A stretch of DNA of 64,000 bases from Knoellia koreensis (GTDB taxonomy: Bacteria > Actinomycetota > Actinomycetes > Actinomycetales > Dermatophilaceae), in NCBI RefSeq assembly GCF_013041615.1, contig NZ_JABEPQ010000001.1, forward strand, positions 62,001 through 126,000, given 5' to 3'. A program made the position numbers and the translations under genes. The notes beneath the pieces are model-generated. The model saw nothing but the letters and a program-made list of their open reading frames with translations, was not told the origin of the DNA and did not search any database. Each line of letters begins with the position of its first letter. Position 1 is the first letter of the stretch. This document shows positions 1-64,000 of the stretch, in pieces.

Positions 1-1
1 T

Positions 2-220
2 GACCTCGGTCCGCGCCCACCCGACGCGGCCACGTCGGTGCTCGTCGTCGGCTACCAGCTCGAGGAGGTGCGCGGCTACTTCGGCAGCTGCGACGTGGTC
101 GCCACGCTGGACAACGGGGTTGACGTCGACAACGAGGAGCAGGACGCCCCGGTGGCGGTCTGCCGTGACCCGCGCGAGTCGTGGTCGACGCTCTGGCCCA
201 GGTTCCGTCACCTCGACTGA
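2..220 (+). CDS. C-terminal end of a membrane glycosyltransferase (partial)
   Basis: The frame is open from the left edge of the window and ends at a TGA, so only the last 72 residues are present. The tail, with GYQLEEVRGYF, a DNGVDVDNEEQ stretch and ending in WPRFRHLD, resembles the soluble C-terminal tail of actinobacterial ArnT/GT39-like multispanning glycosyltransferases, which use polyprenyl-phosphate sugars at the membrane. That assignment is from memory of the family tail; no catalytic or membrane segment lies in the window. A hairpin directly after the stop probably ends its transcript. Confidence 0.5.
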   Translation, partial: DLGPRPPDAATSVLVVGYQLEEVRGYFGSCDVVATLDNGVDVDNEEQDAPVAVCRDPRESWSTLWPRFRHLD

Positions 221-237
221 AGACCGCCCTTCCGGGA

Positions 238-269
238 TGCCAGAGGCGCGACAGGCTGCGCCCCTGGCA
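238..269. terminator. Hairpin between convergent genes
   Basis: A 12-bp stem with one mismatch (arms 238-249 and 258-269, 8-base loop) lies between the convergent glycosyltransferase and GNAT genes. It could terminate both. There is no U-tract, which is common for actinobacterial terminators. Confidence 0.5.
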
Positions 270-298
270 GCCCGTAGGCCGGGACCGCCCGGGCCGGA

Positions 299-790
299 TC
301 AGCCGGATCGGCGCTCGAACCAGGAGCCGGGCTTGCCGCCGACCGCCGACGGGTCGGCTGGTCCGTCCGGTGCGAAGCCGGCCTTGAGCAGCACCCGTTG
401 CGAGGCGATGTTGGTGAGACTCGTGGCCGCGCGGACCGTGTGGATTCCCATCTGGGAGAACGCGATTCGGCAGACCTCGCGGACCGATTCGGTGGCCAGC
501 CCGCGCCCGGCAGCGTGCTCGGCCATGCGATAGCCCAGCTCAGCCACTCCGTCGTCGAGCAGGATCAGGTTGAAGCGGCCGACCACTGCGCCCTCGGCGT
601 CCACGAGGACGAAGTAGGCGCCCTCACCGGACTCCTGCTCGGCCAGCAACGCGTCGTGGCGGGCCTGGAACTCCGCGAAGTACGCGTCGCCGCGGTCGCC
701 GATGAAGCGCATGAACCAGGCACGGTTGGCCCGCTCGAACTCCAGCACCGCGTCGGCATGGTCGGGCCGCAGCCGCTCCAGCGAGGTCAC
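299..790 (-). CDS. GNAT family N-acetyltransferase (RimJ/RimL-like)
   Basis: This 163-residue protein has the GNAT fold: the LGYRMAEHAAGRGLAT segment around residues 85-100 is the acetyl-CoA-binding R/Q-x-x-G-x-G/A motif, and the C-terminal part (ATSLTNIASQRVLLKAGF) is the usual motif B ending in a KAGF turn. It would transfer an acetyl group from acetyl-CoA to an unknown small molecule or protein N-terminus. I chose the GTG at 790 because AGGGTGG lies just upstream and the domain begins there; a longer open frame to 1009 has no GNAT-like sequence. It follows the Rieske gene on the same strand by 32 bases, so the two may share a transcript. Confidence 0.8.
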   Translation of the reverse strand: MTSLERLRPDHADAVLEFERANRAWFMRFIGDRGDAYFAEFQARHDALLAEQESGEGAYFVLVDAEGAVVGRFNLILLDDGVAELGYRMAEHAAGRGLATESVREVCRIAFSQMGIHTVRAATSLTNIASQRVLLKAGFAPDGPADPSAVGGKPGSWFERRSG

Positions 791-822
791 GCGCCCACCC
801 TCGCACACCCGGTTTCCCGCGT

Positions 823-1665
823 TCAGCGGGTGCGCACCGACACCCGACCGTCGGCCAGCCGGACCTCCCAAACAGGTTCGGGCACCGACGCCGGCCCACG
901 CTCGACCGCGCCGTCGGTCAGCCGGAACTGGCTGCCGTGCCACGGGCACTCGACGCAGTCGTCGTCGGTCAGGGTGCCTTCGTCGAGCGGTCCGCCCGCG
1001 TGGGTGCACACCGCCGACAGCGCCAGGACCCGCGGTCCGCGGCGCACGAGCATCACCGGCACCCCTGCTGCCTCGACCCGCTTCGGTGTGCCCTCCACGA
1101 GGTCGACCTCCGCCGCCACATCGGTCCAGTCACCGGGGGCCTCCTGGAAGGCCGTGTGGTTGACGCCGACCCCGCGCACGAGCGTCAGGTGCCCACCGAG
1201 GTAGGCCGCCGCACCGGTCGCGCCTAGCCCCACCGCGCTGAGGACGGCACCGGTCCCATGGCGTCCACGTCGCCGCGCCACCCATGACGCGACCTGCAGC
1301 AGCGTCCCGGCCGAGTTAGTGATTGCGTGCACCAGACCCACCCGCTGTTCGGGGCCGTAGCTGCTCGACCAGTCCGACGCACCGGTCCACGCTGCCGGGA
1401 CAGCTCCGAGGATGCCGACCCCCACGAGCTGGCGGGAGACCTCCGCGCCCTTCTCCCCGCCGATCGCGTCGACCACAGTGGCCATGGCCCAGGCCCCGAT
1501 CGGGACGTCGGTGAGTGCGGGGTGGAGCTGGTGCCCGAGCCATCCTCCGGACAACGCGTTCTTGACGAGGCGTGGTGCGGTCACCTTCTCCACCCACCCG
1601 GCGAGCTTGCCGGACAGCGGGTCGAGTGACGACCAGCCCTCGATGTCCCTGATCACTGTCTGCAT
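823..1665 (-). CDS. DUF2231 membrane protein fused to a Rieske [2Fe-2S] domain
   Basis: This 280-residue protein has two parts. Residues about 1-160 are a DUF2231-type membrane region with hydrophobic segments and a conserved GHQLHPALTDVPIGAW stretch. Residues about 185-280 are a Rieske ferredoxin domain with Cys210-x-His212 and Cys230-x-x-His233 (CTH and CPWH) to ligate a [2Fe-2S] cluster. The cluster domain suggests electron transfer at the membrane; the partner is unknown. The ATG at 1665 follows a perfect AGGAGG. The fusion is common in actinobacteria, usually annotated only by its domains. Confidence 0.85.
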   Translation of the reverse strand: MQTVIRDIEGWSSLDPLSGKLAGWVEKVTAPRLVKNALSGGWLGHQLHPALTDVPIGAWAMATVVDAIGGEKGAEVSRQLVGVGILGAVPAAWTGASDWSSSYGPEQRVGLVHAITNSAGTLLQVASWVARRRGRHGTGAVLSAVGLGATGAAAYLGGHLTLVRGVGVNHTAFQEAPGDWTDVAAEVDLVEGTPKRVEAAGVPVMLVRRGPRVLALSAVCTHAGGPLDEGTLTDDDCVECPWHGSQFRLTDGAVERGPASVPEPVWEVRLADGRVSVRTR

Positions 1666-1726
1666 GCGGACCTCCTTCCTCAGTCCTATCGCCTCACCAC
1701 GCGGCACGCATGCCGACCGTCGCGCT

Positions 1727-1732
1727 TAGGGT
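1727..1732 (+). promoter_or_regulatory. Leaderless -10 box of the DUF3046 gene
   Basis: TAGGGT ends 6 bases before the GTG start, the spacing expected if transcription begins at the start codon. Confidence 0.5.
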
Positions 1733-1738
1733 GGGGGC

Positions 1739-1960
1739 GTGCGGCTGAGCAAGTTCTGGGACCTGATGGACGGCGAGTTCGGGTCGGCGTATGCCGCGTC
1801 CCTCGCCGAGCGACACGCGATCCACGCGCTCGACGACCGCACGGTCAACGAGGCGCTCGAGGCCGGTGTCCCGCCGCGGCGCGTCTGGCTCGCGCTGTGC
1901 GACGACATGGACGTCCCCGAGTCGCGACGCCTCGGCATCGACCCCAAGGCTGCGCCGTGA
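1739..1960 (+). CDS. DUF3046 family protein
   Basis: This is a 73-residue acidic protein starting MRLSKFWDLMDGEFG, with the R-Y/H-alpha-helical pattern of the DUF3046 family, a small actinobacterial family of unknown function often found a few genes upstream of recA, as here. No catalytic motif is visible. It starts at GTG 1739 behind a leaderless -10 box and its stop overlaps the next start (GTGA), so it is translationally coupled to the nitronate monooxygenase gene. Confidence 0.85.
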   Translation: MRLSKFWDLMDGEFGSAYAASLAERHAIHALDDRTVNEALEAGVPPRRVWLALCDDMDVPESRRLGIDPKAAP

Positions 1961-3000
1961 CTGTCGTCGACCTGCCCCTCGTCCTGGCGCCCATGGCCGG
2001 CGGACCCAGCACGGTAGCGCTCGCCGCCGCGGTCGCCGAGGCAGGAGTGTTCCCCTTCCTCGCGGGCGCCTACCTCAGCCCCGACCGCCTCCGCGACGAC
2101 ATCGACGCCCTACGCTCAGCGACGCCAAAGCCCTTTGGTGTCAACATCTTTGCACCCTCCCCGAACCCACCCGGCGCCGCCAGCGACGTCATGGCGTATG
2201 CCGCGTTGCTCGAGCCGTGGGCCGCGGCCGCTGGCGTGGGGCTGGGTGAGGCGAGGTGGGACGACGACAGCTTCGCGGCCAAGGTCGACGTGCTGGTCGA
2301 GGCAGCTCCGGCCGTGGTCAGCTTCGCGTTCGCGTGGCCGCCGGACGACGTCGTGACCCGGCTCCAGCAGGCCGGGGTAGAGGTCTGGGTGACGCTCAAC
2401 GAGCCCGACGAGGTCGACTGGGCGCGCGAGCTCGGCGTCGACGGCCTCGTGCTCCAGGGCTGGGAGGCGGGTGGTCACCGCGGCGGCCCGGTCGATACCG
2501 GCCACCAGCAGCTGCCGGTGCGCGAGCTCGTCGCAGCGGTTCGGCAGCGCACCGATCTGCCGGTCATCGCAGCCGGGGGAGTAGTCACGGGCGCCGAGGC
2601 GGCGGAAGTCCTTGCGGCTGGGGCGAGCTCGGTCGCACTCGGCACCGCCTTCATGGCCACCCCCGAGGCCGGAACCGCCGAGGTCCACCGGCACGAGCTG
2701 ACCAACCACGAGCCTCCGGGCGGCGAACCCGGACCGGACACCGTCGTGACCAGATGCTTCACCGGCCGCAGCGCGCGAGCCCTGACCACGACGTGGACGG
2801 AACGTTTCAGCGATGCCGCCCCTGCGGCATACCCCCATGTCCACCACCTCACGGCGCCGCTGCGCGCCCACGGCAAGGCCACGGGGGAGGCCGAGCTCGT
2901 CCACCTGTGGGCGGGCACGGGACACGCGCGAGTCAGGGCGATGCCTGCAACCGACCTCGCGCTGACGCTCCTCGCCGAGCTCACCCAGGCGCGCGGATGA
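1957..3000 (+). CDS. Nitronate monooxygenase-family flavoprotein
   Basis: This 347-residue protein matches the nitronate monooxygenase (2-nitropropane dioxygenase) TIM-barrel family, FMN enzymes that oxidise alkyl nitronates to carbonyls and nitrite. Visible family marks are APMAGGPS at the N-terminus, FGVNIF near residue 65, the WEAGGHRGG phosphate/FMN loop near residue 173, VIAAGGV and the ALGTAFMATPEA strand near 210-235. Start GTG 1957 overlaps the DUF3046 stop. The physiological substrate is unknown; many family members have no proven activity on nitronates. Its stop overlaps the next gene's ATG. Confidence 0.88.
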   Translation: MTVVDLPLVLAPMAGGPSTVALAAAVAEAGVFPFLAGAYLSPDRLRDDIDALRSATPKPFGVNIFAPSPNPPGAASDVMAYAALLEPWAAAAGVGLGEARWDDDSFAAKVDVLVEAAPAVVSFAFAWPPDDVVTRLQQAGVEVWVTLNEPDEVDWARELGVDGLVLQGWEAGGHRGGPVDTGHQQLPVRELVAAVRQRTDLPVIAAGGVVTGAEAAEVLAAGASSVALGTAFMATPEAGTAEVHRHELTNHEPPGGEPGPDTVVTRCFTGRSARALTTTWTERFSDAAPAAYPHVHHLTAPLRAHGKATGEAELVHLWAGTGHARVRAMPATDLALTLLAELTQARG

Positions 3001-3293
3001 GCCGTCCCTCCTGGACCGTCACGGCGCCACTGTGGATGTGGCACAGCTTCCACATGCTCACGGTCTCCGAGGACGTCAGCGACGAGATCGCCGATCTGGC
3101 CGAAGGGCGGTCCGGGGGATTCGGCTCGGTCAAGGTCGAGGTCACGTGCGGCGGGACGACGTGGCAGACGTCGCTGTTCCCCAGCAGTGAGCAGGCCGCG
3201 TACGTGCTGCCGATGAAGGCGGCCGTGCGCAAGGCAGAAGGGCTTGCCGCCGGCCAGCCGGCCACGGTGACCATCACCGCCGTCCACCTGTGA
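2997..3293 (+). CDS. DUF1905 domain protein
   Basis: A 98-residue protein beginning MSRPSWTVTAPL, with the DUF1905 layout: an aromatic N-terminal strand, SFHMLTVSEDVSDEI, a GFGSVKVEVTCGGTTWQTSLFP strand pair and a PMKAAVRKAEGL helix near the end. DUF1905 is a small beta-barrel-like domain of unknown function, sometimes linked to carbohydrate binding. The ATG at 2997 overlaps the previous stop (ATGA), making it the third gene of a coupled DUF3046-nitronate monooxygenase-DUF1905 set. Confidence 0.8.
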   Translation: MSRPSWTVTAPLWMWHSFHMLTVSEDVSDEIADLAEGRSGGFGSVKVEVTCGGTTWQTSLFPSSEQAAYVLPMKAAVRKAEGLAAGQPATVTITAVHL

Positions 3294-3339
3294 GCCGGCA
3301 CGCCGGATAAACCGGGTGAACGCTGTCGGTGAATATCAG

Positions 3340-3345
3340 TAGCGT
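3340..3345 (+). promoter_or_regulatory. Leaderless -10 box of the ABC-2 exporter operon
   Basis: TAGCGT ends 8 bases before GTG 3354, consistent with a leaderless operon transcript. Confidence 0.5.
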
Positions 3346-3353
3346 GGTGAAAC

Positions 3354-4289
3354 GTGCCTGACACCGACGACATCCTGCTGAGCGCTCGCGGCCTGACCAA
3401 GACCTTCGGGGAGTTCACCGCCGTCGACGGCATCGACTTCGCCGTCCGCAGGGGCGAGTGCTTCGGGTTCCTCGGTCCCAACGGCGCCGGCAAGTCCTCG
3501 ACGATGCGCATGGTCGGGTGCGTGTCGCCGGTGACCGGGGGAGAGCTCCGGCTGTTCGGGCTCGACCCCGCCACCGACGGGCCGGCCATCCGTGCCCGCC
3601 TCGGCAACTGCCCCCAGCGCGACACGCTCGACGAGGAGCTCAGCGTCGAGGAGAACCTCTGGATCTACGGCCGCTACTTCGGCCTGTCGCGCAAGGAGGT
3701 CAAGGAGCGCGCCGCCGAGCTGCTCGACTTCGCCCAGCTCACCGAGCGCGCCAAGGACAAGGTCGAGCCGCTGTCCGGAGGCATGAAGCGACGCCTCACC
3801 ATCGCGCGCTCGCTGATCAACGCGCCCGAGATCCTGCTCCTCGACGAGCCCACCACGGGCCTCGACCCGCAGGCGCGACATGTGTTGTGGGACAGGCTGT
3901 TTCGGCTCAAGCGCTCCGGCGTGACGCTCGTGCTGACGACCCACTACATGGACGAGGCCGAGCAGCTCTGCGACCGATTGGTCGTCATGGACCACGGCCG
4001 CATCGTCGCCGAGGGCTCGCCGCGTCAGCTCATCGACGACTACTCGACCCGGGAGGTGCTCGAGCTGCGCTTCGACGCCGAGGACCACGGCGCCTACGCC
4101 GACAAGGTCGCAGGCATCGGTGAGCGCGTCGAGGTGCTGCCCGACCGCCTCCTGCTCTACGCCGACAACGGCGACGAGGCCTCCGCCCAGGTGCACGCGC
4201 GTGGGGTCGAGCCGCTGTCGTCGCTGGTGCGGCGCTCGACGCTCGAGGACGTCTTCCTCCACCTCACCGGCCGGACCCTGGTGGACTGA
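3354..4289 (+). CDS. ABC-2 type exporter ATP-binding protein (DrrA/NodI-like)
   Basis: This 311-residue ATPase has Walker A GPNGAGKS (residues 41-48), a Q-loop at NCPQRD, the signature LSGGMKRR, Walker B ILLLDEPTTGLD and the switch histidine in LTTHYMDEAE. The C-terminal extension after residue 230 is the DrrA/NodI type found in ABC-2 exporters of drugs, lipids or polysaccharides. It drives transport with the two permeases that follow, 3 bases and then a 4-base overlap downstream. The substrate cannot be read from sequence. Confidence 0.93.
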   Translation: MPDTDDILLSARGLTKTFGEFTAVDGIDFAVRRGECFGFLGPNGAGKSSTMRMVGCVSPVTGGELRLFGLDPATDGPAIRARLGNCPQRDTLDEELSVEENLWIYGRYFGLSRKEVKERAAELLDFAQLTERAKDKVEPLSGGMKRRLTIARSLINAPEILLLDEPTTGLDPQARHVLWDRLFRLKRSGVTLVLTTHYMDEAEQLCDRLVVMDHGRIVAEGSPRQLIDDYSTREVLELRFDAEDHGAYADKVAGIGERVEVLPDRLLLYADNGDEASAQVHARGVEPLSSLVRRSTLEDVFLHLTGRTLVD

Positions 4290-4292
4290 ACG

Positions 4293-5138
4293 GTGACCCA
4301 GGCGACCACCCACGAACCGCCGCCCACGGGCGCGCGGGCGGCACACGGCATACGTCAGCCCATGTCGGCGCTCGAACGCGTGCTGGCCGCGTTCGGCTAC
4401 CACCTCGCGGTCTACCGGCGCACCTGGCGCGGATCGGTCGTCACCCGCGTTCTGTCGCCGGTGCTGTTCCTGTTGTCGATGGGCATCGGGCTCGGTGCGC
4501 TCGTCGACGACCGTGCGGGCGGGATCGACGGGGTCCCCTACCTTCACTTCGTGGTCCCCGCGATCGTCGTGACGCAGACGTTGTGGGTGGCGTGGGGCGA
4601 GTCGAGCTACCAGGTCCTGGGCTACATCAAGTGGAACATGAACTACCACGCCCAGCTCGCCACGCCGCTCGGTGTGCGGGACGTGCTCGCCGGGCACTGG
4701 CTCGCGGTGGCGCTGCACCTGGTGATGTCGACGACCGTCTTCATGGCGATCGCGGCGCTGTTCGGTGGGTTCGACTCGTGGTGGGCAGTGTTGTGCCTCC
4801 CGATCGCCGTGCTGACCGGATTGGCTTTCTCCACACCGCTTTTCGCGTTCACGGCCACGCAGGAGGGGGACAACGGGTTCAACATCGTCTACCGCTGGAT
4901 CATCACGCCGCTCATGCTCTTCTCCGGCACGTTCTTCCCGATCGACCAGCTGCCCGGATGGATGCAGCCGGTTGCCTGGGTGACGCCGTTGTGGCACGGC
5001 GTCTCCGCGGCGCGGGCCGTGTCGGTGGGTGACGTGTCGTGGTTGCCCTTCGTGGGGCACCTGTTGGTCCTGGTCGGGTATGCCGCGGGCGGGGCCTGGT
5101 TGGCCCGGCGCGCCTTCGCGAGGAGGTTGCTGCCGTGA
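4293..5138 (+). CDS. ABC-2 type transporter permease
   Basis: A 281-residue integral membrane protein with about six hydrophobic segments. The RVLSPVLFLLSMGIGLGALV helix, the YLHFVVPAIVV stretch and the late FSGTFFPIDQLPGWMQ loop are hallmarks of ABC2_membrane permeases. It should form the membrane channel with the neighbouring ATPase and the next permease, its paralogue. It starts at GTG 4293, three bases after the ATPase stop, and its stop overlaps the next start. Confidence 0.9.
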   Translation: MTQATTHEPPPTGARAAHGIRQPMSALERVLAAFGYHLAVYRRTWRGSVVTRVLSPVLFLLSMGIGLGALVDDRAGGIDGVPYLHFVVPAIVVTQTLWVAWGESSYQVLGYIKWNMNYHAQLATPLGVRDVLAGHWLAVALHLVMSTTVFMAIAALFGGFDSWWAVLCLPIAVLTGLAFSTPLFAFTATQEGDNGFNIVYRWIITPLMLFSGTFFPIDQLPGWMQPVAWVTPLWHGVSAARAVSVGDVSWLPFVGHLLVLVGYAAGGAWLARRAFARRLLP

Positions 5139-5968
5139 GCGCACCGACGATTCCTCGGACGCCGCTGGTCTCGCGGGTGGCCCGGGCGATGCCGATGCCG
5201 GCGGGCGCCGGGCTCGCGCGGATGCTGGTCGAGCGCAACGTCCGGTCGTTCCGGCACGGGTGGATCGCGCTGGTCACCGGGTTCGCCGAGCCGGTGTTCT
5301 ACCTCTTCTCCCTCGGCATCGGCATCGGTGCGCTCGTGAAGACGGTGACAACCGACTCGGGGATGGTCGTGACCTACCCGCAGTTCGTCGCCCCCGCGCT
5401 GCTCGCCGCCTCGGCGATGAACGGCGCCGTCATGGACTCCACGTTCAACCTTTTCTTCAAGCTCAAGTACGCCAAGCTCTACGACGCCGTGCTCGCCACC
5501 CCGATGGGGCCGCGCGACATCGCCGTGGGGGAGGTGGCGTGGTCGCTGATCCGCGGCGGCCTCTACTCGGCGGCCTTCCTCGTCGTGGCGGTGCTGGCCG
5601 GGGCCGTGCGCTCGTGGTGGGCGCTGCTGGCGCTACCCGCCGGGGTGTTGATCGGGTTCGCATTCGCGGCGGTCGGGATGTTCGCGACGACGTTCATGCG
5701 CTCGTGGGTCGACTTCGACTACATCACCTTGGCGATCCAGCCGATGTTCCTCTTCTCGGCGACCTTCTTCCCGCTGGCCACGTATCCGGAGGCGTTGCAG
5801 TGGTTCGTGCGGGCGACGCCGCTCTACCACGGTGTGGCGCTCGAGCGGGCGCTGATGCTCGGCGACGTGGGGTGGGGCGTGCTGGGGCACGTGGCCTACC
5901 TGCTCGTGCTCGGCCTGTTCGGCGTGGTCGGTGCCGCCCGCCGCCTCGAGAAGCTGCTGCTCTCGTAG
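5135..5968 (+). CDS. ABC-2 type transporter permease (second subunit)
   Basis: A 277-residue paralogue of the preceding permease, sharing the FYLFSLGIGIGALV, YPQFVAPALL and FLFSATFFPLATYPEALQ landmarks. Two different permeases with one ATPase suggest a heterodimeric channel. Start GTG 5135 lies 9 bases after AGGAGG and overlaps the upstream stop (GTGA). A hairpin built from two copies of the iterated octamer follows 5 bases after its stop. Confidence 0.9.
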   Translation: MSAPTIPRTPLVSRVARAMPMPAGAGLARMLVERNVRSFRHGWIALVTGFAEPVFYLFSLGIGIGALVKTVTTDSGMVVTYPQFVAPALLAASAMNGAVMDSTFNLFFKLKYAKLYDAVLATPMGPRDIAVGEVAWSLIRGGLYSAAFLVVAVLAGAVRSWWALLALPAGVLIGFAFAAVGMFATTFMRSWVDFDYITLAIQPMFLFSATFFPLATYPEALQWFVRATPLYHGVALERALMLGDVGWGVLGHVAYLLVLGLFGVVGAARRLEKLLLS

Positions 5969-5972
5969 GCGA

Positions 5973-6003
5973 GGTATGCCGCGAGGTGACCACGCGGCAT
6001 ACC
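5973..6003. terminator. Perfect hairpin made of an inverted pair of the CGGCATAC repeat
   Basis: GGTATGCCGCG (5973-5983) and CGCGGCATACC (5993-6003) form an 11-bp perfect stem with a 9-base loop, placed right after the exporter operon. The position suggests a terminator. Both arms are copies of the dispersed octamer. Confidence 0.65.
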
Positions 6004-6043
6004 GGGAAACTCGCGCGGCGTGTCGCGCCCCGCCTCCCACCTG

Positions 6044-6059
6044 TCGAACACGTGTTCGG
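6044..6059. promoter_or_regulatory. LexA (SOS) box upstream of recA
   Basis: TCGAACACGTGTTCGG is a near-perfect match to the actinobacterial SOS box TCGAAC-N4-GTTCGA, about 165 bases before recA. LexA should repress recA here until DNA damage activates RecA-stimulated cleavage. Confidence 0.88.
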
Positions 6060-6224
6060 TAGGTTCATCCACAGGTGACAGGACGGCAGGCCCTCGTCCA
6101 CAGGCTGCGAATCGGCCCGGGACGACTGTCGGACCCGCCACCTAGCGTCTGACCCGACAACGCATCAAGGCAACGGCATCGGGTCGAAGGTAGGCGCGCC
6201 CGACACGAGCAGAAAGAAGGAAGC

Positions 6225-7304
6225 GTGGCGAAGATGGCTGCACCGACCAACCCCACAGGGGCACCCCTGGACAAGAAGGCGCAGGCGGTCGACACCGTCA
6301 TGGGCCAGATCGAGAAGAACTTCGGCAAGGGCGCGGTGATGCGCCTGGGCGACGACGTGCGTCCGCCGATCGAGGTCATCCCTACCGGGTCGATCTCGCT
6401 GGACGTCGCCCTCGGCATCGGCGGTCTGCCGCGCGGCCGGGTCGTCGAGGTCTACGGGCCGGAGTCCTCCGGTAAGACCACGGTGGCGCTGCACGCGGTC
6501 GCCAACGCCCAGCGCAACGGTGGCATCGCGGCGTTCATCGACGCCGAGCACGCGCTCGACCCCGAGTACGCCAAGAAGCTCGGTGTCGACACCGACGCGC
6601 TACTCGTGAGCCAGCCCGACACCGGTGAGCAGGCGCTCGAGATCGCCGACATGCTGATCCGCTCCGGCGCCCTCGACATCATCGTCATCGACTCGGTCGC
6701 CGCGCTCGTGCCCCGCGCCGAGATCGAGGGCGAGATGGGTGACAGCCACGTCGGTCTCCAGGCCCGCCTCATGTCGCAGGCGCTGCGCAAGATCACCGGT
6801 GCGCTCAACACCACCGGCACCACAGCCATCTTCATCAACCAGCTCCGCGAGAAGATCGGCGTGATGTTCGGCTCGCCCGAGACGACGACCGGTGGCAAGG
6901 CGCTCAAGTTCTACGCCTCGGTGCGCCTCGACGTGCGACGCATCGAAACGCTCAAGGACGGCAGCGACCCGGTCGGCAACCGCACCCGCGTCAAGGTCGT
7001 CAAGAACAAGGTGTCCCCGCCGTTCAAGCAGGCCGAGTTCGACATCCTCTACGGCCAGGGCATCTCGCGCGAGGGTGGCCTGATCGACATGGGCGTCGAG
7101 CACGGCTTCGTCCGCAAGTCCGGCGCCTGGTACACCTACGACGGCGACCAGCTCGGTCAGGGCAAGGAGAACGCGCGCACCTTCCTCAAGGACAACCCCG
7201 ACCTCGCCAACGAGATCGAGAAGAAGATCAAGGAGAAGCTCGGCATCGGCCCGCAGGTCGACAAGCCGGCCGAGTCGGTGCCCGAGGTCCCGGTCGAGTT
7301 CTGA
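6225..7304 (+). CDS. recA: Recombinase RecA
   Basis: A full-length 359-residue RecA. It binds single-stranded DNA with ATP, drives strand exchange and triggers LexA self-cleavage. Walker [10 protein letters not shown] is at residues 78-86, the catalytic-glutamate strand and Walker B ([12 protein letters not shown]) follow near 150, then L2 with [12 protein letters not shown] and the acidic C-terminal tail. No intein interrupts it. GTG 6225 follows GAAGGAAG; an in-frame ATG three codons on is an alternative. A LexA box lies upstream and recX starts 5 bases after the stop, so the two are co-transcribed. Unusually for this window, it contains no CGGCATAC octamer. Confidence 0.98.
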
Positions 7305-7309
7305 GCCGG

Positions 7310-8035
7310 ATGACCGACAAGATCGACGAGGCCAGGGCTGCCCTCGAGGCGGCCCTGGCCTCGACGTCGTCAGGCGGCCCGGCGTGGTTCGCGCAGGCCG
7401 AGCCCGGCCCGCAGTCGACGCCGGCCACGCCGGCCGCGCAGGGCGAGCCGGACGTGCAGGCCGAGCCGGGCGCGGGGCGTCGGCGTCGCCCGAAGGCGTG
7501 GCAGCCGATCCCTGGTGACCCGGAGAGCGACCCGCGCACCCGCGACGGCGAGCCCGATGCGGAGGACGTCGCCCGCTCGATCGTGCTTCGTCAGCTCGCG
7601 ATGGCGCCGCGCAGTCGCAAGCAGCTGCACGACAAGCTGCGCCAGCGCAACTGCCCTGACGAGGTCGCCGAGCGTGTGCTCGACCGGATGACTGACGTGG
7701 GCTTGGTCGACGACGAGGCCTATGCCGGGATGCTGGTTCGCTCGCAGCAGGCCAGCCGCGGGCTCGCGAAACGCGCGCTGGCGCGCGAGCTGCGGACCAA
7801 GGGCGTCGACGACGAGACCGCCAAGGCGGCCCTCGACGAGGTCAGCCCCGAGCACGAGCGGGCGCAGGCCGAGCGTCTCGTCGCCAAGAAGCTGCGCACC
7901 ATGCACGGACTCGACGCCACGGTCCAGACGCGGCGGCTCGCCGGGATGCTGGCCCGCAAGGGCTACCCGGCCGACCTGTCGATGCAGGTCATCCGCGAGG
8001 CCGTGCGCCAGGCGCCCGAGCACCAGCGCGACTGA
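7310..8035 (+). CDS. recX: RecA regulatory protein RecX
   Basis: A 241-residue RecX, which binds RecA filaments and limits their extension. The RecX three-helix repeats occupy about residues 85-235, including VLRQLAMAPRSRKQLHDKL and LVDDEAYAGMLVRSQ. The first 75 residues are a low-complexity Ala/Pro/Glu-rich extension common in actinobacterial RecX. The position 5 bases after recA is diagnostic, and it should be under the same SOS control. Confidence 0.95.
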   Translation: MTDKIDEARAALEAALASTSSGGPAWFAQAEPGPQSTPATPAAQGEPDVQAEPGAGRRRRPKAWQPIPGDPESDPRTRDGEPDAEDVARSIVLRQLAMAPRSRKQLHDKLRQRNCPDEVAERVLDRMTDVGLVDDEAYAGMLVRSQQASRGLAKRALARELRTKGVDDETAKAALDEVSPEHERAQAERLVAKKLRTMHGLDATVQTRRLAGMLARKGYPADLSMQVIREAVRQAPEHQRD

Positions 8036-8044
8036 GCGAAGCCG

Positions 8045-8050
8045 TACCCT
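8045..8050 (+). promoter_or_regulatory. Leaderless -10 box of the YoaK-family gene
   Basis: TACCCT ends 6 bases before GTG 8057. Confidence 0.45.
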
Positions 8051-8056
8051 CCCGCT

Positions 8057-8863
8057 GTGAGCGAAGGCGACCCGGCGGCATACGAGGCACGGCCCGTGCC
8101 GACCGTGTGGCGCCGGCTTCGCACGGTCGCCGGTGCGACCCGCACCCCGCGGCGCAACCGACACCTGGCCAACCTGCTCGCGTTCATCGCCGGCGCGCTC
8201 AACTCGGTCGGCTTTGTGGCCGTGTCGGTCTACACCTCGCACATGACCGGCCTGACCGCCTCGGTGGCCGACCACATCGTGCTCCGCTCGTGGGGGCTGG
8301 TGCGGATCGGGCTCATCGCGATCACGGCGTTCGTCGTCGGCGCGATGACCTGCGCCGTTCTCTTCAACTGGGGCAGGCGCCGGCACCACGAGGCGCGGTA
8401 CGCCACCGTGCTGGTGCTCGAGGCGTTGCTGATCCTGGCCTTCGGTGCGCTGGCCGACCAGCTGACCTGGCGTCACCGTGACCTCGTGTTCGTCGCCGTC
8501 CTGTGCTTCACGATGGGCCTGCAGAACGCGATCATCACCAAGATCTCGGCCGCCCAGATCCGCACCACCCACGTCACTGGCATGGTCACCGACATCGGCA
8601 TCGAGCTGGGCAAGCTGGCCTACCGCAGCCGTCTGGCCGGCCAGCCGCCCGTCACCGCCGACCTTCCCAAGCTCGGCATGCTCGCCGGACTCGTGGCGCT
8701 GTTCTTCGTCGGCGGCATCGCCGGGGCGGCCGGCTACCTCGCCATGGGTTTCCCGGTGCTGGTGGCCCCAGCCCTGGTCCTGCTCGTCGTCGCCGCCCCA
8801 CCGCTCGTGGCAGATGCCCGCTCCGCGTCCGCACGCAGGGAGGCGCGTGACGCAGCGAGCTGA
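8057..8863 (+). CDS. YoaK/DUF1275 family membrane protein
   Basis: A 268-residue protein with about six membrane helices. The LLAFIAGALNSVGFVAV first helix followed by a SHMTG motif, FTMGLQNAIITKI, and RTTHVTGMVTDIGIELG are the conserved blocks of the YoaK/DUF1275 family, whose function is unknown. It starts at GTG 8057 behind a leaderless-type -10 box only 21 bases after recX, so it probably has its own promoter. Confidence 0.85.
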   Translation: MSEGDPAAYEARPVPTVWRRLRTVAGATRTPRRNRHLANLLAFIAGALNSVGFVAVSVYTSHMTGLTASVADHIVLRSWGLVRIGLIAITAFVVGAMTCAVLFNWGRRRHHEARYATVLVLEALLILAFGALADQLTWRHRDLVFVAVLCFTMGLQNAIITKISAAQIRTTHVTGMVTDIGIELGKLAYRSRLAGQPPVTADLPKLGMLAGLVALFFVGGIAGAAGYLAMGFPVLVAPALVLLVVAAPPLVADARSASARREARDAAS

Positions 8864-8911
8864 GCCACGCGGCATACCGGGGCGGGCGGAGCACGTACCC
8901 TTGTCGGTGCC

Positions 8912-10447
8912 ATGACAACGACAGCCGACCACGCCGCAGCCAAGACCTATGACGTGCGCACCCACGGGTGCCAGATGAACGTGCACGACTCCGAGCGCCT
9001 CGCCGGGCTGCTCGAAACGGCCGGCTACGTCGACGTCAACAGCCTGCCCGCGGATGCGCGCCCCGAGGCGGCCGACGTGGTCGTCTTCAACACCTGCGCG
9101 GTGCGTGAGAACGCCGACAACAAGCTCTATGGCAACCTCGGCCAGCTGCGCCCGGTCAAGACGAAGAACCCGGACATGCAGATCGCCGTCGGCGGCTGCA
9201 TGGCACAGAAGGACCGCTCGACCATCGTGCAGAAGGCGCCGTGGGTCGATGTGGTCTTCGGCACCCACAACATCGGCAGCCTCCCCGCGTTGCTCGACCG
9301 GGCCCGCCACAACAAGCGGGCCGAGGTCGAGATCCTCGAGAGCCTCGAGACGTTCCCGTCGACGCTGCCGACGCGGCGCGACTCGGCGTACGCCGGCTGG
9401 GTGTCGATCTCGGTGGGCTGCAACAACACCTGCACCTTCTGCATCGTGCCGAGCCTGCGCGGCAAGGAGGCCGACCGTCGGCCCGGCGAGATCCTCGCCG
9501 AGATCGAGGCGCTCGTCGCGCAGGGCGTCGTCGAGGTGACGCTGCTCGGCCAGAACGTCAACACCTACGGCGTGGAGTTCGGCGACCGGCTCGCGTTCGG
9601 CAAGCTGCTGCGCGCGTGCGGTGAGATCGACGGGCTCGAGCGGGTGCGGTTCACCAGCCCGCATCCGGCGGCGTTCACCGACGACGTCATTGCTGCGATG
9701 GCCGAGACCCCGAACGTCATGCCCAGCCTGCACATGCCGCTGCAGTCCGGCTCAGACCAGGTCCTCAAGGCGATGCGCCGGTCCTACCGCAGCGCCAAGT
9801 TCCTCGGCATCCTCGACAAGGTCCGCGCGCAGATCCCTGACGCCGCGATCACCACGGACATCATCGTGGGCTTCCCGGGGGAGACCGACGCCGACTTCGA
9901 GGAGACGCTGCGGGTCGTGCGCGAGGCACGGTTCTCCAGCGCCTTCACCTTCCAGTACTCCATCCGCCCCGGCACGCCCGCGGCGACGATGCCGGACCAG
10001 CTGCCCAAGGCGGTCGTGCAGGAGCGCTACGACCGGCTGATCGAGGTGCAGGAGGAGGTCTCCTGGGCCGAGAACCGGCGCGTCGAGGGCCGCGACGTCG
10101 AGGTGCTCGTCGCCACCGGCGAGGGCCGCAAGGACACCGAGACCCGGCGCCTGTCCGGGCGAGCGCGTGACAACCGGCTGGTCCACTTCGCGGTGCCCGA
10201 GGGCGCGGAGCAGCCGCGCCCGGGTGACATGGTCACCGTCGGTGTCACGTACGGCGCGCCCCACCATCTCGTGGCTGACGCCGCCCTCAGTGGTGGCACG
10301 TATGCCGTGCGCCGCACCAAGGGTGGCGACGCCTGGGCAGCCCTGCAGGACGCGCCGGTCCCCGGCAAGCCGGCCGTGTCGTTGGGTATGCCGTCCCTCG
10401 GCAAGCCGTCGACCGCACCGACCGCGGCCCCCGCCTGCGGCGCCTGA
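8912..10447 (+). CDS. miaB: tRNA-2-methylthio-N6-dimethylallyladenosine synthase MiaB
   Basis: A 511-residue radical-SAM methylthiotransferase that adds the 2-methylthio group to i6A37 of tRNAs, acting after MiaA (encoded about 1 kb downstream). The N-terminal UPF0004 domain has its three cluster cysteines (C20, C62, C96), the radical-SAM motif CNNTCTFC gives C170, C174 and C177, and a TRAM domain ends the core around residue 450. The last 60 residues are a poorly conserved Pro/Ala-rich tail. TACCCT ends 10 bases before the ATG, a looser leaderless-type spacing. Confidence 0.96.
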
Positions 10448-10460
10448 GGACACGCGAACC

Positions 10461-10685
10461 GTGGGGTGGCGCTGGATCCTGGATCGTGAGGATCCGCGGA
10501 CCATCTTCGTCGTCACTGTTGCGATCCTCGCAATCGGGGGCTCACTCGCCGCGCCTGCTTTGGACGACGGTGGATGGCTGTCCATCCTCGCCGCGACCTG
10601 GATCGTGGTCTCGGTTGCACAACTGGTGTGGTCCATCGTGAAGCTGCGACGGTGGCAGCAGCAGCGACCGAACCGGCGGACCTGA
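10461..10685 (+). CDS. Small two-helix membrane protein of unknown function
   Basis: I do not recognise this 74-residue protein. It has an N-terminal charged segment (WRWILDREDPRT), two hydrophobic helices (about residues 15-33 and 42-62) and an Arg/Gln-rich tail. GTG 10461 is 13 bases after miaB stops. The base composition is slightly less G+C-rich than neighbouring genes. It could be a genuine small membrane protein or a decayed gene; the open frame fills the gap before def. Confidence 0.5.
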   Translation: MGWRWILDREDPRTIFVVTVAILAIGGSLAAPALDDGGWLSILAATWIVVSVAQLVWSIVKLRRWQQQRPNRRT

Positions 10686-10743
10686 GCTCCTCATCTGAGC
10701 CCTGTTCTGATACCGCAGGCCCGCGGATGAAAGACTGTGGCGC

Positions 10744-11340
10744 ATGGCTGTTCGTCCCATCGTCATCACGGGTGAGCCCGTGCTCCACCGCCGTGCCGAG
10801 CCCGTCGAGGTCATCGACGACGAGATCCGCGACCTGGTGGCCGACATGTTCGAGACCATGGACGTGGCCAACGGGGTCGGTCTCGCGGCCCCACAGATCG
10901 GGGTCGGGCTGCGCATCTTCACGTGGCAGATGGACAACAACGACGACGTGCCCGCGCGTGGTGTGGTCATCAATCCCTATGTCGTCGCGTCGAAACCGGC
11001 CGTGGGCGACCCCGACCCGGCCGAGGAGTCCGAGGGCTGCCTGTCGGTCCCGGGGGAGTCGTTCCCGCTGCGCCGTGGCCTCGAGGCCCACGTCACCGGG
11101 CTCGACCTCGACGGCAACGAGCTCGAGTTCGATGCCACCGGCTGGTTCGCCCGCTGCATGCAGCACGAGTACGACCACCTCAACGGGTTCCTCTACGTCG
11201 ACCGCCTGGGCGACCGGTGGAGCAAGAAGGCGCGCAAGGCGGTCAAGCGCAACGGCTGGGGCACCCCCGGCCACACGTGGATGCCCGGTGTCGACGAGGA
11301 CCCGTTCGGTCACGACGCCCCGGACGAGCACGACCTCTAG
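10744..11340 (+). CDS. def: Peptide deformylase
   Basis: A 198-residue metal-dependent deformylase that removes the formyl group from nascent N-formylmethionine. All three catalytic motifs are present: GVGLAAPQ (44-51), EGCLSVP (97-103, metal ligand C99) and QHEYDH (140-145, ligands H141 and H145, catalytic E142). The C-terminal lysine/arginine-rich extension after residue 155 resembles type 3 or actinobacterial enzymes. It stands directly before miaA. Confidence 0.95.
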   Translation: MAVRPIVITGEPVLHRRAEPVEVIDDEIRDLVADMFETMDVANGVGLAAPQIGVGLRIFTWQMDNNDDVPARGVVINPYVVASKPAVGDPDPAEESEGCLSVPGESFPLRRGLEAHVTGLDLDGNELEFDATGWFARCMQHEYDHLNGFLYVDRLGDRWSKKARKAVKRNGWGTPGHTWMPGVDEDPFGHDAPDEHDL

Positions 11341-11377
11341 GTGAAGGTCGCATGGTGAAGGCTGCATGGTGAAGGCC
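11341..11377 (+). repeat. 14-bp tandem repeat covering the miaA start
   Basis: GTGAAGGTCGCATG (11341-11354), GTGAAGGCTGCATG (11355-11368) and GTGAAGGCC (from 11369) are consecutive near-identical copies. The unit carries an ATG, so the region has two ATGGTGAAGG start-like sites: 11352 (six codons then stop) and 11366 (miaA). Confidence 0.85.
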
Positions 11378-12295
11378 GTTCTCGCCGTGGTCGGGCCGAC
11401 CGCCACGGGCAAGTCCGACCTCGGCATCGCGCTGGCCGAGCAGCTCGGGGGAGAGGTCGTCAATGCCGACGCCAGCCAGCTCTACCGCGGCATGGACATC
11501 GGCACGGCCAAGGTCCCCGAGGACGAGCGGCGCGGTATACCCCACCACCAGCTCGACGTCCTCGACGTGACTGAGGAAGCCAGCGTCGCGGCATACCAGA
11601 GGGCAGCGCGGGGCGACATCGCCGCGATCCGCGCGAGGGGCAACCACCCCGTTCTCGTCGGCGGGTCGGGGCTCTACGTGCGCGCCGCCCTCGACGTCCT
11701 CGACATCCCACCCACCGACCCTCTGACCCGCGCGCGCATCCAGGCGGAGGCCGACGAGCTCGGCACCGCGGCCATGTTCGAGCGGCTCCAGGCCGCGGAT
11801 CCCATTGCGGCACAAGCGATTGAAGCCAACAACGCGCGTCGGATCGTCCGGGCACTGGAGGTCATCGAGCTCACCGGCCGCCCGTTCTCGGCGACCATGC
11901 CCACCCGCGAGTACGTCACCGACACGGTCATGGTCGGACTGCGGCTCCCACGCGAGCAGCTCGATGAACGCATCGGCGCCCGGGTGCGCAGGATGTGGGA
12001 TGACGGGCTCCTGGACGAGGTGCGCGGCCTCGAGAGCCGTGGCCTGCGCGAGGGCCGCACGGCCTCCAGGGCACTCGGTTACGCGCAGGCGCTCGCCGAC
12101 CTCGACGGCACCATGACCACCGAGCAGGCACAGGAGCAGACGACGACGATGACGCGCCGGTTCGCCCGCCGCCAGGAGTCGTGGTTCACCCCCGACCCGC
12201 GGATCCACTGGCTCGACGCCACCGCCCCCGACCTGCTCGAGCAGGCCCTGACCCGGGTGGCCGCAGCCATCGGCGACAATGGTGCGCATGGCTGA
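11366..12295 (+). CDS. miaA: tRNA dimethylallyltransferase MiaA
   Basis: A 309-residue enzyme transferring the dimethylallyl group from DMAPP to A37 of tRNAs, providing the substrate for MiaB. The P-loop GPTATGKS is at residues 10-17, followed by NADASQLYRGMDIGTAK, HHQLDVLDV and GGSGLYVRA, all diagnostic. The ATG at 11366 lies in a tandem repeat whose preceding copy offers another ATG that opens only a six-codon frame ending at 11372 across the true start. The 3' end overlaps dapF. Confidence 0.96.
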   Translation: MVKAVLAVVGPTATGKSDLGIALAEQLGGEVVNADASQLYRGMDIGTAKVPEDERRGIPHHQLDVLDVTEEASVAAYQRAARGDIAAIRARGNHPVLVGGSGLYVRAALDVLDIPPTDPLTRARIQAEADELGTAAMFERLQAADPIAAQAIEANNARRIVRALEVIELTGRPFSATMPTREYVTDTVMVGLRLPREQLDERIGARVRRMWDDGLLDEVRGLESRGLREGRTASRALGYAQALADLDGTMTTEQAQEQTTTMTRRFARRQESWFTPDPRIHWLDATAPDLLEQALTRVAAAIGDNGAHG

Positions 12296-13151
12296 CCAGC
12301 TCGCGTTCACCAAAGGGCACGGCACCGAGAACGACTTCGTCCTCGTGCCCGACCTCGAGGGCACGACGGAGATGACGGCCGAGCACGCTGCCCTGCTGGC
12401 GGACCGCCGAGCTGGAATCGGCGGCGACGGCGTGATCCGCGTCGTGCCGACGGCCACGAGCACCGAGCCCGATGTGCTCGCCCAGACATCGCAGGCGCGG
12501 TGGTTCATGGACTACCGCAACGCCGACGGCAGCGTCGCCGAGATGTGCGGCAACGGCACGCGCGTCTTCGCGGCCTACCTGCGTCGCGAGGGCCTGGAGA
12601 CCGCCGACGAGTTCGCCATCGCGACCCGCGCCGGCACCAAGATCGTGCGGTTCGAGACGCCCGAGCTGATCGCGGTCAACCTCGGCCCCTGGCGGCTCGC
12701 CCAGCCGCACATCGCCGACGCCGAGGGATTCGACGCCCTCGTCCACCTCCCAGGTCAGGAACCGCTGTCGGCCCTGAGCCTCGACCTCGGCAACCCGCAC
12801 ACCGTCGTCGCGCTGCCGGAGCAGGTCGACCTCGACGCCCTCGACCTGCACCTGCCGCCGATGGTCAACCCGCAGCCCGAGCACGGCACCAACGTCGAGC
12901 TGGTGCGCCCCCTCGGGGCCGGTCACATCCGGATGCGCGTGCACGAGCGCGGGGTCGGCGAGACCCAGTCGTGTGGCACGGGTGCGGCCGCCGCGGCGCT
13001 CGCCACCCGGTTCTGGGCCGGCGACCAGGGGGACACCTGGACCGTCGACGTCCCCGGCGGCCGCCTGCGCGTGCGCGCGCTCGCCGGCAACGAGGTCGAG
13101 CTGGCCGGGCCCGCCCGCCTCGTCGCCGACGGTGTCACCTCACTCGTCTGA
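12288..13151 (+). CDS. dapF: Diaminopimelate epimerase
   Basis: A 287-residue cofactor-independent racemase converting LL- to meso-diaminopimelate for lysine and peptidoglycan. The two catalytic cysteines are in EMCGNGTR (C87) and QSCGTGAA (C229). HGTENDFVLVPD at the N-terminus is the family opening. I start at ATG 12288, which overlaps miaA by 8 bases; ATG 12279 would add three residues. Its 3' end overlaps the convergent methyltransferase gene by 17 bases. Confidence 0.95.
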   Translation: MADQLAFTKGHGTENDFVLVPDLEGTTEMTAEHAALLADRRAGIGGDGVIRVVPTATSTEPDVLAQTSQARWFMDYRNADGSVAEMCGNGTRVFAAYLRREGLETADEFAIATRAGTKIVRFETPELIAVNLGPWRLAQPHIADAEGFDALVHLPGQEPLSALSLDLGNPHTVVALPEQVDLDALDLHLPPMVNPQPEHGTNVELVRPLGAGHIRMRVHERGVGETQSCGTGAAAAALATRFWAGDQGDTWTVDVPGGRLRVRALAGNEVELAGPARLVADGVTSLV

Positions 13152-13746
13152 CCTCGAGCACCCGAAAGCCCTTGTCGCTCGCGAACCGCGACACGGCATA
13201 CCCCGGCGCGGGCAGCTCGTCCGCGAGCCAGCGCTGCAGCGAGTCCGAGCCGAGGTTCTTCTGCACGACCAGGTAGGCGACGCCGCCGGGCGCCAGCCGC
13301 GGCAGCCACGTCCGCATCAGGTCGTGCAGCACCGCCTTGCCCACCCGGATGGGCGGGTTCGACCAGATGAGGTCGAACGACACGTCGCCTGGTATGCCGT
13401 CCGGCCGGCTCACGTGCACACGGTCCAGCCCCAGCGACCGGGCGTTGGCGCGCGCGAGGTCGAGCGCGCGCTCGTTGACGTCCACGGCATACACGGTCGC
13501 GTCCGGTGACGAGAGGGCGAGGGTCAGGGCGATCGGACCCCAGCCGCACCCCAGGTCCAGGAACGTGCCCGAAGCAGGCGGTGCCGGTACCTCGTGCAAC
13601 AGCACCGCGGTGCCCTTGTCGAGCCCGTCGGGGCTGAAGATGCCGCCGGCCGTGCGGACGGTGACCGGTCGCCCGGCGAGCTCGAGCGAGAGGCTGCGCT
13701 GCTCGGCGGCGCTGGCCGGTTCGGCGGTGAAGTAGTGGTCGCTCAT
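13135..13746 (-). CDS. Class I SAM-dependent methyltransferase, RsmC-like
   Basis: A 203-residue protein with motif I FLDLGCGWGP near residue 70, an acidic VYAVDVNERAL strand, and the NPP-type motif IWSNPPIRVG near 125 typical of N-methyltransferases on rRNA guanine (RsmC/RlmG group, C-terminal domain only). RsmC methylates G1207 of 16S rRNA in E. coli; single-domain actinobacterial homologues are uncharacterised. Start ATG 13746 sits behind TAGCGT (13755-13760 on the complement) with an 8-base gap, so a leaderless start is likely. Confidence 0.82.
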   Translation of the reverse strand: MSDHYFTAEPASAAEQRSLSLELAGRPVTVRTAGGIFSPDGLDKGTAVLLHEVPAPPASGTFLDLGCGWGPIALTLALSSPDATVYAVDVNERALDLARANARSLGLDRVHVSRPDGIPGDVSFDLIWSNPPIRVGKAVLHDLMRTWLPRLAPGGVAYLVVQKNLGSDSLQRWLADELPAPGYAVSRFASDKGFRVLEVRRVR

Positions 13747-13754
13747 CGGCGCCA

Positions 13755-13760
13755 ACGCTA
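13755..13760 (-). promoter_or_regulatory. Leaderless -10 box of the RsmC-like gene
   Basis: TAGCGT on the minus strand ends 8 bases before ATG 13746. Confidence 0.45.
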
Positions 13761-13847
13761 GTGGCTGCGGCACGTTCCCCCAGCGTGCGCCCGCTTGTCA
13801 CCCCGACTTCATCCACGGCGGTCCGCGCGGGGGCATCGTGGGGCGAC

Positions 13848-15428
13848 ATGACGAGCACCCAGCCCACCCGTCGTCTCCTGCTCGCCGGCGCCCTCGGCAG
13901 CGCCGGCTCCCTCGCTCTCGGCGGCGTCGCTCGCGCCCAGGGCCAGCGGGCGCCCGGCCTCGTGATCGGCTCACGGCTGAGCATCCCGAGCGGGGTGCAG
14001 ACCGGCGACGTCACCGCTCGTGAGGCGACCATCTGGTCACGCTCCGACGGCCCGGGCCGGATGATGGTGCGGCTCAGCGGGCCTCGTGGGTACCGACGCA
14101 CCGTGGCAGGCCCGTGGGCCACGCCCGACACCGACCACACCGCGCGGGTCGACCTGCGTGGGCTCCCGTCGGGTGGCGAGTTCCGCTACACCGTCGAGTT
14201 CGAGGACGCCGATGGGCACCGCGGCGAGCGGGCGACGGGCTCGTTCAGCACCGCACCCGCCGGCCGCGACGCGCAGAGCTTCGTCTGGACCGGCGACACC
14301 GCCGGGCAGGGCTGGGGCATCAACCCGGACCTCGGCGGCATGCAGGGGTATGCCGCGATGCTCGCCACGCGTCCCGACTTCTTCCTCCACTCCGGCGACA
14401 CCATCTACGCCGACGGTCCGATTTCGGCACAGGTCACCGAGCCGGACGGGCAGGTCTGGTGCAACCTCGTCACGCCCGAGGTGGCCGTCGTCGCCCAGTC
14501 GCTGGAGGAGTACCGCGGCCGGCACCGCTACAACCTCATGGACGACAACGTGCGCGCCATGTATGCCGCCGTGCCCGTCGTCGCGCAATGGGACGACCAC
14601 GAGACCGTCAACAACTGGTACCCGGGCGAGATCCTCGACGACCCGCGGTACACCGAGCGCCGCGTCGACGTGCTGGCTGCGCGCGGGCGCCAGGCCTGGT
14701 CCGAGTACCAGCCGATCGCAGCGCGCCAGCTGGGGGAGTGGGGCGCCAGGCGCCAGCGCGGTCCGGTGCGCATCTACCGCACGATCAACCGCGGCAAGCA
14801 CCTCGACGTGTTCAGCCTTGACATGCGAACCTTCAAGAGCCCCAACACTTCTGGGCGCGAGAGCGAACTCACGCCGATCCTCGGTGCAGAGCAGCGCAAC
14901 TGGCTCGTCAAGGAGCTGCGGCGTTCGAACGCGACCTGGAAGGTCATCGCGGCCGACCTGCCGCTGGGCATCATCGTCCCGGACGGACCGGTCGCCCAGG
15001 AGAGTGTGTCGAACGCCGACCCGGGCGCCCCGCTGGGCCGCGAGCTCGAGATCGCGTGGGTGCTCCAGCAGATCAAGCGCCACCGCATCAGGAACGTCGT
15101 GTGGCTCACCGCTGACGTGCACTACTGCGCAGCCCACCACTACGACCCGTCGCGCGCGGCGTTCACCGACTTCGACCCGTTCTGGGAGTTCGTCGCCGGG
15201 CCGATCAACGCCGGCTCGTTCGGTCCGAACAAGATGGACGCGACGTTCGGGCCGCGGGTGGACTTCGCCAAGGCGGGCACGCGGGCCAACCAGAGCCCGC
15301 GTGACGGCAAGAGCCAGTTCTTCGGCCACGTCGACGTCGCCGACGACGGCCAGTTCGCGGTCAGCCTGCGCGACACCACGGGTGAGGTCGTCTACCGCCG
15401 CACGCTGGAACCGCAGGGGCGGCACTGA
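13848..15428 (+). CDS. phoD: Alkaline phosphatase D family protein (PhoD), Tat-exported
   Basis: A 526-residue metallophosphoesterase. The N-terminus TRRLLLAGALGSAG with a following Ala-rich stretch ending near ARA is a twin-arginine signal peptide, so the enzyme should be exported folded. A PhoD N-terminal Ig-like domain covers about residues 45-135. Metal-binding motifs follow: WTGDTAGQGW, HSGDTIYADG, QWDDHETVNNW and LTADVHYCAAHHY. PhoD enzymes hydrolyse phosphomono- and diesters with Ca2+/Fe3+. The in-frame ATG at 13848 gives the signal peptide directly. No Pho box was recognised upstream. Confidence 0.93.
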   Translation: MTSTQPTRRLLLAGALGSAGSLALGGVARAQGQRAPGLVIGSRLSIPSGVQTGDVTAREATIWSRSDGPGRMMVRLSGPRGYRRTVAGPWATPDTDHTARVDLRGLPSGGEFRYTVEFEDADGHRGERATGSFSTAPAGRDAQSFVWTGDTAGQGWGINPDLGGMQGYAAMLATRPDFFLHSGDTIYADGPISAQVTEPDGQVWCNLVTPEVAVVAQSLEEYRGRHRYNLMDDNVRAMYAAVPVVAQWDDHETVNNWYPGEILDDPRYTERRVDVLAARGRQAWSEYQPIAARQLGEWGARRQRGPVRIYRTINRGKHLDVFSLDMRTFKSPNTSGRESELTPILGAEQRNWLVKELRRSNATWKVIAADLPLGIIVPDGPVAQESVSNADPGAPLGRELEIAWVLQQIKRHRIRNVVWLTADVHYCAAHHYDPSRAAFTDFDPFWEFVAGPINAGSFGPNKMDATFGPRVDFAKAGTRANQSPRDGKSQFFGHVDVADDGQFAVSLRDTTGEVVYRRTLEPQGRH

Positions 15429-15463
15429 GGCGGGCACGCGGCATACCCGGCATAAAGAAGTCG

Positions 15464-15484
15464 TCACTCTCGTTGGAAGAGTGA
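15464..15484. promoter_or_regulatory. CIRCE-like inverted repeat before hflX
   Basis: TCACTC (15464-15469), 9 bases, then GAGTGA (15479-15484): the CACTC-N9-GAGTG core and spacing are those of the HrcA operator CIRCE, although the flanks differ. It lies 15 bases before the hflX start. It may instead be a simple leader hairpin. Confidence 0.35.
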
Positions 15485-15499
15485 GACTCTTGAGGGGAT

Positions 15500-16951
15500 A
15501 TGACGAAGCAGAACACCACCATCTTTGACACCAAGGCCACCGCCCTCGCCGCCGACGAGCAGTTCCGGCCGGGCGAGCAGGACGGGTACGACGGGGAGCA
15601 GTACGACCGCGAGGACCGTGCTGCGCTGCGCCGTGTCGCCGGGCTGTCCACCGAGCTCGAGGACATCACTGAGGTCGAGTACCGCCAGCTGCGACTCGAG
15701 CGGGTCGTGCTGGCCGCCGTCTGGACCGACGGCTCCCAGGAGGAGGCCGACAACTCGATGCGTGAGCTCGCGGCGCTCGCCGAGACCGCGGGTTCGACCG
15801 TGCTCGCCGGCGTCGTCCAGCGGCGCACGCACCCCGACGCCAGCACCTACCTCGGCAAGGGCAAGGCGCAGGAGCTGCGCGACATCGTCATCGCCGAGGG
15901 CGCGGACACCGTCATCGCCGACACCGAGCTGACCCCGTCGCAGCGGCGCGCGCTCGAGGACGTCGTCAAGGTCAAGGTCATCGACCGCACCGCGCTGATC
16001 CTCGACATCTTTGCGCAGCACGCCAAGTCCAAGGAGGGCAAGGCGCAGGTCGAACTGGCCCAGATGCAGTACCTCTTGCCGCGGCTGCGTGGTTGGGGTG
16101 AGTCGATGTCCCGGCAGGCCGGTGGCCAGGTGGGCGCCGGGCAGGGCATGGGCTCGCGTGGTCCCGGTGAGACGAAGATCGAGCTCGACCGCCGCCGGAT
16201 CAACCAGCGGATGGCCAAGCTGCGCCGCGAGATCAAGGACATGAAGACGGGCCGCGACACACGCCGGCTGGCGCGCAAGGCGAATGCCGTCCCGAGCGTC
16301 GCGATCGCGGGCTACACCAACGCGGGCAAGTCCTCGCTGCTCAACCGGCTCACCGACGCTGGCGTGCTCGTGCAGAACCAGCTGTTCGCCACCCTCGACC
16401 CGACCGTGCGCCGCGCCGAGACCGAGGACGGCCGCGTCTACACGCTGGCGGACACGGTCGGATTCGTGCGCCAGCTGCCGACCCAGCTGGTCGAGGCGTT
16501 CCGCTCGACACTGGAGGAGGTCGGGGACGCCGACCTGCTGCTGCACGTCGTCGACGGCTCGCACCCCGACCCCGAGGGCCAGATCAGCGCGGTGCGCGCG
16601 GTCCTCGCCGATGTCGACGCGGCCGACGTCAAGGAGATCATCGTCGTCAACAAGGCCGACGCGGCCGACCCCGAGGTGCTCGACCGGCTGCGCCGGCACG
16701 AGAAGCACTCGGTCATCGTGTCGGCTCGCACGGGTGAGGGGCTCGACGAGCTGCGGGCCCTCATCGCCGAGGAGCTGCCGCGGCCGACGATCGACGTCGA
16801 CGTGCTGCTGCCCTACGACCGGGGCGACCTCGTGAGCCGGCTCCACGACGAGGCCGACGTCATCTCCAGCGAGCACACGCAGGACGGGACGCACGTGAAG
16901 GCGCGGGTGCACCCCGACCTCGCGAGCGAGCTCGCGGCATACGCGGCCTGA
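15500..16951 (+). CDS. hflX: GTPase HflX
   Basis: A 483-residue ribosome-associated GTPase that can split or rescue stalled 70S ribosomes. The N-terminal HflX domain covers about residues 60-255, with the GSTVLAGVVQRR and YLGKGKAQEL blocks and the glycine-rich linker (MGSRGPGETKIELDRRR). The G domain begins at G1 GYTNAGKSS near residue 273, G3 ADTVGFVRQLP, and G4 NKAD. GAGGGG precedes the ATG. A CIRCE-like repeat just upstream hints at heat-shock control. The acidic first 50 residues are not conserved. Confidence 0.95.
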   Translation: MTKQNTTIFDTKATALAADEQFRPGEQDGYDGEQYDREDRAALRRVAGLSTELEDITEVEYRQLRLERVVLAAVWTDGSQEEADNSMRELAALAETAGSTVLAGVVQRRTHPDASTYLGKGKAQELRDIVIAEGADTVIADTELTPSQRRALEDVVKVKVIDRTALILDIFAQHAKSKEGKAQVELAQMQYLLPRLRGWGESMSRQAGGQVGAGQGMGSRGPGETKIELDRRRINQRMAKLRREIKDMKTGRDTRRLARKANAVPSVAIAGYTNAGKSSLLNRLTDAGVLVQNQLFATLDPTVRRAETEDGRVYTLADTVGFVRQLPTQLVEAFRSTLEEVGDADLLLHVVDGSHPDPEGQISAVRAVLADVDAADVKEIIVVNKADAADPEVLDRLRRHEKHSVIVSARTGEGLDELRALIAEELPRPTIDVDVLLPYDRGDLVSRLHDEADVISSEHTQDGTHVKARVHPDLASELAAYAA

Positions 16952-16986
16952 GTGGGTCGGTCTGCCGCGTGGCGGATGTGGGCCGG

Positions 16987-17028
16987 TTCTCGGTGCTCTG
17001 GTCGGTATGCCGGCGACAGAACCGAGAA
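16987..17028. terminator. Possible hairpin between convergent hflX and methyltransferase
   Basis: TTCTCGGT (16987-16994) and ACCGAGAA (17021-17028) can pair over a 26-base loop that contains a copy of the GTATGCCG octamer. The long loop makes terminator function uncertain. Confidence 0.3.
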
Positions 17029-17053
17029 ACGGACAACTTGTTGAGACCGCGGG

Positions 17054-17790
17054 TCAGGCGGGTAGGCGGTAGACCGACACGTGCGAGCGTGACTCGGCCG
17101 TGAACGGCGAACGGTCCCAGTCGGCATACCTCGCCTCCAGCTCGAGTCCCGCGAGGCGACCCATGAGGTCGAGCTCGGACGGCCAGATGTAGCGGTGCGG
17201 GCTGATGCCGTGCCGGGCCTCGCGGCCGCGTCCGAAGGTGAAGTGGTGCGAGACGACCTGCTGGTCGACGGTGTCGTAGGTGTCGAGCCCGATGTAGCCA
17301 TCGGTGGCTCCGAAGACGGCGGCGGGGAGCCGGGCGGCAGTGACCGCAGCTGCGGCACCCACAGCTCGATGACGAAGCGGCCGCCTGGCGCCAGGTGGGC
17401 AGCCGCGTTGCGGAAGCACTCGACCTGCGCGTCCTGGGTGAGCAGGTTGGAGATGGTGTTGAAGACGAGGTAGGCGAGGGTGAAGTCGCCGTCGACCCGG
17501 GTGGTTGCCATGTCGCCGCGCGTGACGGGAATCGTTGCGGCGTCTGCCTTTTCGCGCAGGACGTCGATCATGGGCTGGGAGAGCTCGATGCCCGTGACGC
17601 GCACACCTGCGGCCACGAGCGGCACCGCCACCCGACCTGTGCCGATCGCGAACTCCAGCGCGGCGCCGTCTCCCGCGAGGTCCGCGAGGAAGGCGACGGT
17701 CGGCTCGATCACCTCTGGCGCGAACATGCCCTCGCCCGGTGTGTCGTACTGCGCCGCCGCGGTCTCGTCCCAGATCTCGTCCTGCTCCAC
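17054..17790 (-). pseudogene. Class I SAM-dependent methyltransferase gene with a frameshift
   Basis: The 5' part, from GTG 17790, encodes WDETAAAQYDTPGEGMF and motif I FAIGTGRVAVPL through to VIELWVPQLRSLPPG. The 3' part, in another frame ending at 17054, encodes VFGATDGYIGLDTYDTVDQQ, RYIWPSELDLMGRLAGLELE and SPFTAESRSHVSVYRLPA. Together they make one typical methyltransferase of about 245 residues. The frames join in the CCG/CCC-rich stretch near 17315-17340, where one base appears to be missing. Either the gene is broken or the assembly has an indel in a difficult GC run. If intact, the enzyme would methylate an unknown small substrate. Confidence 0.75.
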
Positions 17791-17861
17791 GCGGACGACC
17801 CTCCCAGCCACGCACCCCGGCTTCCACACGTTTTCGTGCGTGCTCTCTTGACCAGGTGAAC

Positions 17862-17898
17862 CCGTAAGTCGTAGCTTACCGTTCGTGGGCACTTACGG
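17862..17898. promoter_or_regulatory. Inverted repeats at the ArsR-family gene, probable operator
   Basis: CCGTAAG (17862-17868) pairs with CTTACGG (17892-17898), and an inner GTAAG/CTTAC pair lies at 17864-17879. Position at the start of an ArsR-type gene suggests autoregulation. Confidence 0.5.
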
Positions 17899-17902
17899 AG
17901 CA

Positions 17903-18223
17903 ATGATCGCTGAGGCCGATCCCTGGGTCGCCATGGGTGACCCCTCCCGGCGTCGCATCGTTCGGCTCCTCGCCGCCGGCCCGAGCTCGGTCGCCGAGCT
18001 CGCCGACGTGCTGCCGATCAGCCGCCCGGCCGTCTCCCAGCACCTCAAGGTGCTCAAGGCCGCCGGCCTCGTCGACGTGCGCCCGCAGGGGACGCGTCGC
18101 ATCTACCAGGTGGACCCGGCCGGGCTCCAGGCGCTGAGGGCCGAGCTCGACGGCTTCTGGGGTCAGGCCATGGCCAACTTCGTCGAGCTCACCAACCGCC
18201 ACACCAAGGAGAACGAGGCATGA
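17903..18223 (+). CDS. ArsR-family winged-helix repressor
   Basis: A 106-residue DNA-binding protein. The DPSRRRIVRLLAAGPSSVAELADVL helices, the recognition segment ISRPAVSQHLKVLKAAGLVD and the wing VRPQGTRRIYQVD are the standard ArsR/SmtB fold. No metal-binding cysteine pair is visible, so it belongs to the non-metal subgroup that usually pairs with an SRPBCC protein, as here. ATG 17903 follows GGAG; GTG 17885 is an upstream alternative inside the inverted repeat. Its stop overlaps the next ATG (ATGA). Confidence 0.88.
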   Translation: MIAEADPWVAMGDPSRRRIVRLLAAGPSSVAELADVLPISRPAVSQHLKVLKAAGLVDVRPQGTRRIYQVDPAGLQALRAELDGFWGQAMANFVELTNRHTKENEA

Positions 18224-18705
18224 GCACCACCACCGCCCCGACCACCGTTACGCAGGAGGTCACCGTGGACGTCCCGGTCGACACGGCGTTCCGCCTGTTC
18301 ACCGAGCAGTTCGACAAGGTCAAGCCCCGCGAGCACAACCTGCTCGCGGTCCCGATCACCGAGACCGTGTTCGAGCCGCGGGTCGGTGGCCACATCGTCG
18401 ACCGGGGCGAGGACGGCAGCGAGTGCCGCTGGTCGCGCGTGCTGGCGTTCGACCCGCCGGAGCGTGTGGTCTTCAGCTGGGACATCAGCCCGAGCTGGCA
18501 GCTCGAGACCGACCCCGACCGGACCAGCGAGGTGGAAGTGCGCTTCACGCCCGAGGGCGAGAACGCCACCCGCGTCAGGCTCGAGCACCGGCACCTCGAC
18601 CGGCACGGCGACGGCTGGGAGAGCCTGGCCATGACCATGGCGTCCGAGGGAGCGTGGCCGCTCTACCTCCAGCGCTACGTCGACGTGACGCGCACCGACG
18701 CCTAG
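18220..18705 (+). CDS. SRPBCC (AHSA1-like) domain protein
   Basis: A 161-residue START/Bet v1-fold protein: VTVDVPVDTAFRLFTEQFDKVKPRE at the N-terminus, FEPRVGGHIVDRGEDGSECRW, and a C-terminal amphipathic helix. These proteins bind hydrophobic ligands; ArsR-SRPBCC pairs are very common in actinobacteria and the ligand is normally unknown. ATG 18220 overlaps the repressor stop, so the two are co-translated. The 3' end overlaps the convergent helicase by 4 bases. Confidence 0.88.
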   Translation: MSTTTAPTTVTQEVTVDVPVDTAFRLFTEQFDKVKPREHNLLAVPITETVFEPRVGGHIVDRGEDGSECRWSRVLAFDPPERVVFSWDISPSWQLETDPDRTSEVEVRFTPEGENATRVRLEHRHLDRHGDGWESLAMTMASEGAWPLYLQRYVDVTRTDA

Positions 18706-21317
18706 AGCCGGCGCAGGGCGGTGGTCAGGACGACGGGCTCGCCGGCCTCGTCGGAGGCGTCGAGGTCGACAGTTGCCTCGATGACCCAGTCGTGGTCGTC
18801 CTCGGGGTCGGCGAGCGTCTGGCGGGCCAGCCAGAGGCGGTGCGGTGTGGCCGGCTCGTCGGGCTCGTTGAGGCCGGGTGGCGCGCCGGTCGTTGCCTCG
18901 ATCGTGAGCATGGCCGGCCCGCGTGCGGCGGCGTCGGTGCCGATCGAGTCGTGCACCTCCCAATAGGCACCGAGCGCCTCGTCCCAGACCGCCTCGTCCA
19001 TGAGGGTATGCCGCGGGGGCTCGGTGAGTGCCGCGCTCGCCTCGTCGAGTCGGGCGAGGTCGACGAAAAGGTCGCGGCTGGCGAGGTCGACGCGACGGAA
19101 CATCGCGTTGCGCACCATGACCCGAAATGCCTTCTCGTTGGCCGTGATCGGGCGATGCGGCCGGGTGCCACCCTGGGCAGCCATCGTCTCCAGGTCGGCG
19201 AGCCGGTCCTGCGCCTCGGGGTCGGTCAAGGCCTCCCACTCGTCGATGAGTGAGGAGTCGGTCTGGCGGATGGTCTCGCCCAGCCACTCGAGCAGCTCGT
19301 CGAAGGTCTCGTTGCGGTAGGACGCGGGCACGAGCTGGCGCAGGGTCCGGTAGGCGTCGGACAGGTAGCGCAGGACGGTGCCCTCAGACCGGGCGAGCTG
19401 GTAGGCGGACACGAACTCGGTGAACGTCATGGCGCGTTCGTACATCTCGCGCACGACCGACTTGGGGGAGAGGGCGCTCTCGCTGACCCAGGGATGGCTG
19501 CGCCGGAAGATCTCGAAGGTCGCCTCGAGCAGCTCCTCGAGCGGCTTGGGCCAGGTGACCTCCTCGAGCCGCTCCATCCGCTCGTCGTACTCGATACCGT
19601 CGGCCTTCATCTGGGCCACGGCCTCGCCGCGGGCCTTGAACTGCTGGGCGAGCAGCACCTGGAACGGGTCGTCGAGGATGGACTCGACGACCGACACGAC
19701 GTCGAGGGCGAAGGTGGGGGACTCCGGGTCGAGCACCTCGAAGCTGGCCAGAGCCAGTGGCGACAAGGGCTGGTTGAGGGCGAAGTCATCGGAGACCTCA
19801 GGGTTGAGCCGCACCCCTCGGCCGTCGGCGTCGACCGGCGAAACCCGTTGCAGCACATCGGTTTCCAGCAGGCTTCGCCCCAAGGTGATCGCGCGGCGTG
19901 CCAGACGTGCCTGGCCCCGCGGGTTCTCGTGGTTGTCGCGCAGGAGTCGCGACAGCGCCCGCACCGGGTCACCCGGTCGCTGCACGATGTTGAGGATCGT
20001 GCCGTGGTCGACCTTCATCCGTGAGACGAGCGGCTCGGGCTCGGCGGCCACGAGCTTGTCGTAGGTCTGCTCGGTCCACGAGACGGTGCCCTCGGGCGGC
20101 TTCTTGCGCTGCACCTTGCGCTGCTTCTTCGGGTCGTCGCCGGCCTTGGCGAGCGCCCGCGCGTTCTCGATGACGTGCTCCGGCGCCTGCACCACGACCG
20201 ACCCGCTCGTGTCATATCCCGCTCGCCCGGCTCGCCCCGCGATCTGGTGGAACTCCCTGGCCCGCAAGACCCGCTGGCGCGACCCGTCGTACTTCACCAG
20301 CCCGGTGAACAGCACCGTCCGGATCGGCACGTTGATGCCCACCCCGAGGGTGTCGGTGCCGCAGATGACCTTGAGCAGGCCGTCCTGGGCGAGCTGCTCG
20401 ACCAGCCGGCGATAGCGCGGCAGCATGCCCGCGTGGTGCACCCCGATCCCGGCCCGCACGAGCTGCGAGAGCGTCTTCCCAAAGCCCGCCGTGAAGCGAA
20501 AACCACCTATCCGCGTGGCAATCGCCTCCTTGTCGACGCCGAGTGACCGCTTCATCGCGAGCAGCGAACGCGCGTGCTCGAGGGCCGCGGCCTGGGTGAA
20601 GTGGACGACGTAGACCGGGGACTGGTGGGTCGTGACGAGCTCCTCGACCGTCTCGTCGAGAGGTGTCATGGCCCAGCTGAACGACAACGGCACCGGCCGC
20701 TCCGTGCCGGTCACCAGGGTGGTCTCGCGACCGTTGCGGCGGGTGAGGTCCTCGGCCAGCTCCGACATGTCGCCGAGCGTCGCCGACATGAGCAGGAACT
20801 GCGCCTGCGGCAGCTCCAGCAGCGGCACCTGCCAGGCCCATCCGCGGTCCGGCTCGGCGTAGTAGTGGAACTCGTCCATGATCACGAGCCCCACATCGGC
20901 GTCCCGCCCCTCGCGCAGCGCGATGTTGGCGAGGATCTCGGCCGTGCAGCAGATGATCGGGGCGTCCGGGTTGACCGACGCATCACCGGTCAGCATCCCG
21001 ACCTCCGACGCGCCGAACAGCTCGCACAGGTCGAAGAACTTCTCGCTGACCAGTGCCTTGATGGGCGCGGTGTAGAACGAGACCCGGTCCGACGCCAGCG
21101 CCGCCAGGTGCGCGCCCGTGGCCACCAGCGACTTGCCCGACCCCGTCGGCGTCGACAGCACGACGTTCTCCCCGGCCAGCAGCGCCACGAGCGCCTCGTC
21201 CTGGTGGGGGTAGAGCGGCCGCCCACGCTCCTGCGACCAGGCCGCGAACGCGGCATACACCTCGTCGGGGGCGGCGCCCACGGGCACGAGGTCGGCGAGC
21301 GGCGCGGTGGAGGACAT
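18702..21317 (-). CDS. DUF3516 superfamily II DEAD/DEAH helicase (SKI2-like)
   Basis: An 871-residue helicase. Walker A is STPTGSGKS near residue 60, motif Ia TAPIKALVSEK, motif II MDEFHYY near 150, motif III LMSATLGD, then motif V GTDTLGVGINVPI and motif VI QIAGRAGRAGYD. The C-terminal half is DUF3516, found in actinobacterial SKI2/MTR4-type enzymes. The role, RNA or DNA unwinding, is not established for this group. Two ATGs (21326 and 21317) are possible; I use the one giving MSSTAPLADLVPV. It reads convergently into the SRPBCC gene. Confidence 0.92.
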   Translation of the reverse strand: MSSTAPLADLVPVGAAPDEVYAAFAAWSQERGRPLYPHQDEALVALLAGENVVLSTPTGSGKSLVATGAHLAALASDRVSFYTAPIKALVSEKFFDLCELFGASEVGMLTGDASVNPDAPIICCTAEILANIALREGRDADVGLVIMDEFHYYAEPDRGWAWQVPLLELPQAQFLLMSATLGDMSELAEDLTRRNGRETTLVTGTERPVPLSFSWAMTPLDETVEELVTTHQSPVYVVHFTQAAALEHARSLLAMKRSLGVDKEAIATRIGGFRFTAGFGKTLSQLVRAGIGVHHAGMLPRYRRLVEQLAQDGLLKVICGTDTLGVGINVPIRTVLFTGLVKYDGSRQRVLRAREFHQIAGRAGRAGYDTSGSVVVQAPEHVIENARALAKAGDDPKKQRKVQRKKPPEGTVSWTEQTYDKLVAAEPEPLVSRMKVDHGTILNIVQRPGDPVRALSRLLRDNHENPRGQARLARRAITLGRSLLETDVLQRVSPVDADGRGVRLNPEVSDDFALNQPLSPLALASFEVLDPESPTFALDVVSVVESILDDPFQVLLAQQFKARGEAVAQMKADGIEYDERMERLEEVTWPKPLEELLEATFEIFRRSHPWVSESALSPKSVVREMYERAMTFTEFVSAYQLARSEGTVLRYLSDAYRTLRQLVPASYRNETFDELLEWLGETIRQTDSSLIDEWEALTDPEAQDRLADLETMAAQGGTRPHRPITANEKAFRVMVRNAMFRRVDLASRDLFVDLARLDEASAALTEPPRHTLMDEAVWDEALGAYWEVHDSIGTDAAARGPAMLTIEATTGAPPGLNEPDEPATPHRLWLARQTLADPEDDHDWVIEATVDLDASDEAGEPVVLTTALRRL

Positions 21318-21355
21318 CGCCGCCATCCTGTCAGGTGTCGTGGATACTCGGGACC

Positions 21356-21892
21356 GTGCCCGTGGTCATCCAACGCAGCCGGCTCAAGACGTCCCTGGCC
21401 CTGGCGGGAGTGGTCCTCTTCCTGGTAGCCGGGTGGTTCCTCATCCGGTCAGAGGACCCGACCGGCGTGCTGATCGGCTGGGTCGGCATCGTCGTCTTCG
21501 GGTTGTTCGGTGTGGCTGGCGTGGCGATGATCCTCCGCCGCGGCCCCGGGCTCGTGGTCGACGACGTGGGCTTCACCGACGCCAGCTCGGTGGTGGCCAT
21601 GGGTCGCGTGCCCTGGTCGGACGTCGTCAACGTCTGGGAGTGGAAGGCGAGCTCGACCACCAACATCGTCGTCACCGTTCGAGACCCCGAGGCGTACGTC
21701 GCGCGCCTGCGCGGACCCGCCCGATGGGCGGCCCGCGCGAACGTGGGGATGGTCGGGTCACCGGTCGCCCTTGCCTCCACCGGCCTGCGCATCAGCAGCG
21801 GTGACCTGTTCGAGCTGCTCAGCTCGAGGCTGAGCGCGTACCAGGAGCGGCACCCCGTCGGGCCCGACGGCGACGTCGGAGGCCGCCGATAG
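21356..21892 (+). CDS. STM3941-family membrane protein
   Basis: A 178-residue protein with two N-terminal membrane helices (LALAGVVLFLVAGWFLI and IGWVGIVVFGLFGVAGVAMIL), then a cytosolic PH-like part with GPGLVVDDVGFTDASSV and GRVPWSDVVNVWEWK. These blocks match the STM3941 family, whose function is unknown. GTG 21356 starts immediately at the conserved IQRSRLKTSLALAG segment. It is divergent from the helicase with 38 bases between starts. Confidence 0.75.
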   Translation: MPVVIQRSRLKTSLALAGVVLFLVAGWFLIRSEDPTGVLIGWVGIVVFGLFGVAGVAMILRRGPGLVVDDVGFTDASSVVAMGRVPWSDVVNVWEWKASSTTNIVVTVRDPEAYVARLRGPARWAARANVGMVGSPVALASTGLRISSGDLFELLSSRLSAYQERHPVGPDGDVGGRR

Positions 21893-21895
21893 CGT
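21890..21895 (+). promoter_or_regulatory. Leaderless -10 box of the tandem GNAT gene
   Basis: TAGCGT, overlapping the previous stop codon, ends 7 bases before GTG 21903. Confidence 0.45.
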
Positions 21896-21902
21896 CGGGG
21901 AC

Positions 21903-22964
21903 GTGACGTTCGAGACCACCACCCGCCGGCTCCGCCTGCGCCGCCCGACCGAGGCCGACCGCGACTTCCACTCCGCCGTGCACAGCGACCCGCGCGTCTA
22001 CGCGCACGCGCCGCATGTCATCGGCACGCCGGAGACCAACAAGGTCTTCTTCGACGACATCCTCGCCCACTGGGACGAGGACGGTTTTGGTTACTGGGTC
22101 GCCGAGGACAAGACGTCGGGTATGCCGCTCGGCTGGGTGGGCGTCAAGGGCGCCGGCGGCGACCATGGAGACTTCCTCAACCTCTACTACCGGTTCGTGC
22201 CCGAGGCCCACGGCAAGGGCCTGGCCAAGGAGGCCGGGAGGGCTGCGGTGGCCATGGCGACGCAGTGGCACGCCGATCGGCCGGTGCGCGCGCTGGTGAA
22301 GGAGCACAACACCGCCTCGGTGCGCACTGCCCTCGCGTCGGGACTCGCCCGCACGGACACGACGGTGACCTTGAGGGACGACCTGCCCGACGAGCCGCCG
22401 TCGCTGCTGTTCGAGGCGCCGCGGGTGGGGCGGGTCGACGCCCTCGACCAGGCGACCCGGGAGGAGGTGCTCGACCTGTGGAGCCGGGTCACCGACGCCG
22501 GGGGAGCGGTTGGCTTCCTGCCCGGCGCGTCTCGAGAGGCGATCGCCGCCGCGCTGGCCGCGCACGAGGAGCAGATGGCCGCCGGTGACGCGTTCGCCGG
22601 TGCGCTGCGCGAGCCCGCCGGCACCCTCGTCGGCTGGGGCTGGTGGGTGCGGGTACCCAACCCGCTGCTGCACCACGGCCGCTGGCTCTACCGGCTCATG
22701 GTCGACCCCGATCGCCAGGGTCGCGGTTACGGCCTCGTCCTCATGGCCGGGCTGCACCGGCTCGCCCGCGAGGACGGCGTCGAGCTGCTCCAGCTGGGTG
22801 TGCGCAGTGGCTCGGGGGTGAGTGCCTTCTACGCGCAGTGCGGCTATGTGGAGGTGGGTCGCATCCCCGGCGCGATCCGCGTGGCCGAGGGCGACGACCG
22901 CGACGACGTGACCATGGCGCGTCGCGTCGACGGCCAGCCCCTGCGACCACACGGCGGCGGCTGA
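21903..22964 (+). CDS. Two-domain GNAT N-acetyltransferase
   Basis: A 353-residue protein with two GNAT domains. The first (about 1-165) is RimJ/RimL-like, with RLRLRRPTEADRDF, YYRFVPEAHGKGLAKEAG and VKEHNTASVRTALASGL. The second (about 180-350) has the stronger acetyl-CoA loop RLMVDPDRQGRGYGLVLMAGL and the FYAQCGYVEVG end. One domain is often structural in such fusions. The substrate is unknown. It starts at GTG 21903 behind a leaderless -10 box. Confidence 0.85.
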   Translation: MTFETTTRRLRLRRPTEADRDFHSAVHSDPRVYAHAPHVIGTPETNKVFFDDILAHWDEDGFGYWVAEDKTSGMPLGWVGVKGAGGDHGDFLNLYYRFVPEAHGKGLAKEAGRAAVAMATQWHADRPVRALVKEHNTASVRTALASGLARTDTTVTLRDDLPDEPPSLLFEAPRVGRVDALDQATREEVLDLWSRVTDAGGAVGFLPGASREAIAAALAAHEEQMAAGDAFAGALREPAGTLVGWGWWVRVPNPLLHHGRWLYRLMVDPDRQGRGYGLVLMAGLHRLAREDGVELLQLGVRSGSGVSAFYAQCGYVEVGRIPGAIRVAEGDDRDDVTMARRVDGQPLRPHGGG

Positions 22965-23013
22965 GCGCGGGCGCCACACGCCTGGGGATGGCGCCATCGC
23001 GGCGTCGGCCACA

Positions 23014-23024
23014 CGGCATACGCT
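23014..23024 (+). promoter_or_regulatory. CGGCATAC octamer fused to a leaderless -10 (dinG-type helicase)
   Basis: CGGCATACGCT contains the octamer and a TACGCT -10 box (23019-23024) that ends 7 bases before ATG 23032. Confidence 0.5.
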
Positions 23025-23031
23025 GGCCCCC

Positions 23032-25314
23032 ATGCCCACCCTCGACGAGCTCCTGCACGCTGCCGTCCAGGGGGTCGGGGGCACCGAGCGCCCGGGGCAG
23101 GTCGAGATGGCGCACGCCGTCGCGGACGCCATCGACAAGGACGAGCACCTGCTCGTGCAGGCGGGCACGGGCACCGGCAAGTCGCTGGCCTACCTCGTGC
23201 CGGCGATCGTCCACGCCCAGGCCACCGACAAGCCCGCCGTCATCGCCACCGCCACGCTGGCCCTCCAGGCGCAGATCGTCGACCGCGACATGCCGCGCCT
23301 CGCCGACGCGCTCGAACCTGTGCTCGGGCGGCGCCCGACCTACGGGCTGGTCAAGGGACGACGCAACTACCTGTGCGCGCACAAGCTCGAGGGCGGCTTC
23401 CCCGACGACGAGGACGGGCTCTTCGGTGTCGAGGAGGCCGGCGAGGCCGGACGGGCGCAGTCGCGGCTCGGTCAGGAGGTCGTGCGGCTGCGGCAGTGGG
23501 CTGAGATCACCGAGTCCGGCGACCGCGACGAGCTCGTCCCCGGTGTGAGCGAGCGCGCCTGGCGGCAGGTGTCGGTCAGCGCCCACGAGTGCATGGGCAG
23601 CAAGTGCCCCCTGGTCTCCGAGTGCTTCGTCGAGAAGTCGCGTGAGGCTGCCAAGGAGTGCGACGTCATCGTCACGAACCACTCGTTCATGGCGATCGAC
23701 AGCTTCGAGGGCCGGCAGATGCTGCCCGAGCACGACCTGCTCGTCGTCGACGAGGGCCACGAGCTGGTCGACCGCGTCACCTCGACCATCACCGACGAGA
23801 TCACGGCGAACGCCGTCGAGGCCGCGGCCAAGCGGGCCTCGCGGCTGGCCGAGTCCACCGAGGCCGTCGACGACGCAGCCGCCTTCCTGCGCGGCGTACT
23901 GGACGAGCTGCCCGAGGGGCGGCTCACCGGCATACCCGACTCGCTCGGCCTCGCCCTCGCAAGGGTGCGTGACACGACCCGGCAGGTGCAGTCCGAGCTC
24001 AAGCCCGAGAAGGGCACCGAGCCCGACGGCGCCCGCAAGGTCGCGCAGGCGGCCATCGACGAGGTCTTCGAGAACTCGTCCCGCGTGCTGGAGCAGCGCG
24101 AGCTCGACGTCGTCTGGGTCAACCGTGACCAGCGACGCGGCTCGGTGCTGCGCGTCGCACCCATGAGTGTCGCAATGTTGTTGCGCGACAAGGTTTTTGG
24201 TGACCGCACGGTGGTGCTCACGAGCGCAACGCTCGAGCTCGGCGGCACGTTCGACGCCGTCGCCGGCACGATGGGCCTGCGCGGCGAGGGCTCACCCGAC
24301 TGGCGCGGGCTCGACGTGGGCAGCCCGTTCGACTACCCGCAGCAGGCCATCGCGTACGTCGCCCAGCACCTGCCGCCGCCCGGCCGCGACGGGCTCTCCG
24401 ACGCAGCCATGGACGAGATCGAGGCACTGGTGCGAGCCGCTGGCGGGCGCACGCTGGGCCTCTTCTCCTCGATGCGGGCTGCGCAGGCGGCGACCGAGGA
24501 GATGCGCAAGCGGTTCGACGGAGACATCGGCTTCCTGTGCCAGGGGGAGGACCAGATCACCACGCTGGTGCGCCAGTTCGCCCGCGACCCGAAGACATGC
24601 CTGTTCGGCACCCTCACCCTGTGGCAGGGCGTCGACGTGCCCGGTTCCTCGAGCCAGCTCGTCATCATCGACCGGATCCCGTTCCCGCGCCCCGACGACC
24701 CGCTGGCCTCGGCGCGCTCGCAGGCGATCGCCCGGATGGGCGGCAACGGCTTCATGGCCGTGTCGGCGACGCACGCCGCGCTGCGGCTCGCGCAGGGCGC
24801 CGGCCGGCTGATCCGCCGGTCCGATGACCGCGGAGTCGTCGCCTTCCTCGACTCGCGCATGATGACCGCGAGGTATGCCGGTTTCCTCCAGCGTTCGTTG
24901 CCGCCCTTCTGGCCGACGACCGACCGTGACCGGGTGCTGGCCGCGCTGAAGCGGCTCGACGAGATCGCGCCACCGCCGCTCGAGGTGGCCGACCCGGCGT
25001 TGCGCGGGGCGACCGGCGCGCTCGCCGGCACCGCCATGGGGCGAGTGGGGGAGGACGCCGCAGAGCACCCGCGCCCGGCCGACAACCGCCCGGTTGCGGG
25101 CGACCCGCCGGTGGCCGAGAGCTCGCGCACCGCGGTCACCGAGGGTGAGGGGTGGACGGCCGAGGACGACGAGGAGCTGCGCGAAGGCGTCGCGCTCGGT
25201 CTGTCTCTCGCGGAGATCGCCGACCACGTCGACCGCCCGGCGGACGTCGTGGCCGCCCGGCTCAAGGGCCTCGGGCTCGAGGCGAACGGCGCCGCCACGC
25301 TCTCGTTCGACTGA
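23032..25314 (+). CDS. dinG: DinG-family ATP-dependent DNA helicase
   Basis: A 760-residue XPD-like superfamily II helicase. Walker A AGTGTGKS is at residues 44-51, four cysteines for a [4Fe-4S] cluster are C115, C187, C192 and C198, the DEGH box is near 240, and motifs V/VI (LFGTLTLWQGVDVPGS and RLAQGAGRLIRR) close the core. Such enzymes unwind DNA structures and R-loops with 5'-3' polarity. Residues about 700-760 add a Myb/SANT-like helical tail (GWTAEDDEELREGVALGLS) not present in E. coli DinG. In many actinobacteria lexA lies next to this gene; here it does not. Confidence 0.92.
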   Translation: MPTLDELLHAAVQGVGGTERPGQVEMAHAVADAIDKDEHLLVQAGTGTGKSLAYLVPAIVHAQATDKPAVIATATLALQAQIVDRDMPRLADALEPVLGRRPTYGLVKGRRNYLCAHKLEGGFPDDEDGLFGVEEAGEAGRAQSRLGQEVVRLRQWAEITESGDRDELVPGVSERAWRQVSVSAHECMGSKCPLVSECFVEKSREAAKECDVIVTNHSFMAIDSFEGRQMLPEHDLLVVDEGHELVDRVTSTITDEITANAVEAAAKRASRLAESTEAVDDAAAFLRGVLDELPEGRLTGIPDSLGLALARVRDTTRQVQSELKPEKGTEPDGARKVAQAAIDEVFENSSRVLEQRELDVVWVNRDQRRGSVLRVAPMSVAMLLRDKVFGDRTVVLTSATLELGGTFDAVAGTMGLRGEGSPDWRGLDVGSPFDYPQQAIAYVAQHLPPPGRDGLSDAAMDEIEALVRAAGGRTLGLFSSMRAAQAATEEMRKRFDGDIGFLCQGEDQITTLVRQFARDPKTCLFGTLTLWQGVDVPGSSSQLVIIDRIPFPRPDDPLASARSQAIARMGGNGFMAVSATHAALRLAQGAGRLIRRSDDRGVVAFLDSRMMTARYAGFLQRSLPPFWPTTDRDRVLAALKRLDEIAPPPLEVADPALRGATGALAGTAMGRVGEDAAEHPRPADNRPVAGDPPVAESSRTAVTEGEGWTAEDDEELREGVALGLSLAEIADHVDRPADVVAARLKGLGLEANGAATLSFD

Positions 25315-25407
25315 GCGAGGGGCTGCCGGCAGCCGGCCTGACCCCCCGAGCCAACCGCGTCGCTCCGCCGGGCCGACCGCGACAGGCGCGGAGGGAGATT
25401 CTGCGAG

Positions 25408-25449
25408 TTGCGAACCTGGGTTTGTCATTTCCGAAACTCAGGTTCGCAA
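25408..25449. terminator. Long bidirectional hairpin between convergent dinG and the sensor kinase
   Basis: Two 16-base arms (25408-25423 and 25434-25449, TTGCGAACCTGGGTTT and its complement with one G.U) enclose a 10-base loop. The stem ends in AAA/TTT, which makes it an effective terminator in both directions. Confidence 0.8.
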
Positions 25450-25450
25450 G

Positions 25451-26608
25451 TCACCCCACCGTCATGGCGCTCCCAGCCCCAGTTGCGTCCTCGCGCACCG
25501 GCAGCTTCACCTCGAAGCGGGCGCCCCGGCCCACCCCGTCGCTGGCGGCGGTCAGGCTTCCACCATGCGCCGCGACGATGGCCTGGCTGATGGTCAGCCC
25601 GATGCCGCTGCCGCCGTGGTCGCGGTCCCGGGCGGTGTCGCCGCGGTAGAACCGCTCGAACACGTGGCCCAGCTGGTGCGGGTCGATGCCCTCACCGGTG
25701 TCCGTGACCGAGATGACGACGTGGTCCTCGCCCTCACGCCCGGCCGCGACCGTCACCCGACCACCCGCCGGGGTGTGGCGCAGCGCGTTGCCCAGGAGGT
25801 TGGACAGCACCTGCGCGATCCGCTGACGGTCGACCCGGACCACGTCGCGCGGTCCGCTGCCCAGCTCGAGGCGCAAGTCAACTCCCTTGCGGGAGAACGA
25901 CTCTCGCGCAGAAGTCACCGCTGACTCGGCGAGCACCGGCACGGGCACGTCCTCGAGGTCCAGCTGGAGCTGGCCCTCCTCGGCGCGGGACACGTCACCC
26001 ACGTCCTCGACGAGGCGCACGAGCCGCCCTGTCTGTTCGCGCAGCACCCGCGCCGTCTCCTCGTCCCACGCAACGACGCCGTCCTCCAGCCCCTCGAGGT
26101 AGCCGTCGAGGGTGGCGACCGGGGTGCGCAGCTCGTGGGCCAGGTCGGACAGCAGCCGGCGCCGGGTCACCTCGACGTGGTCGAGCCGGTCGGCCATCTC
26201 GTTGAAGGCGGTCGCGACACGGTCGAACTCCGAACCGATGCGGGGTGCGGCGACGCGCACGTGCTGGCCGCGCGCGACCGCGTCGGAGGCGCCCGCCAGC
26301 TCGGCGAGCGGGCGCTGGATCCGGCTCGTGAGATAGAGGCTCACGACAAAGGCCGTCACGAGCGCGATGGCCAGCGCGACCCCCAGGGCGATGAGGCTCG
26401 CCGAGGCGAAGGCATCCTCGACGTGCTTGAGCTCTGTGGGTGGACCGCTGTGCCCACCCTGCTGGAGGTGCTGGTGGAAGAGCGGAGGGCCGACAAGCGT
26501 CGCGACCGCCCATGCAGTGCCGAGACCGACCACCAGCACCAGGGTCTGGGTGATGAGCAGCCGGGTGACCAGGCCCCTCCCTGACACCCAGTCCAGCGGT
26601 GACCTCAC
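25451..26608 (-). CDS. Sensor histidine kinase with a His-rich extracytoplasmic loop
   Basis: A 385-residue kinase: membrane helices at about 15-40 and 70-93, HAMP to 145, a dimerisation helix with phospho-acceptor H158 (SDLAHELRTP), N box NLLGNALRHT, and G1/G2 boxes DTGEGI and GGSGIGLTISQAIV. The extracytoplasmic loop is only about 30 residues and has four histidines (H45, H47, H53, H62), suggesting direct metal sensing. Its start overlaps the regulator stop by 4 bases. The neighbouring divergent operon encodes likely copper-handling proteins, so copper is the most probable signal; this is inference. Confidence 0.9.
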   Translation of the reverse strand: MRSPLDWVSGRGLVTRLLITQTLVLVVGLGTAWAVATLVGPPLFHQHLQQGGHSGPPTELKHVEDAFASASLIALGVALAIALVTAFVVSLYLTSRIQRPLAELAGASDAVARGQHVRVAAPRIGSEFDRVATAFNEMADRLDHVEVTRRRLLSDLAHELRTPVATLDGYLEGLEDGVVAWDEETARVLREQTGRLVRLVEDVGDVSRAEEGQLQLDLEDVPVPVLAESAVTSARESFSRKGVDLRLELGSGPRDVVRVDRQRIAQVLSNLLGNALRHTPAGGRVTVAAGREGEDHVVISVTDTGEGIDPHQLGHVFERFYRGDTARDRDHGGSGIGLTISQAIVAAHGGSLTAASDGVGRGARFEVKLPVREDATGAGSAMTVG

Positions 26609-27351
26609 TGACCCTCACCCATGCGGTAACCCACTCCGCGGACGGTGCGCACGTACCGGGCGTTGGCCGGGTCGTCGCCCAGCTTGCGGCGCAGGTGGCC
26701 GATGTGGACGTCCACGAGGCGTTCGTCGCCCCGCCAGGACTCGCCCCACACCTCGGCGATGAGCTGTCCCCGGCTGAAGGCCAAGCGGGGGCGTGCCGAC
26801 AGCACGGCCAGCAGGTCGAACTCGGTGGGCGTGAGCTCCACCTGCCGTCCGCCCACCCACACCTCGCGGCCGCCGGGGTCCACCCGCAGGTCGCCGAACT
26901 CGCGCACCGGCTCGTCGGCCGTCGTCCGGGTGAGGGCGCTCGTGCGCGGGCGCCGCATCAGCGCCTGGATCCGCGCCACCAGCTCGCGCGGGCTGAACGG
27001 CTTCGTCACGTAGTCGTCCGCGCCGACCGACAGCCCGATGAGCTTGTCGATCTCGTCGGTGCGGGCGGTCAGCATGAGGATGTAGCAGTCGGAGAAGGTC
27101 CGCAGCGCCCGGCACACCTCGATGCCGTCCAGCCCCGGCAGACCGAGGTCGAGCACCACGACGTCGGGCTCCGTCTGGCGCGCCAACGCCACCGCCTGCA
27201 TGCCGTCGTGGCACACCTGCGCGCTCATCCCGGCCGAGCGCACGTAGCCACTGACGAGGTTGGCCAGGGCGCGCTCGTCGTCGACGACGAGGACATGGGC
27301 GGCGACGGAGGCGGAGGCGCTCGCGGACGGCATACCTCCCATTGTCGCCAT
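26605..27351 (-). CDS. OmpR/PhoB-family response regulator
   Basis: A 248-residue regulator. The receiver has the acidic pair DDE at 24-26, phospho-acceptor D68 (VVVLDLGLPG), LTAR and KPF (switch Thr and Lys). The DNA-binding winged helix covers about 150-245 with ELTPTEFDLLAVL and the recognition segment VDVHIGHLRRKLG. It is partner to the overlapping sensor kinase. An 8-bp direct repeat with 11-bp period sits in the 99-base divergent gap to the DUF3105 gene, the architecture bound by this family, so it likely controls itself and that operon. ATGs at 27351 and 27333 are both possible. Confidence 0.92.
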   Translation of the reverse strand: MATMGGMPSASASASVAAHVLVVDDERALANLVSGYVRSAGMSAQVCHDGMQAVALARQTEPDVVVLDLGLPGLDGIEVCRALRTFSDCYILMLTARTDEIDKLIGLSVGADDYVTKPFSPRELVARIQALMRRPRTSALTRTTADEPVREFGDLRVDPGGREVWVGGRQVELTPTEFDLLAVLSARPRLAFSRGQLIAEVWGESWRGDERLVDVHIGHLRRKLGDDPANARYVRTVRGVGYRMGEGQ

Positions 27352-27389
27352 GGGGCGCGGTCGCGACGCCCAGTCGGGGTCACGACGGC

Positions 27390-27408
27390 GATCTTCACGG
27401 GATCTTCA
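27390..27408. promoter_or_regulatory. Direct-repeat operator for the response regulator
   Basis: GATCTTCA occurs at 27390-27397 and again at 27401-27408, an 11-bp period placing both copies on one DNA face, as for OmpR/PhoB-type regulators. It lies between the divergent regulator and DUF3105 genes. Confidence 0.65.
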
Positions 27409-27450
27409 TGGTTTCTCCGTCGTTCGCGGGTGCGCGCCGCCGACCCTGTC

Positions 27451-28080
27451 GTGGTGGCGAACAAGAAGGCGGCCCGCCAGCGGGTGGAGGAGCTGCGCAA
27501 GCAGCAGAAGCAGCAGGAGCGACGCAGGACGGCGGTCATCTGGGGGTCGGTGGTCGCGGCGCTGCTCGTCATCGCGGGGGTCGTGACGTTCTCCATCGTC
27601 CGCGACGTCCAGGGCCGACCGAAGCTGGACGCCGTCAAGTCCTACAAGGTCTCGCAGGGCCACGTGACCACTCCGGTCAAGTACGAGGTGGCGCCACCCG
27701 CGGGTGGCGAGCACGACCCGGTCTGGCTCAACTGCGGCACCTACACCGAGCCGGTGCGCAACGAGAACGCAGTGCACTCGATGGAGCACGGCGCCGTCTG
27801 GGTGACCTACCGCAGCGACCTGCCCAAGGGCGACGTCGACAAGCTCACCGCCGCCATGCCCGACACGTATGCCGTGTTGTCGCCGGTCAAGGACCTCAAG
27901 GCGCCCGTCGTGGCGTCGGCCTGGGGCAAGCAGCTCCAGCTCACGGGTGCGGCCGACCCCCGCCTGGACGCCTTCATCAAGGAGTACCGCCAGGGCCCGG
28001 GCACGCCCGAGCCCGGCGCAGCCTGCACCGGCGGCACGGACGGCACCACGGCGGGCACGCCGATGGACGCCCCGCAGTGA
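27451..28080 (+). CDS. DUF3105 membrane-anchored protein
   Basis: A 209-residue protein: a charged N-terminus (NKKAARQRVEELRKQQKQQERRR), one membrane helix near residues 30-50, then an external DUF3105 domain with PVKYEVAPPAGGEHDPVWLNCGTY, the conserved VHSMEHGAVWVTYR block and a SAWGKQL segment. The conserved Cys, His and Met residues suit metal binding, and DUF3105 genes often accompany DUF305 genes as here; the biochemical function is unknown. GTG 27451 and 27454 are both usable. The stop overlaps the next start (GTGA). Confidence 0.82.
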   Translation: MVANKKAARQRVEELRKQQKQQERRRTAVIWGSVVAALLVIAGVVTFSIVRDVQGRPKLDAVKSYKVSQGHVTTPVKYEVAPPAGGEHDPVWLNCGTYTEPVRNENAVHSMEHGAVWVTYRSDLPKGDVDKLTAAMPDTYAVLSPVKDLKAPVVASAWGKQLQLTGAADPRLDAFIKEYRQGPGTPEPGAACTGGTDGTTAGTPMDAPQ

Positions 28081-28889
28081 CGGTCGTGACCACCGAACCC
28101 GAGACCGACGACACCGTGCCGGCGGAGCAGGAGCGGGCGCCCCGTCGCCGCGGGCCGGAGATCCTGGCCATCGGCCTGGTGGCTGTCGCCGCCCTGCTCG
28201 TGGCCGGGCTGGTCGGGTGGTTGCTCGCCGGTCGTGACGTGCCGAGTGGTGGGAGTGCGGAGGCCGGTTTCGCCCGGGACATGCAGGCACACCACGCGCA
28301 GGCCGTCGAGATGGCGTTCATCATCCGCGACAAGACCGACGACCCGACCTTGCGGGCCGTCGCCTACGACATCGCCACGAGCCAGCAGCAACAGATCGGG
28401 CAGATGTACGGCTGGCTCGTCCAGTGGGGCCTGCCGCAGACGGGTTCGCAGCAGCCGATGGCGTGGATGACCGGGCACGACCTGTCGGGCATGTCGTCGC
28501 ACGGCTCCACGTCGACGAGCCCGACCACCGTCGCATCCACCGGCACATCCACCGGCACATCTACCGGTGGCCCGTCAGGCTCGTCGAGCGCGTCCGGTAT
28601 GCCGGGCATGGCGGGCATGGGTGGCGACGGCTCGTCCGGCGCGATGGCGCGCATGGGGATGGCGACCCCGCAGCAGCTCGCCACCCTGCGCGCCGCCACC
28701 GGTGTCGAGGCGGAGCGCCAATTCCTGACCCTGATGATCCGGCACCACCAGGGCGGCATCGAGATGGCCAAGGCGGTCCTGGCCAGGACTAACCGGGCCG
28801 AGGTCCGCACCCTGGCCCAGGCCATCGTCACCGCCCAGGCCGCCGAGATCACCCAGATGCAGCAGCTGCTCGATGCCCGTGCGAAGTAG
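28077..28889 (+). CDS. DUF305 protein, Met/His-rich, probable copper-binding
   Basis: A 270-residue protein with one membrane anchor near residues 30-50 and two DUF305 helical halves carrying the paired motifs MQAHHAQAVEMA and MIRHHQGGIEMA. Between them is a low-complexity Ser/Thr/Gly linker (coded by a 12-bp tandem repeat near 28534-28567) and a methionine-rich patch (SGMPGMAGMGG, AMARMGMA). DUF305 includes the copper-binding protein CopM of Synechocystis; His-His and Met-rich motifs support copper binding here. Its 3' end overlaps the CopD/CtaG gene by 17 bases. Confidence 0.88.
   Translation: MTVVTTEPETDDTVPAEQERAPRRRGPEILAIGLVAVAALLVAGLVGWLLAGRDVPSGGSAEAGFARDMQAHHAQAVEMAFIIRDKTDDPTLRAVAYDIATSQQQQIGQMYGWLVQWGLPQTGSQQPMAWMTGHDLSGMSSHGSTSTSPTTVASTGTSTGTSTGGPSGSSSASGMPGMAGMGGDGSSGAMARMGMATPQQLATLRAATGVEAERQFLTLMIRHHQGGIEMAKAVLARTNRAEVRTLAQAIVTAQAAEITQMQQLLDARAK
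28534..28567 (+). repeat. 12-bp in-frame tandem repeat in the DUF305 linker
   Basis: CATCCACCGGCA occurs twice in tandem followed by a partial third copy with one change. It encodes a Ser-Thr-Gly-Thr linker, so length change would be tolerated. Confidence 0.8.
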
Positions 28890-30837
28890 GCGCGCGCTCG
28901 TCGCCACCGCGGTGCTCGTCCCCGCGGCGCTGGGCATGCTGCTGCTCCTGCTCACGTCCGGACCGCCACCGACGGGCGAGCTGGTCGACCCGGGACCGGT
29001 GACCCGCTGGGGACTGCCCCCGGCCCGGGCGGTGCGCGACGTCGTCGCCGCACTCACCGTCGGCTTCTTCGTCGCGGCGGCCTGCATACTCCCGGGCCGT
29101 GCCCGATCGACCGCCGTGCGCGCGGGTGCGGTCGCGGGCACGGCCTGGGTCGGGGCCGGGCTCGTCGTCCTCGTGCTCACGCTGTCCGACATCGCAGGTG
29201 TGCCGTCGTCCCAGCTCGGCTCGGGCGTCCTGCTCGACTTCGTCACGGCGTTCGACATCGGCCGGGCGATGGTGGCCAGCATGGTCCTCACCTCCCTGGC
29301 GGTGGTGGCGGCACGGCTCGGGGCAGATGGGTGGGCCGCCGTCCTGGCGGTCCTCGCGCTGGCCCCGCTCGCGCTCACGGGACACGCCGCCGGGTCCGCC
29401 AACCACGAGCTCGGTGTCAACAGCCAGTTCGGGCACCTCGTGGGCGTCAGCGTCTGGATGGGTGGGCTCGTGGCCATGGTCGTGGTCGCCCGTCAGCTCG
29501 GCGACGACCTGTCGGTCGCCGCGGGCCGTTGGTCCACAGTGGCGCTCGCGGCATACCTCCTCGTGGCCGTCTCCGGCCTGGGCGCCAGCCTGGCCCGGCT
29601 CGACTCCTGGTCGGCCCTCGGCAGCACGTACGGCGTCCTGTTGCTGGTCAAGGTCGCGCTCTTCCTCCTGCTCGGGGTCGCCGGCTGGTGGCACCGTCGG
29701 CACGTGCTCGCCCGTGCGGGAAAGTCGTTGCAGCGCAAGGCATTCCTGCGCCTGGCGGGCTTTGAGGTCGTCGTCATGGCCGTAGCGGTCGGGTTCGCGA
29801 CCGCGCTGTCGCGCACGCCCCCGCCCGTCGGCGCCGACCCGGACGAGTCCACCGCCGAGGCGTTGCTGGGGGAGACGATGCCGCCCGCCCTCGGCGCCGA
29901 CCTGCACTGGCTCACGCAGTGGCGCATCGACAGCCTGTGGGTGCCGGTCTCGGTCGTCGCCGTTGCCCTGTATGCCGTGGGCGTGCGTCGCCTGCGCCTG
30001 CGCGGCGACCGGTGGCCTATGGGTCGGACCGTGGCATGGATGCTCGGGTGGACCGCCATGGTGGTCGCAACCAGCGCCAGTCCCGGGGTCTACGCGCGGC
30101 TGCTCTTCAGCATGCACATGGTGCAGCACATGACGATCGCGCTGCTCGTGCCGTCGCTGCTGGTCTTCGGTGCTCCGGTCACCCTGGCGATGCGGGCCCT
30201 GCCCGCGCGGCGTGACGGCACGCGTGGCCCCCGGGAGTGGCTGCTGGCCATCGTGCACTCGCGCGCCCTCGCGTTCCTCGGCAACCCGATGGTGGCGGCG
30301 GGGCTGTTCGTCGCGTCGATGGGGGTCTTCTACTACAGCCCGTTGTTCGAGCTGGCCCTGCGGACCCACTCGGGCCACGTGCTCATGACGGTCCACTTCC
30401 TCCTGTCGGGCTACCTGCTCGCGTCGGCGGTCGTCGGCGTCGACCCAGGGCCCAGCCGGCCGGCATACCCGTTCCGCCTCGTCCTCATCACGGCGACGTT
30501 CGGGTTCCACGCGCTGTTCGCGGTCTCGCTCATGGCGAGCTCGGAGGTGCTGGCCCGCGACTGGTTCTCGGTGCTGCCCCGGGTCACCTCGGCGACACTC
30601 AAGGCCGACCAGGACCTCGGGGCGCAGCTCGGGTGGGCGCTGGGGGACTACCCGGTCGCGATCCTCGCCGCCGCCATGGCCATCAGCTGGATCCGCGCCG
30701 ACTCGCGCGAAGCGAGGCGCTACGACCGCAAGGCGGCCCGCGACGGCGACGCCGACCTCGCGGCATACAACGAGCACCTCCAGCGGCTCGGTGAGCAGAC
30801 CCGGCGCACCCGCGACACGCGTTCCACGAAGGTTTGA
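28873..30837 (+). CDS. CopD-CtaG fusion membrane protein (copper import/oxidase assembly)
   Basis: A 654-residue protein with about 14 membrane helices. The N-terminal half (to about 330) resembles CopD copper-import proteins, with GHAAGSANHELGVNSQFGHLVGVSVWMGGL carrying conserved histidines. The C-terminal half (about 385-620) is a caa3-type CtaG domain with the MHMVQHMTIALLVPSLLVFGAP motif and HFLLSGYLLAS. The fusion is usual in actinobacteria and is thought to supply copper to cytochrome oxidase. It overlaps the DUF305 gene by 17 bases, giving a DUF3105-DUF305-CopD/CtaG operon. Confidence 0.9.
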   Translation: MPVRSRRALVATAVLVPAALGMLLLLLTSGPPPTGELVDPGPVTRWGLPPARAVRDVVAALTVGFFVAAACILPGRARSTAVRAGAVAGTAWVGAGLVVLVLTLSDIAGVPSSQLGSGVLLDFVTAFDIGRAMVASMVLTSLAVVAARLGADGWAAVLAVLALAPLALTGHAAGSANHELGVNSQFGHLVGVSVWMGGLVAMVVVARQLGDDLSVAAGRWSTVALAAYLLVAVSGLGASLARLDSWSALGSTYGVLLLVKVALFLLLGVAGWWHRRHVLARAGKSLQRKAFLRLAGFEVVVMAVAVGFATALSRTPPPVGADPDESTAEALLGETMPPALGADLHWLTQWRIDSLWVPVSVVAVALYAVGVRRLRLRGDRWPMGRTVAWMLGWTAMVVATSASPGVYARLLFSMHMVQHMTIALLVPSLLVFGAPVTLAMRALPARRDGTRGPREWLLAIVHSRALAFLGNPMVAAGLFVASMGVFYYSPLFELALRTHSGHVLMTVHFLLSGYLLASAVVGVDPGPSRPAYPFRLVLITATFGFHALFAVSLMASSEVLARDWFSVLPRVTSATLKADQDLGAQLGWALGDYPVAILAAAMAISWIRADSREARRYDRKAARDGDADLAAYNEHLQRLGEQTRRTRDTRSTKV

Positions 30838-30872
30838 TGAAGGGGCTTTGCCTGCGGCACACTCGTGGAGAA

Positions 30873-30894
30873 CATCTGAGCATGCGATCAGATG
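30873..30894. promoter_or_regulatory. Inverted repeat upstream of the CDF exporter
   Basis: CATCTGA (30873-30879) and TCAGATG (30888-30894) form an imperfect 22-bp palindrome 20 bases before the CDF start. Its size suits a metal-sensing ArsR/SmtB or similar repressor; no such gene is adjacent. Confidence 0.5.
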
Positions 30895-30913
30895 ACAAGG
30901 GTGAGGAGAGCTG

Positions 30914-31825
30914 ATGGGTGCGGGACACGGCCACGGTGCGGCCACCGGCCAGGGGAGCGCCGCCCACCGGTGGCGGCTCAAGGTCTCCTTCGGCCTGGTC
31001 TTCCTGTTCTTCTTCGTCGAGCTCGTCGTCGGCATCTGGTCGAACTCGCTGGCCCTCATCAGCGACGCCGGCCACATGGCGGCCGACGTGACCACCCTCG
31101 GCGCCGCGCTCGTCGCGACGCGCATCGCGAGCCGGCCCGACAGCACCGGCATGCGCACCTTCGGGTCCTACCGGGCCGAGATCTTCGCGTCCGGGTTCGC
31201 CGTGCTCGTCATGCTCGGGGTCTCGGTCTACATCGTCGTCGAGGCGATCGGCCGCATCGGCCAGCCGGTCGAGCTCGCCACCGGGCCGGTGCTGCTCGTC
31301 GGCACGCTCGGCCTCGTCGTCAACCTCATCGCGATCGCGCTGCTGCGCTCGGGCTCCAAGGACAGCCTCAACGTCAAGGGCGCCTACCTCGAGGTCATCG
31401 CCGACACCGTCGGGTCGGTCGGCGTCATCGCCTCCGGCCTGCTGGTCATGTGGACCGGAAACGCCTTCTGGGACACCGTGATCGCGCTCGCCATCGGCCT
31501 CTTCGTCGCCGTCCGTGCTGTCATGCTCGGCCGCGAGGTGCTGGCGGTGCTCGGCCAGCACGCACCCTCCGGCGCCAAGCCCGACGACGTCGCCGACGTG
31601 CTGGGCAAGGTCTCCGGGGTCACCTCGGTGCACGACCTGCACGTGTGGACCCTCACCTCGGGCATGAACGTCGCCACCGCCCACCTCGCCATCGCCCCGG
31701 GCACGGACCACGCCAAGGTGCTCGACGAGGCGCAGGCCGTGATGCGCAAGGAGTTCGGCGTCGAGCACGCGACCTTCCAGGTCGAGAACGAGGAGCGCAA
31801 GAACTGCCAGGAGATCTCCTGGTAG
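30914..31825 (+). CDS. Cation diffusion facilitator (CzcD/ZitB-like metal exporter)
   Basis: A 303-residue six-helix proton/metal antiporter. The N-terminus is His-rich (GAGHGHG). Helix 2 has the metal site in SDAGHMAAD (D51, H54, D58); the helix 5 site reads EVIAD (E160 to D164), with Glu where Zn-selective members have His. A cytosolic C-terminal domain with DLHVWTLTSGMNVATAHL binds metal and dimerises the protein. It likely exports zinc or a related divalent cation. An inverted repeat lies just upstream. Confidence 0.92.
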   Translation: MGAGHGHGAATGQGSAAHRWRLKVSFGLVFLFFFVELVVGIWSNSLALISDAGHMAADVTTLGAALVATRIASRPDSTGMRTFGSYRAEIFASGFAVLVMLGVSVYIVVEAIGRIGQPVELATGPVLLVGTLGLVVNLIAIALLRSGSKDSLNVKGAYLEVIADTVGSVGVIASGLLVMWTGNAFWDTVIALAIGLFVAVRAVMLGREVLAVLGQHAPSGAKPDDVADVLGKVSGVTSVHDLHVWTLTSGMNVATAHLAIAPGTDHAKVLDEAQAVMRKEFGVEHATFQVENEERKNCQEISW

Positions 31826-31859
31826 CAGTGCTCCGGGCCGGGCGTGACAGGGTGGGCCC

Positions 31860-32855
31860 GTGTGGGCGAGCCGGTGGATGCGTGGGTGGTCGCGCCGGTC
31901 GACGGCGCCGCTGACGGGACCGCAGTGCGTTGCCGCGGTCGAGGCGTATGCCGCGGAAGCGACCTTCTCGCTCACGCCCGGTCAGCGCGGAGCGCTGTCG
32001 GGGCTTGCGAACCCCGGCGCACGCGGCACGTACCTCTTCGGTGAGGTTGGCCGCGGCAAGACCTGGCTCGCCGACGCGTGGGTACGGGCCTTGGGGGAGC
32101 GCGCGACGGTGCGTCGGCTGCACGCCGTCGAGTTCTTCCAGGGCCTCAACCGGGGGCCGGTCGGTCATGTCGACGAGACGATCGACGACCTCGTGCGCGG
32201 TGCCGACCTGGTGCTGCTCGACGAGTTCCACCTGCACGACCCGGGCGACGCCATGCTCGCCCAGCGGGTCCTGAACCGCTTGTGGCCCACCGGAGTTCGC
32301 CTGCTGTTGACGTCGAACTATGCACCCGAGCAGCTGTTGCCCAACCCGAGCTTCCACCACCTCTTCGAGCCATCAATCGTGGCGATCCGGGAGCGGCTCG
32401 ACGTCGTCGAGGTGGGTGGTGACACCGACCTGCGGACCCTGGGCGGTGGCGCATCCGCGGGCTTCGCCTCGGGCACCTGGACCGTGGGTCAGGTGGAGCC
32501 GAGCGACCCATCGGATGCGCCGGACCAGGCGGTGCAGTTCACCTTCGCCGAGCTCTGCTCGACACCCCGCTCGGCGTCCGACCTGCTCGACCTCGCGCGA
32601 CGGCACGTGGCGTGGCGGCTGGTCGACGTGCCCCGGCTGGTCGACACCGATCCCCAGTCACGCCAACGGTTTGCCGACCTCATCGACGTGCTGGTCGACC
32701 TGGACCGGCGGCTGGATATGACGAGTGCACATCGACCCGACGAGGTGCTGGACGTGGCCGACGCCGAGGGCGAGGTGCCTCGCGACCTTGCCCGGACCGG
32801 CAGCCGCCTCAGCCTGCTCACCGTGTCGGGCGGTCGTGGCAGGCTGTGCGCGTGA
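31860..32855 (+). CDS. zapE: ZapE/AFG1-like ATPase
   Basis: A 331-residue AAA-type ATPase. Walker A is GEVGRGKTW near residue 61, Walker B LVLLDEFHLHD near 120, sensor 1 LLLTSNYAP near 152 and the Arg-finger region IVAIRERLDVVEV. ZapE stabilises or disassembles FtsZ rings in E. coli; the family is also linked to mitochondrial AFG1 quality control. Its role in actinobacteria is not established. The stop overlaps the holA start (GTGA). Confidence 0.88.
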   Translation: MWASRWMRGWSRRSTAPLTGPQCVAAVEAYAAEATFSLTPGQRGALSGLANPGARGTYLFGEVGRGKTWLADAWVRALGERATVRRLHAVEFFQGLNRGPVGHVDETIDDLVRGADLVLLDEFHLHDPGDAMLAQRVLNRLWPTGVRLLLTSNYAPEQLLPNPSFHHLFEPSIVAIRERLDVVEVGGDTDLRTLGGGASAGFASGTWTVGQVEPSDPSDAPDQAVQFTFAELCSTPRSASDLLDLARRHVAWRLVDVPRLVDTDPQSRQRFADLIDVLVDLDRRLDMTSAHRPDEVLDVADAEGEVPRDLARTGSRLSLLTVSGGRGRLCA

Positions 32856-33826
32856 CCGCGACTGCGACCCGCACCGTGCCACCCCTCGTCCTCATCACCG
32901 GGCCCGAGGGGGTCCTCGCCGAGCGGGCGCTCGACTCGACTCTCGAGGAGCTCAAGGCGCAGGCGCCCGACCTGGAGGTCGTGCGGCTGCCCGCCGCCAC
33001 CTACGAGGCCGGGTCGTTGGGGGTCCACGCGAGCCCGTCGCTGTTCGGCGGCGAGAAGTGCCTCGTGGTCGAGGACCTCGACGAGGCACCGGACGAGCTC
33101 CAGCAGGACCTGCTCACCTTCCTCGCCGCGCCCGAGCCCGACGTGACGCTGGTCGTCACCCACAAGTCCGGGCAGCGCGGCAAGAAGGTGCTCGACACCC
33201 TCAAGAAGGCCAAGGCCCGCGTCCTCGAGGCCCCGGCGATCAAGAGCGACCGCGACAAGAGCGACTTCGCGATGCACGAGTTCCGCCGGGCCGGTCGCAA
33301 GGCGACGCCCGACGCCATCCGCGCGCTGATCGAGGCGGTCGGCAAGGACGTGCGCGAGCTCGCGGCGGCGTGCAGCCAGCTGGTCGCCGACACCACCGGG
33401 GTCATCGACGACCAGGTGGTCCTGCGCTACCACGGCGGCAAGGTCGAGGCGACCGGCTTCCGCGTCGCCGACGCAGCCGTCGCCGGCGAGGCGGGGGAGG
33501 CGCTGCGCCTCCTGCGTCACGCCATCGCCACCGGGGTCGACCCCGTGCCGATCGTCGCCGTGCTCGCGCAGCAGCTGCGCCAGCTCGTCAAGGTGGGCGC
33601 GGCCGGCCGGGGACGCTCGGCCGACCTCGCGCGCGAGCTGGGCATGGCGCCGTGGCAGGTCGACAAGGCCCGCCGCAGCCTGTCGGGGTGGGGGCCGGAG
33701 GGGCTCGCCGAGTCGATCCAGGCGGTCGCGCTGGCCGACTTCGAGGTCAAGGGCGGCGGCCGTGACCCCGTGTATGCCGTGGAGCGAGCCATCCTGACGA
33801 TCACCCGTGGCCGCACTGGCAGGTGA
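32852..33826 (+). CDS. holA: DNA polymerase III subunit delta
   Basis: A 324-residue clamp-loader delta subunit, which opens the beta clamp. The N-terminal LVLITGPEGVLAERALDSTLEEL and FGGEKCLVVEDLDE blocks, the KSGQRGKKVLDTLKK region and the C-terminal helical collar (VVAVLAQQLRQLVKVG, PWQVDKARRSL) match the family, which lacks a working Walker A. The holA-rpsT neighbourhood is strongly conserved. GTG 32852 overlaps zapE by 4 bases. Confidence 0.93.
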   Translation: MTATATRTVPPLVLITGPEGVLAERALDSTLEELKAQAPDLEVVRLPAATYEAGSLGVHASPSLFGGEKCLVVEDLDEAPDELQQDLLTFLAAPEPDVTLVVTHKSGQRGKKVLDTLKKAKARVLEAPAIKSDRDKSDFAMHEFRRAGRKATPDAIRALIEAVGKDVRELAAACSQLVADTTGVIDDQVVLRYHGGKVEATGFRVADAAVAGEAGEALRLLRHAIATGVDPVPIVAVLAQQLRQLVKVGAAGRGRSADLARELGMAPWQVDKARRSLSGWGPEGLAESIQAVALADFEVKGGGRDPVYAVERAILTITRGRTGR

Positions 33827-33833
33827 GCCTGTC

Positions 33834-33850
33834 GCCCGCGGTGAGCGGGC
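33834..33850 (+). terminator. Short hairpin after holA
   Basis: GCCCGC (33834-33839) and GCGGGC (33845-33850) form a 6-bp GC-only stem 8 bases after the holA stop. It may terminate holA before the rpsT promoter. Confidence 0.4.
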
Positions 33851-33866
33851 GGCATACTGGCTCGTT

Positions 33867-33896
33867 TTGGGGGAGGGGCGCGGTCGCTGGTAGATT
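33867..33896 (+). promoter_or_regulatory. Probable sigma-70 promoter of rpsT
   Basis: TTGGGG (33867-33872), an 18-bp spacer and TAGATT (33891-33896) give a plausible housekeeping promoter about 140 bases before rpsT. Confidence 0.5.
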
Positions 33897-33905
33897 TGCC
33901 CCTCG

Positions 33906-33932
33906 CGTGCGCGCCTAGGTCGTGCGCGCACG
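33906..33932 (+). other. Leader hairpin of the rpsT transcript
   Basis: CGTGCGCGC (33906-33914) and GCGCGCACG (33924-33932) form a perfect 9-bp stem with a 9-base loop near the predicted 5' end of a roughly 135-base leader. It could stabilise the mRNA or serve S20 autoregulation. Confidence 0.45.
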
Positions 33933-34037
33933 AAGCACCACCCAGAGCCGCTCAACCACAGGTGCCCCACGCCTGGTCCCGAGTGGCTTCTGCCGCCCTC
34001 TAACGGCAAGCAACCGACCAACCAGAAAGAACCACCC

Positions 34038-34298
34038 GTGGCAAACATCAAGTCCCAGCTCAAGCGGATCAAGACGAACCGCGTGGCGACCGAGCGCAAC
34101 AAGGCCGTCAAGAGCGAGCTCAAGACCTGGATCCGCAAGTTCCGCGAGGCCGCCGACTCCGGCGACGCCGCCGCGGCCAAGGATGCGCTGGCGACCGCGA
34201 GCAAGAAGCTCGACAAGGCCGTGAGCAAGGGCGTCATCCACGCCAACCAGGCCGCCAACAAGAAGTCGGCGATGGCCAAGAAGGCTGCCTCGCTCTGA
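34038..34298 (+). CDS. rpsT: 30S ribosomal protein S20
   Basis: An 86-residue, lysine-rich helical protein that binds 16S r[25 protein letters not shown] at the start and [15 protein letters not shown] at the end are family hallmarks. GTG 34038 follows an AGAAAGAACC purine tract. It has its own promoter and a structured leader and is followed by a strong hairpin. Confidence 0.97.
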
Positions 34299-34318
34299 GG
34301 ACGCGCTGAGCCAACGCA

Positions 34319-34353
34319 CGAGGGCCGGTCACCGAGATGGTGACCGGCCCTCG
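34319..34353. terminator. Strong bidirectional hairpin between rpsT and the lysozyme gene
   Basis: A perfect 15-bp stem (34319-34333 and 34339-34353) with a 5-base loop, extendable outwards past one mismatch, lies between convergent rpsT and the GH25 gene. Confidence 0.88.
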
Positions 34354-34391
34354 CGCGTGTGCGGCGGTATGCCGCGTGCCCGCCGTGGGGG

Positions 34392-35291
34392 TCAGCCCAG
34401 CGCCATCGCCTTGACTCGGGTCAGGTCGCCGTTGAAGTAGTCCTGGTCGATCGGGCTGTCGGTGTACTGCCAGATCGTGTAGTAGCCCCAGCCGGCGGGA
34501 AGGGTGCCGGCGGTGGAGGCGTAGCGCGCGATCCACAGCGGGTTGGTGGCGCTGAACTGGCTGGTGTTGCCCGTGCAGGTCGTCCACCAGCTCGTCGTGG
34601 TGTAGATGACGGCGTCGCGGCCGGTGCGCGCCTTGTAGCGGCTGAGGAACGACGCGATCCAGCTGCGCATCGACGCCTGCGACAGGCCGTAACACGTTGC
34701 GCCGTAAGGGTTGTACTCGATGTCGAGCACGCCGGGCAGCGTCTTGCCGTCGCGGGACCAGCCGCCGCCGTGGTTGACGAAGTAGTCGGCCTGGGTGGCG
34801 CCGCTCGAGCTGTTCGGCAGCGCGAAGTGGTAGGCGCCGCGGATCATGCCGATGTTGTACGACCCGTTGTACTGCTGGGCGAAGTAGTCGTTCGTGTAGC
34901 CGGTGCCCTCGGTGGCCTTGACGTAGGCGAACTTCTTGCCCTGACCCCACCAGTACGACCAGTTGACGTTGCCCTGCCAGCCCGAGACGTCGATGCCCGG
35001 CGTCTGGGTGGCGGTCGCGAGGCTGGTGCGGGCGCCCGGTGCGGTGACGGCGGGGGCCCCCTTGGGCGACGTGCCGGTCCGCTGCTGCGACCACCCCATG
35101 CTCGCCTGGCCGGGCTGGGTGATACCGGCCTTGCGGGCCGCGGCCGTCGGTGTGGGGCCGGTCTTGGCGGCCGCACCGTCGGGTGCTGCGACGGCCGTCG
35201 TGGCGGGTGCCGCGAGGGCGACTGCGGCGACGGCGGCCACAGTGGTGAGCAGGGCGCGCACGCGGCGCCCGGGGAGCTGTCGGGTGGTCAT
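34392..35291 (-). CDS. Secreted GH25 lysozyme (N-acetylmuramidase)
   Basis: A 299-residue exported enzyme. The start MTTRQLPGRRVRALLTTVAAVAAVAL with an Ala-rich cleavage region near residue 36 is a signal peptide; an unstructured Ala/Pro/Thr linker runs to about 95. The GH25 domain then shows GIDVSGWQGNVNW (catalytic-site Asp), YVKATEG, GAYHFALP, and the acid pair in VLDIEYNPYG. It should cleave the muramic acid-GlcNAc bond in peptidoglycan. The 148 bases upstream hold no riboswitch that I can fold convincingly. Confidence 0.92.
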   Translation of the reverse strand: MTTRQLPGRRVRALLTTVAAVAAVALAAPATTAVAAPDGAAAKTGPTPTAAARKAGITQPGQASMGWSQQRTGTSPKGAPAVTAPGARTSLATATQTPGIDVSGWQGNVNWSYWWGQGKKFAYVKATEGTGYTNDYFAQQYNGSYNIGMIRGAYHFALPNSSSGATQADYFVNHGGGWSRDGKTLPGVLDIEYNPYGATCYGLSQASMRSWIASFLSRYKARTGRDAVIYTTTSWWTTCTGNTSQFSATNPLWIARYASTAGTLPAGWGYYTIWQYTDSPIDQDYFNGDLTRVKAMALG

Positions 35292-35439
35292 CGAGGTTGC
35301 CTTTCGTCGCTGGCCCGGCCACACGTGACGCTACGAAGCGGACGCCAGCCGTAGGTCAGGCGCCGGTGAAAGGTTCCCCAAGAGCGGGGCAAATGTGGGC
35401 AAAGACAAGGGTCCCGAAGCCGTCGTGAGCCGCCGGGCC

Positions 35440-36015
35440 TCAGCGGTGGGTACGCACGGCCTCCGCGACCAGCTCGAACGTCTTCTGGTCGAGCACGGCG
35501 CCCTCCCGGCGCACGGCGACCGCGTCGACCCGCAGGATGCGGTCCACCCGCACCTCGCTCGGCCGCCCGCGCGAGTCCCACGCACCGGAGCCGATGTCGA
35601 CCCAGTAGCGCCCGCGCCGCGCCTCGTCCTCCTTGTCGCGGTCGTGGTCCTTGCTCGTCAGCATGAGGGCGAGCAGCCACGGGAGGTCGTGGCCGACCAC
35701 GAGGACCGGCCGGTCCTTGCCCTGGGTGTAGTCCTCCTCGAACGGCACCCAGGTCCACACGATCTCGCCCGGGTCGGGCTGCCCGTCGGGGTTGGGCGCG
35801 TATGTCAGCTCGGGCGTCCCCGTGAAGTCGCCCGGGTATGCCGCCCGGGGCGCAGTCGTGGGCCGGTCGCCGCGACGCTCACCCCCACGCTCACCCCCAC
35901 GCTCACCCCTGCGGTCGCGTCGGAGCTGGTCCTGCGTCGACCGGCTCGGCCGCCCGCGGTCGTTCCCGCCCACGCCGGTCAGGGCTCGCCGGATCCGGTC
36001 AGTCCATCTGCGCAC
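35440..36015 (-). CDS. PemK/MazF-like protein with a repetitive Arg/Gly/Glu N-terminus
   Basis: A 191-residue protein. Residues about 75-190 resemble the PemK/MazF fold used by endoribonuclease toxins: GEIVWTWVPFEED, DRPVLVVGHDLPWLLALMLTSK and VRVDRILRVDAVAVRREGAVLDQKTFELVAEAV. The first 70 residues are Arg-rich and include an RGERGGERGGER run from a 12-bp tandem repeat. No small antitoxin gene is adjacent, so it is probably a solitary housekeeping relative and not an active toxin-antitoxin pair. GTG 36015 follows TAGCGT by 6 bases, suggesting a leaderless mRNA. Confidence 0.72.
   Translation of the reverse strand: MRRWTDRIRRALTGVGGNDRGRPSRSTQDQLRRDRRGERGGERGGERRGDRPTTAPRAAYPGDFTGTPELTYAPNPDGQPDPGEIVWTWVPFEEDYTQGKDRPVLVVGHDLPWLLALMLTSKDHDRDKEDEARRGRYWVDIGSGAWDSRGRPSEVRVDRILRVDAVAVRREGAVLDQKTFELVAEAVRTHR
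35875..35910 (-). repeat. Three 12-bp tandem repeats in the PemK-like gene
   Basis: ACGCTCACCCCC occurs three times in tandem on the + strand, the last copy with one change, encoding Gly-Glu-Arg-Gly units. Confidence 0.85.
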
Positions 36016-36021
36016 GCCAGC

Positions 36022-36027
36022 ACGCTA
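36022..36027 (-). promoter_or_regulatory. Leaderless -10 box of the PemK-like gene
   Basis: TAGCGT on the minus strand ends 6 bases before GTG 36015. Confidence 0.45.
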
Positions 36028-36054
36028 TCGGGTGCTGGCGGGGCAGCAGGTCCC

Positions 36055-37074
36055 TCAGCTCTGCGCAGTGCCGGCCGCGCTCCAGCCGCGACGGTGCGCG
36101 AGCCAGGCGAGGAAGGTGCGCGCCATCTGCCGCTGGTGGGCGCGCAAAACATCCAGCGTCCCCGCCCAGGTCGGATGTTGGGCGTGTTCGGCCATGTACC
36201 CGATGACCACCGCGAGGAACGAGTCCACCGCCTCGTCAGGCACCCCCTCGAGCAGCGGCGAGCGGGCCGCCATCCCGTCGGCGTCGAGCCCTTGGTGGGC
36301 CATGAGCGGCAGCAGCCCGACGAAGTCGGCCCACGCCGGACCGCGCGCCGTCCAGTTCCAGTCGACGACCCGCACGCGGCCACCGGGCTCGACCAGCATG
36401 TTGTCCGGTCGCAGGTCGGCGTGCACCAGCCGGTCACCGGTGAGGCGGGTGGCGGCCCGGTGCCCGAGTGCCGCCAGCTCATCCGCCTGCCCGGAGGACA
36501 ACCGAGGTATGCCGCGTGGCCACTCGCGTTCGCCGCTCGCCAGCTCGTCGAGGCAGGTCAGCGACATCTCGTCTGCTCCGACCGCGTCGGCGAAGGACTC
36601 CTCGGTCACCTCGGCCACCTCGTCGGGTGGCAGGGCAGCCAGCTCCAGGCAGGTTGCGTGGACGGCCTGCGCGTCGGCAGCCGTCCACGGCATACCGGGG
36701 AGGTGGCCGTCGATCGCCTCGAGCACCACGACCTGCCAGTCGTCGGCGGGGCCGGCGCCGACGACGCGGGGAGCGGTGACCCTGCCGTCCAGCCTGCGCA
36801 GGATCGCGGCCTCGCGTGGGACCGCCTCCAGCGCGAAGGGGGCCGCGGGCCCGGCGGCCTTGGCGAAGACCCGGCGACCGTCGCGCAGGGTGAGCAGGCC
36901 GGCATACGCACCGGTGAAGCCCGAGGTCACCGAAGGTGACGCCTCCATAACCGGCGCGCCGGCCACCTCGGCCAGCGCGTCCCTCACCACGGGCGGCAGG
37001 TCGTCGAACTGCGGTCGCTGCGACGTGTTCCGGTAGTCGACGTCGCGAGGGGCGTCGTCGAAATCGCTTGTCAC
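36055..37074 (-). CDS. Aminoglycoside phosphotransferase (APH)-family kinase
   Basis: A 339-residue small-molecule kinase of the APH/choline-kinase fold. The lysine strand VFAKAAG lies near residue 70, PREAAILRRLDG follows, the catalytic loop is HADLRPDNML near 225 and the metal Asp is in VRVVDWNW. The substrate cannot be inferred; resistance activity should not be assumed because most chromosomal members phosphorylate metabolites. GTG 37074 overlaps the stop of the M48 gene (GTGA), so they are coupled. Confidence 0.85.
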   Translation of the reverse strand: MTSDFDDAPRDVDYRNTSQRPQFDDLPPVVRDALAEVAGAPVMEASPSVTSGFTGAYAGLLTLRDGRRVFAKAAGPAAPFALEAVPREAAILRRLDGRVTAPRVVGAGPADDWQVVVLEAIDGHLPGMPWTAADAQAVHATCLELAALPPDEVAEVTEESFADAVGADEMSLTCLDELASGEREWPRGIPRLSSGQADELAALGHRAATRLTGDRLVHADLRPDNMLVEPGGRVRVVDWNWTARGPAWADFVGLLPLMAHQGLDADGMAARSPLLEGVPDEAVDSFLAVVIGYMAEHAQHPTWAGTLDVLRAHQRQMARTFLAWLAHRRGWSAAGTAQS

Positions 37075-37967
37075 GAGCGGTGTTTCGGCCGCCACAGCAG
37101 CCGGCCCGGCCTGCGCCGGTCACGCAACGCGTACATGCGCCAGACCAGCACCGGGTGTGACGCGAGCGCGTTGACCCACCACACGAAGAATCCCTTCTCG
37201 GTGGTGGCGCGGTCGGCGAGCGCGTTCACGTCGACGGTGCGGTTGAGGTACTTGCCGGCGGCCAGGGTCGCCATCGCGCCCGCGCTGCCCTGCGGCACGT
37301 AGGCGTACCCGAAGTTGTCCGCGGTGTACTCCTGGCTGCGCGACAGCGTCGACCCGAGGAACGGGATCCAGGACGCGCCACTGATCCCGAGCAGGCGCCA
37401 GTAGCTCGTGTGGCCGGCGGCGATGTGCCCGACCTCGTGCCCGATGATGAACCGCAGCGCGTCGGGATCCCTTGCGGCACCACCGATCTCGAACAGGTCG
37501 CTGTAGACGAAGATGAACTTGCGGAAGCCGTGCCCGGACGCCGCCGCGTTGATGACACCGTTGCCCAGCACGACGTAGGCGTCCGGCAGCTTCGGCAGCC
37601 CGTAGTACGCCGCGGCGTCCACGAGCATGCGGTACGCCTCGGGGTACTGGGTCTCGGTGATCTTCACACCGCCCAGCCGCATCCGGGCGTAGAGCTGCCC
37701 ACGCGCGAAGTAGATGAGGAGGGGAGCGACGAGGAAGAACACGGCATACGGGTCGGGCTCGCGGCGCTCGATGATCGCCGACGCGACCTCGTACCCGGCC
37801 ACCGACCACACGACGAACGACGCGAGGATCACCAGGACGAGGCACAGGTTCTCGAGCGGGTGCCGCACGTGGGTCCGCACGGACTTGCGGTAGCCCGGCG
37901 GAAAGGTTGCCGTCCCCGTGCCCGGTGTCGGGCTCGGCAGCGGCGGCTGGAAGGTGGGTTCGGCCAT
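37071..37967 (-). CDS. M48-family membrane metalloprotease
   Basis: A 298-residue zinc protease with two N-terminal membrane helices (about 42-62 and 74-88) and the HEXXH site IIGHEVGHIAAGH (H177, E178, H181), then RSQEYTADNFGY, whose Glu is the third zinc ligand. YVVLGNGVINAAASG is typical of HtpX/Ste24 relatives. It probably degrades misfolded membrane proteins. ATG 37967 follows GAGGGG. It lies divergent from the MFS gene, 61 bases between starts. Confidence 0.9.
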   Translation of the reverse strand: MAEPTFQPPLPSPTPGTGTATFPPGYRKSVRTHVRHPLENLCLVLVILASFVVWSVAGYEVASAIIERREPDPYAVFFLVAPLLIYFARGQLYARMRLGGVKITETQYPEAYRMLVDAAAYYGLPKLPDAYVVLGNGVINAAASGHGFRKFIFVYSDLFEIGGAARDPDALRFIIGHEVGHIAAGHTSYWRLLGISGASWIPFLGSTLSRSQEYTADNFGYAYVPQGSAGAMATLAAGKYLNRTVDVNALADRATTEKGFFVWWVNALASHPVLVWRMYALRDRRRPGRLLWRPKHRS

Positions 37968-38028
37968 CGTCCCCTCACTCACTCGTGGTCGGCTCGCATC
38001 GTATGGGGCGAACCTGTCCGAACCGGGA

Positions 38029-39297
38029 ATGCCCCACCCGTCCCCACCGGTTGCACCACTCGTGGCGGACACGACGCAGGCGCACCAGCCTGCCCTCAGC
38101 AACCCCGTGGGCGCCCGCGTCCGCCCCACCCACACCGGGCTGGCCCTGTTCGCCCTCGCCGTCGGCGGCTTCGCGATCGGGACCACCGAGTTCGTGACGA
38201 TGGGCCTGCTGCCGGAGGTGGCTCGCGGCGTCGACATCGACATCCCGACCGCCGGCCACGTCGTCTCCGCGTATGCCGCGGGCGTCGTCGTGGGTGCCCC
38301 CGTCCTGGCCACCCTCGGGTCGCGACTGCCGCGCAAGACGTTGCTGCTGTGGCTCATGGCGGGCTTCGCCGTCGCCAACGCGCTGTCCGCGGTGGCCGGT
38401 TCGTACGGGTTCCTCATGGTCGCCCGGTTCCTCTCCGGGCTGCCGCACGGCGCCTACTTCGGCGTTGGCTCGCTCGTCGCCGCGTCGCTGGTGCCGCCGC
38501 ACCGACGCACCTGGGCGGTCTCGATGATGATCGCCGGCCTGACCGTCGCGAACATCGTGGGCGTCCCCGTGACGACGAAGCTCGGCCAGGAGCTCGGGTG
38601 GGAGTGGCCGTATGCCGCGGTGAGCGTCATCGCGCTGGTCACCGTGGCGGCCGTCTGGCGCTGGGTGCCGTGGTGCCCGCCGGACGGGGGCGTGTCGATG
38701 CGCTCGGAGCTGTCGGCGCTGCGCCGACCCCAGGTGTGGTTCGCCCTGGCGATCGGCACGGTCGGGTTCGGCGGGATGTTCGCGACGTTCTCCTACATCG
38801 CGCCGACGATGACCGAGCTCGGCGGCTTCTCGAGCGGGACGATCCCGCTGATCCTCGCCCTCTATGGCGTGGGCATGACCGCGGGCGCGATGCTCGCCGG
38901 GCCGGTGTCGCGGATCGGGCTGCTGCGCGGCATCACCGTGACGCTGGGGCTGATCGCCGTGCTGCTGGTGCTGTTCGGCCCGGCGGTGGCCGGGGCCCAG
39001 TGGCTGGCGCTCGTCGCCGTGTTCCTGCTCGGCCTGTTGCCGAGCGTGCTCGTGCCGATGCTCCAGACGCGGCTCATGGATGTCGCCCAGGAGGGGCAGT
39101 CGCTCGCGGCCGCGCTCAACCACTCGACCCTCAACCTCGCCAACGCCCTCGGCGCCTGGCTGGGTTCGGTGGTGCTCGCCGCCGGGCTCGGGTACGAGTG
39201 GCCGTCGCGCATCGGCGCGATGCTCGCGGTGCTCGGTGTCGGCATCGCCCTCGCCTCGGCGGCCGCCCAGCGAGCGGGGCGTCCACGGCATACCTGA
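38029..39297 (+). CDS. MFS transporter, AraJ/CmlR-like drug or sugar exporter
   Basis: A 422-residue twelve-helix permease. Helix 1 [25 protein letters not shown] is the signature of the AraJ/CmlA/SotB-type DHA1 group; the loop [12 protein letters not shown] and [14 protein letters not shown] follow. Substrate unknown. Start choice is uncertain: ATG 38029 or GTG 38062, neither with a clear Shine-Dalgarno sequence; the membrane region begins after both. Confidence 0.87.
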
Positions 39298-39355
39298 CGG
39301 CATGGGAGGATGGACCGATTCCGTCCGCCGACGTCCCCAGAGGTTTGAAGCACCC

Positions 39356-41215
<1,860 letters not shown>

Positions 41216-41242
41216 GCGGGCCCACACCCGCAAAACCCCTCC

Positions 41243-41285
41243 TGCGCGGCAAACGTCGGGCTACTAACCCGAGGTATGCCGCGCA
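41243..41285. terminator. Compound hairpin after lepA containing the octamer
   Basis: An outer 9-bp stem (TGCGCGGCA at 41243-41251 with TGCCGCGCA at 41277-41285) encloses an inner TCGGG/CCCGA stem (41256-41260 and 41268-41272). The right flank contains GTATGCCG. Confidence 0.6.
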
Positions 41286-41302
41286 ACGGGGGTGTTGCGG
41301 GG

Positions 41303-41319
41303 TTACCCGTGGGTAATAT
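41303..41319 (+). promoter_or_regulatory. Palindrome plus leaderless -10 box of the DUF4442 gene
   Basis: TTACCC-GT-GGGTAA (41303-41316) is a perfect palindrome overlapping TAATAT (41314-41319), which ends 6 bases before ATG 41326. A repressor on the palindrome would block the promoter. Confidence 0.55.
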
Positions 41320-41325
41320 CGGCGC

Positions 41326-41802
41326 ATGGTCGACACCTACGCGCTCTGGCGACGCGTCACGGCATACCCCCAGGGCAAGCGGATCTTCTCACTCGTCTTC
41401 GAGCAGGCGGCGCCCTACTTCCGCACCACACGGCCACGGTTCGTCGAGCTGGGCCCGAACCGTGCCGTCCTCACGATCAGGAAGCGCCGCCGCGTGCAGA
41501 ACCACATCGGCACCGTCCACGTCATCGCCATCTGCAACGGCCTCGAGGCCGCCATGGGCGCCCTCGCCGAGGCGACCATCCCGGCCACGCGCAGGTGGAT
41601 CCCCAAGGGCATGGAGGTGGACTACACCGCCAAGGCCACGAGCGACATCACCTGCGTGGCCGAGACCGACCCGGCCGACTGGGCGCGGGCAGGTGATGTC
41701 GAGATCCCGGTGCGGGTCAAGGGGATTCGCGACGATGGGACGCCGGTGGTGCAGGGCGTCATCCGGCTCTGGGTGACCGACAAGCCACAGCGCACCAGCT
41801 GA
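41326..41802 (+). CDS. DUF4442 hotdog-fold protein (PaaI-like thioesterase family)
   Basis: A 158-residue protein with the DUF4442 pattern: AAPYFRTTRPRFVELGPNRAVLTIRKRRRVQNHIGTVHVIAICNGLE and AAMGALAEATIPATRRWIPKGMEVDY. It is related to PaaI acyl-CoA thioesterases, so acyl-thioester binding is likely, but no substrate is known. The leaderless promoter fixes the start. Confidence 0.82.
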   Translation: MVDTYALWRRVTAYPQGKRIFSLVFEQAAPYFRTTRPRFVELGPNRAVLTIRKRRRVQNHIGTVHVIAICNGLEAAMGALAEATIPATRRWIPKGMEVDYTAKATSDITCVAETDPADWARAGDVEIPVRVKGIRDDGTPVVQGVIRLWVTDKPQRTS

Positions 41803-41813
41803 CGCGAGGTCGG

Positions 41814-42377
41814 TCAGGCGGGGACCGTGGACTCCTCGACGTCGCCGAGGTCGAGCGGTTCGGCCGGTTCGGCGGAGGTGATCATGGCCTCGGCCAGCGC
41901 CCACAGCCGGAGTATGCCGTGTGGCCAGACCTCCTCAGTCGTCGCCTCTAGCTCCGGTCGGGTCCACCACCGGTGGGCCGTCATCGTGAGCTGCTCGAGC
42001 TCGGTGTGTCCACTGACGTCGATCTCGAAGGCCGGCACGCGGACGACCCAGAACACCTCGTCCTGGGTCGTGATGAGGTCGCTGTAGCCGTGCACGACCG
42101 TCCGCGTCGCCAGCGGCCCGACCAGGTCGGACTCCGCCACGACGACACCGGTTTCCTCGGCCAGCTCACGGACGGCGGCCTCCCGGTCGGTCTCGCCGAC
42201 CTCCACCCCGCCGCCCGGCGTGATCCACCAGTGCGGCACGGGCGTCAGGCCGAGGTCGCTGTCGCGGAAGAGCAGCAGCCGGTCGAGGTCGTCGACCAGC
42301 AGCACGCGCATCGCCCGCCGTCGTCCCCGCGGTCGGTCGGCAGGGTCGGCCGGCACAGCCCCGGTCGCCGCCGTCAT
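41814..42377 (-). CDS. NUDIX hydrolase
   Basis: A 187-residue pyrophosphohydrolase with the full Nudix box GGGVEVGETDREAAVRELAEETGV near residues 55-78 (split motif G-x5-E-x7-REUxEExGU). Substrate is unknown; the preceding RAMRVLLVDDLDRLLLFRD strand is standard. ATG 42377 overlaps the phosphatase stop (ATGA), so it is the second gene of a two-gene unit. Confidence 0.9.
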   Translation of the reverse strand: MTAATGAVPADPADRPRGRRRAMRVLLVDDLDRLLLFRDSDLGLTPVPHWWITPGGGVEVGETDREAAVRELAEETGVVVAESDLVGPLATRTVVHGYSDLITTQDEVFWVVRVPAFEIDVSGHTELEQLTMTAHRWWTRPELEATTEEVWPHGILRLWALAEAMITSAEPAEPLDLGDVEESTVPA

Positions 42378-43171
42378 GCGCGCAACCGGTCGCGCAGCCG
42401 CGCGACGTCGGCGTCGGACCAGCCGTTCTCGACGAGCCATCCGGTGGCGCCACCGTGCTGCTCGCGCAGCACGGTGAGGATGCGCGCCATGGTCTCGGGC
42501 CGGGGCACGTGGTGGCTCATCGGCTGGTCGCGCAGCACGTCGGCGTATGCCGGCCGCTCCATGAGGCGGGCCACAACGGCCTCGATGCGCTCGCCGGTGC
42601 GGACGTAGTCGGCGACCACGTCGTCGTCGGAGACCCCCGCGACCGACAGAGCCATGCCGACCACCGTGCCGGTGCGGTCCTTGCCGGCGGCGCAGTGCAC
42701 GATCGTCGCACCCCGTGCGTCGGCGATGACGCCGAGCGCGCCGAGCACCGAGTCGGGCCGGTCCGCGAGGTAGCCGAGGTAGTGGCTCGCCCAGAAGTCG
42801 TCGTCACGCCTGACCGGGGCCGGGCGCTTGCCCTTGGCGGACTTGGACCAGGGCAGGACGAGTGCGTCCGCCGCGTCGACCTCGACCTCGTCGTCACGGA
42901 ACATCGAGTGCCGGTGGTGGGTGGCGAGGTCGCGTGCCTGCAACGGCCCCGGCCCCTCGATCTGCACCTCCACGTTGCTGCGCAGGTCCACGATGTCCGT
43001 GACGCCGACCTGCTCGACCAGCCGCTCGATGTCGGCGTCGCTGAGGTCCTGCAGGTTGTCCGAGCGCAGCAGCCGCCCCGTGGCAACCGTCCCGCCGTCG
43101 GTGGTGGGCAGGCCGCCGACGTCGCGCATGTTGGCGACACCGTCGAGGTCGATCCATCCGCTCGTGGTCAC
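42374..43171 (-). CDS. Tyrosine-protein phosphatase (IphP/PtpB type)
   Basis: A 265-residue phosphatase with the P-loop IVHCAAGKDRTGTV near residue 158 (HCxxGKDR), preceded by LDGVANMRDVGGLPT and RLLRSDNLQDLS, the hallmarks of the MptpB/IphP family. These enzymes act on phosphotyrosine, phosphoserine and sometimes phosphoinositides. GTG 43171 follows TATGGT by 6 bases, consistent with a leaderless transcript. It overlaps the NUDIX gene. Confidence 0.9.
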   Translation of the reverse strand: MTTSGWIDLDGVANMRDVGGLPTTDGGTVATGRLLRSDNLQDLSDADIERLVEQVGVTDIVDLRSNVEVQIEGPGPLQARDLATHHRHSMFRDDEVEVDAADALVLPWSKSAKGKRPAPVRRDDDFWASHYLGYLADRPDSVLGALGVIADARGATIVHCAAGKDRTGTVVGMALSVAGVSDDDVVADYVRTGERIEAVVARLMERPAYADVLRDQPMSHHVPRPETMARILTVLREQHGGATGWLVENGWSDADVARLRDRLRA

Positions 43172-43177
43172 CCTTGG

Positions 43178-43183
43178 ACCATA
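43178..43183 (-). promoter_or_regulatory. Leaderless -10 box of the phosphatase gene
   Basis: TATGGT on the minus strand ends 6 bases before GTG 43171. Confidence 0.45.
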
Positions 43184-43189
43184 TGCCGC

Positions 43190-44140
43190 TCAGGTGTCCA
43201 CGACGTGACCGGCACCCTGCGTCTCGGCGGCCGTGGCCACGGCGTCGGCCACGACGAGGTCGACGAGCCCGTTGCCGAGGTTCTGGCACACCACCCGGCC
43301 CTCATGCCGCGGACCGGTCAGGAGGCTCCCGGTGGGACCGCTGGCACCGGGGTAGTCGGGTCCGAGCGACCCGGCGAGCCGCAGTGCCTCGAACTGCTCT
43401 GGGTGGTCGGCGACGAGCGTCGCCGTCCGGGCGAGGGCGGGCCCGACGCAGGAGCTGTAGTCGAGGGGGAGCAGCAGGGCGTCGTCGCGCACCCAGCTCG
43501 GGTCGAGGTGCAGGCCGGGTGCACCGATGGCCAGCGCGGTGACGACCACTCGCGCGGCTCCGGCGGCTGCGGCCCTCGTCGGAGCCCGGGTGATCGTTAC
43601 CTGCGGCGCCTCGGTCGCGGCCCAGGCGACGAGCTCGTCGAGCGCCTGCGGCCGCCGCGCCCACACCGTGACGTCGGTGTGCCCGAGGGTCTCGAGCACC
43701 CGCAGGTGGGACCGCACCTGGACCCCCGCCCCGAGGACCGCGACGGGCTCGCCGGGGTCAGCCAGGGCGGCGACGCAGGCGCCGGTCACGGCGGCCGTGC
43801 GCAGGGCGGTGAGCCCGCCCGCGGGCAGCACGGCACGCGGCATACCGGTCACGGCGTCGTTGACGACGACGAGCCCGGACGCGGTCGGCAGGCCGCGCTC
43901 GACGTTGTCGGGCACGATGCTGATCCACTTGCAGCCCAACAGGTTTCGTTCGGGGTATGCCGCGGGCATGGCGTTCGCGAACGCTCCGGCGCCGGCCTGC
44001 CCGCCGAGCCGGACGGTGGGCTTCGGCGGTACCTGCGCCTCCCCGTCGGCGATCGCGAGGAGGGCCTCACGCGCCAGCTCGACGGCCCGGGCGGGGGAGG
44101 GAAGGAGGCGCTCGATGTCGGCCTCGGTGAGCACGCGCAT
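43190..44140 (-). CDS. Ornithine cyclodeaminase/mu-crystallin family protein
   Basis: A 316-residue NAD(P)-dependent enzyme. GCKWISIVPDNVERGLPT, the LTALRTAAVTGACVAAL segment and the Rossmann loop VAVLGAGVQVRSHLRVL near residue 135 match the family, which includes ornithine cyclodeaminase, ketimine reductase and alanine dehydrogenase. Which reaction applies is unclear. The start at ATG 44140 follows TAGGGT by 6 bases. Confidence 0.87.
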   Translation of the reverse strand: MRVLTEADIERLLPSPARAVELAREALLAIADGEAQVPPKPTVRLGGQAGAGAFANAMPAAYPERNLLGCKWISIVPDNVERGLPTASGLVVVNDAVTGMPRAVLPAGGLTALRTAAVTGACVAALADPGEPVAVLGAGVQVRSHLRVLETLGHTDVTVWARRPQALDELVAWAATEAPQVTITRAPTRAAAAGAARVVVTALAIGAPGLHLDPSWVRDDALLLPLDYSSCVGPALARTATLVADHPEQFEALRLAGSLGPDYPGASGPTGSLLTGPRHEGRVVCQNLGNGLVDLVVADAVATAAETQGAGHVVDT

Positions 44141-44146
44141 GGTGCG

Positions 44147-44152
44147 ACCCTA
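44147..44152 (-). promoter_or_regulatory. Leaderless -10 box of the cyclodeaminase-family gene
   Basis: TAGGGT on the minus strand ends 6 bases before ATG 44140. Confidence 0.5.
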
Positions 44153-44182
44153 CGGTCGGGCCAGATGCCCGGGCACAAAGGT

Positions 44183-44217
44183 GAGGGCCTCGGAAAGTAT
44201 GAGTTTCCGAGGCCCTC
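44183..44217. terminator. Perfect 14-bp hairpin in a divergent intergenic region
   Basis: GAGGGCCTCGGAAA (44183-44196) and its complement (44204-44217) enclose a 7-base loop. It lies between divergent starts, where no coding transcript should end. Confidence 0.7.
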
Positions 44218-44338
44218 TACAACCAGAACCGAAGTCCTGATCGACGCTCTCACCGAGGTGAGTGCGTATGGACATTTCTAGTGGGCGGCCCGAGGGTGCG
44301 CAAGGGGTGGGACGAACTTTTTCCGAACTTTTCGGGTC

Positions 44339-44370
44339 TTTCCGGCGTGTCCTGCTCGACACGCCGGAAA
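44339..44370. terminator. Perfect 13-bp hairpin upstream of hemW
   Basis: TTTCCGGCGTGTC (44339-44351) and its complement (44358-44370) enclose a 6-base loop, 57 bases before hemW, after a tract with two CGAACTTTT direct repeats. It may be a leader attenuator or the end of a short RNA. Confidence 0.65.
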
Positions 44371-44426
44371 ACGCCCCGCTCAGGGCCGAGTCAGGAGCGC
44401 GCTGCCCGTGCCGGACAATGGTGGCC

Positions 44427-45665
44427 ATGCCCAGTGCCCTGCCCGACGGCGACCCCGCACCGCCGGACGGCCGCCTCCCCGAGGAGGCGCTGGCGACGCT
44501 GCGCGACCACCCGTTCGGGGTCTACCTGCACGTGCCGTTCTGCTCGGTGCGTTGCGGTTACTGCGACTTCAACACCTACACGCTGCCCGAGCTGGGTGCC
44601 GACGGCGCGAGTATCGACACCTTCGCCGGCGCTGCGCTGCGCGAGCTGGCGTTCGCCGACGGCGTCCTGCGGTCGGGCGGTGCCACGCCTCCTGCGGTCG
44701 ACACCGTCTTCGTCGGCGGGGGCACGCCGACCATGCTCGCCGCAGCCGACCTCGCGAGGCTCCTGCGCGGCATACGCGACACCTGGGGGCTGGCACCCGA
44801 CGCGGAGGTGACGACCGAGGCCAACCCCGACTCGGTCACCCCTGACGGGCTGAACCTCCTCGCGGAAGCCGGGTTCACGCGGGTCTCCATCGGTATGCAG
44901 TCGGCCGTGCCCCACGTGCTGCGCACCCTCGAGCGCACCCACGACCCTGACAACGTCGCCAAGGCGGTGGCCGCGGCCCGGGACGCCGGGCTGCAGGTCA
45001 GCCTGGACCTCATCTACGGCACGCCGGGGGAGTCCTTGGACGACTGGCGCACGACCCTCGAGGCGGTGAAATCCCTTGAGCCAGACCACGTGTCGGCCTA
45101 CGCGCTCGTGGTCGAGGACGGCACCAAGCTTGCCGCCCAGGTGCGTCGCGGGGTGGTCCCGGCACCGGAGGACGACGACGAGGCCGCCAAGTACGAGCTC
45201 GCCGACGAGGTGCTCACCGCCGCGGGGTACGACTGGTACGAGGTCAGCAACTGGGCGCGACGCGAGGACGCGCGGTGCCGGCACAACGAGGGCTACTGGG
45301 ACGGCGGCAACTGGTGGGGCATCGGCCCGGGGGCGCACAGCCACGTGGGTGGCGTCCGGTGGTGGAACGTCAAGCACCCCAACGCGTATGCCGGCCGGCT
45401 GGCTGACGGGTCGAGCCCGGCTCAGGGGCGGGAGACGTTGACCGACGAGCAGCGCCACGACGAACGCGTCCTGCTCGGGTCACGTCTCGTCGGCGGCCTG
45501 CCCATCGAGGAGCTGCATCCGGAGGGCCGCGAAGCGGTGGCCGGCCTCATTGCCGACGGGCTCGTCGAGGGAGCGGCGGCGCTGCGTCGCCGACGCGTCG
45601 TGCTGACGCGGCAGGGTCGCCTCCTGGCCGACACCGTCGTCCGGCGCCTGCTCGGCCTGCGCTGA
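44427..45665 (+). CDS. hemW: Heme chaperone HemW (radical SAM)
   Basis: A 412-residue protein of the HemW/HemN-like family, which binds heme and delivers it to respiratory proteins. The radical-SAM cysteines are C39, C43 and C46 (CSVRCGYC), preceded by GVYLHVPF; VFVGGGTPTML and RVSIGMQSAVPHVLRTLERTHDP follow. The full HemW C-terminal domain is present. It lacks the extra coproporphyrinogen oxidase motifs. ATG 44427 is used; 44418 would add three residues. Proximity to hrcA-dnaJ is the usual actinobacterial order. Confidence 0.92.
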   Translation: MPSALPDGDPAPPDGRLPEEALATLRDHPFGVYLHVPFCSVRCGYCDFNTYTLPELGADGASIDTFAGAALRELAFADGVLRSGGATPPAVDTVFVGGGTPTMLAAADLARLLRGIRDTWGLAPDAEVTTEANPDSVTPDGLNLLAEAGFTRVSIGMQSAVPHVLRTLERTHDPDNVAKAVAAARDAGLQVSLDLIYGTPGESLDDWRTTLEAVKSLEPDHVSAYALVVEDGTKLAAQVRRGVVPAPEDDDEAAKYELADEVLTAAGYDWYEVSNWARREDARCRHNEGYWDGGNWWGIGPGAHSHVGGVRWWNVKHPNAYAGRLADGSSPAQGRETLTDEQRHDERVLLGSRLVGGLPIEELHPEGREAVAGLIADGLVEGAAALRRRRVVLTRQGRLLADTVVRRLLGLR

Positions 45666-45671
45666 GCGAGG

Positions 45672-46478
45672 TCACCAGCGGCGAAAACCGCCCTCGGTGC
45701 TGATCACCTGACCGACGACCCATCGCCCCTCGTCGCTGACCAGCCAGCCGATCAGCCGGGCCGGGTCGTCGGGCTCGCCGAACCGCCCCTGGGGGAAGTG
45801 GGCGCGAATGTCGTCGAGCCGGTCGGCCCGGTCGGTGGTCTCGGGGTCGAGGTAGCCGGTGTTGACCGGGCCGGGGTTCACCGTGTTGAGCAGGATGCCC
45901 CGGTCGATGAGGTCGTCGGCGACCGACGCGGTGACGCCCGCGAGGGCGGCCTTCGACGCGGCATACGCGATCTCGTCGCGCATCGGGCCCAGCTGCTGGC
46001 CCGACGTCATCCACACGACGCGCCCACCGGCCCGGCCGTCATGCTGCGCGGCGAAGGCGCGCGTCGCCAGGATCGTGGCCCGCGTGTTGACCCGCCAGTG
46101 CCCGTCGAGCATGGCCGCGGTCTGCTCGGCGAGCGGTCCGTCGCCGCCGCTACGGGCGTGGTTGCAGACGAGGATGTCGAGGTGCCCCAACGCTTTTCGC
46201 GCATCAGCGATGAGCCGTTCGGCTGCGTCGTCGGCGGCGAGGTCGAGGCTGCCGTGGGCCAGTCGCGCGCCCTCGGTGAGACGCGTCGACAGCTCGGCCA
46301 TCACCTCGTCGGGCGACTCGCTGCCCCACGGCTGGTCGGCGTCGTGGGGCGAATAGTGCTGGCACCACAGGCTCGCCCCCATCGACGCGAGCCGGGCGGC
46401 GATGGCGAACCCGATCCCACGCCGCCGGCTCACACCGGTGACGACAGCGGTGCGGCCGGCGAGCGGGAGCCTGGTCAG
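45672..46478 (-). CDS. Short-chain dehydrogenase/reductase with a CTG start
   Basis: A 268-residue SDR. The cofactor loop TGVSRRRGIG is at residues 14-23, the NHAR strand near 105 and the catalytic Y-x3-K in IAYAASKAAL near 170, with PGPVNTGYLDPE after. No ATG, GTG or TTG exists close enough to include the Rossmann motif; CTG 46478 overlaps the previous TGA as CTGA, mirroring the ATGA/GTGA overlaps elsewhere here. The reaction is unknown. Confidence 0.83.
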   Translation of the reverse strand: MTRLPLAGRTAVVTGVSRRRGIGFAIAARLASMGASLWCQHYSPHDADQPWGSESPDEVMAELSTRLTEGARLAHGSLDLAADDAAERLIADARKALGHLDILVCNHARSGGDGPLAEQTAAMLDGHWRVNTRATILATRAFAAQHDGRAGGRVVWMTSGQQLGPMRDEIAYAASKAALAGVTASVADDLIDRGILLNTVNPGPVNTGYLDPETTDRADRLDDIRAHFPQGRFGEPDDPARLIGWLVSDEGRWVVGQVISTEGGFRRW

Positions 46479-46927
46479 CTGAGCACCTTGATCTGGAAGG
46501 GGTAGTTGTACGCCTCGCCGTTGCTTGCACGGACGGCGCCGATGATGTGACAGACGAGTGCCGCGATGCCGGCCCCGACCCACAGGATGATCGCCACGGG
46601 GATGAGCACGATCGTGAACAGGCAGATCCAGCCGGCGATGAACGCGGCCCAGACGGCGAGGTTGAAGTTGAACGCTCCCGCGGCTGCTTGCCGGACCAGT
46701 GGGCTCTTGTCCTTGTAGATGGCCCAAACGATGAGCGGGCCCAGAATGCTCAACCAGCCTACCGAGATCACGGCCGCGATGATCGCGGACAGGTGGGCGA
46801 GAATCGCCATGGTCCGGTCTTCGCTGCTGATCTGCTGGGGCTGCTGGTAGGGCTGGCCGTACGGCTGCCCCTGCGGCGGCTGGTTCGGCTGCTCGGGCTG
46901 CTGTGGCTGGTGCGGTTGGTCGGTCAT
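46475..46927 (-). CDS. DUF4870 membrane protein
   Basis: A 150-residue protein with a Gln/Pro-rich cytosolic N-terminus (about 1-35) and four hydrophobic segments. The blocks AILAHLSAIIAAV, GPLIVWAIYKDKSPLVRQAAAGAFNFNLAVW and ALVCHIIGAVRASNGEAYNYPF match DUF4870 (Tic20-like), function unknown. It begins at ATG 46927 after GGGGAGG and is coupled to the SDR gene. Confidence 0.88.
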   Translation of the reverse strand: MTDQPHQPQQPEQPNQPPQGQPYGQPYQQPQQISSEDRTMAILAHLSAIIAAVISVGWLSILGPLIVWAIYKDKSPLVRQAAAGAFNFNLAVWAAFIAGWICLFTIVLIPVAIILWVGAGIAALVCHIIGAVRASNGEAYNYPFQIKVLS

Positions 46928-47046
46928 GGGTTCCTCCCCGTGGTGGTGTACCCAGTCAAACGCATGGGCGCCGCAGGAATGCCCTGTTTCGGGGTGTGGA
47001 CGGCGTGGTTCAGGGACGGGTCAGGGCCGACCCTGACCCGCCGAGC

Positions 47047-47925
47047 TCAGTGACCCGGCTCGGTGACGAAGTCGATGAGCTCTTCGACGCTGGCCAGCAG
47101 CGAAGGCTCGAGGTCGGCATACGTCCGCACCGTGCCGAGGATCTGCTTCCACGCCCGCGCGATGTCGGCCTGCGAGTCGTGGGGCAGGCCGAGCGCCGCG
47201 CAGATGCCGTGCTTCCACGACTGGCCGCGGGGGATGACCGGCCACGCCGACAGGCCCAGCCGCTCGGGTCGCACGCTCTGCCACACGTCGACGTAGGGGT
47301 GCCCGAGGATCCGCACGTGCGCGGCATACGGCTGCAACCGGCTCGCGGCCTCGACGACGCGCGACTCCTTGGTGCCCGGCACGAGGTGGTCGACGAGCAC
47401 GCCCATCCGGCGCCCGGGGCCTGGCGAGAAGTCGCGGATCACGGCCTCGAGGTCGTCGACGCCGTCGAGCATCTCGACGACGACACCCTCGATGCGCAGG
47501 TCGTCGCCCCACACCTTCTCGACGAGCTCCGCGTCGTGCCGCCCCTCGACGAAGATCCGTGACCCGCTCGCGACGCGCGCCTTCGCACCGGCCACCGCCC
47601 GCGACCCGGACGCGGTGCGGCTGGCGGCTTGGCGCGCCTGCGCCAGCTTGGCGTTGGCGCTCGCCTTCGGCGGGGTCAGGACGACCGGCCCGCCGTCGAC
47701 GAGGAAGCCCGGCCCCAGCGGGAACCCGCGCGTGCGGCCGTGGCGGTCCTCGAGGTGGACGACGTGCATGCCGCCGGCCTTCTCGACCCGCACCACGGCG
47801 CCGACCCAGCCGGTCTCGACCTCCTCGACCACGAGGCCGGGCTCGGCCGCGACCTCGGTCGAGCGGCCACGCGGCGGCTCGCGCCAGTCGCCGGCGAGCA
47901 CGTCGGATCCATAGCGGTCAGGCAC
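47047..47925 (-). CDS. DUF3097 family protein
   Basis: A 292-residue actinobacterial protein of unknown function. An N-terminal beta-rich part (VVEEVETGWVGAVVRVEKAGGMHVVHLEDRHGRTRGFPLG) is followed by a possible TOPRIM-like core: IFVEGRHDAELVEKVWGDDLRIEG, then VLVDHLVPGTKES. Glu and Asp-x-Asp-like positions would fit a metal-dependent nuclease or primase fold, but this is only suggestive. GTG 47925 follows CGGCATACCCT, whose TACCCT box ends 6 bases before it. Confidence 0.82.
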   Translation of the reverse strand: MPDRYGSDVLAGDWREPPRGRSTEVAAEPGLVVEEVETGWVGAVVRVEKAGGMHVVHLEDRHGRTRGFPLGPGFLVDGGPVVLTPPKASANAKLAQARQAASRTASGSRAVAGAKARVASGSRIFVEGRHDAELVEKVWGDDLRIEGVVVEMLDGVDDLEAVIRDFSPGPGRRMGVLVDHLVPGTKESRVVEAASRLQPYAAHVRILGHPYVDVWQSVRPERLGLSAWPVIPRGQSWKHGICAALGLPHDSQADIARAWKQILGTVRTYADLEPSLLASVEELIDFVTEPGH

Positions 47926-47931
47926 CGACGC

Positions 47932-47942
47932 AGGGTATGCCG
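47932..47942 (-). promoter_or_regulatory. CGGCATAC octamer fused to a leaderless -10 (DUF3097)
   Basis: On the minus strand CGGCATACCCT contains the octamer and a TACCCT box (47932-47937) 6 bases before GTG 47925, as at the dinG-type gene. Confidence 0.5.
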
Positions 47943-48005
47943 TGGGCGAACACGGGAGCCGACGCCGCGCCGGGATGCGGTGATCGAGGCGGGAACGACC
48001 TAGAC

Positions 48006-48032
48006 TTGGCACTCGTAGACAGTGAGTGCCAG
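48006..48032. promoter_or_regulatory. CIRCE element, HrcA operator
   Basis: TTGGCACTC, 9 bases, GAGTGCCAG is a close match to CIRCE (TTAGCACTC-N9-GAGTGCTAA), 20 bases before hrcA. HrcA should repress hrcA-dnaJ here. Confidence 0.9.
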
Positions 48033-48052
48033 CGATCGGGAAGGAGCACGCC

Positions 48053-49084
48053 ATGAGCGAGGAACGTCGCCTCAAGGTGCTCCGCGCCATCGTCCAGGAC
48101 TACGTCGAGACCTCTGAGCCGGTCGGTTCCAAGGCCCTGCTCGAGCGCCACCAGCTCGGTGTCTCGGCCGCGACCGTGCGCAACGACATGGCGGCGCTGG
48201 AGGAGGACGGCCTCATCGCCGCCCCGCACACCAGCGCGGGCCGGGTCCCGACCGACGCCGGCTACCGGCTCTTCGTCGACCGGCTGAGCGCGGTCAAGCC
48301 GATGTCGCAGGCCGAGCGGGCCGCCATCGCGCGGTTCCTCGAGGGCGCCGTCGACCTCGACGACGTCGTCGACCGCACGGTCCGCCTGCTCGCCCAGCTG
48401 ACCCGGCAGGTCGCGGTGGTGCAGTACCCCAGCCTCACCCGCTCCACGGTGCGCCACATCGAGCTGGTGCCGCTCGGCCCGAACCGCCTCATGGTGGTCC
48501 TCATCGTCAACACCGGACGGGTCGAGCAGCGGGTCATCGAGACCTCGGGTGACCTGTCGACGGCCGAGGGCGAGGCCACGCTGACCACCTTGCGCGCCAA
48601 GGTCAACCAGCGCGCGTCGGGCGAGCGGCTCGTCGACGCGGCCCGGTCCCTGGCCACCCTCACCGAGGAGTTCGCACCCGACCAGGGTGACCTCGTGCGC
48701 GCGGTCGTGGGCTCGCTCGAGGACGCCCTCGTCGAGGAGCGCGAGGAGCGGGTCGTCCTGTCGGGCACCGCCAACCTCGCCCGCTCCGGCACGGACTTCC
48801 CGCTGACGATCGGACCGGTGCTCGAGGCGCTCGAACAGCACGTCGTGCTGCTCAAGCTGCTCGGCACCGCGCGGGAGACCACCGAGCCGATCGCGGTGCG
48901 CATCGGCCACGAGAACCCGCACGCCGGGCTGCAGGCCACCTCGGTGGTCTCGACCGAGTACGGCACCGGGTCCGACCTCGTCGCCGGTCTCGGCGTCCTC
49001 GGCCCGACCCGCATGGACTACCCGACCACCATGGCCTCGGTGCGAGCCGTGGCCACGTATGTCTCACGCATCCTCGCCCAATGA
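48053..49084 (+). CDS. hrcA: Heat-inducible transcription repressor HrcA
   Basis: A 343-residue repressor. The N-terminal winged helix has [47 protein letters not shown] and [18 protein letters not shown], and the C-terminal GAF-like dimerisation region is complete. It binds the CIRCE element just upstream and is released on heat stress when GroEL is titrated. ATG 48053 follows AAGGAG; an upstream in-frame ATG at 48026 lies inside CIRCE and is unlikely. Confidence 0.96.
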
Positions 49085-49157
49085 CCTACCCCATGACCTA
49101 CCGGCACCGCGGATGCGTTGACCCACCAGCAGTGAAACAGCAGTGACAAGGACACCG

Positions 49158-50294
49158 TTGAACGACTACTACCAGGACCTCGGCGTCTCCCGGGACGCCA
49201 CCGCCGAGGACATCAAGCGGGCCTACCGCCGCAAGGCGCGCTCGTTGCACCCCGACGTCAACAAGTCCCCGGAGGCCGAGGAGCAGTTCAAGCGCGTCTC
49301 GCAGGCCTACGACGTGCTCTCCGACCCCGAGAAGCGCCGGTCCTACGACATGGGCGCCGACCCGTATGCCGCGGGCGCGGCCGGGTTCGGCCAGGGCTTC
49401 TCGTTCAGCGACATCATGGACGCCTTCTTCGGCGCCGGGGCGGGTGCGGCCCAGCACGGTCCGCGCTCGCGGCAGCGCCGCGGGCAGGACGCGTTGGTGC
49501 GGCTCGAGCTCGACCTCGGTGACACCGTGTTCGGCACCGAGAAGGACCTCACCATCGAGACCGCGGTCCTGTGCGGCACCTGCCACGGTGACGGCGCGCA
49601 GCCCGGCACCTCGCGGCGCACGTGTGACGTCTGTGGCGGCCGCGGGGAGATCCAGCAGGTACAGCGCAGCTTCCTCGGCCAGGTCATGACGACCCGGCCG
49701 TGCATGACCTGCCAGGGCTACGGCGAGGTCCTCGTCAGCCCGTGCTTCGAGTGCTCCGGCGACGGACGTGTCCGGACGCGGCGCACCCTCACCATCAAGG
49801 TGCCGGCTGGCGTCGACACGGGCACGCGCATCCAGCTGAGCGGAGAGGGCGAGGTCGGTCCCGGTGGCGGGCCGCAGGGTGACCTCTACGTCGAGGTCGA
49901 CGTGCGCCCCCACCACACCTTCCAACGCCGGGGCGACGACCTGCACTGCACGGTCGAGGTGCCGATGACGGCGGCCGCGCTCGGCACGACGCTCAAGCTC
50001 GACAGCTTCGACGGCATCAACGAGGTCGAGCTGCGGCCCGGCACCCAGGCCGGCGACACCATGACGCTGCGTGGCCTGGGCGTCACGCACCTGCGCCACG
50101 GCGGACGCGGTGACCTCATCGTCCACACCAACGTCATGACGCCGACCAAGCTCGACGGGCAGCAGGAGGAGCTGCTGCGCCAGCTCGCCACGGCGCGCGG
50201 CGAGGAGCGGCCCGAGGGCCGGCTCACCCCCGCGAACCAGGGCATCTTCGGCAAGCTCAAGGACGCCTTCAAGGCCGGCCGGGCAGGAGCCTGA
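49158..50294 (+). CDS. dnaJ: Chaperone DnaJ (heat-shock regulated copy)
   Basis: A 378-residue type I Hsp40. The J domain (1-70) has HPD at 31-33, followed by a Gly/Phe-rich linker, a zinc domain with four CxxCxGxG repeats (CGTCHGDG, CDVCGGRG, CMTCQGYG, CFECSGDG) and two C-terminal beta domains. I favour TTG 49158, behind AAGGA and giving the usual xNDYY start; GTG 49143 would add five residues without a ribosome site. It is co-transcribed with hrcA. Confidence 0.95.
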   Translation: MNDYYQDLGVSRDATAEDIKRAYRRKARSLHPDVNKSPEAEEQFKRVSQAYDVLSDPEKRRSYDMGADPYAAGAAGFGQGFSFSDIMDAFFGAGAGAAQHGPRSRQRRGQDALVRLELDLGDTVFGTEKDLTIETAVLCGTCHGDGAQPGTSRRTCDVCGGRGEIQQVQRSFLGQVMTTRPCMTCQGYGEVLVSPCFECSGDGRVRTRRTLTIKVPAGVDTGTRIQLSGEGEVGPGGGPQGDLYVEVDVRPHHTFQRRGDDLHCTVEVPMTAAALGTTLKLDSFDGINEVELRPGTQAGDTMTLRGLGVTHLRHGGRGDLIVHTNVMTPTKLDGQQEELLRQLATARGEERPEGRLTPANQGIFGKLKDAFKAGRAGA

Positions 50295-50299
50295 CCACG

Positions 50300-50608
50300 A
50301 TGGCAGGTGAGGGCATGACGGCACGGGCGCTCGCGGCATACGCGCGCTCCCGCACGCTCGTCGTGCTCTCGCTCGCCGTCCTGCTCGCCGTCCCGGCACT
50401 GGGTGGCTCTCAGCCGACCCTGCTCGGTGGGGTGGCGGTCGTCCTTGCCGGTGCGCTCGCCCTGGCGACCGCGCCACGTCCCGTGCCGGTCCCCGTCCTG
50501 GTGCGTATGCCGGGTGGTCGCCCCGACGCGCAGGCGCCCACCCCCTACTGGCGCCACCTGCCGGTGGCGCGGCGGCCGATCCGGCCGCGGGCTCCTGGGA
50601 CGCGCTGA
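50300..50608 (+). CDS. Small membrane protein of the DUF6412 type
   Basis: A 102-residue protein with two hydrophobic segments (about 18-35 and 40-57) and a Pro/Arg-rich tail. Its size, layout and position directly before a second YidC-like gene recall the DUF6412 group, whose function is unknown; I am not sure of the family. A short hairpin at its stop codon separates it from yidC. Confidence 0.6.
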   Translation: MAGEGMTARALAAYARSRTLVVLSLAVLLAVPALGGSQPTLLGGVAVVLAGALALATAPRPVPVPVLVRMPGGRPDAQAPTPYWRHLPVARRPIRPRAPGTR

Positions 50609-50620
50609 GCACCTCAGCGC
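50602..50620 (+). terminator. Short hairpin at the stop of the DUF6412-like gene
   Basis: GCGCTGAG (50602-50609) and CTCAGCGC (50613-50620) form a perfect 8-bp stem that includes the TGA stop. Confidence 0.45.
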
Positions 50621-50669
50621 ACCCAATTCCCTTTGACCGCCCGGGTTTCCGGGCAGAGGAGCTCCACCC

Positions 50670-51488
50670 ATGGACACCTTGTTGACCCCCATCACCCATG
50701 CCCTCGCGAGCGTGCTCGCGGGCGCACACTCCCTGGCGACCGACCTCGGCCTCGCCTCCGGTTCGGCGTCCGCGTGGTTGCTGGCCATCGCCGCCGTCGT
50801 CGTCACGGTCCGAAGCCTGATGTTGCCGCTGGTCGTGCGCGGTGTGCGCGACAGCCACGCCCGCGCCAAGGCGCGGCCCCAGCTGCTCGCCCTCCAGGAG
50901 CGGTACAAGGGAACCCGCGACCCGGAACGCCTGCAGCGAATGCGCGCTGAGCAGAAGAAGATCCACGCCGAGCACGGGGTGTCGACGTGGGGCATCGCAC
51001 CGATGTTGCTCCAGCTGCCGTTGCTGCTCGCCCTCTACCGCGTCATCTCCGACGTGACGGCCGGGCAGGGCGTCGGCGCCCTCGATGCGGGGCTCGTCGC
51101 GTCGGCGACGTCGGCCTCGGTGCTCGGCCTGCACCTGTCGAGCCGGCTCGGGTCGGCCTTCGCCGCCTCGCCGTCGGCGGGGCTGGTGCTCGTTGCCGTC
51201 GTGGTCCTGTCGGCGCTGCTGTCGTTCGCGACCCAGCGGTGGTTCGCGCTGCCGATGATGGACCCGACCGGCCAGCCCGAGCTCATGGTGCAGGTGCAGC
51301 AGTGGATGCCCTTGGTGGGCGCAGTGGGAGTGCTGGTCAGCGCTGCGTTCGTGCCGGCCGGGCTGATCGTCTACTGGTGCCTGTCGAACCTGTGGACGTT
51401 CGTGCAGCAGGGGCTGGTCTGGCGGTTCGCGCCCACTCCGGGCAGCCCCGCGGCACTGCGTCGCACCGGCACGACCGCGCGTGCCTAG
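50670..51488 (+). CDS. YidC/Oxa1-family membrane insertase (non-canonical copy)
   Basis: A 272-residue five-helix insertase. RSLMLPLVVRGVRDSHARAKARPQLLALQERYKG is the cytosolic coiled region after helix 1, GIAPMLLQLPLLLALYRVISD carries helix 2, and PAGLIVYWCLSNLWTFVQQGLVWR is the last helix. The hydrophilic-groove arginine corresponds to R48. It is separate from the usual yidC near oriC and may insert a subset of proteins. ATG 50670 follows GAGGAG. Confidence 0.88.
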   Translation: MDTLLTPITHALASVLAGAHSLATDLGLASGSASAWLLAIAAVVVTVRSLMLPLVVRGVRDSHARAKARPQLLALQERYKGTRDPERLQRMRAEQKKIHAEHGVSTWGIAPMLLQLPLLLALYRVISDVTAGQGVGALDAGLVASATSASVLGLHLSSRLGSAFAASPSAGLVLVAVVVLSALLSFATQRWFALPMMDPTGQPELMVQVQQWMPLVGAVGVLVSAAFVPAGLIVYWCLSNLWTFVQQGLVWRFAPTPGSPAALRRTGTTARA

Positions 51489-51491
51489 GCT
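51486..51491 (+). promoter_or_regulatory. Leaderless -10 box of rsmE
   Basis: TAGGCT ends 7 bases before GTG 51499, supporting that start. Confidence 0.5.
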
Positions 51492-51498
51492 GTCCCGC

Positions 51499-52242
51499 GT
51501 GACCCTGCCGCTCTTCCTCGTCGACCCGGCGACGGTGCGTGACGCCGTCGCCGGGTCAACGGTGGTGCTCGACGGGCCGGAGGGGCGCCATGCCGCCACG
51601 GTGCGCCGGATCGGGGCGGGGGAGCAGGTGATGCTGGGCGACGGCCTCGGCCGCCGCGTCACGTGCACGGTGCAGGCCGCGTCGAAGGACTCGCTCGACC
51701 TGGTGGTCACGGCGGTCGACGTCGAGCCAGCGCCGACACCGCGGTTCATGCTCGTGCAGGCGCTCGCCAAGGGCGACCGCGACGACCAGGCCATCGAGGC
51801 GGCCACCGAGTACGGCGTCGACGAGGTCGTGCCGTGGCAGGCCGCACGGTCCATCGTCCAGTGGCGCGGCGAACGCGGTGAGAAGGCCCGACGCAAGTGG
51901 GAGTCGACGGTGCTGGCCGCGAGCAAGCAGTCGCGCCGGGCGCGGGTGCCGGTGGTCGGCCAGCTCGTCACCACCAAGGGTCTCGCCGCGCTCGTCGGCG
52001 GCGCCGCTGCGGCATACGTGCTCCATGAGGACGCCACGAAAACCCTTGCCTCGCAGCAGGTTCCGACCGACGGCGACGTCCTTGTCGTCGTCGGCCCTGA
52101 AGGGGGGATCACCCCCGACGAGGTCGCGGCACTCGAGGCCGCCGGTGCCGTGGCGGTGCGTCTCGGCGACACGGTGCTGCGCTCGTCCAGCGCCGGACCG
52201 GCCGCGCTCGCGGTGCTCAGCGCCGTGAGCCGCTGGCGCTGA
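51499..52242 (+). CDS. rsmE: 16S rRNA m3U1498 methyltransferase RsmE
   Basis: A 247-residue SPOUT-fold enzyme. An N-terminal PUA-like domain carries EGRHAATVRRIGAGEQVMLGDGLG; the SPOUT part shows ALAKGDRDDQAIEAATEYGVDEVVPWQ, ASKQSRRARVP and the trefoil-knot SAM motifs VVVGPEGGITPDEVAAL and RLGDTVLRSSSAGPAAL. It methylates U1498 in the ribosomal decoding region. GTG 51499, not 51481, fits the leaderless -10 box. Confidence 0.94.
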   Translation: MTLPLFLVDPATVRDAVAGSTVVLDGPEGRHAATVRRIGAGEQVMLGDGLGRRVTCTVQAASKDSLDLVVTAVDVEPAPTPRFMLVQALAKGDRDDQAIEAATEYGVDEVVPWQAARSIVQWRGERGEKARRKWESTVLAASKQSRRARVPVVGQLVTTKGLAALVGGAAAAYVLHEDATKTLASQQVPTDGDVLVVVGPEGGITPDEVAALEAAGAVAVRLGDTVLRSSSAGPAALAVLSAVSRWR

Positions 52243-52248
52243 GACGCC

Positions 52249-53409
52249 TCACTTCACGGTGAAGCTGCGGGTGGCCTGAGCCGCCACGCTGCCGTCCTTG
52301 GCGCTCGGCTCGGTCACCGAGATCGTGTACTCGCCGGCCGGCAGCCGACCGAGGTCGATGGAGTAGTCGCCACGTTCCGGCGCGCCGACGCTCGCCATGG
52401 CCGAGCCCGACCTCACCGAGGCACCACCTCGCGTGAGCTGCCAGGCGAGGGTGGCCTCGAAGACCGTCGCCTGGCCCTTGACGACGACGGGCTTGGACCG
52501 GGGCGGGACCTCGTCGCGCGTGGGGGAGACGACCCAGATCGGCGCCAGGTCACGCCACGACTCGCTGCTCGGGGGCCGGGTGAACGGCTGGTCGGTGGAG
52601 ATCGTGCCGAACAACCGTGCCGGCGCGCCCTGCACCGTGATCCGTACGGGCACGTTGCCGTCCTGGATCGCCGCCTGCGCCGTCCACACCAGCTCCTGGA
52701 CGGCGAGCCGGCGGACCTCCGCTGTGGCCGCGGCCGCCGGGTTGCCGGCGGTGGCGAGGTCGATCGTGATTTCGTCGGCGGTGACGTCGACCGCACCGAT
52801 CGTCTGGCCGGACCACGGCTGGAGGTAGCCGTCGGTGTTCGAGAACCGTTCCGCATGTGTGGCCTCGACGAGCGCGAGCTTGACCTTGGTCTTCACGTCG
52901 GTGCCGGCGGGGATCTCGCGAGTGACGAACTCGCGGAAGAGCTTGTAGGTCGGCTTCGCGTCGCCGATGGGCCCGACGTAGTAGACCGGAAGCAGGGTCG
53001 ACCGGGTGGCACCGGCTGTCGAGGTGGCCGACGTGGGCTGGTCGGTGGCCGTCTCCGTGGGTGACGTGGACGGGGTCGCGGTGGTCGGAGCCGTCGTCAC
53101 CGCGGTGCTGGTGCCGGCGGGCGGGGACACGGTGGGCTGGTCGTCCTGGCCGGTCCACCAGATTCCGCCGATGATGGCGGCGACGGCTGCCGCGGCGGCG
53201 ACCGGCGCGAGCCAGCGGCGGGTGCCGTGACCCCCGGTGGCGGTCAGCGGGCCGGCCTGGTTGGCCTCGTGGAGGATCGCGTCGAGCCGGTCCGCTGGGC
53301 GGATGCGACGCGTCTCCTGCGCGAGCGTCGTGCGCAGCTCACGCTCCATCCGGTCGAACTCGCCCGGCTCGAAGCCGGGGTCGAGGAACTCGGGCTCGCG
53401 CTTGCTCAT
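52249..53409 (-). CDS. GerMN/Gmad2 membrane protein, possible anti-sigma or sensor
   Basis: A 386-residue protein: a cytosolic N-terminus of about 70 residues (ERELRTTLAQETRRIRPADRLDAILHEANQ), one membrane helix near 70-90, a Thr/Ser/Pro-rich linker, a GerMN domain (about 140-255) and a C-terminal Gmad2 Ig-like domain (about 290-386). Its ATG overlaps the sigma factor stop, so the pair is coupled. The one-pass topology suggests it senses the envelope and regulates the sigma factor, as inference. There is no zinc anti-sigma motif. Confidence 0.82.
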   Translation of the reverse strand: MSKREPEFLDPGFEPGEFDRMERELRTTLAQETRRIRPADRLDAILHEANQAGPLTATGGHGTRRWLAPVAAAAAVAAIIGGIWWTGQDDQPTVSPPAGTSTAVTTAPTTATPSTSPTETATDQPTSATSTAGATRSTLLPVYYVGPIGDAKPTYKLFREFVTREIPAGTDVKTKVKLALVEATHAERFSNTDGYLQPWSGQTIGAVDVTADEITIDLATAGNPAAAATAEVRRLAVQELVWTAQAAIQDGNVPVRITVQGAPARLFGTISTDQPFTRPPSSESWRDLAPIWVVSPTRDEVPPRSKPVVVKGQATVFEATLAWQLTRGGASVRSGSAMASVGAPERGDYSIDLGRLPAGEYTISVTEPSAKDGSVAAQATRSFTVK

Positions 53410-53969
53410 GAGGACTTCTCCATCCGGTCGCGCAGCGAAGCGAGGCCGCGGTGGGCGTGTGCCTTGACCGCACCGGCCGAGATGCCGAGGGCGTCGGCGA
53501 TCTGGGCCTCGCTGAGGTCGAGGTAGTAGCGCATGGTCAGGACTTCCTTCTGGCGCTGTGGGAGTAGCCCGAGCGCGGCGATCATGGTGTTGCTGGTGTC
53601 CGTGGCGATCGCCTGCTCCTCGGCACTGGCGGCTCCGCGCCGTCCGAGGGCGTCCGCGTCGCCCTGCTCGCGGGTGAGGTAGCGCTGCTCGACGCCGCGG
53701 TGGCGCAGCGCTGACCGTGCCCCGTTGACGACGCAGCGACGCAGGTATGCCGCGGCCGCGGCCTGGTCGCGCAGGGTGCCCCACCTGCGGTGCACGGCCA
53801 CGAAGGCGTCCTGGACGACCTCCTCGGCCGCGAGGTCGTCCCGCACGAGCAGCCAGGCGAGGCGCACCAGCCCGGCCCAGTGGGCGGCATACAGCTCGCG
53901 AACGCCTTCGTCGGCCCCCACGGGGGCGACGTCGGATGGTTCGCGCTCGGCCACGCCCAACGGTCTCAC
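53406..53969 (-). CDS. SigE-family ECF sigma factor
   Basis: A 187-residue extracytoplasmic-function sigma factor. Region 2 has YAAHWAGLVRLAWLLVRDDLAAEEVVQDAFVAVHRRWG, region 4 has LPQRQKEVLTMRYYLDLSEAQIADALGISAGAVKAHAHRGL. It redirects RNA polymerase to a stress regulon. GTG 53969 opens at VRPLG with no good ribosome site. It is followed, with a 4-base overlap, by the GerMN/Gmad2 gene, a likely regulator. Confidence 0.9.
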   Translation of the reverse strand: MRPLGVAEREPSDVAPVGADEGVRELYAAHWAGLVRLAWLLVRDDLAAEEVVQDAFVAVHRRWGTLRDQAAAAAYLRRCVVNGARSALRHRGVEQRYLTREQGDADALGRRGAASAEEQAIATDTSNTMIAALGLLPQRQKEVLTMRYYLDLSEAQIADALGISAGAVKAHAHRGLASLRDRMEKSS

Positions 53970-54011
53970 GCACCAAGGACGCGCAGGCCTGCCTGTCGGT
54001 TGACGCGCCGT

Positions 54012-54017
54012 TAGGGT
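54012..54017 (+). promoter_or_regulatory. Leaderless -10 box of the HIT gene
   Basis: TAGGGT ends 7 bases before ATG 54025. Confidence 0.5.
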
Positions 54018-54024
54018 GTTTTGC

Positions 54025-54390
54025 ATGGCGAAGGACCGCGGGTTCGACCCGGACTGCATCTTCTGCAAGATCGTCGCGGGGGAGATCCCCGCCGAGATCG
54101 TGCGCCAGGACGACGCGACCGTGGCGTTCCGGGATCTCGACGCCCAGGCGCCGGTGCACGTGCTCGTGATCCCGCGGCACCACGTGCCGAACGTCGGCGC
54201 GCTGGCGAGCGAGCGGCCCGAGGACGCGGTGGCCCTGCTCGACGCCGTGCGCGAGGTCGCGGCCCAGGAGGGCATCGACGAGGGCGGCTACCGGTCGGTG
54301 TTCAACACCGGCCCCGACGCCCACCAGACGGTGTTCCACGCCCACGTCCACGTGCTCGGCGGGCGCGCAATGACGTGGCCCCCCGGCTGA
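54025..54390 (+). CDS. HIT-family nucleotide hydrolase/transferase
   Basis: A 121-residue HINT-type protein with the catalytic HIT motif HAHVHVLGG near residues 107-115 and an N-terminal CIFCKIVAGEIPAEIV that carries a CxxC pair. It cleaves adenosine phosphoramidates or related nucleotides. The ATG at 54025 is supported by a leaderless -10 box. A separate TAGACT box precedes the next gene. Confidence 0.92.
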   Translation: MAKDRGFDPDCIFCKIVAGEIPAEIVRQDDATVAFRDLDAQAPVHVLVIPRHHVPNVGALASERPEDAVALLDAVREVAAQEGIDEGGYRSVFNTGPDAHQTVFHAHVHVLGGRAMTWPPG

Positions 54391-54399
54391 CCCGCCCCG

Positions 54400-54405
54400 T
54401 AGACT
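54400..54405 (+). promoter_or_regulatory. -10 box of the phoH-ybeY-CNNM-era operon
   Basis: TAGACT ends 9 bases before ATG 54415. Confidence 0.45.
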
Positions 54406-54414
54406 GGGCGCACC

Positions 54415-55524
54415 ATGTCAGACGCTGATCATCAGTCCGTGCCGGACGGCGCCCAAGAGGGCAGCCTTCCGGCGCCCACGCACACCGTCGTGATCCCGCC
54501 CCAGGTGCAGATGGTCACCCTGCTCGGGCCGCGCGACGAGCTCCTGCGCACCATGGAGCGGGCCTTCCCCCAGCTCGAGATCCACGTGCGGGGCAACGAG
54601 TTCCACCTGTCCGGACCGAGCGCCGACGTCGCGCTCGCCGAGCGCACCATCGACGAGCTGCTCGCAGTGATCGAGGGTGGCCAGCCGCTCAACCGGGATG
54701 CCGTCGAACGCTCGATCCAGATGCTGCGCGCCCAGACCGTGGAGCGTCCGGCCGAAGTCCTCACGATGAACATCGTCAGCAACCGTGGCCGCACGATCCG
54801 GCCCAAGACGCTGAACCAGAAGCACTACGTCGACGCCATCGACACCAACACCATCGTCTTCGGCATCGGACCGGCCGGCACCGGCAAGACCTACCTCGCC
54901 ATGGCCAAGGCCGTCGCGGCGCTGCAGGCCAAGCAGGTCAACCGGATCATCCTCACCCGGCCGGCCGTCGAGGCGGGGGAGCGGCTGGGGTTCCTGCCCG
55001 GGTCACTGAACGACAAGATCGACCCCTACCTCCGCCCGCTCTACGACGCCCTCCACGACATGGTCGACCCCGAGTCGATCCCACGGCTGATGGCTGCCGG
55101 GACGATCGAGGTCGCGCCACTGGGGTATATGCGCGGCAGGTCGCTTAACGACTCCTTCATCATCCTGGACGAGGCGCAGAACACCTCGCCGGAGCAGATG
55201 AAGATGTTCCTCACCCGTTTGGGTTTCGGGTCGAAGATGGTCGTCACCGGTGACGTCACCCAGGTCGACCTGCCCGACGGGCAGCGGTCGGGCCTGCAGG
55301 TCGTGCGGGACATCCTCAGCGACGTCGAGGACATCCACTTCTCGCTGCTGACGGCCCAGGACGTCGTGCGGCACCGGCTCGTGGGGCAGATCGTCAGCGC
55401 CTACGACCACTACGACGAGGGGCTGCGCAACCGCGCCGAGCGCCGTCGCGAGGCGCGCACCGAGAACCGGCGCGAGGGTCACCGAGAGGGACAGGAGAAC
55501 CGTGAGCGTCGACGTCCTCAATGA
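54415..55524 (+). CDS. phoH: PhoH-family ATPase
   Basis: A 369-residue PhoH-like protein. An N-terminal KH-type part (to about 110) is followed by the helicase-like core with Walker A GPAGTGKT at 152-159, [17 protein letters not shown] and Walker [12 protein letters not shown]. The C-terminal 40 residues are Arg/Glu-rich. PhoH is linked to RNA metabolism with YbeY, whose gene overlaps it by 23 bases; the exact substrate is unknown. Confidence 0.93.
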
Positions 55525-55969
55525 GACCGACTACCGGCTCGACGAGCTCGAGCTGGTGGCGCTCGCGAAGTACGTCATGGGCGAGATGCGGGTGCACCCC
55601 GGCGCCGACCTCGTGCTGCGGCTCGTCGACGAGGACGCGATGGAGGTCCTCCACGTGCAGTGGATGGACCTGCCCGGCCCGACCGACGTCATGAGCTTCC
55701 CCATGGACGAGCTGCGGCCGGGGCGCGAGGGCGAGGAGCCCGAAGAGGGCGTGCTGGGCGACATCGTGCTCTGCCCGTCGGTCGCCGCGAAGCAGGCCAA
55801 GGAGGCCGGTCACGCGACCGAGGAGGAGCTGCTGCTCCTCACGACGCACGGCATCCTGCACCTGCTCGGCTACGACCACGCCGAGCCCGACGAGGAGCGC
55901 GAGATGTTCGAGCTGCAGCGCCAGCTGCTGCTGACCTTCCTCGCCGGCCGCGGCCGACCGAGCGCCTGA
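55502..55969 (+). CDS. ybeY: rRNA maturation endonuclease YbeY
   Basis: A 155-residue zinc-dependent RNase acting in 16S rRNA 3' processing and ribosome quality control. The metal motif [11 protein letters not shown] (H116, H120, H126) is complete and [10 protein letters not shown] is the conserved central block. GTG 55502 lies inside phoH, a 23-base overlap suggesting translational coupling. The CNNM gene starts 11 bases after its stop. Confidence 0.95.
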
Positions 55970-55979
55970 GGGCCGTGTC

Positions 55980-57299
55980 ATGACCGGAATCGTCATCACC
56001 GCGCTGCTCAGCATCGCCCTGGCCTTCGTGCTGTCCGCCGCCGAGGCGGCCATCTTCCGCATGTCCCGCGTCCGCGCGCACGAGCTCGTCGAGGAGGGGC
56101 GCGCGGGCTCCAAGGCGCTGGCGCGCATCGTCGGTGACTCCGCGGCATACCTCTCGGTGACTGCGTTCCTGCGCATCGTCGCCGAGTCGACCACGGCCGT
56201 CCTCATCACCCTCGGCACCATCGACCTCGTCGACGGGTTCTGGCGGCGGCTGTTCATCGCCATCGGCGTGATGGCGCTGGTGTCGTTCGTCATCGTCGGT
56301 GTGTCCCCGCGGACCCTCGGGCGGCAGCACTCGGACACCGTCGCGCTGCTGTCGTCGCCGCTGATCGTGTTGCTGCGCACCATCCTCGGGCCGGTGGCCC
56401 GCGTGCTGGTGCTCCTCGGCAACGCCGTGACGCCGGGGCGGGGCTACCGCGACGGGCCGTTCCAGAGCGAGTCCGAGCTGCGTGACCTCGTGGACCTCGC
56501 CGGTGAGAGCGCGCTCATCGAGGCGGACGAGCGCGAGATGATCCACTCGGTCTTCGAGCTCGGCGACACCGTGGTGCGCGAGGTCATGGTGCCGCGCACC
56601 GACATGGTGACGATCGACGGCACCAAGTCACTGCGGTCGGCCATGTCGCTCTTCCTGCGCAGCGGCTTCTCGCGGATGCCGGTCGTCGGCGACGGGTCCG
56701 ACGACATCCTCGGACTGCTCTACTTCAAGGACGTCGCGCGCCGGGTCAACGCCGACCCCGAGGCCGTGGGACTGCCGGTGACAGCACAGATGCGCCCCGT
56801 CCACTACGTGCCCGAGAGCAAGCCGATCGACGACCTGCTGCGCGAGATGCAAAGGGACCAGACGCATTTCGCCGTGGTGGTTGACGAGTACGGCGGCACG
56901 GCCGGACTCGTCACGATCGAGGACATCCTCGAGGAGATCGTCGGTGAGATCGCCGACGAGTACGACCGCGAGGCGCCTGGAGTCGAGGACCTCGGCGACG
57001 GCCGGGTGCGCGTGCCGGCGACGATGGACATCGACGACCTGGCCGACCTGTTCCACGTCGAAATCGACGAGGACGAGGTCGACACGGTCGGTGGCCTCAT
57101 CGGCAAGACGATCGGCCGGGTGCCGATCGTGGGGTCGACCTGCGAGGTGTCGGGCGTGCGGCTGACCGCCGAGCGGATGGCCGGACGACGGCACCGCATC
57201 GCCTCGGTCATCGTCGAAAGAGTTGAGCCGCAAGGGGAGTCGCCCGCAGAGCGGGGAGACGCAAACGTGGACGTGGTGCGCGAAGAGGTGTCGTCATGA
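55980..57299 (+). CDS. CNNM/CorC hemolysin-family protein with CBS pair
   Basis: A 439-residue protein: CNNM membrane domain (about 1-180) with SAAEAAIFRMSRVRAHEL, two CBS domains (about 195-320) with MVPRTDMVTIDG and HFAVVVDEYGGTAGLVTIEDILEEIVGEI, and a C-terminal CorC/HlyC domain. Such proteins bind nucleotides and are linked to Mg2+ efflux. It sits between ybeY and era as in most actinobacteria; its stop overlaps the era start (ATGA). Confidence 0.92.
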   Translation: MTGIVITALLSIALAFVLSAAEAAIFRMSRVRAHELVEEGRAGSKALARIVGDSAAYLSVTAFLRIVAESTTAVLITLGTIDLVDGFWRRLFIAIGVMALVSFVIVGVSPRTLGRQHSDTVALLSSPLIVLLRTILGPVARVLVLLGNAVTPGRGYRDGPFQSESELRDLVDLAGESALIEADEREMIHSVFELGDTVVREVMVPRTDMVTIDGTKSLRSAMSLFLRSGFSRMPVVGDGSDDILGLLYFKDVARRVNADPEAVGLPVTAQMRPVHYVPESKPIDDLLREMQRDQTHFAVVVDEYGGTAGLVTIEDILEEIVGEIADEYDREAPGVEDLGDGRVRVPATMDIDDLADLFHVEIDEDEVDTVGGLIGKTIGRVPIVGSTCEVSGVRLTAERMAGRRHRIASVIVERVEPQGESPAERGDANVDVVREEVSS

Positions 57300-58210
57300 C
57301 GGAGTATGCCGCTGGGTTCGCCTGCCTCGTCGGTCGCCCGAACGCCGGGAAGTCGACGCTCACGAACGCCCTCGTGGGACAGAAGGTCGCGATCACCTCG
57401 TCCAAGCCGCAAACCACCCGGCACACGATCCGTGGGATCGTGACCACCGACGACTACCAGCTGGTGCTCGTGGACACGCCAGGTCTGCACAAGCCGAGAA
57501 CCCTTCTGGGAGAACGGCTCAACGACCAGGTGCGCGAGACCCTGCTCGAGGTCGACGTCATCGGTTTCTGCCTCCCGGCGGACCAGAAGATCGGTCCGGG
57601 CGACACGTTCATCGCCAAGGAGCTGATGGAGATCCAGCGGGCCAAGAAGCGCCCGGTCGTCGCCATCGCCACCAAGATCGACCTCGTCGACAAGGAGCGG
57701 CTCGCTGAGCACCTCATGGCGATCGACCGGCTGGGGGAGTGGGACGCGATCGTGCCCTGCTCGGCTGCTGACGGGCGCCAGGTCGACGACGTCGCGCGAG
57801 TGCTGGCGTCCTACCTGCCGCCGTCGCCGGGCCCGCTCTATCCCGACGGCGTACTGACTGACGAGCCCGAAGCGGTCATGATCGCCGAGCTCGTGCGGGA
57901 GGCCGCGCTCGAGGGAGTGCGGGACGAGCTGCCCCACTCCCTGGCCGTCGTGGTCGAGGAGATGGTGCCGCGGGAGGGGCGCCCTGCGGACAACCCCCTG
58001 CTCGACGTGCGGGTCAACCTCTTCGTCGAGCGGTCGTCGCAGAAGGCGATCATCATCGGTCGGGGCGGCTCCCGACTGCGCGAGGTCGGCACCAACGCGC
58101 GTCGCGGCATCGAGGCGTTGCTCGGGCAGAAGGTCTTCCTCGATCTGCACGTGAAGATCGCCAAGGACTGGCAGCGCGACCCGAAACAGCTGCAACGACT
58201 GGGATTCTGA
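57296..58210 (+). CDS. era: GTPase Era
   Basis: A 304-residue ribosome-assembly GTPase that binds the 3' end of 16S rRNA. G1 GRPNAGKS is at 13-20, G2 region SSKPQTTRHTIRG, G3 DTPGLHKP and G4 TKID; the C-terminal KH domain has VNLFVERSSQKAIIIGRGGSRLREVG. ATG 57296 overlaps the CNNM stop. It is the last gene of the phoH-ybeY-CNNM-era unit. Confidence 0.96.
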   Translation: MTEYAAGFACLVGRPNAGKSTLTNALVGQKVAITSSKPQTTRHTIRGIVTTDDYQLVLVDTPGLHKPRTLLGERLNDQVRETLLEVDVIGFCLPADQKIGPGDTFIAKELMEIQRAKKRPVVAIATKIDLVDKERLAEHLMAIDRLGEWDAIVPCSAADGRQVDDVARVLASYLPPSPGPLYPDGVLTDEPEAVMIAELVREAALEGVRDELPHSLAVVVEEMVPREGRPADNPLLDVRVNLFVERSSQKAIIIGRGGSRLREVGTNARRGIEALLGQKVFLDLHVKIAKDWQRDPKQLQRLGF

Positions 58211-58445
58211 CGCTCCTGCGAGCCGCGCCGCGGAGTGTGGCCAGCATCACGGCATACCAAAGTCGTTGCACCGCAACGCAACCCAATCGTTACCGCCCAT
58301 AGCACATGGCGTTTCGATTTGTATTTCCTACTCGCGGTAGGCAGTGTGGAGTGTTGGCCGCCGAGCCATCACACGCACTGTGGATACGTAACCGACGAGA
58401 ACGACGGAGGAAGGGAAGCGCCCGCACCGCGCTCCCCGACACGAC

Positions 58446-60299
58446 GTGGACGACACGACACTGACCAAGACCGGTCCCACCGGTCCGGCAGAGGCCACTG
58501 GCGAGCGCCAGGCGATCGAGCCCCTGCACCCCGCCCTCGACCCCGTCGTCGAGGAGACCCTGACCGAGGAACCGCAACGGCTCGACAAGGTGGTGTTCGG
58601 CGTCACCGCCGCCATCGCGATCGGGTTCGTGCTGTGGGGGTTCCTCTCGACCGACACCCTGAGCGCCGCCTCGGACAGCTCCCTCGCCTGGGTCGTCCAC
58701 AACATGGGGTGGCTCTTCGCGCTCGTCGCGTCCGGCTTCGTGCTCTTCGTGATCTGGCTGGCCGCCGGCAAGTACGGCAACATCCCGCTGGGCCGCGACG
58801 ACGAGGAGCCGGAGTTCCGCACCGTCTCGTGGATCGCGATGATGTTCAGCGCCGGCATGGGCATCGGCCTCATGTTCTACGGGGTGTCCGAGCCGCTGTC
58901 GCACTTCGTGACACCGCCGCCCGGCACCGGTGAGCCCGGCAACCCCGAGGCCGTGCAGACCGCCATGGCGACCACGCTCTTCCACTGGACGCTGCACCCG
59001 TGGGCCATCTACGCCGTCGTCGGCCTCGCTGTTGCATACGGCGTGTTCCGCAAGGGCCGCTCGCTGCTGATCAGCTCGGCCTTCGCGCCGCTGCTCGGTG
59101 AGAAGCGCGCGAACGGCCCGGCCGGCAAGGTGATCGACATCCTCGCGATCTTCGCGACGCTCTTCGGCTCGGCCGCCTCGCTCGGCCTCGGCGCCCTGCA
59201 GATCGGCTCCGGCCTGGAGATCGTCGGCGGCATCGGCAAGGTCGGCAACGGCGTGCTGGTCGTGATCATCACCGTGCTGACGGTCTGCTTCATCCTGTCC
59301 GCCGTCTCCGGTGTCGCCAAGGGCATCCAGTGGCTGTCGAACATCAACATGGTTCTGGCGATCGTCCTGGCCGTGTTCGTCTTCGTCGTCGGCCCGACGG
59401 TCTTCATCCTCGACCTCGTGCCGACCGCGGTGGGCTCCTACTTCAAGGACCTCGCGATGATGTCGGCCCGCACCGACGCCGCCGGCGGCGACGCGATGCA
59501 GGAGTGGCTGTCCGGCTGGACGATCTTCTACTGGGCCTGGTGGGTCAGCTGGACGCCCTTCGTCGGCATGTTCATCGCCCGCATCTCCCGCGGCCGCACC
59601 ATCCGCCAGTTCGTCACCGGTGTGCTGCTCGTCCCGAGCGTCGTGTCGCTCGTGTGGTTCGCGATCTTCGGCGGTGCCGGCATCGACATGCAGCGTGGTG
59701 GCACGGACATCGCGGGCGAGGGGTCGGCCGAGGGCTCGCTCTTCGCGATGCTCGGTCACCTGCCGCTGTCGACGATCACGTCGGTCATCGTCATGGTCCT
59801 GGTCGCGATCTTCTTCGTCAGCGGTGCGGACGCGGCCTCGATCGTCATGGGCACCCTGTCCGAGCGCGGGACGCTGTCGCCGCGCCGTGCCACGGTGATC
59901 TTCTGGGGCGCGGCCACCGGTGCCGTGGCCGCGGTCATGCTGCTGGTCGGCGGTGACGACGCCCTGACCGGCCTGCAGAACCTCACGATCGTGGCGGCGC
60001 TTCCGTTCGTGCTGGTCATGGTCGGGCTCGCGGTGGCGCTGGTGAAGGACCTCAGCACCGATCCGCTCATCGTGCGTCGCGCCTACGCCCGGGCCGCCGT
60101 CGAGCAGGCAGTGGTCAGCGGCGTGACCGACCACGGTGACGACTTCACCCTCGTCTACGAGGAGACGGCCCCCGGCGAAGGTGTCGGTGAGCTGGTGGCG
60201 ATCACCCCGACCACGGCCGACAACGGCGACAGTGCGTCCGGCGGTGGGTCGAACGGCGCCCCGGACGGCTACGTCGCCGCCGCCGGCCGCCGGGACTGA
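58446..60299 (+). CDS. BCCT-family betaine/choline/carnitine transporter
   Basis: A 617-residue transporter with twelve helices between about residues 45 and 540 and acidic N- and C-terminal tails. GMGIGLMFYGVSEPLSHF and the family signature in FYWAWWVSWTPFVGMFIARISRGRTIRQF are diagnostic of BetP-like sodium-coupled glycine-betaine uptake, used in osmoprotection. The start at GTG 58446 is 40 bases from the only GGAGG, so translation may use a leader or a different signal. The 235 bases upstream include a CCTACTCGCGGTAGG palindrome (58327-58341) in an A+T-richer patch, a possible promoter/operator. A long hairpin follows the stop. Confidence 0.92.
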   Translation: MDDTTLTKTGPTGPAEATGERQAIEPLHPALDPVVEETLTEEPQRLDKVVFGVTAAIAIGFVLWGFLSTDTLSAASDSSLAWVVHNMGWLFALVASGFVLFVIWLAAGKYGNIPLGRDDEEPEFRTVSWIAMMFSAGMGIGLMFYGVSEPLSHFVTPPPGTGEPGNPEAVQTAMATTLFHWTLHPWAIYAVVGLAVAYGVFRKGRSLLISSAFAPLLGEKRANGPAGKVIDILAIFATLFGSAASLGLGALQIGSGLEIVGGIGKVGNGVLVVIITVLTVCFILSAVSGVAKGIQWLSNINMVLAIVLAVFVFVVGPTVFILDLVPTAVGSYFKDLAMMSARTDAAGGDAMQEWLSGWTIFYWAWWVSWTPFVGMFIARISRGRTIRQFVTGVLLVPSVVSLVWFAIFGGAGIDMQRGGTDIAGEGSAEGSLFAMLGHLPLSTITSVIVMVLVAIFFVSGADAASIVMGTLSERGTLSPRRATVIFWGAATGAVAAVMLLVGGDDALTGLQNLTIVAALPFVLVMVGLAVALVKDLSTDPLIVRRAYARAAVEQAVVSGVTDHGDDFTLVYEETAPGEGVGELVAITPTTADNGDSASGGGSNGAPDGYVAAAGRRD

Positions 60300-60310
60300 C
60301 CCCGTCGCAC

Positions 60311-60343
60311 CGACTCGGCCCACCGGAGAAGCACAATGGTCTG

Positions 60344-60356
<13 letters not shown>
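60311..60356. terminator. 14-bp hairpin after the BCCT gene, overlapping the next start
   Basis: CGACTCGGCCCACC (60311-60324) and its complement (60343-60356) enclose an 18-base loop. The right arm contains GTG 60344, one candidate start of the ankyrin lipoprotein. Confidence 0.7.
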
Positions 60357-62183
<1,827 letters not shown>

Positions 62184-62191
62184 CGGCTGCG

Positions 62192-63100
62192 TCAGAGGTT
62201 GGTCGCCCAGTGCCGCCACGTCTGCGTGACGACCATGCCGACCCGCTCGTAGAGCCCGAGCGCGCCGGTCCGTGAGTCGGTCGACAGCTCGCTGACGGCG
62301 CCGCCGTGCGCCCGGCCGCGTTCGAAGGCGTCGACGAGGAGGGCCCGGGCCAGCCCGCGTCCGCGCTCGTCGCGGCGGACCGCCAACTGGTCGACGTATG
62401 CCGTGGTGCCGGCCAGGATCGTGAAGGCGACCCCCACGGGTGTCCCGGTCGGGTCGACGGTGAACCGCAGCTGCCACGGCTCGAAGCCCGGCCGCAGCAC
62501 GATGTTGCTCGCCCAGTCCTCGAAGCTCGTCGGGTCGCGGTCGGGCCACTCGTTGAAGGCGTCCTCGATGAGCTGGTATGCCGTCCGTTCGTCACCGGGC
62601 GCGAACTCGCGCAGCGTGTAGCCGTCGGGCAGCGGCTGCGGCTCGATGGTCCGGTCGCCGGGCACCTGGAGCACCCACGATGTCCACATCTGGTGGTAGC
62701 CGCGGTCACGCAGGAACCGCTCCGGCGAGCTGTCGGCCGGTGCCGTCTGCCCGACGAGGCGCGACCCGCGGCCCCGGGCACAGTCCTCGACCCACCCGGC
62801 CAGCCACGTCCCGAGACCGCGCCCACGGTGGTCCGGGTGCACCGCAGCCTCGGCCCGACGCCCCTTGAACACGTCTGCCGATGCCGCGAGCGTCTGCGTG
62901 CCGTCCTTCTCGGTGTGGAAGATGCCGATGCTCTCGGTCGCCAGGTCGAAGCTCGGCCGGGCCCAGGCGCCCTGGATGTCCTCGACCTCGATCGCCGGCT
63001 CTCCGACGTCGACCTTCTCGGCCGCCTCGACCAGCGCGAGCACGGCAGGTGCGTCGTCAGGCACGTGCGGCCGCACGGCATACCTGGCAGGAAAACCCAT
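62192..63100 (-). CDS. Two-domain GNAT acetyltransferase (mycothiol synthase-like layout)
   Basis: A 302-residue protein with two GNAT domains. The first has AAVHPDHRGRGLGTWLAGWVE near residue 88, the second QLAVRRDERGRGLARALLVDAFERGR near 245 and ends TGALGLYERVGMVVTQTWRHW. The tandem layout resembles MshD mycothiol synthase, but the substrate-binding residues are not clearly those of MshD, so only GNAT is claimed. ATG 63100 or 63109 could be used. It is convergent with asd, 8 bases apart. Confidence 0.82.
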   Translation of the reverse strand: MGFPARYAVRPHVPDDAPAVLALVEAAEKVDVGEPAIEVEDIQGAWARPSFDLATESIGIFHTEKDGTQTLAASADVFKGRRAEAAVHPDHRGRGLGTWLAGWVEDCARGRGSRLVGQTAPADSSPERFLRDRGYHQMWTSWVLQVPGDRTIEPQPLPDGYTLREFAPGDERTAYQLIEDAFNEWPDRDPTSFEDWASNIVLRPGFEPWQLRFTVDPTGTPVGVAFTILAGTTAYVDQLAVRRDERGRGLARALLVDAFERGRAHGGAVSELSTDSRTGALGLYERVGMVVTQTWRHWATNL

Positions 63101-63142
63101 GGGGCACATCGTGGCTGGCGGACGAGCAGCCGCGCACCTGGT

Positions 63143-63940
63143 TTACCCGTCGGTGAAGGACCAGCCGCGCTCGGCGAGCTGCTCGCCCAGGAGCCGGATC
63201 GCGTACGGGCCGACACCGTGCAACGCCGCCAGGTCGGCCTCGCGCCAGGTGCGCACCTGCTCGAGCGTCCAGACACCTTGGGCACGCAGGGCGCGCGTGG
63301 CGGGCGCTCCGATGCGGGGGAGCGGCGTGCCCTCGGGCGGGGCTTCGCGGTCGGTGCGCGGCGCGCCCGACTCGGCGTCGACCACCGCCGCACCGCGCGG
63401 CGAGAGCCGGTAGCCGATGTCGAGCGACTCGGTCAGCCCGAGCTCCTTGAGTTTGCGCACGTCCTTCTTGAAGTCGAGCGTCTCGCGCCCCAGCTCGGCG
63501 GCCAGGTCGGGCGCTCGGACCGTGGGCCGCTGGTCGATGATTGCCAGCGTCGCCCGGGTCCACGGCCCGATCTTCGAGGCGGCGTCGAGCCGGTCGAGCC
63601 GGGTCCGGATCGTCTCGATCTCGGCGGCGTCGGGCACCGCGTTGCGCAGCTCCTCGCGCGGGTCGGCTCCCGCGTGCCTGAGTCCCACACGCCAGACCGG
63701 CTTGTCGGCCTTCGCCTCGAGCATGCCGCGCAGCTCCTTGAGCGACGCGGCGCCGGCCCGCTTGGCGTCGGCGGCCGTGATCCGCGACGCGGCGACCTGC
63801 TCGACGCTGGTCACCTCGACCACGCCGACACGGGTGCGCAGCTTCGTGCCGACGAGGACGCGCGGCCGGTCCCACCGCCGGAACGCGAGGTCGACCTCGC
63901 CCGCCTTGATCGTCGCGAGCGTGTCGGGCCGGATCATCAT
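63143..63940 (-). CDS. ASCH-like domain protein with a C-terminal helix-hairpin-helix segment
   Basis: A 265-residue protein. The N-terminus (MIRPDTLATIKAGEVDLAFRRWDRPRVLVGTKLRTRVGVVEVTSV) looks like an ASCH/PUA-like RNA-binding fold. The middle includes a winged-helix-like segment with APDLAAELGRETLDFKKDVRKLKELGL, and the end (PRIGAPATRALRAQGVWTLEQV, LAALHGVGPYAIRLLGEQL) reads as helix-hairpin-helix DNA-binding repeats. The function is unknown. ATG 63940 sits 7 bases after TAGGTT, a leaderless start; a TTG at 63949 is less likely. Confidence 0.7.
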   Translation of the reverse strand: MMIRPDTLATIKAGEVDLAFRRWDRPRVLVGTKLRTRVGVVEVTSVEQVAASRITAADAKRAGAASLKELRGMLEAKADKPVWRVGLRHAGADPREELRNAVPDAAEIETIRTRLDRLDAASKIGPWTRATLAIIDQRPTVRAPDLAAELGRETLDFKKDVRKLKELGLTESLDIGYRLSPRGAAVVDAESGAPRTDREAPPEGTPLPRIGAPATRALRAQGVWTLEQVRTWREADLAALHGVGPYAIRLLGEQLAERGWSFTDG

Positions 63941-63947
63941 GCAAGGC

Positions 63948-63953
63948 AACCTA
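63948..63953 (-). promoter_or_regulatory. Leaderless -10 box of the ASCH-like gene
   Basis: TAGGTT on the minus strand ends 7 bases before ATG 63940. Confidence 0.45.
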
Positions 63954-63960
63954 CCGAGTT

Positions 63961-64000
63961 GAGTGCCTGAGACCGACCCATGGGGAGTTCTCAGGCACTC
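63961..64000. terminator. Perfect 12-bp inverted repeat at the window edge
   Basis: GAGTGCCTGAGA (63961-63972) and TCTCAGGCACTC (63989-64000) enclose a 16-base loop. It probably terminates a gene outside the window; the arm may continue beyond the edge. Confidence 0.6.

Follow-up and report, generated by a model that had tools for sequence, protein, structure and literature searches.

Facing copies of an uptake-sequence-like octamer as probable gene-end hairpins in Knoellia koreensis and its relatives

The octamer GTATGCCG appears to be an uptake-sequence-like word of the lineage to which Knoellia koreensis belongs, and copies of it that face each other just past stop codons appear to serve as hairpins at the 3' ends of genes. 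We put the probability of this reading at about 0.7. It is built on computed properties: the abundance of the octamer, its restriction to a clade, its override of codon bias, the placement of its inverted pairs at gene ends, the covariation of their stems and their recurrence after homologous genes. In the mechanism that we propose, GTATGCCG would probably build up in both strands through preferential uptake and recombination of DNA that carries it. Where two copies chanced to face each other past a stop codon, the transcript would fold into a hairpin with the octamers as its stem, and selection would keep and lengthen that stem, with the pair acting as a transcription end or as a structure that protects the 3' end. 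The pair at 5973-6003 of the window (the whole stretch of DNA that was analysed, 64 kb at 70.9% GC, from a genome of 4.28 Mb) would be such a structure, standing between ABC exporter genes and a recA gene that has its own SOS-like site (Table 1).

Table 1. Features at the two gene ends discussed in the text, in window coordinates.
Feature	Position	Strand	Basis or remark
ABC transporter ATPase	3354..4289	+	PF00005
ABC-2 type permease	4362..5138	+	PF01061
ABC-2 type permease that closes the exporter cluster, before the hairpin	5189..5968	+	PF01061, called gene
Inverted octamer pair GGTATGCCGCG / AGGTGACCA / CGCGGCATACC	5973..6003	+	Predicted RNA hairpin, fold -21.9 kcal/mol
SOS/LexA-box-like site TCGAACACGTGTTCG before recA	6044..6058	+	Sole match of the searched pattern in the window
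recA, next gene downstream of the hairpin, same strand	6225..7304	+	PF00154
Imperfect hairpin after lepA, an exact octamer (41274-41281) facing a copy with one mismatch	41243..41285	+

The sequence-only reading had described two 11-bp arms facing each other across 9 nt directly behind ABC exporter genes, and each part of that description proved exact: the arms, the loop and the coordinates agree to the base, and the hairpin starts 5 nt past the TAG stop (5966-5968) of the last gene in the ATPase/permease/permease cluster. The exact pair with an N9 spacer occurs 13 times genome-wide and 0 times in the reversed control. Stems of 11 bp are not in themselves rare in the window, where 24 overlapping matches fall in 10 places (loops of 3-20), while three single-letter shuffles of the window gave 2, 0 and 3 such matches. 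The hairpin had also been called terminator-like, and for the site itself that claim was not supported, since it is without a U-tract and a close pair follows the same gene in 0 of 10 congeners. The 100 nt after the orthologous permease contain, in 10 of 10 congeners, neither a close octamer pair nor a perfect stem of at least 7 bp (loop 3-24); what follows the gene in G001 is two octamers that face each other at a distance of 73 nt, and in G005 a lone octamer. With no counterpart in the 10 congeners, the hairpin is probably of recent origin and we infer its own function from that of its class. Since both the U-tract and close pairs in the congeners are missing, termination at 5973-6003 is likewise put conditionally: transcription may end there. 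The site at 6044-6058 is called SOS-like by its likeness to the SOS/LexA box consensus. By eye, SOS-like boxes also stand 3' of the orthologous permease in several relatives, including G003 and G004.

The octamer is abundant on both strands. There are 3986 copies genome-wide (1983 + 2003), against 114 (54 + 60) of the reversed control. The window holds 72, 36 per strand, 54 of them inside called genes and 18 intergenic. An unbiased sample of 484 kb, made up of the window, L105 and L175-L194 (22 samples), contains 502 octamers, evenly spaced at a density of 1.04 per kb; 401 are in called genes and 101 outside (0.91 vs. 2.24 per kb), where the genes were called by a simple codon-model script and not by a standard gene finder. 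Strand bias is absent, with 248 of the 502 on the + strand over the 22 samples. Inside genes, the octamer is selected at the DNA level and overrides codon bias. Tyrosine is written TAT in 196 of 211 G-TAy-GCC-G contexts, compared to 132 of 2559 elsewhere, and ATA accounts for 40 of 90 isoleucine codons in C-GGC-ATx-C, compared to 19 of 4697 elsewhere. Among congener homologues (175 gene pairs), TAT is conserved at 38 of the 62 sites within octamers and at 5 of the 21 other TAT sites (Fisher p=0.005, in a comparison where one own site may count against several congeners). The longest octamer-free stretch of the 484-kb sample is a single case of 6.8 kb (L181:2260-9056). In it lie a phage capsid gene (PF05065) and two genes of lower GC3 that match no Pfam family, and it is probably a prophage remnant.

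Close pairs of octamers are strongly dependent on arrangement. At spacings of 4-30 nt, the genome contains 108 inverted pairs (GTATGCCG...CGGCATAC), 46 everted pairs and 0 direct pairs; independent placement would lead one to expect about 25, 25 and 50, respectively, or more if intergenic density is allowed for. The 10 congeners, pooled, have 404 inverted and 21 direct pairs. In two octamer-rich genera, the direct pairs equal or outnumber the inverted ones (G013 with 18 of each, and G014 with 12 inverted and 28 direct), so the recruitment of pairs is not universal among octamer users.

The check that the sequence-only reading had proposed, whether inverted pairs sit at gene 3' ends beyond chance, came out in favour in two samples. 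The neighbourhoods studied came from among the inverted pairs listed of the 108, with one exact-N9 pair and the window added. Of these 52 pairs, tandem gaps contain 27, convergent gaps 13 and divergent gaps 8; the other 4 lie within genes. After exclusion of the 7 pairs in or overlapping a called gene, 34 of the remaining 45 in the own genome are no more than 50 nt away from a stop codon; placing pairs at random within the sampled gaps gave 14.5 +/- 3.2, with a maximum of 26 in 2000 randomisations. For named records of relatives, some of which are the congeners G007, G008 and G010, the figure is 39 of 45 against a null of 14.1 +/- 3.1 (maximum 25 of 2000). That second sample began as 49 pairs in 40 loci, of which 45 were intergenic with both flanking genes called; the 4 left out were 2 at the edges of loci and 2 inside genes, the latter both in records that do not belong to the family. 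Pairs in tandem gaps of the own genome lie near the stop (mean relative position 0.24, n=24, p=7e-5), and divergent gaps hold 8 pairs where 16.4 +/- 3.3 are expected. Single intergenic octamers of the same loci have the same lean in weaker form, with 25 of 53 at 50 nt or less from a stop codon, so pairs are not alone in lying close to gene ends.

Covariation of the stem arms extends past the octamer, and it is clear at gene ends alone. In 47 inverted pairs of the own genome, the two halves of the spacer pair at a level of 0.83, as against 0.63 when halves are swapped between pairs (z 8.4); 37 everted pairs have a weaker inner covariation (0.45 vs. 0.33, z 3.2). Outer flank positions 1-4 pair in excess at the 75 pairs, own and relatives' together, that lie within 60 nt of a stop (z 6.1-6.7), compared to z of -0.7 to 2.5 at 24 other pairs. 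Pairs also recur after homologous genes. For seven own sites, a homologue of the gene in another named species is likewise followed by an octamer pair; 45 own gene-side entries were set against 49 from relatives, and homologues were taken on identity (>50%) and length (>60%) alone. One of the seven rests on a 57-residue protein of 59% identity. Loops and flanks at the recurrent sites differ between species, and for homologues of one own gene, two species have the outer stems CGAGAGGGG...CCCCTCTCG and CTGAGGGG...CCCCTCAG. Gene-end placement, stem covariation and recurrence after homologues together support the conclusion that inverted pairs have been taken over as hairpins for the 3' ends of genes, a use also known from Neisseria and Haemophilus.

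At these pairs, RNA polymerase would stop or the RNA end would be protected. The gene-end pairs form GC-rich hairpins near a stop codon, and the mean predicted stem energy of the pairs is -24.1 kcal/mol. A U-tract, sought as TTTT in the next 14 nt, follows 0 of 34 gene-end pairs, so they are not canonical intrinsic terminators; T makes up 0.21 of the sequence after them vs. 0.155 of intergenic sequence, with a mild excess at positions 7-9. In the unbiased sample, a perfect stem of at least 8 bp is found at 33 of 166 gene ends and in 5 of 56 divergent gaps. Both octamers are present in 1 of those 33 gene-end hairpins, so octamer pairs are a small subset of them. A second recurrent gene-end stem, CGTCTGCGT, occurs at 3 of the 33 (L185, L188), and shared gene-end stems are therefore not confined to the octamer.

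Beyond the immediate pairs, spacing depends on relative orientation. Octamers up to 800 bp apart make 84 pairs of the same and 207 of opposite orientation, against 145.7 +/- 8.5 with shuffled orientations (minimum 118 of 1000). The same-orientation deficit is slight at 0.8-2 kb (266 vs. 315 opposite), and the two classes are equal at 2-8 kb (1167 same, 1170 opposite). Gaps between copies on one strand have coefficients of variation of 0.62 and 0.69, as against 0.98 +/- 0.06 for random placement. The codon data follow the same pattern: an octamer in the same orientation lies within 800 bp of 12 of the 15 potential sites that are written TAC, compared to 77 of the 196 TAT octamer sites (p=0.003), and opposite-orientation neighbours have no effect on the choice between TAC and TAT (p=1). 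In pooled comEC-region samples, there are 10 same-orientation vs. 36 opposite-orientation pairs within 800 bp in the 10 congeners, and 20 vs. 50 in 12 other user genera. Deletion between direct repeats was considered as the cause and judged unlikely because 12 other common octamers have no same-orientation avoidance (direct fraction within 800 bp of 0.47 or more). It is perhaps an even call that the Intrasporangiaceae have an uptake-sequence system of their own in which the motif is read directionally, one copy serving about 0.8 kb of its own strand. Same-orientation copies would then exclude each other, and opposite ones would be independent and able to fuse into gene-end hairpins.

The distribution of the octamer follows taxonomy. 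All 11 genomes of the own genus are octamer-rich, the 10 congeners having 625-2551 copies. Among 25 other genomes of the family (25 genera), 12 have 939-4724 copies, 3 have 196-293 and 10 have 11-95, and 22 of 22 genomes from other families of the order have 2-167. Named records with the exact pair come from Pedococcus (assigned to Intrasporangiaceae, Micrococcales), Phycicoccus, Knoellia and MAGs labelled Micrococcales or Actinomycetes. One Mesorhizobium-labelled record (L027, a MAG) and one Streptomyces record (L060) also have it; we treated both as chance, as each pair falls within a called gene and the 8-kb locus around it contains no further octamer. Going by counts in 20-kb samples (14-15 kb for two genomes), the octamer has genus-level variants that look like dialects: GTATGACG occurs 12 times vs. 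13 for GTATGCCG in G013 (L118), GAATGCCG occurs 12 times vs. 8 in G022 (L127), and GTATGCCGCTGAGC... is in many pairs among the matches listed for G025 and G031. In G005, the over-represented GGACTGACC was entertained as a second word of this kind and dropped, being only a local array with 10-13 nt spacing; an array of GGTCAGTCC with that spacing lies at L110:18291-18425 of this genome.

As for competence genes, ComEC (PF03772) and a ComEA-like HHH_3 protein were found in L105, and TadE in the genome. ComEC is present in 57 of 58 genomes and so is TadE, in octamer users and non-users alike. Both were discarded as uninformative correlates of octamer use, and being near universal, neither accounts for the distribution. 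In G004, a genome with 2537 octamers, the comEC match is split into two adjacent pieces (G004:C1:1517076-1517881), so the gene may be broken in that congener.

The closest known systems are the USS of Pasteurellaceae and the DUS of Neisseriaceae. As described in the available text of PMC1852404, PMC3630211, PMC1939737 and PMC2397512, these occur at about one motif per kb without strand bias, in genes and with intergenic enrichment, and have clade-specific dialects, even spacing and inverted pairs at gene ends. The octamer resembles them, so far as those texts go, in its roughly one copy per kb on both strands, its presence in genes with a higher density between them, its clade-specific dialects, its even spacing and its gene-end inverted pairs. 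The likeness to Haemophilus and Neisseria, already drawn from the sequence alone, holds for abundance, strand balance, the use of inverted pairs and variation by genus. The octamer differs in having a high-GC Actinomycetota host and a different motif, and its role in uptake is putative. The same-orientation copies of the octamer repel each other to about 800 bp, whereas the rarity given for USS and DUS in the text available is within 10 nt; the portions of the USS/DUS literature at hand yielded no report of same-orientation avoidance beyond that distance. Judged by the available text of PMC1852404 (Kingsford 2007), the octamer pairs are like USS/DUS-pair terminators in their tail-to-tail and tail-to-head sites with few intragenic, their favoured plus-minus order and the rarity of same-orientation neighbours, and unlike them in being without a T-tail. 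The same text has the motif in 17-29% of the high-confidence terminators of Pasteurellaceae and in about 55% of those of Neisseria; our both-copy share is 1 of 33, with hairpins defined differently there. Abundance, strand balance, dialects, a single gap at probably foreign DNA and gene-end pairs are the traces expected of an uptake sequence. We accordingly file the octamer as something that looks to work like one, short of a proven member; it would act in DNA uptake.

A 2025 paper, in the part available, names Neisseriaceae and Pasteurellaceae as the sole families with uptake motifs, and self-recognition of DNA in transformation is stated to be known in just two Proteobacterial families (PMC12616744). 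For mycobacteria, the corresponding part of PMC10526031 (2023) has no uptake sequences reported. In the portions of the literature that we could draw on, we found no actinobacterial uptake motif, and our searches returned no paper on natural transformation in Intrasporangiaceae or on an uptake sequence in Micrococcales. If the reading is true, this would be the first uptake-sequence system in a single-membrane, high-GC phylum. As a third independent case, it would imply three or more separate origins of the strategy and of its secondary use for ending transcripts. Natural competence would also be predicted for Intrasporangiaceae, where the motif could be used as bait for the receptor, and the orientation-specific spacing would offer a testable handle on directional uptake.

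Several other explanations can be set against these data. The pair at 5973-6003 might be a functionless chance meeting of two octamers, as about 25 inverted pairs are predicted genome-wide by independent placement and no close pair follows the same gene in the 10 congeners; set against the 108 inverted and 0 direct pairs observed, its position 5 nt past a stop, a stem of 11 bp instead of 8 and the neighbouring recA with its own SOS-like site, we regard this as unlikely. A very improbable account sees in each pair a copy of a mobile REP-type palindrome, and in the single octamers its decayed halves. It would explain why identical 31-nt palindromes occur in several species and why the spacers are almost the same in many of the 33 inverted pairs of G025, but just 216 of the 3986 octamers are within inverted pairs, and own-pair spacers vary in length and sequence, with covariation. 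Unlike in REP or BIME elements, the palindrome is not the main repeat unit: unpaired octamers dominate, and the 401 of 502 sampled copies in called genes occupy preferred codon frames. Unlikely as well, and a little more so than chance pairing at the one site, is that the octamer is a chi-like recombination site, a replication or segregation signal or a nucleoid-protein site, and not an uptake sequence. The density of 1.04 per kb and the even spacing would also fit that. Sites such as chi and KOPS, however, favour one strand along each replichore, and the octamer does not (248 of 502 on the + strand, 36 and 36 in the window); the variants by genus and the gap at the phage capsid gene better fit uptake.

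What the gene-end pairs do leaves more room for another answer. It is quite possible, if the less favoured choice, that they are stabilisers that block exonucleases at the 3' end, with termination taking place elsewhere, for example through Rho. The lack of a U-tract at all 34 gene-end pairs is what one would expect of stabilisers, as are their strong stems. The available text of PMC8355165, however, has nearly 90% of terminator structures in M. tuberculosis either without a U trail or with mixed U/A, and Streptomyces similar, and the 13 of 52 pairs between convergent genes would equally suit a two-way terminator. The gene-end pairs resemble those actinobacterial hairpins, so far as described there, in having a GC-rich stem just past the stop and no U run, and differ in that the stem sequence is common to many genes because the stem is the octamer.

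A second hairpin that the sequence-only reading had linked to the octamer follows lepA. It is a long imperfect stem of 90 nt with a predicted energy of -57.6 kcal/mol, and the claim that the octamer flanks it was half right: one exact copy is in the stem, in its 3' arm, but the copy opposite is mismatched. The facing arm reads CGGCAAAC, one letter away from the octamer, so this is not an exact octamer pair. Conservation of the hairpin was looked for in relatives and not found; a perfect stem of at least 7 bp follows lepA in 9 of the 30 genomes read, and G000 has only an interrupted stem and one octamer. G007 (L157) and G006 (L160) have large post-lepA hairpins of other sequence (TTTGGGTGCCCAGACGGTCGG... 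and similar).
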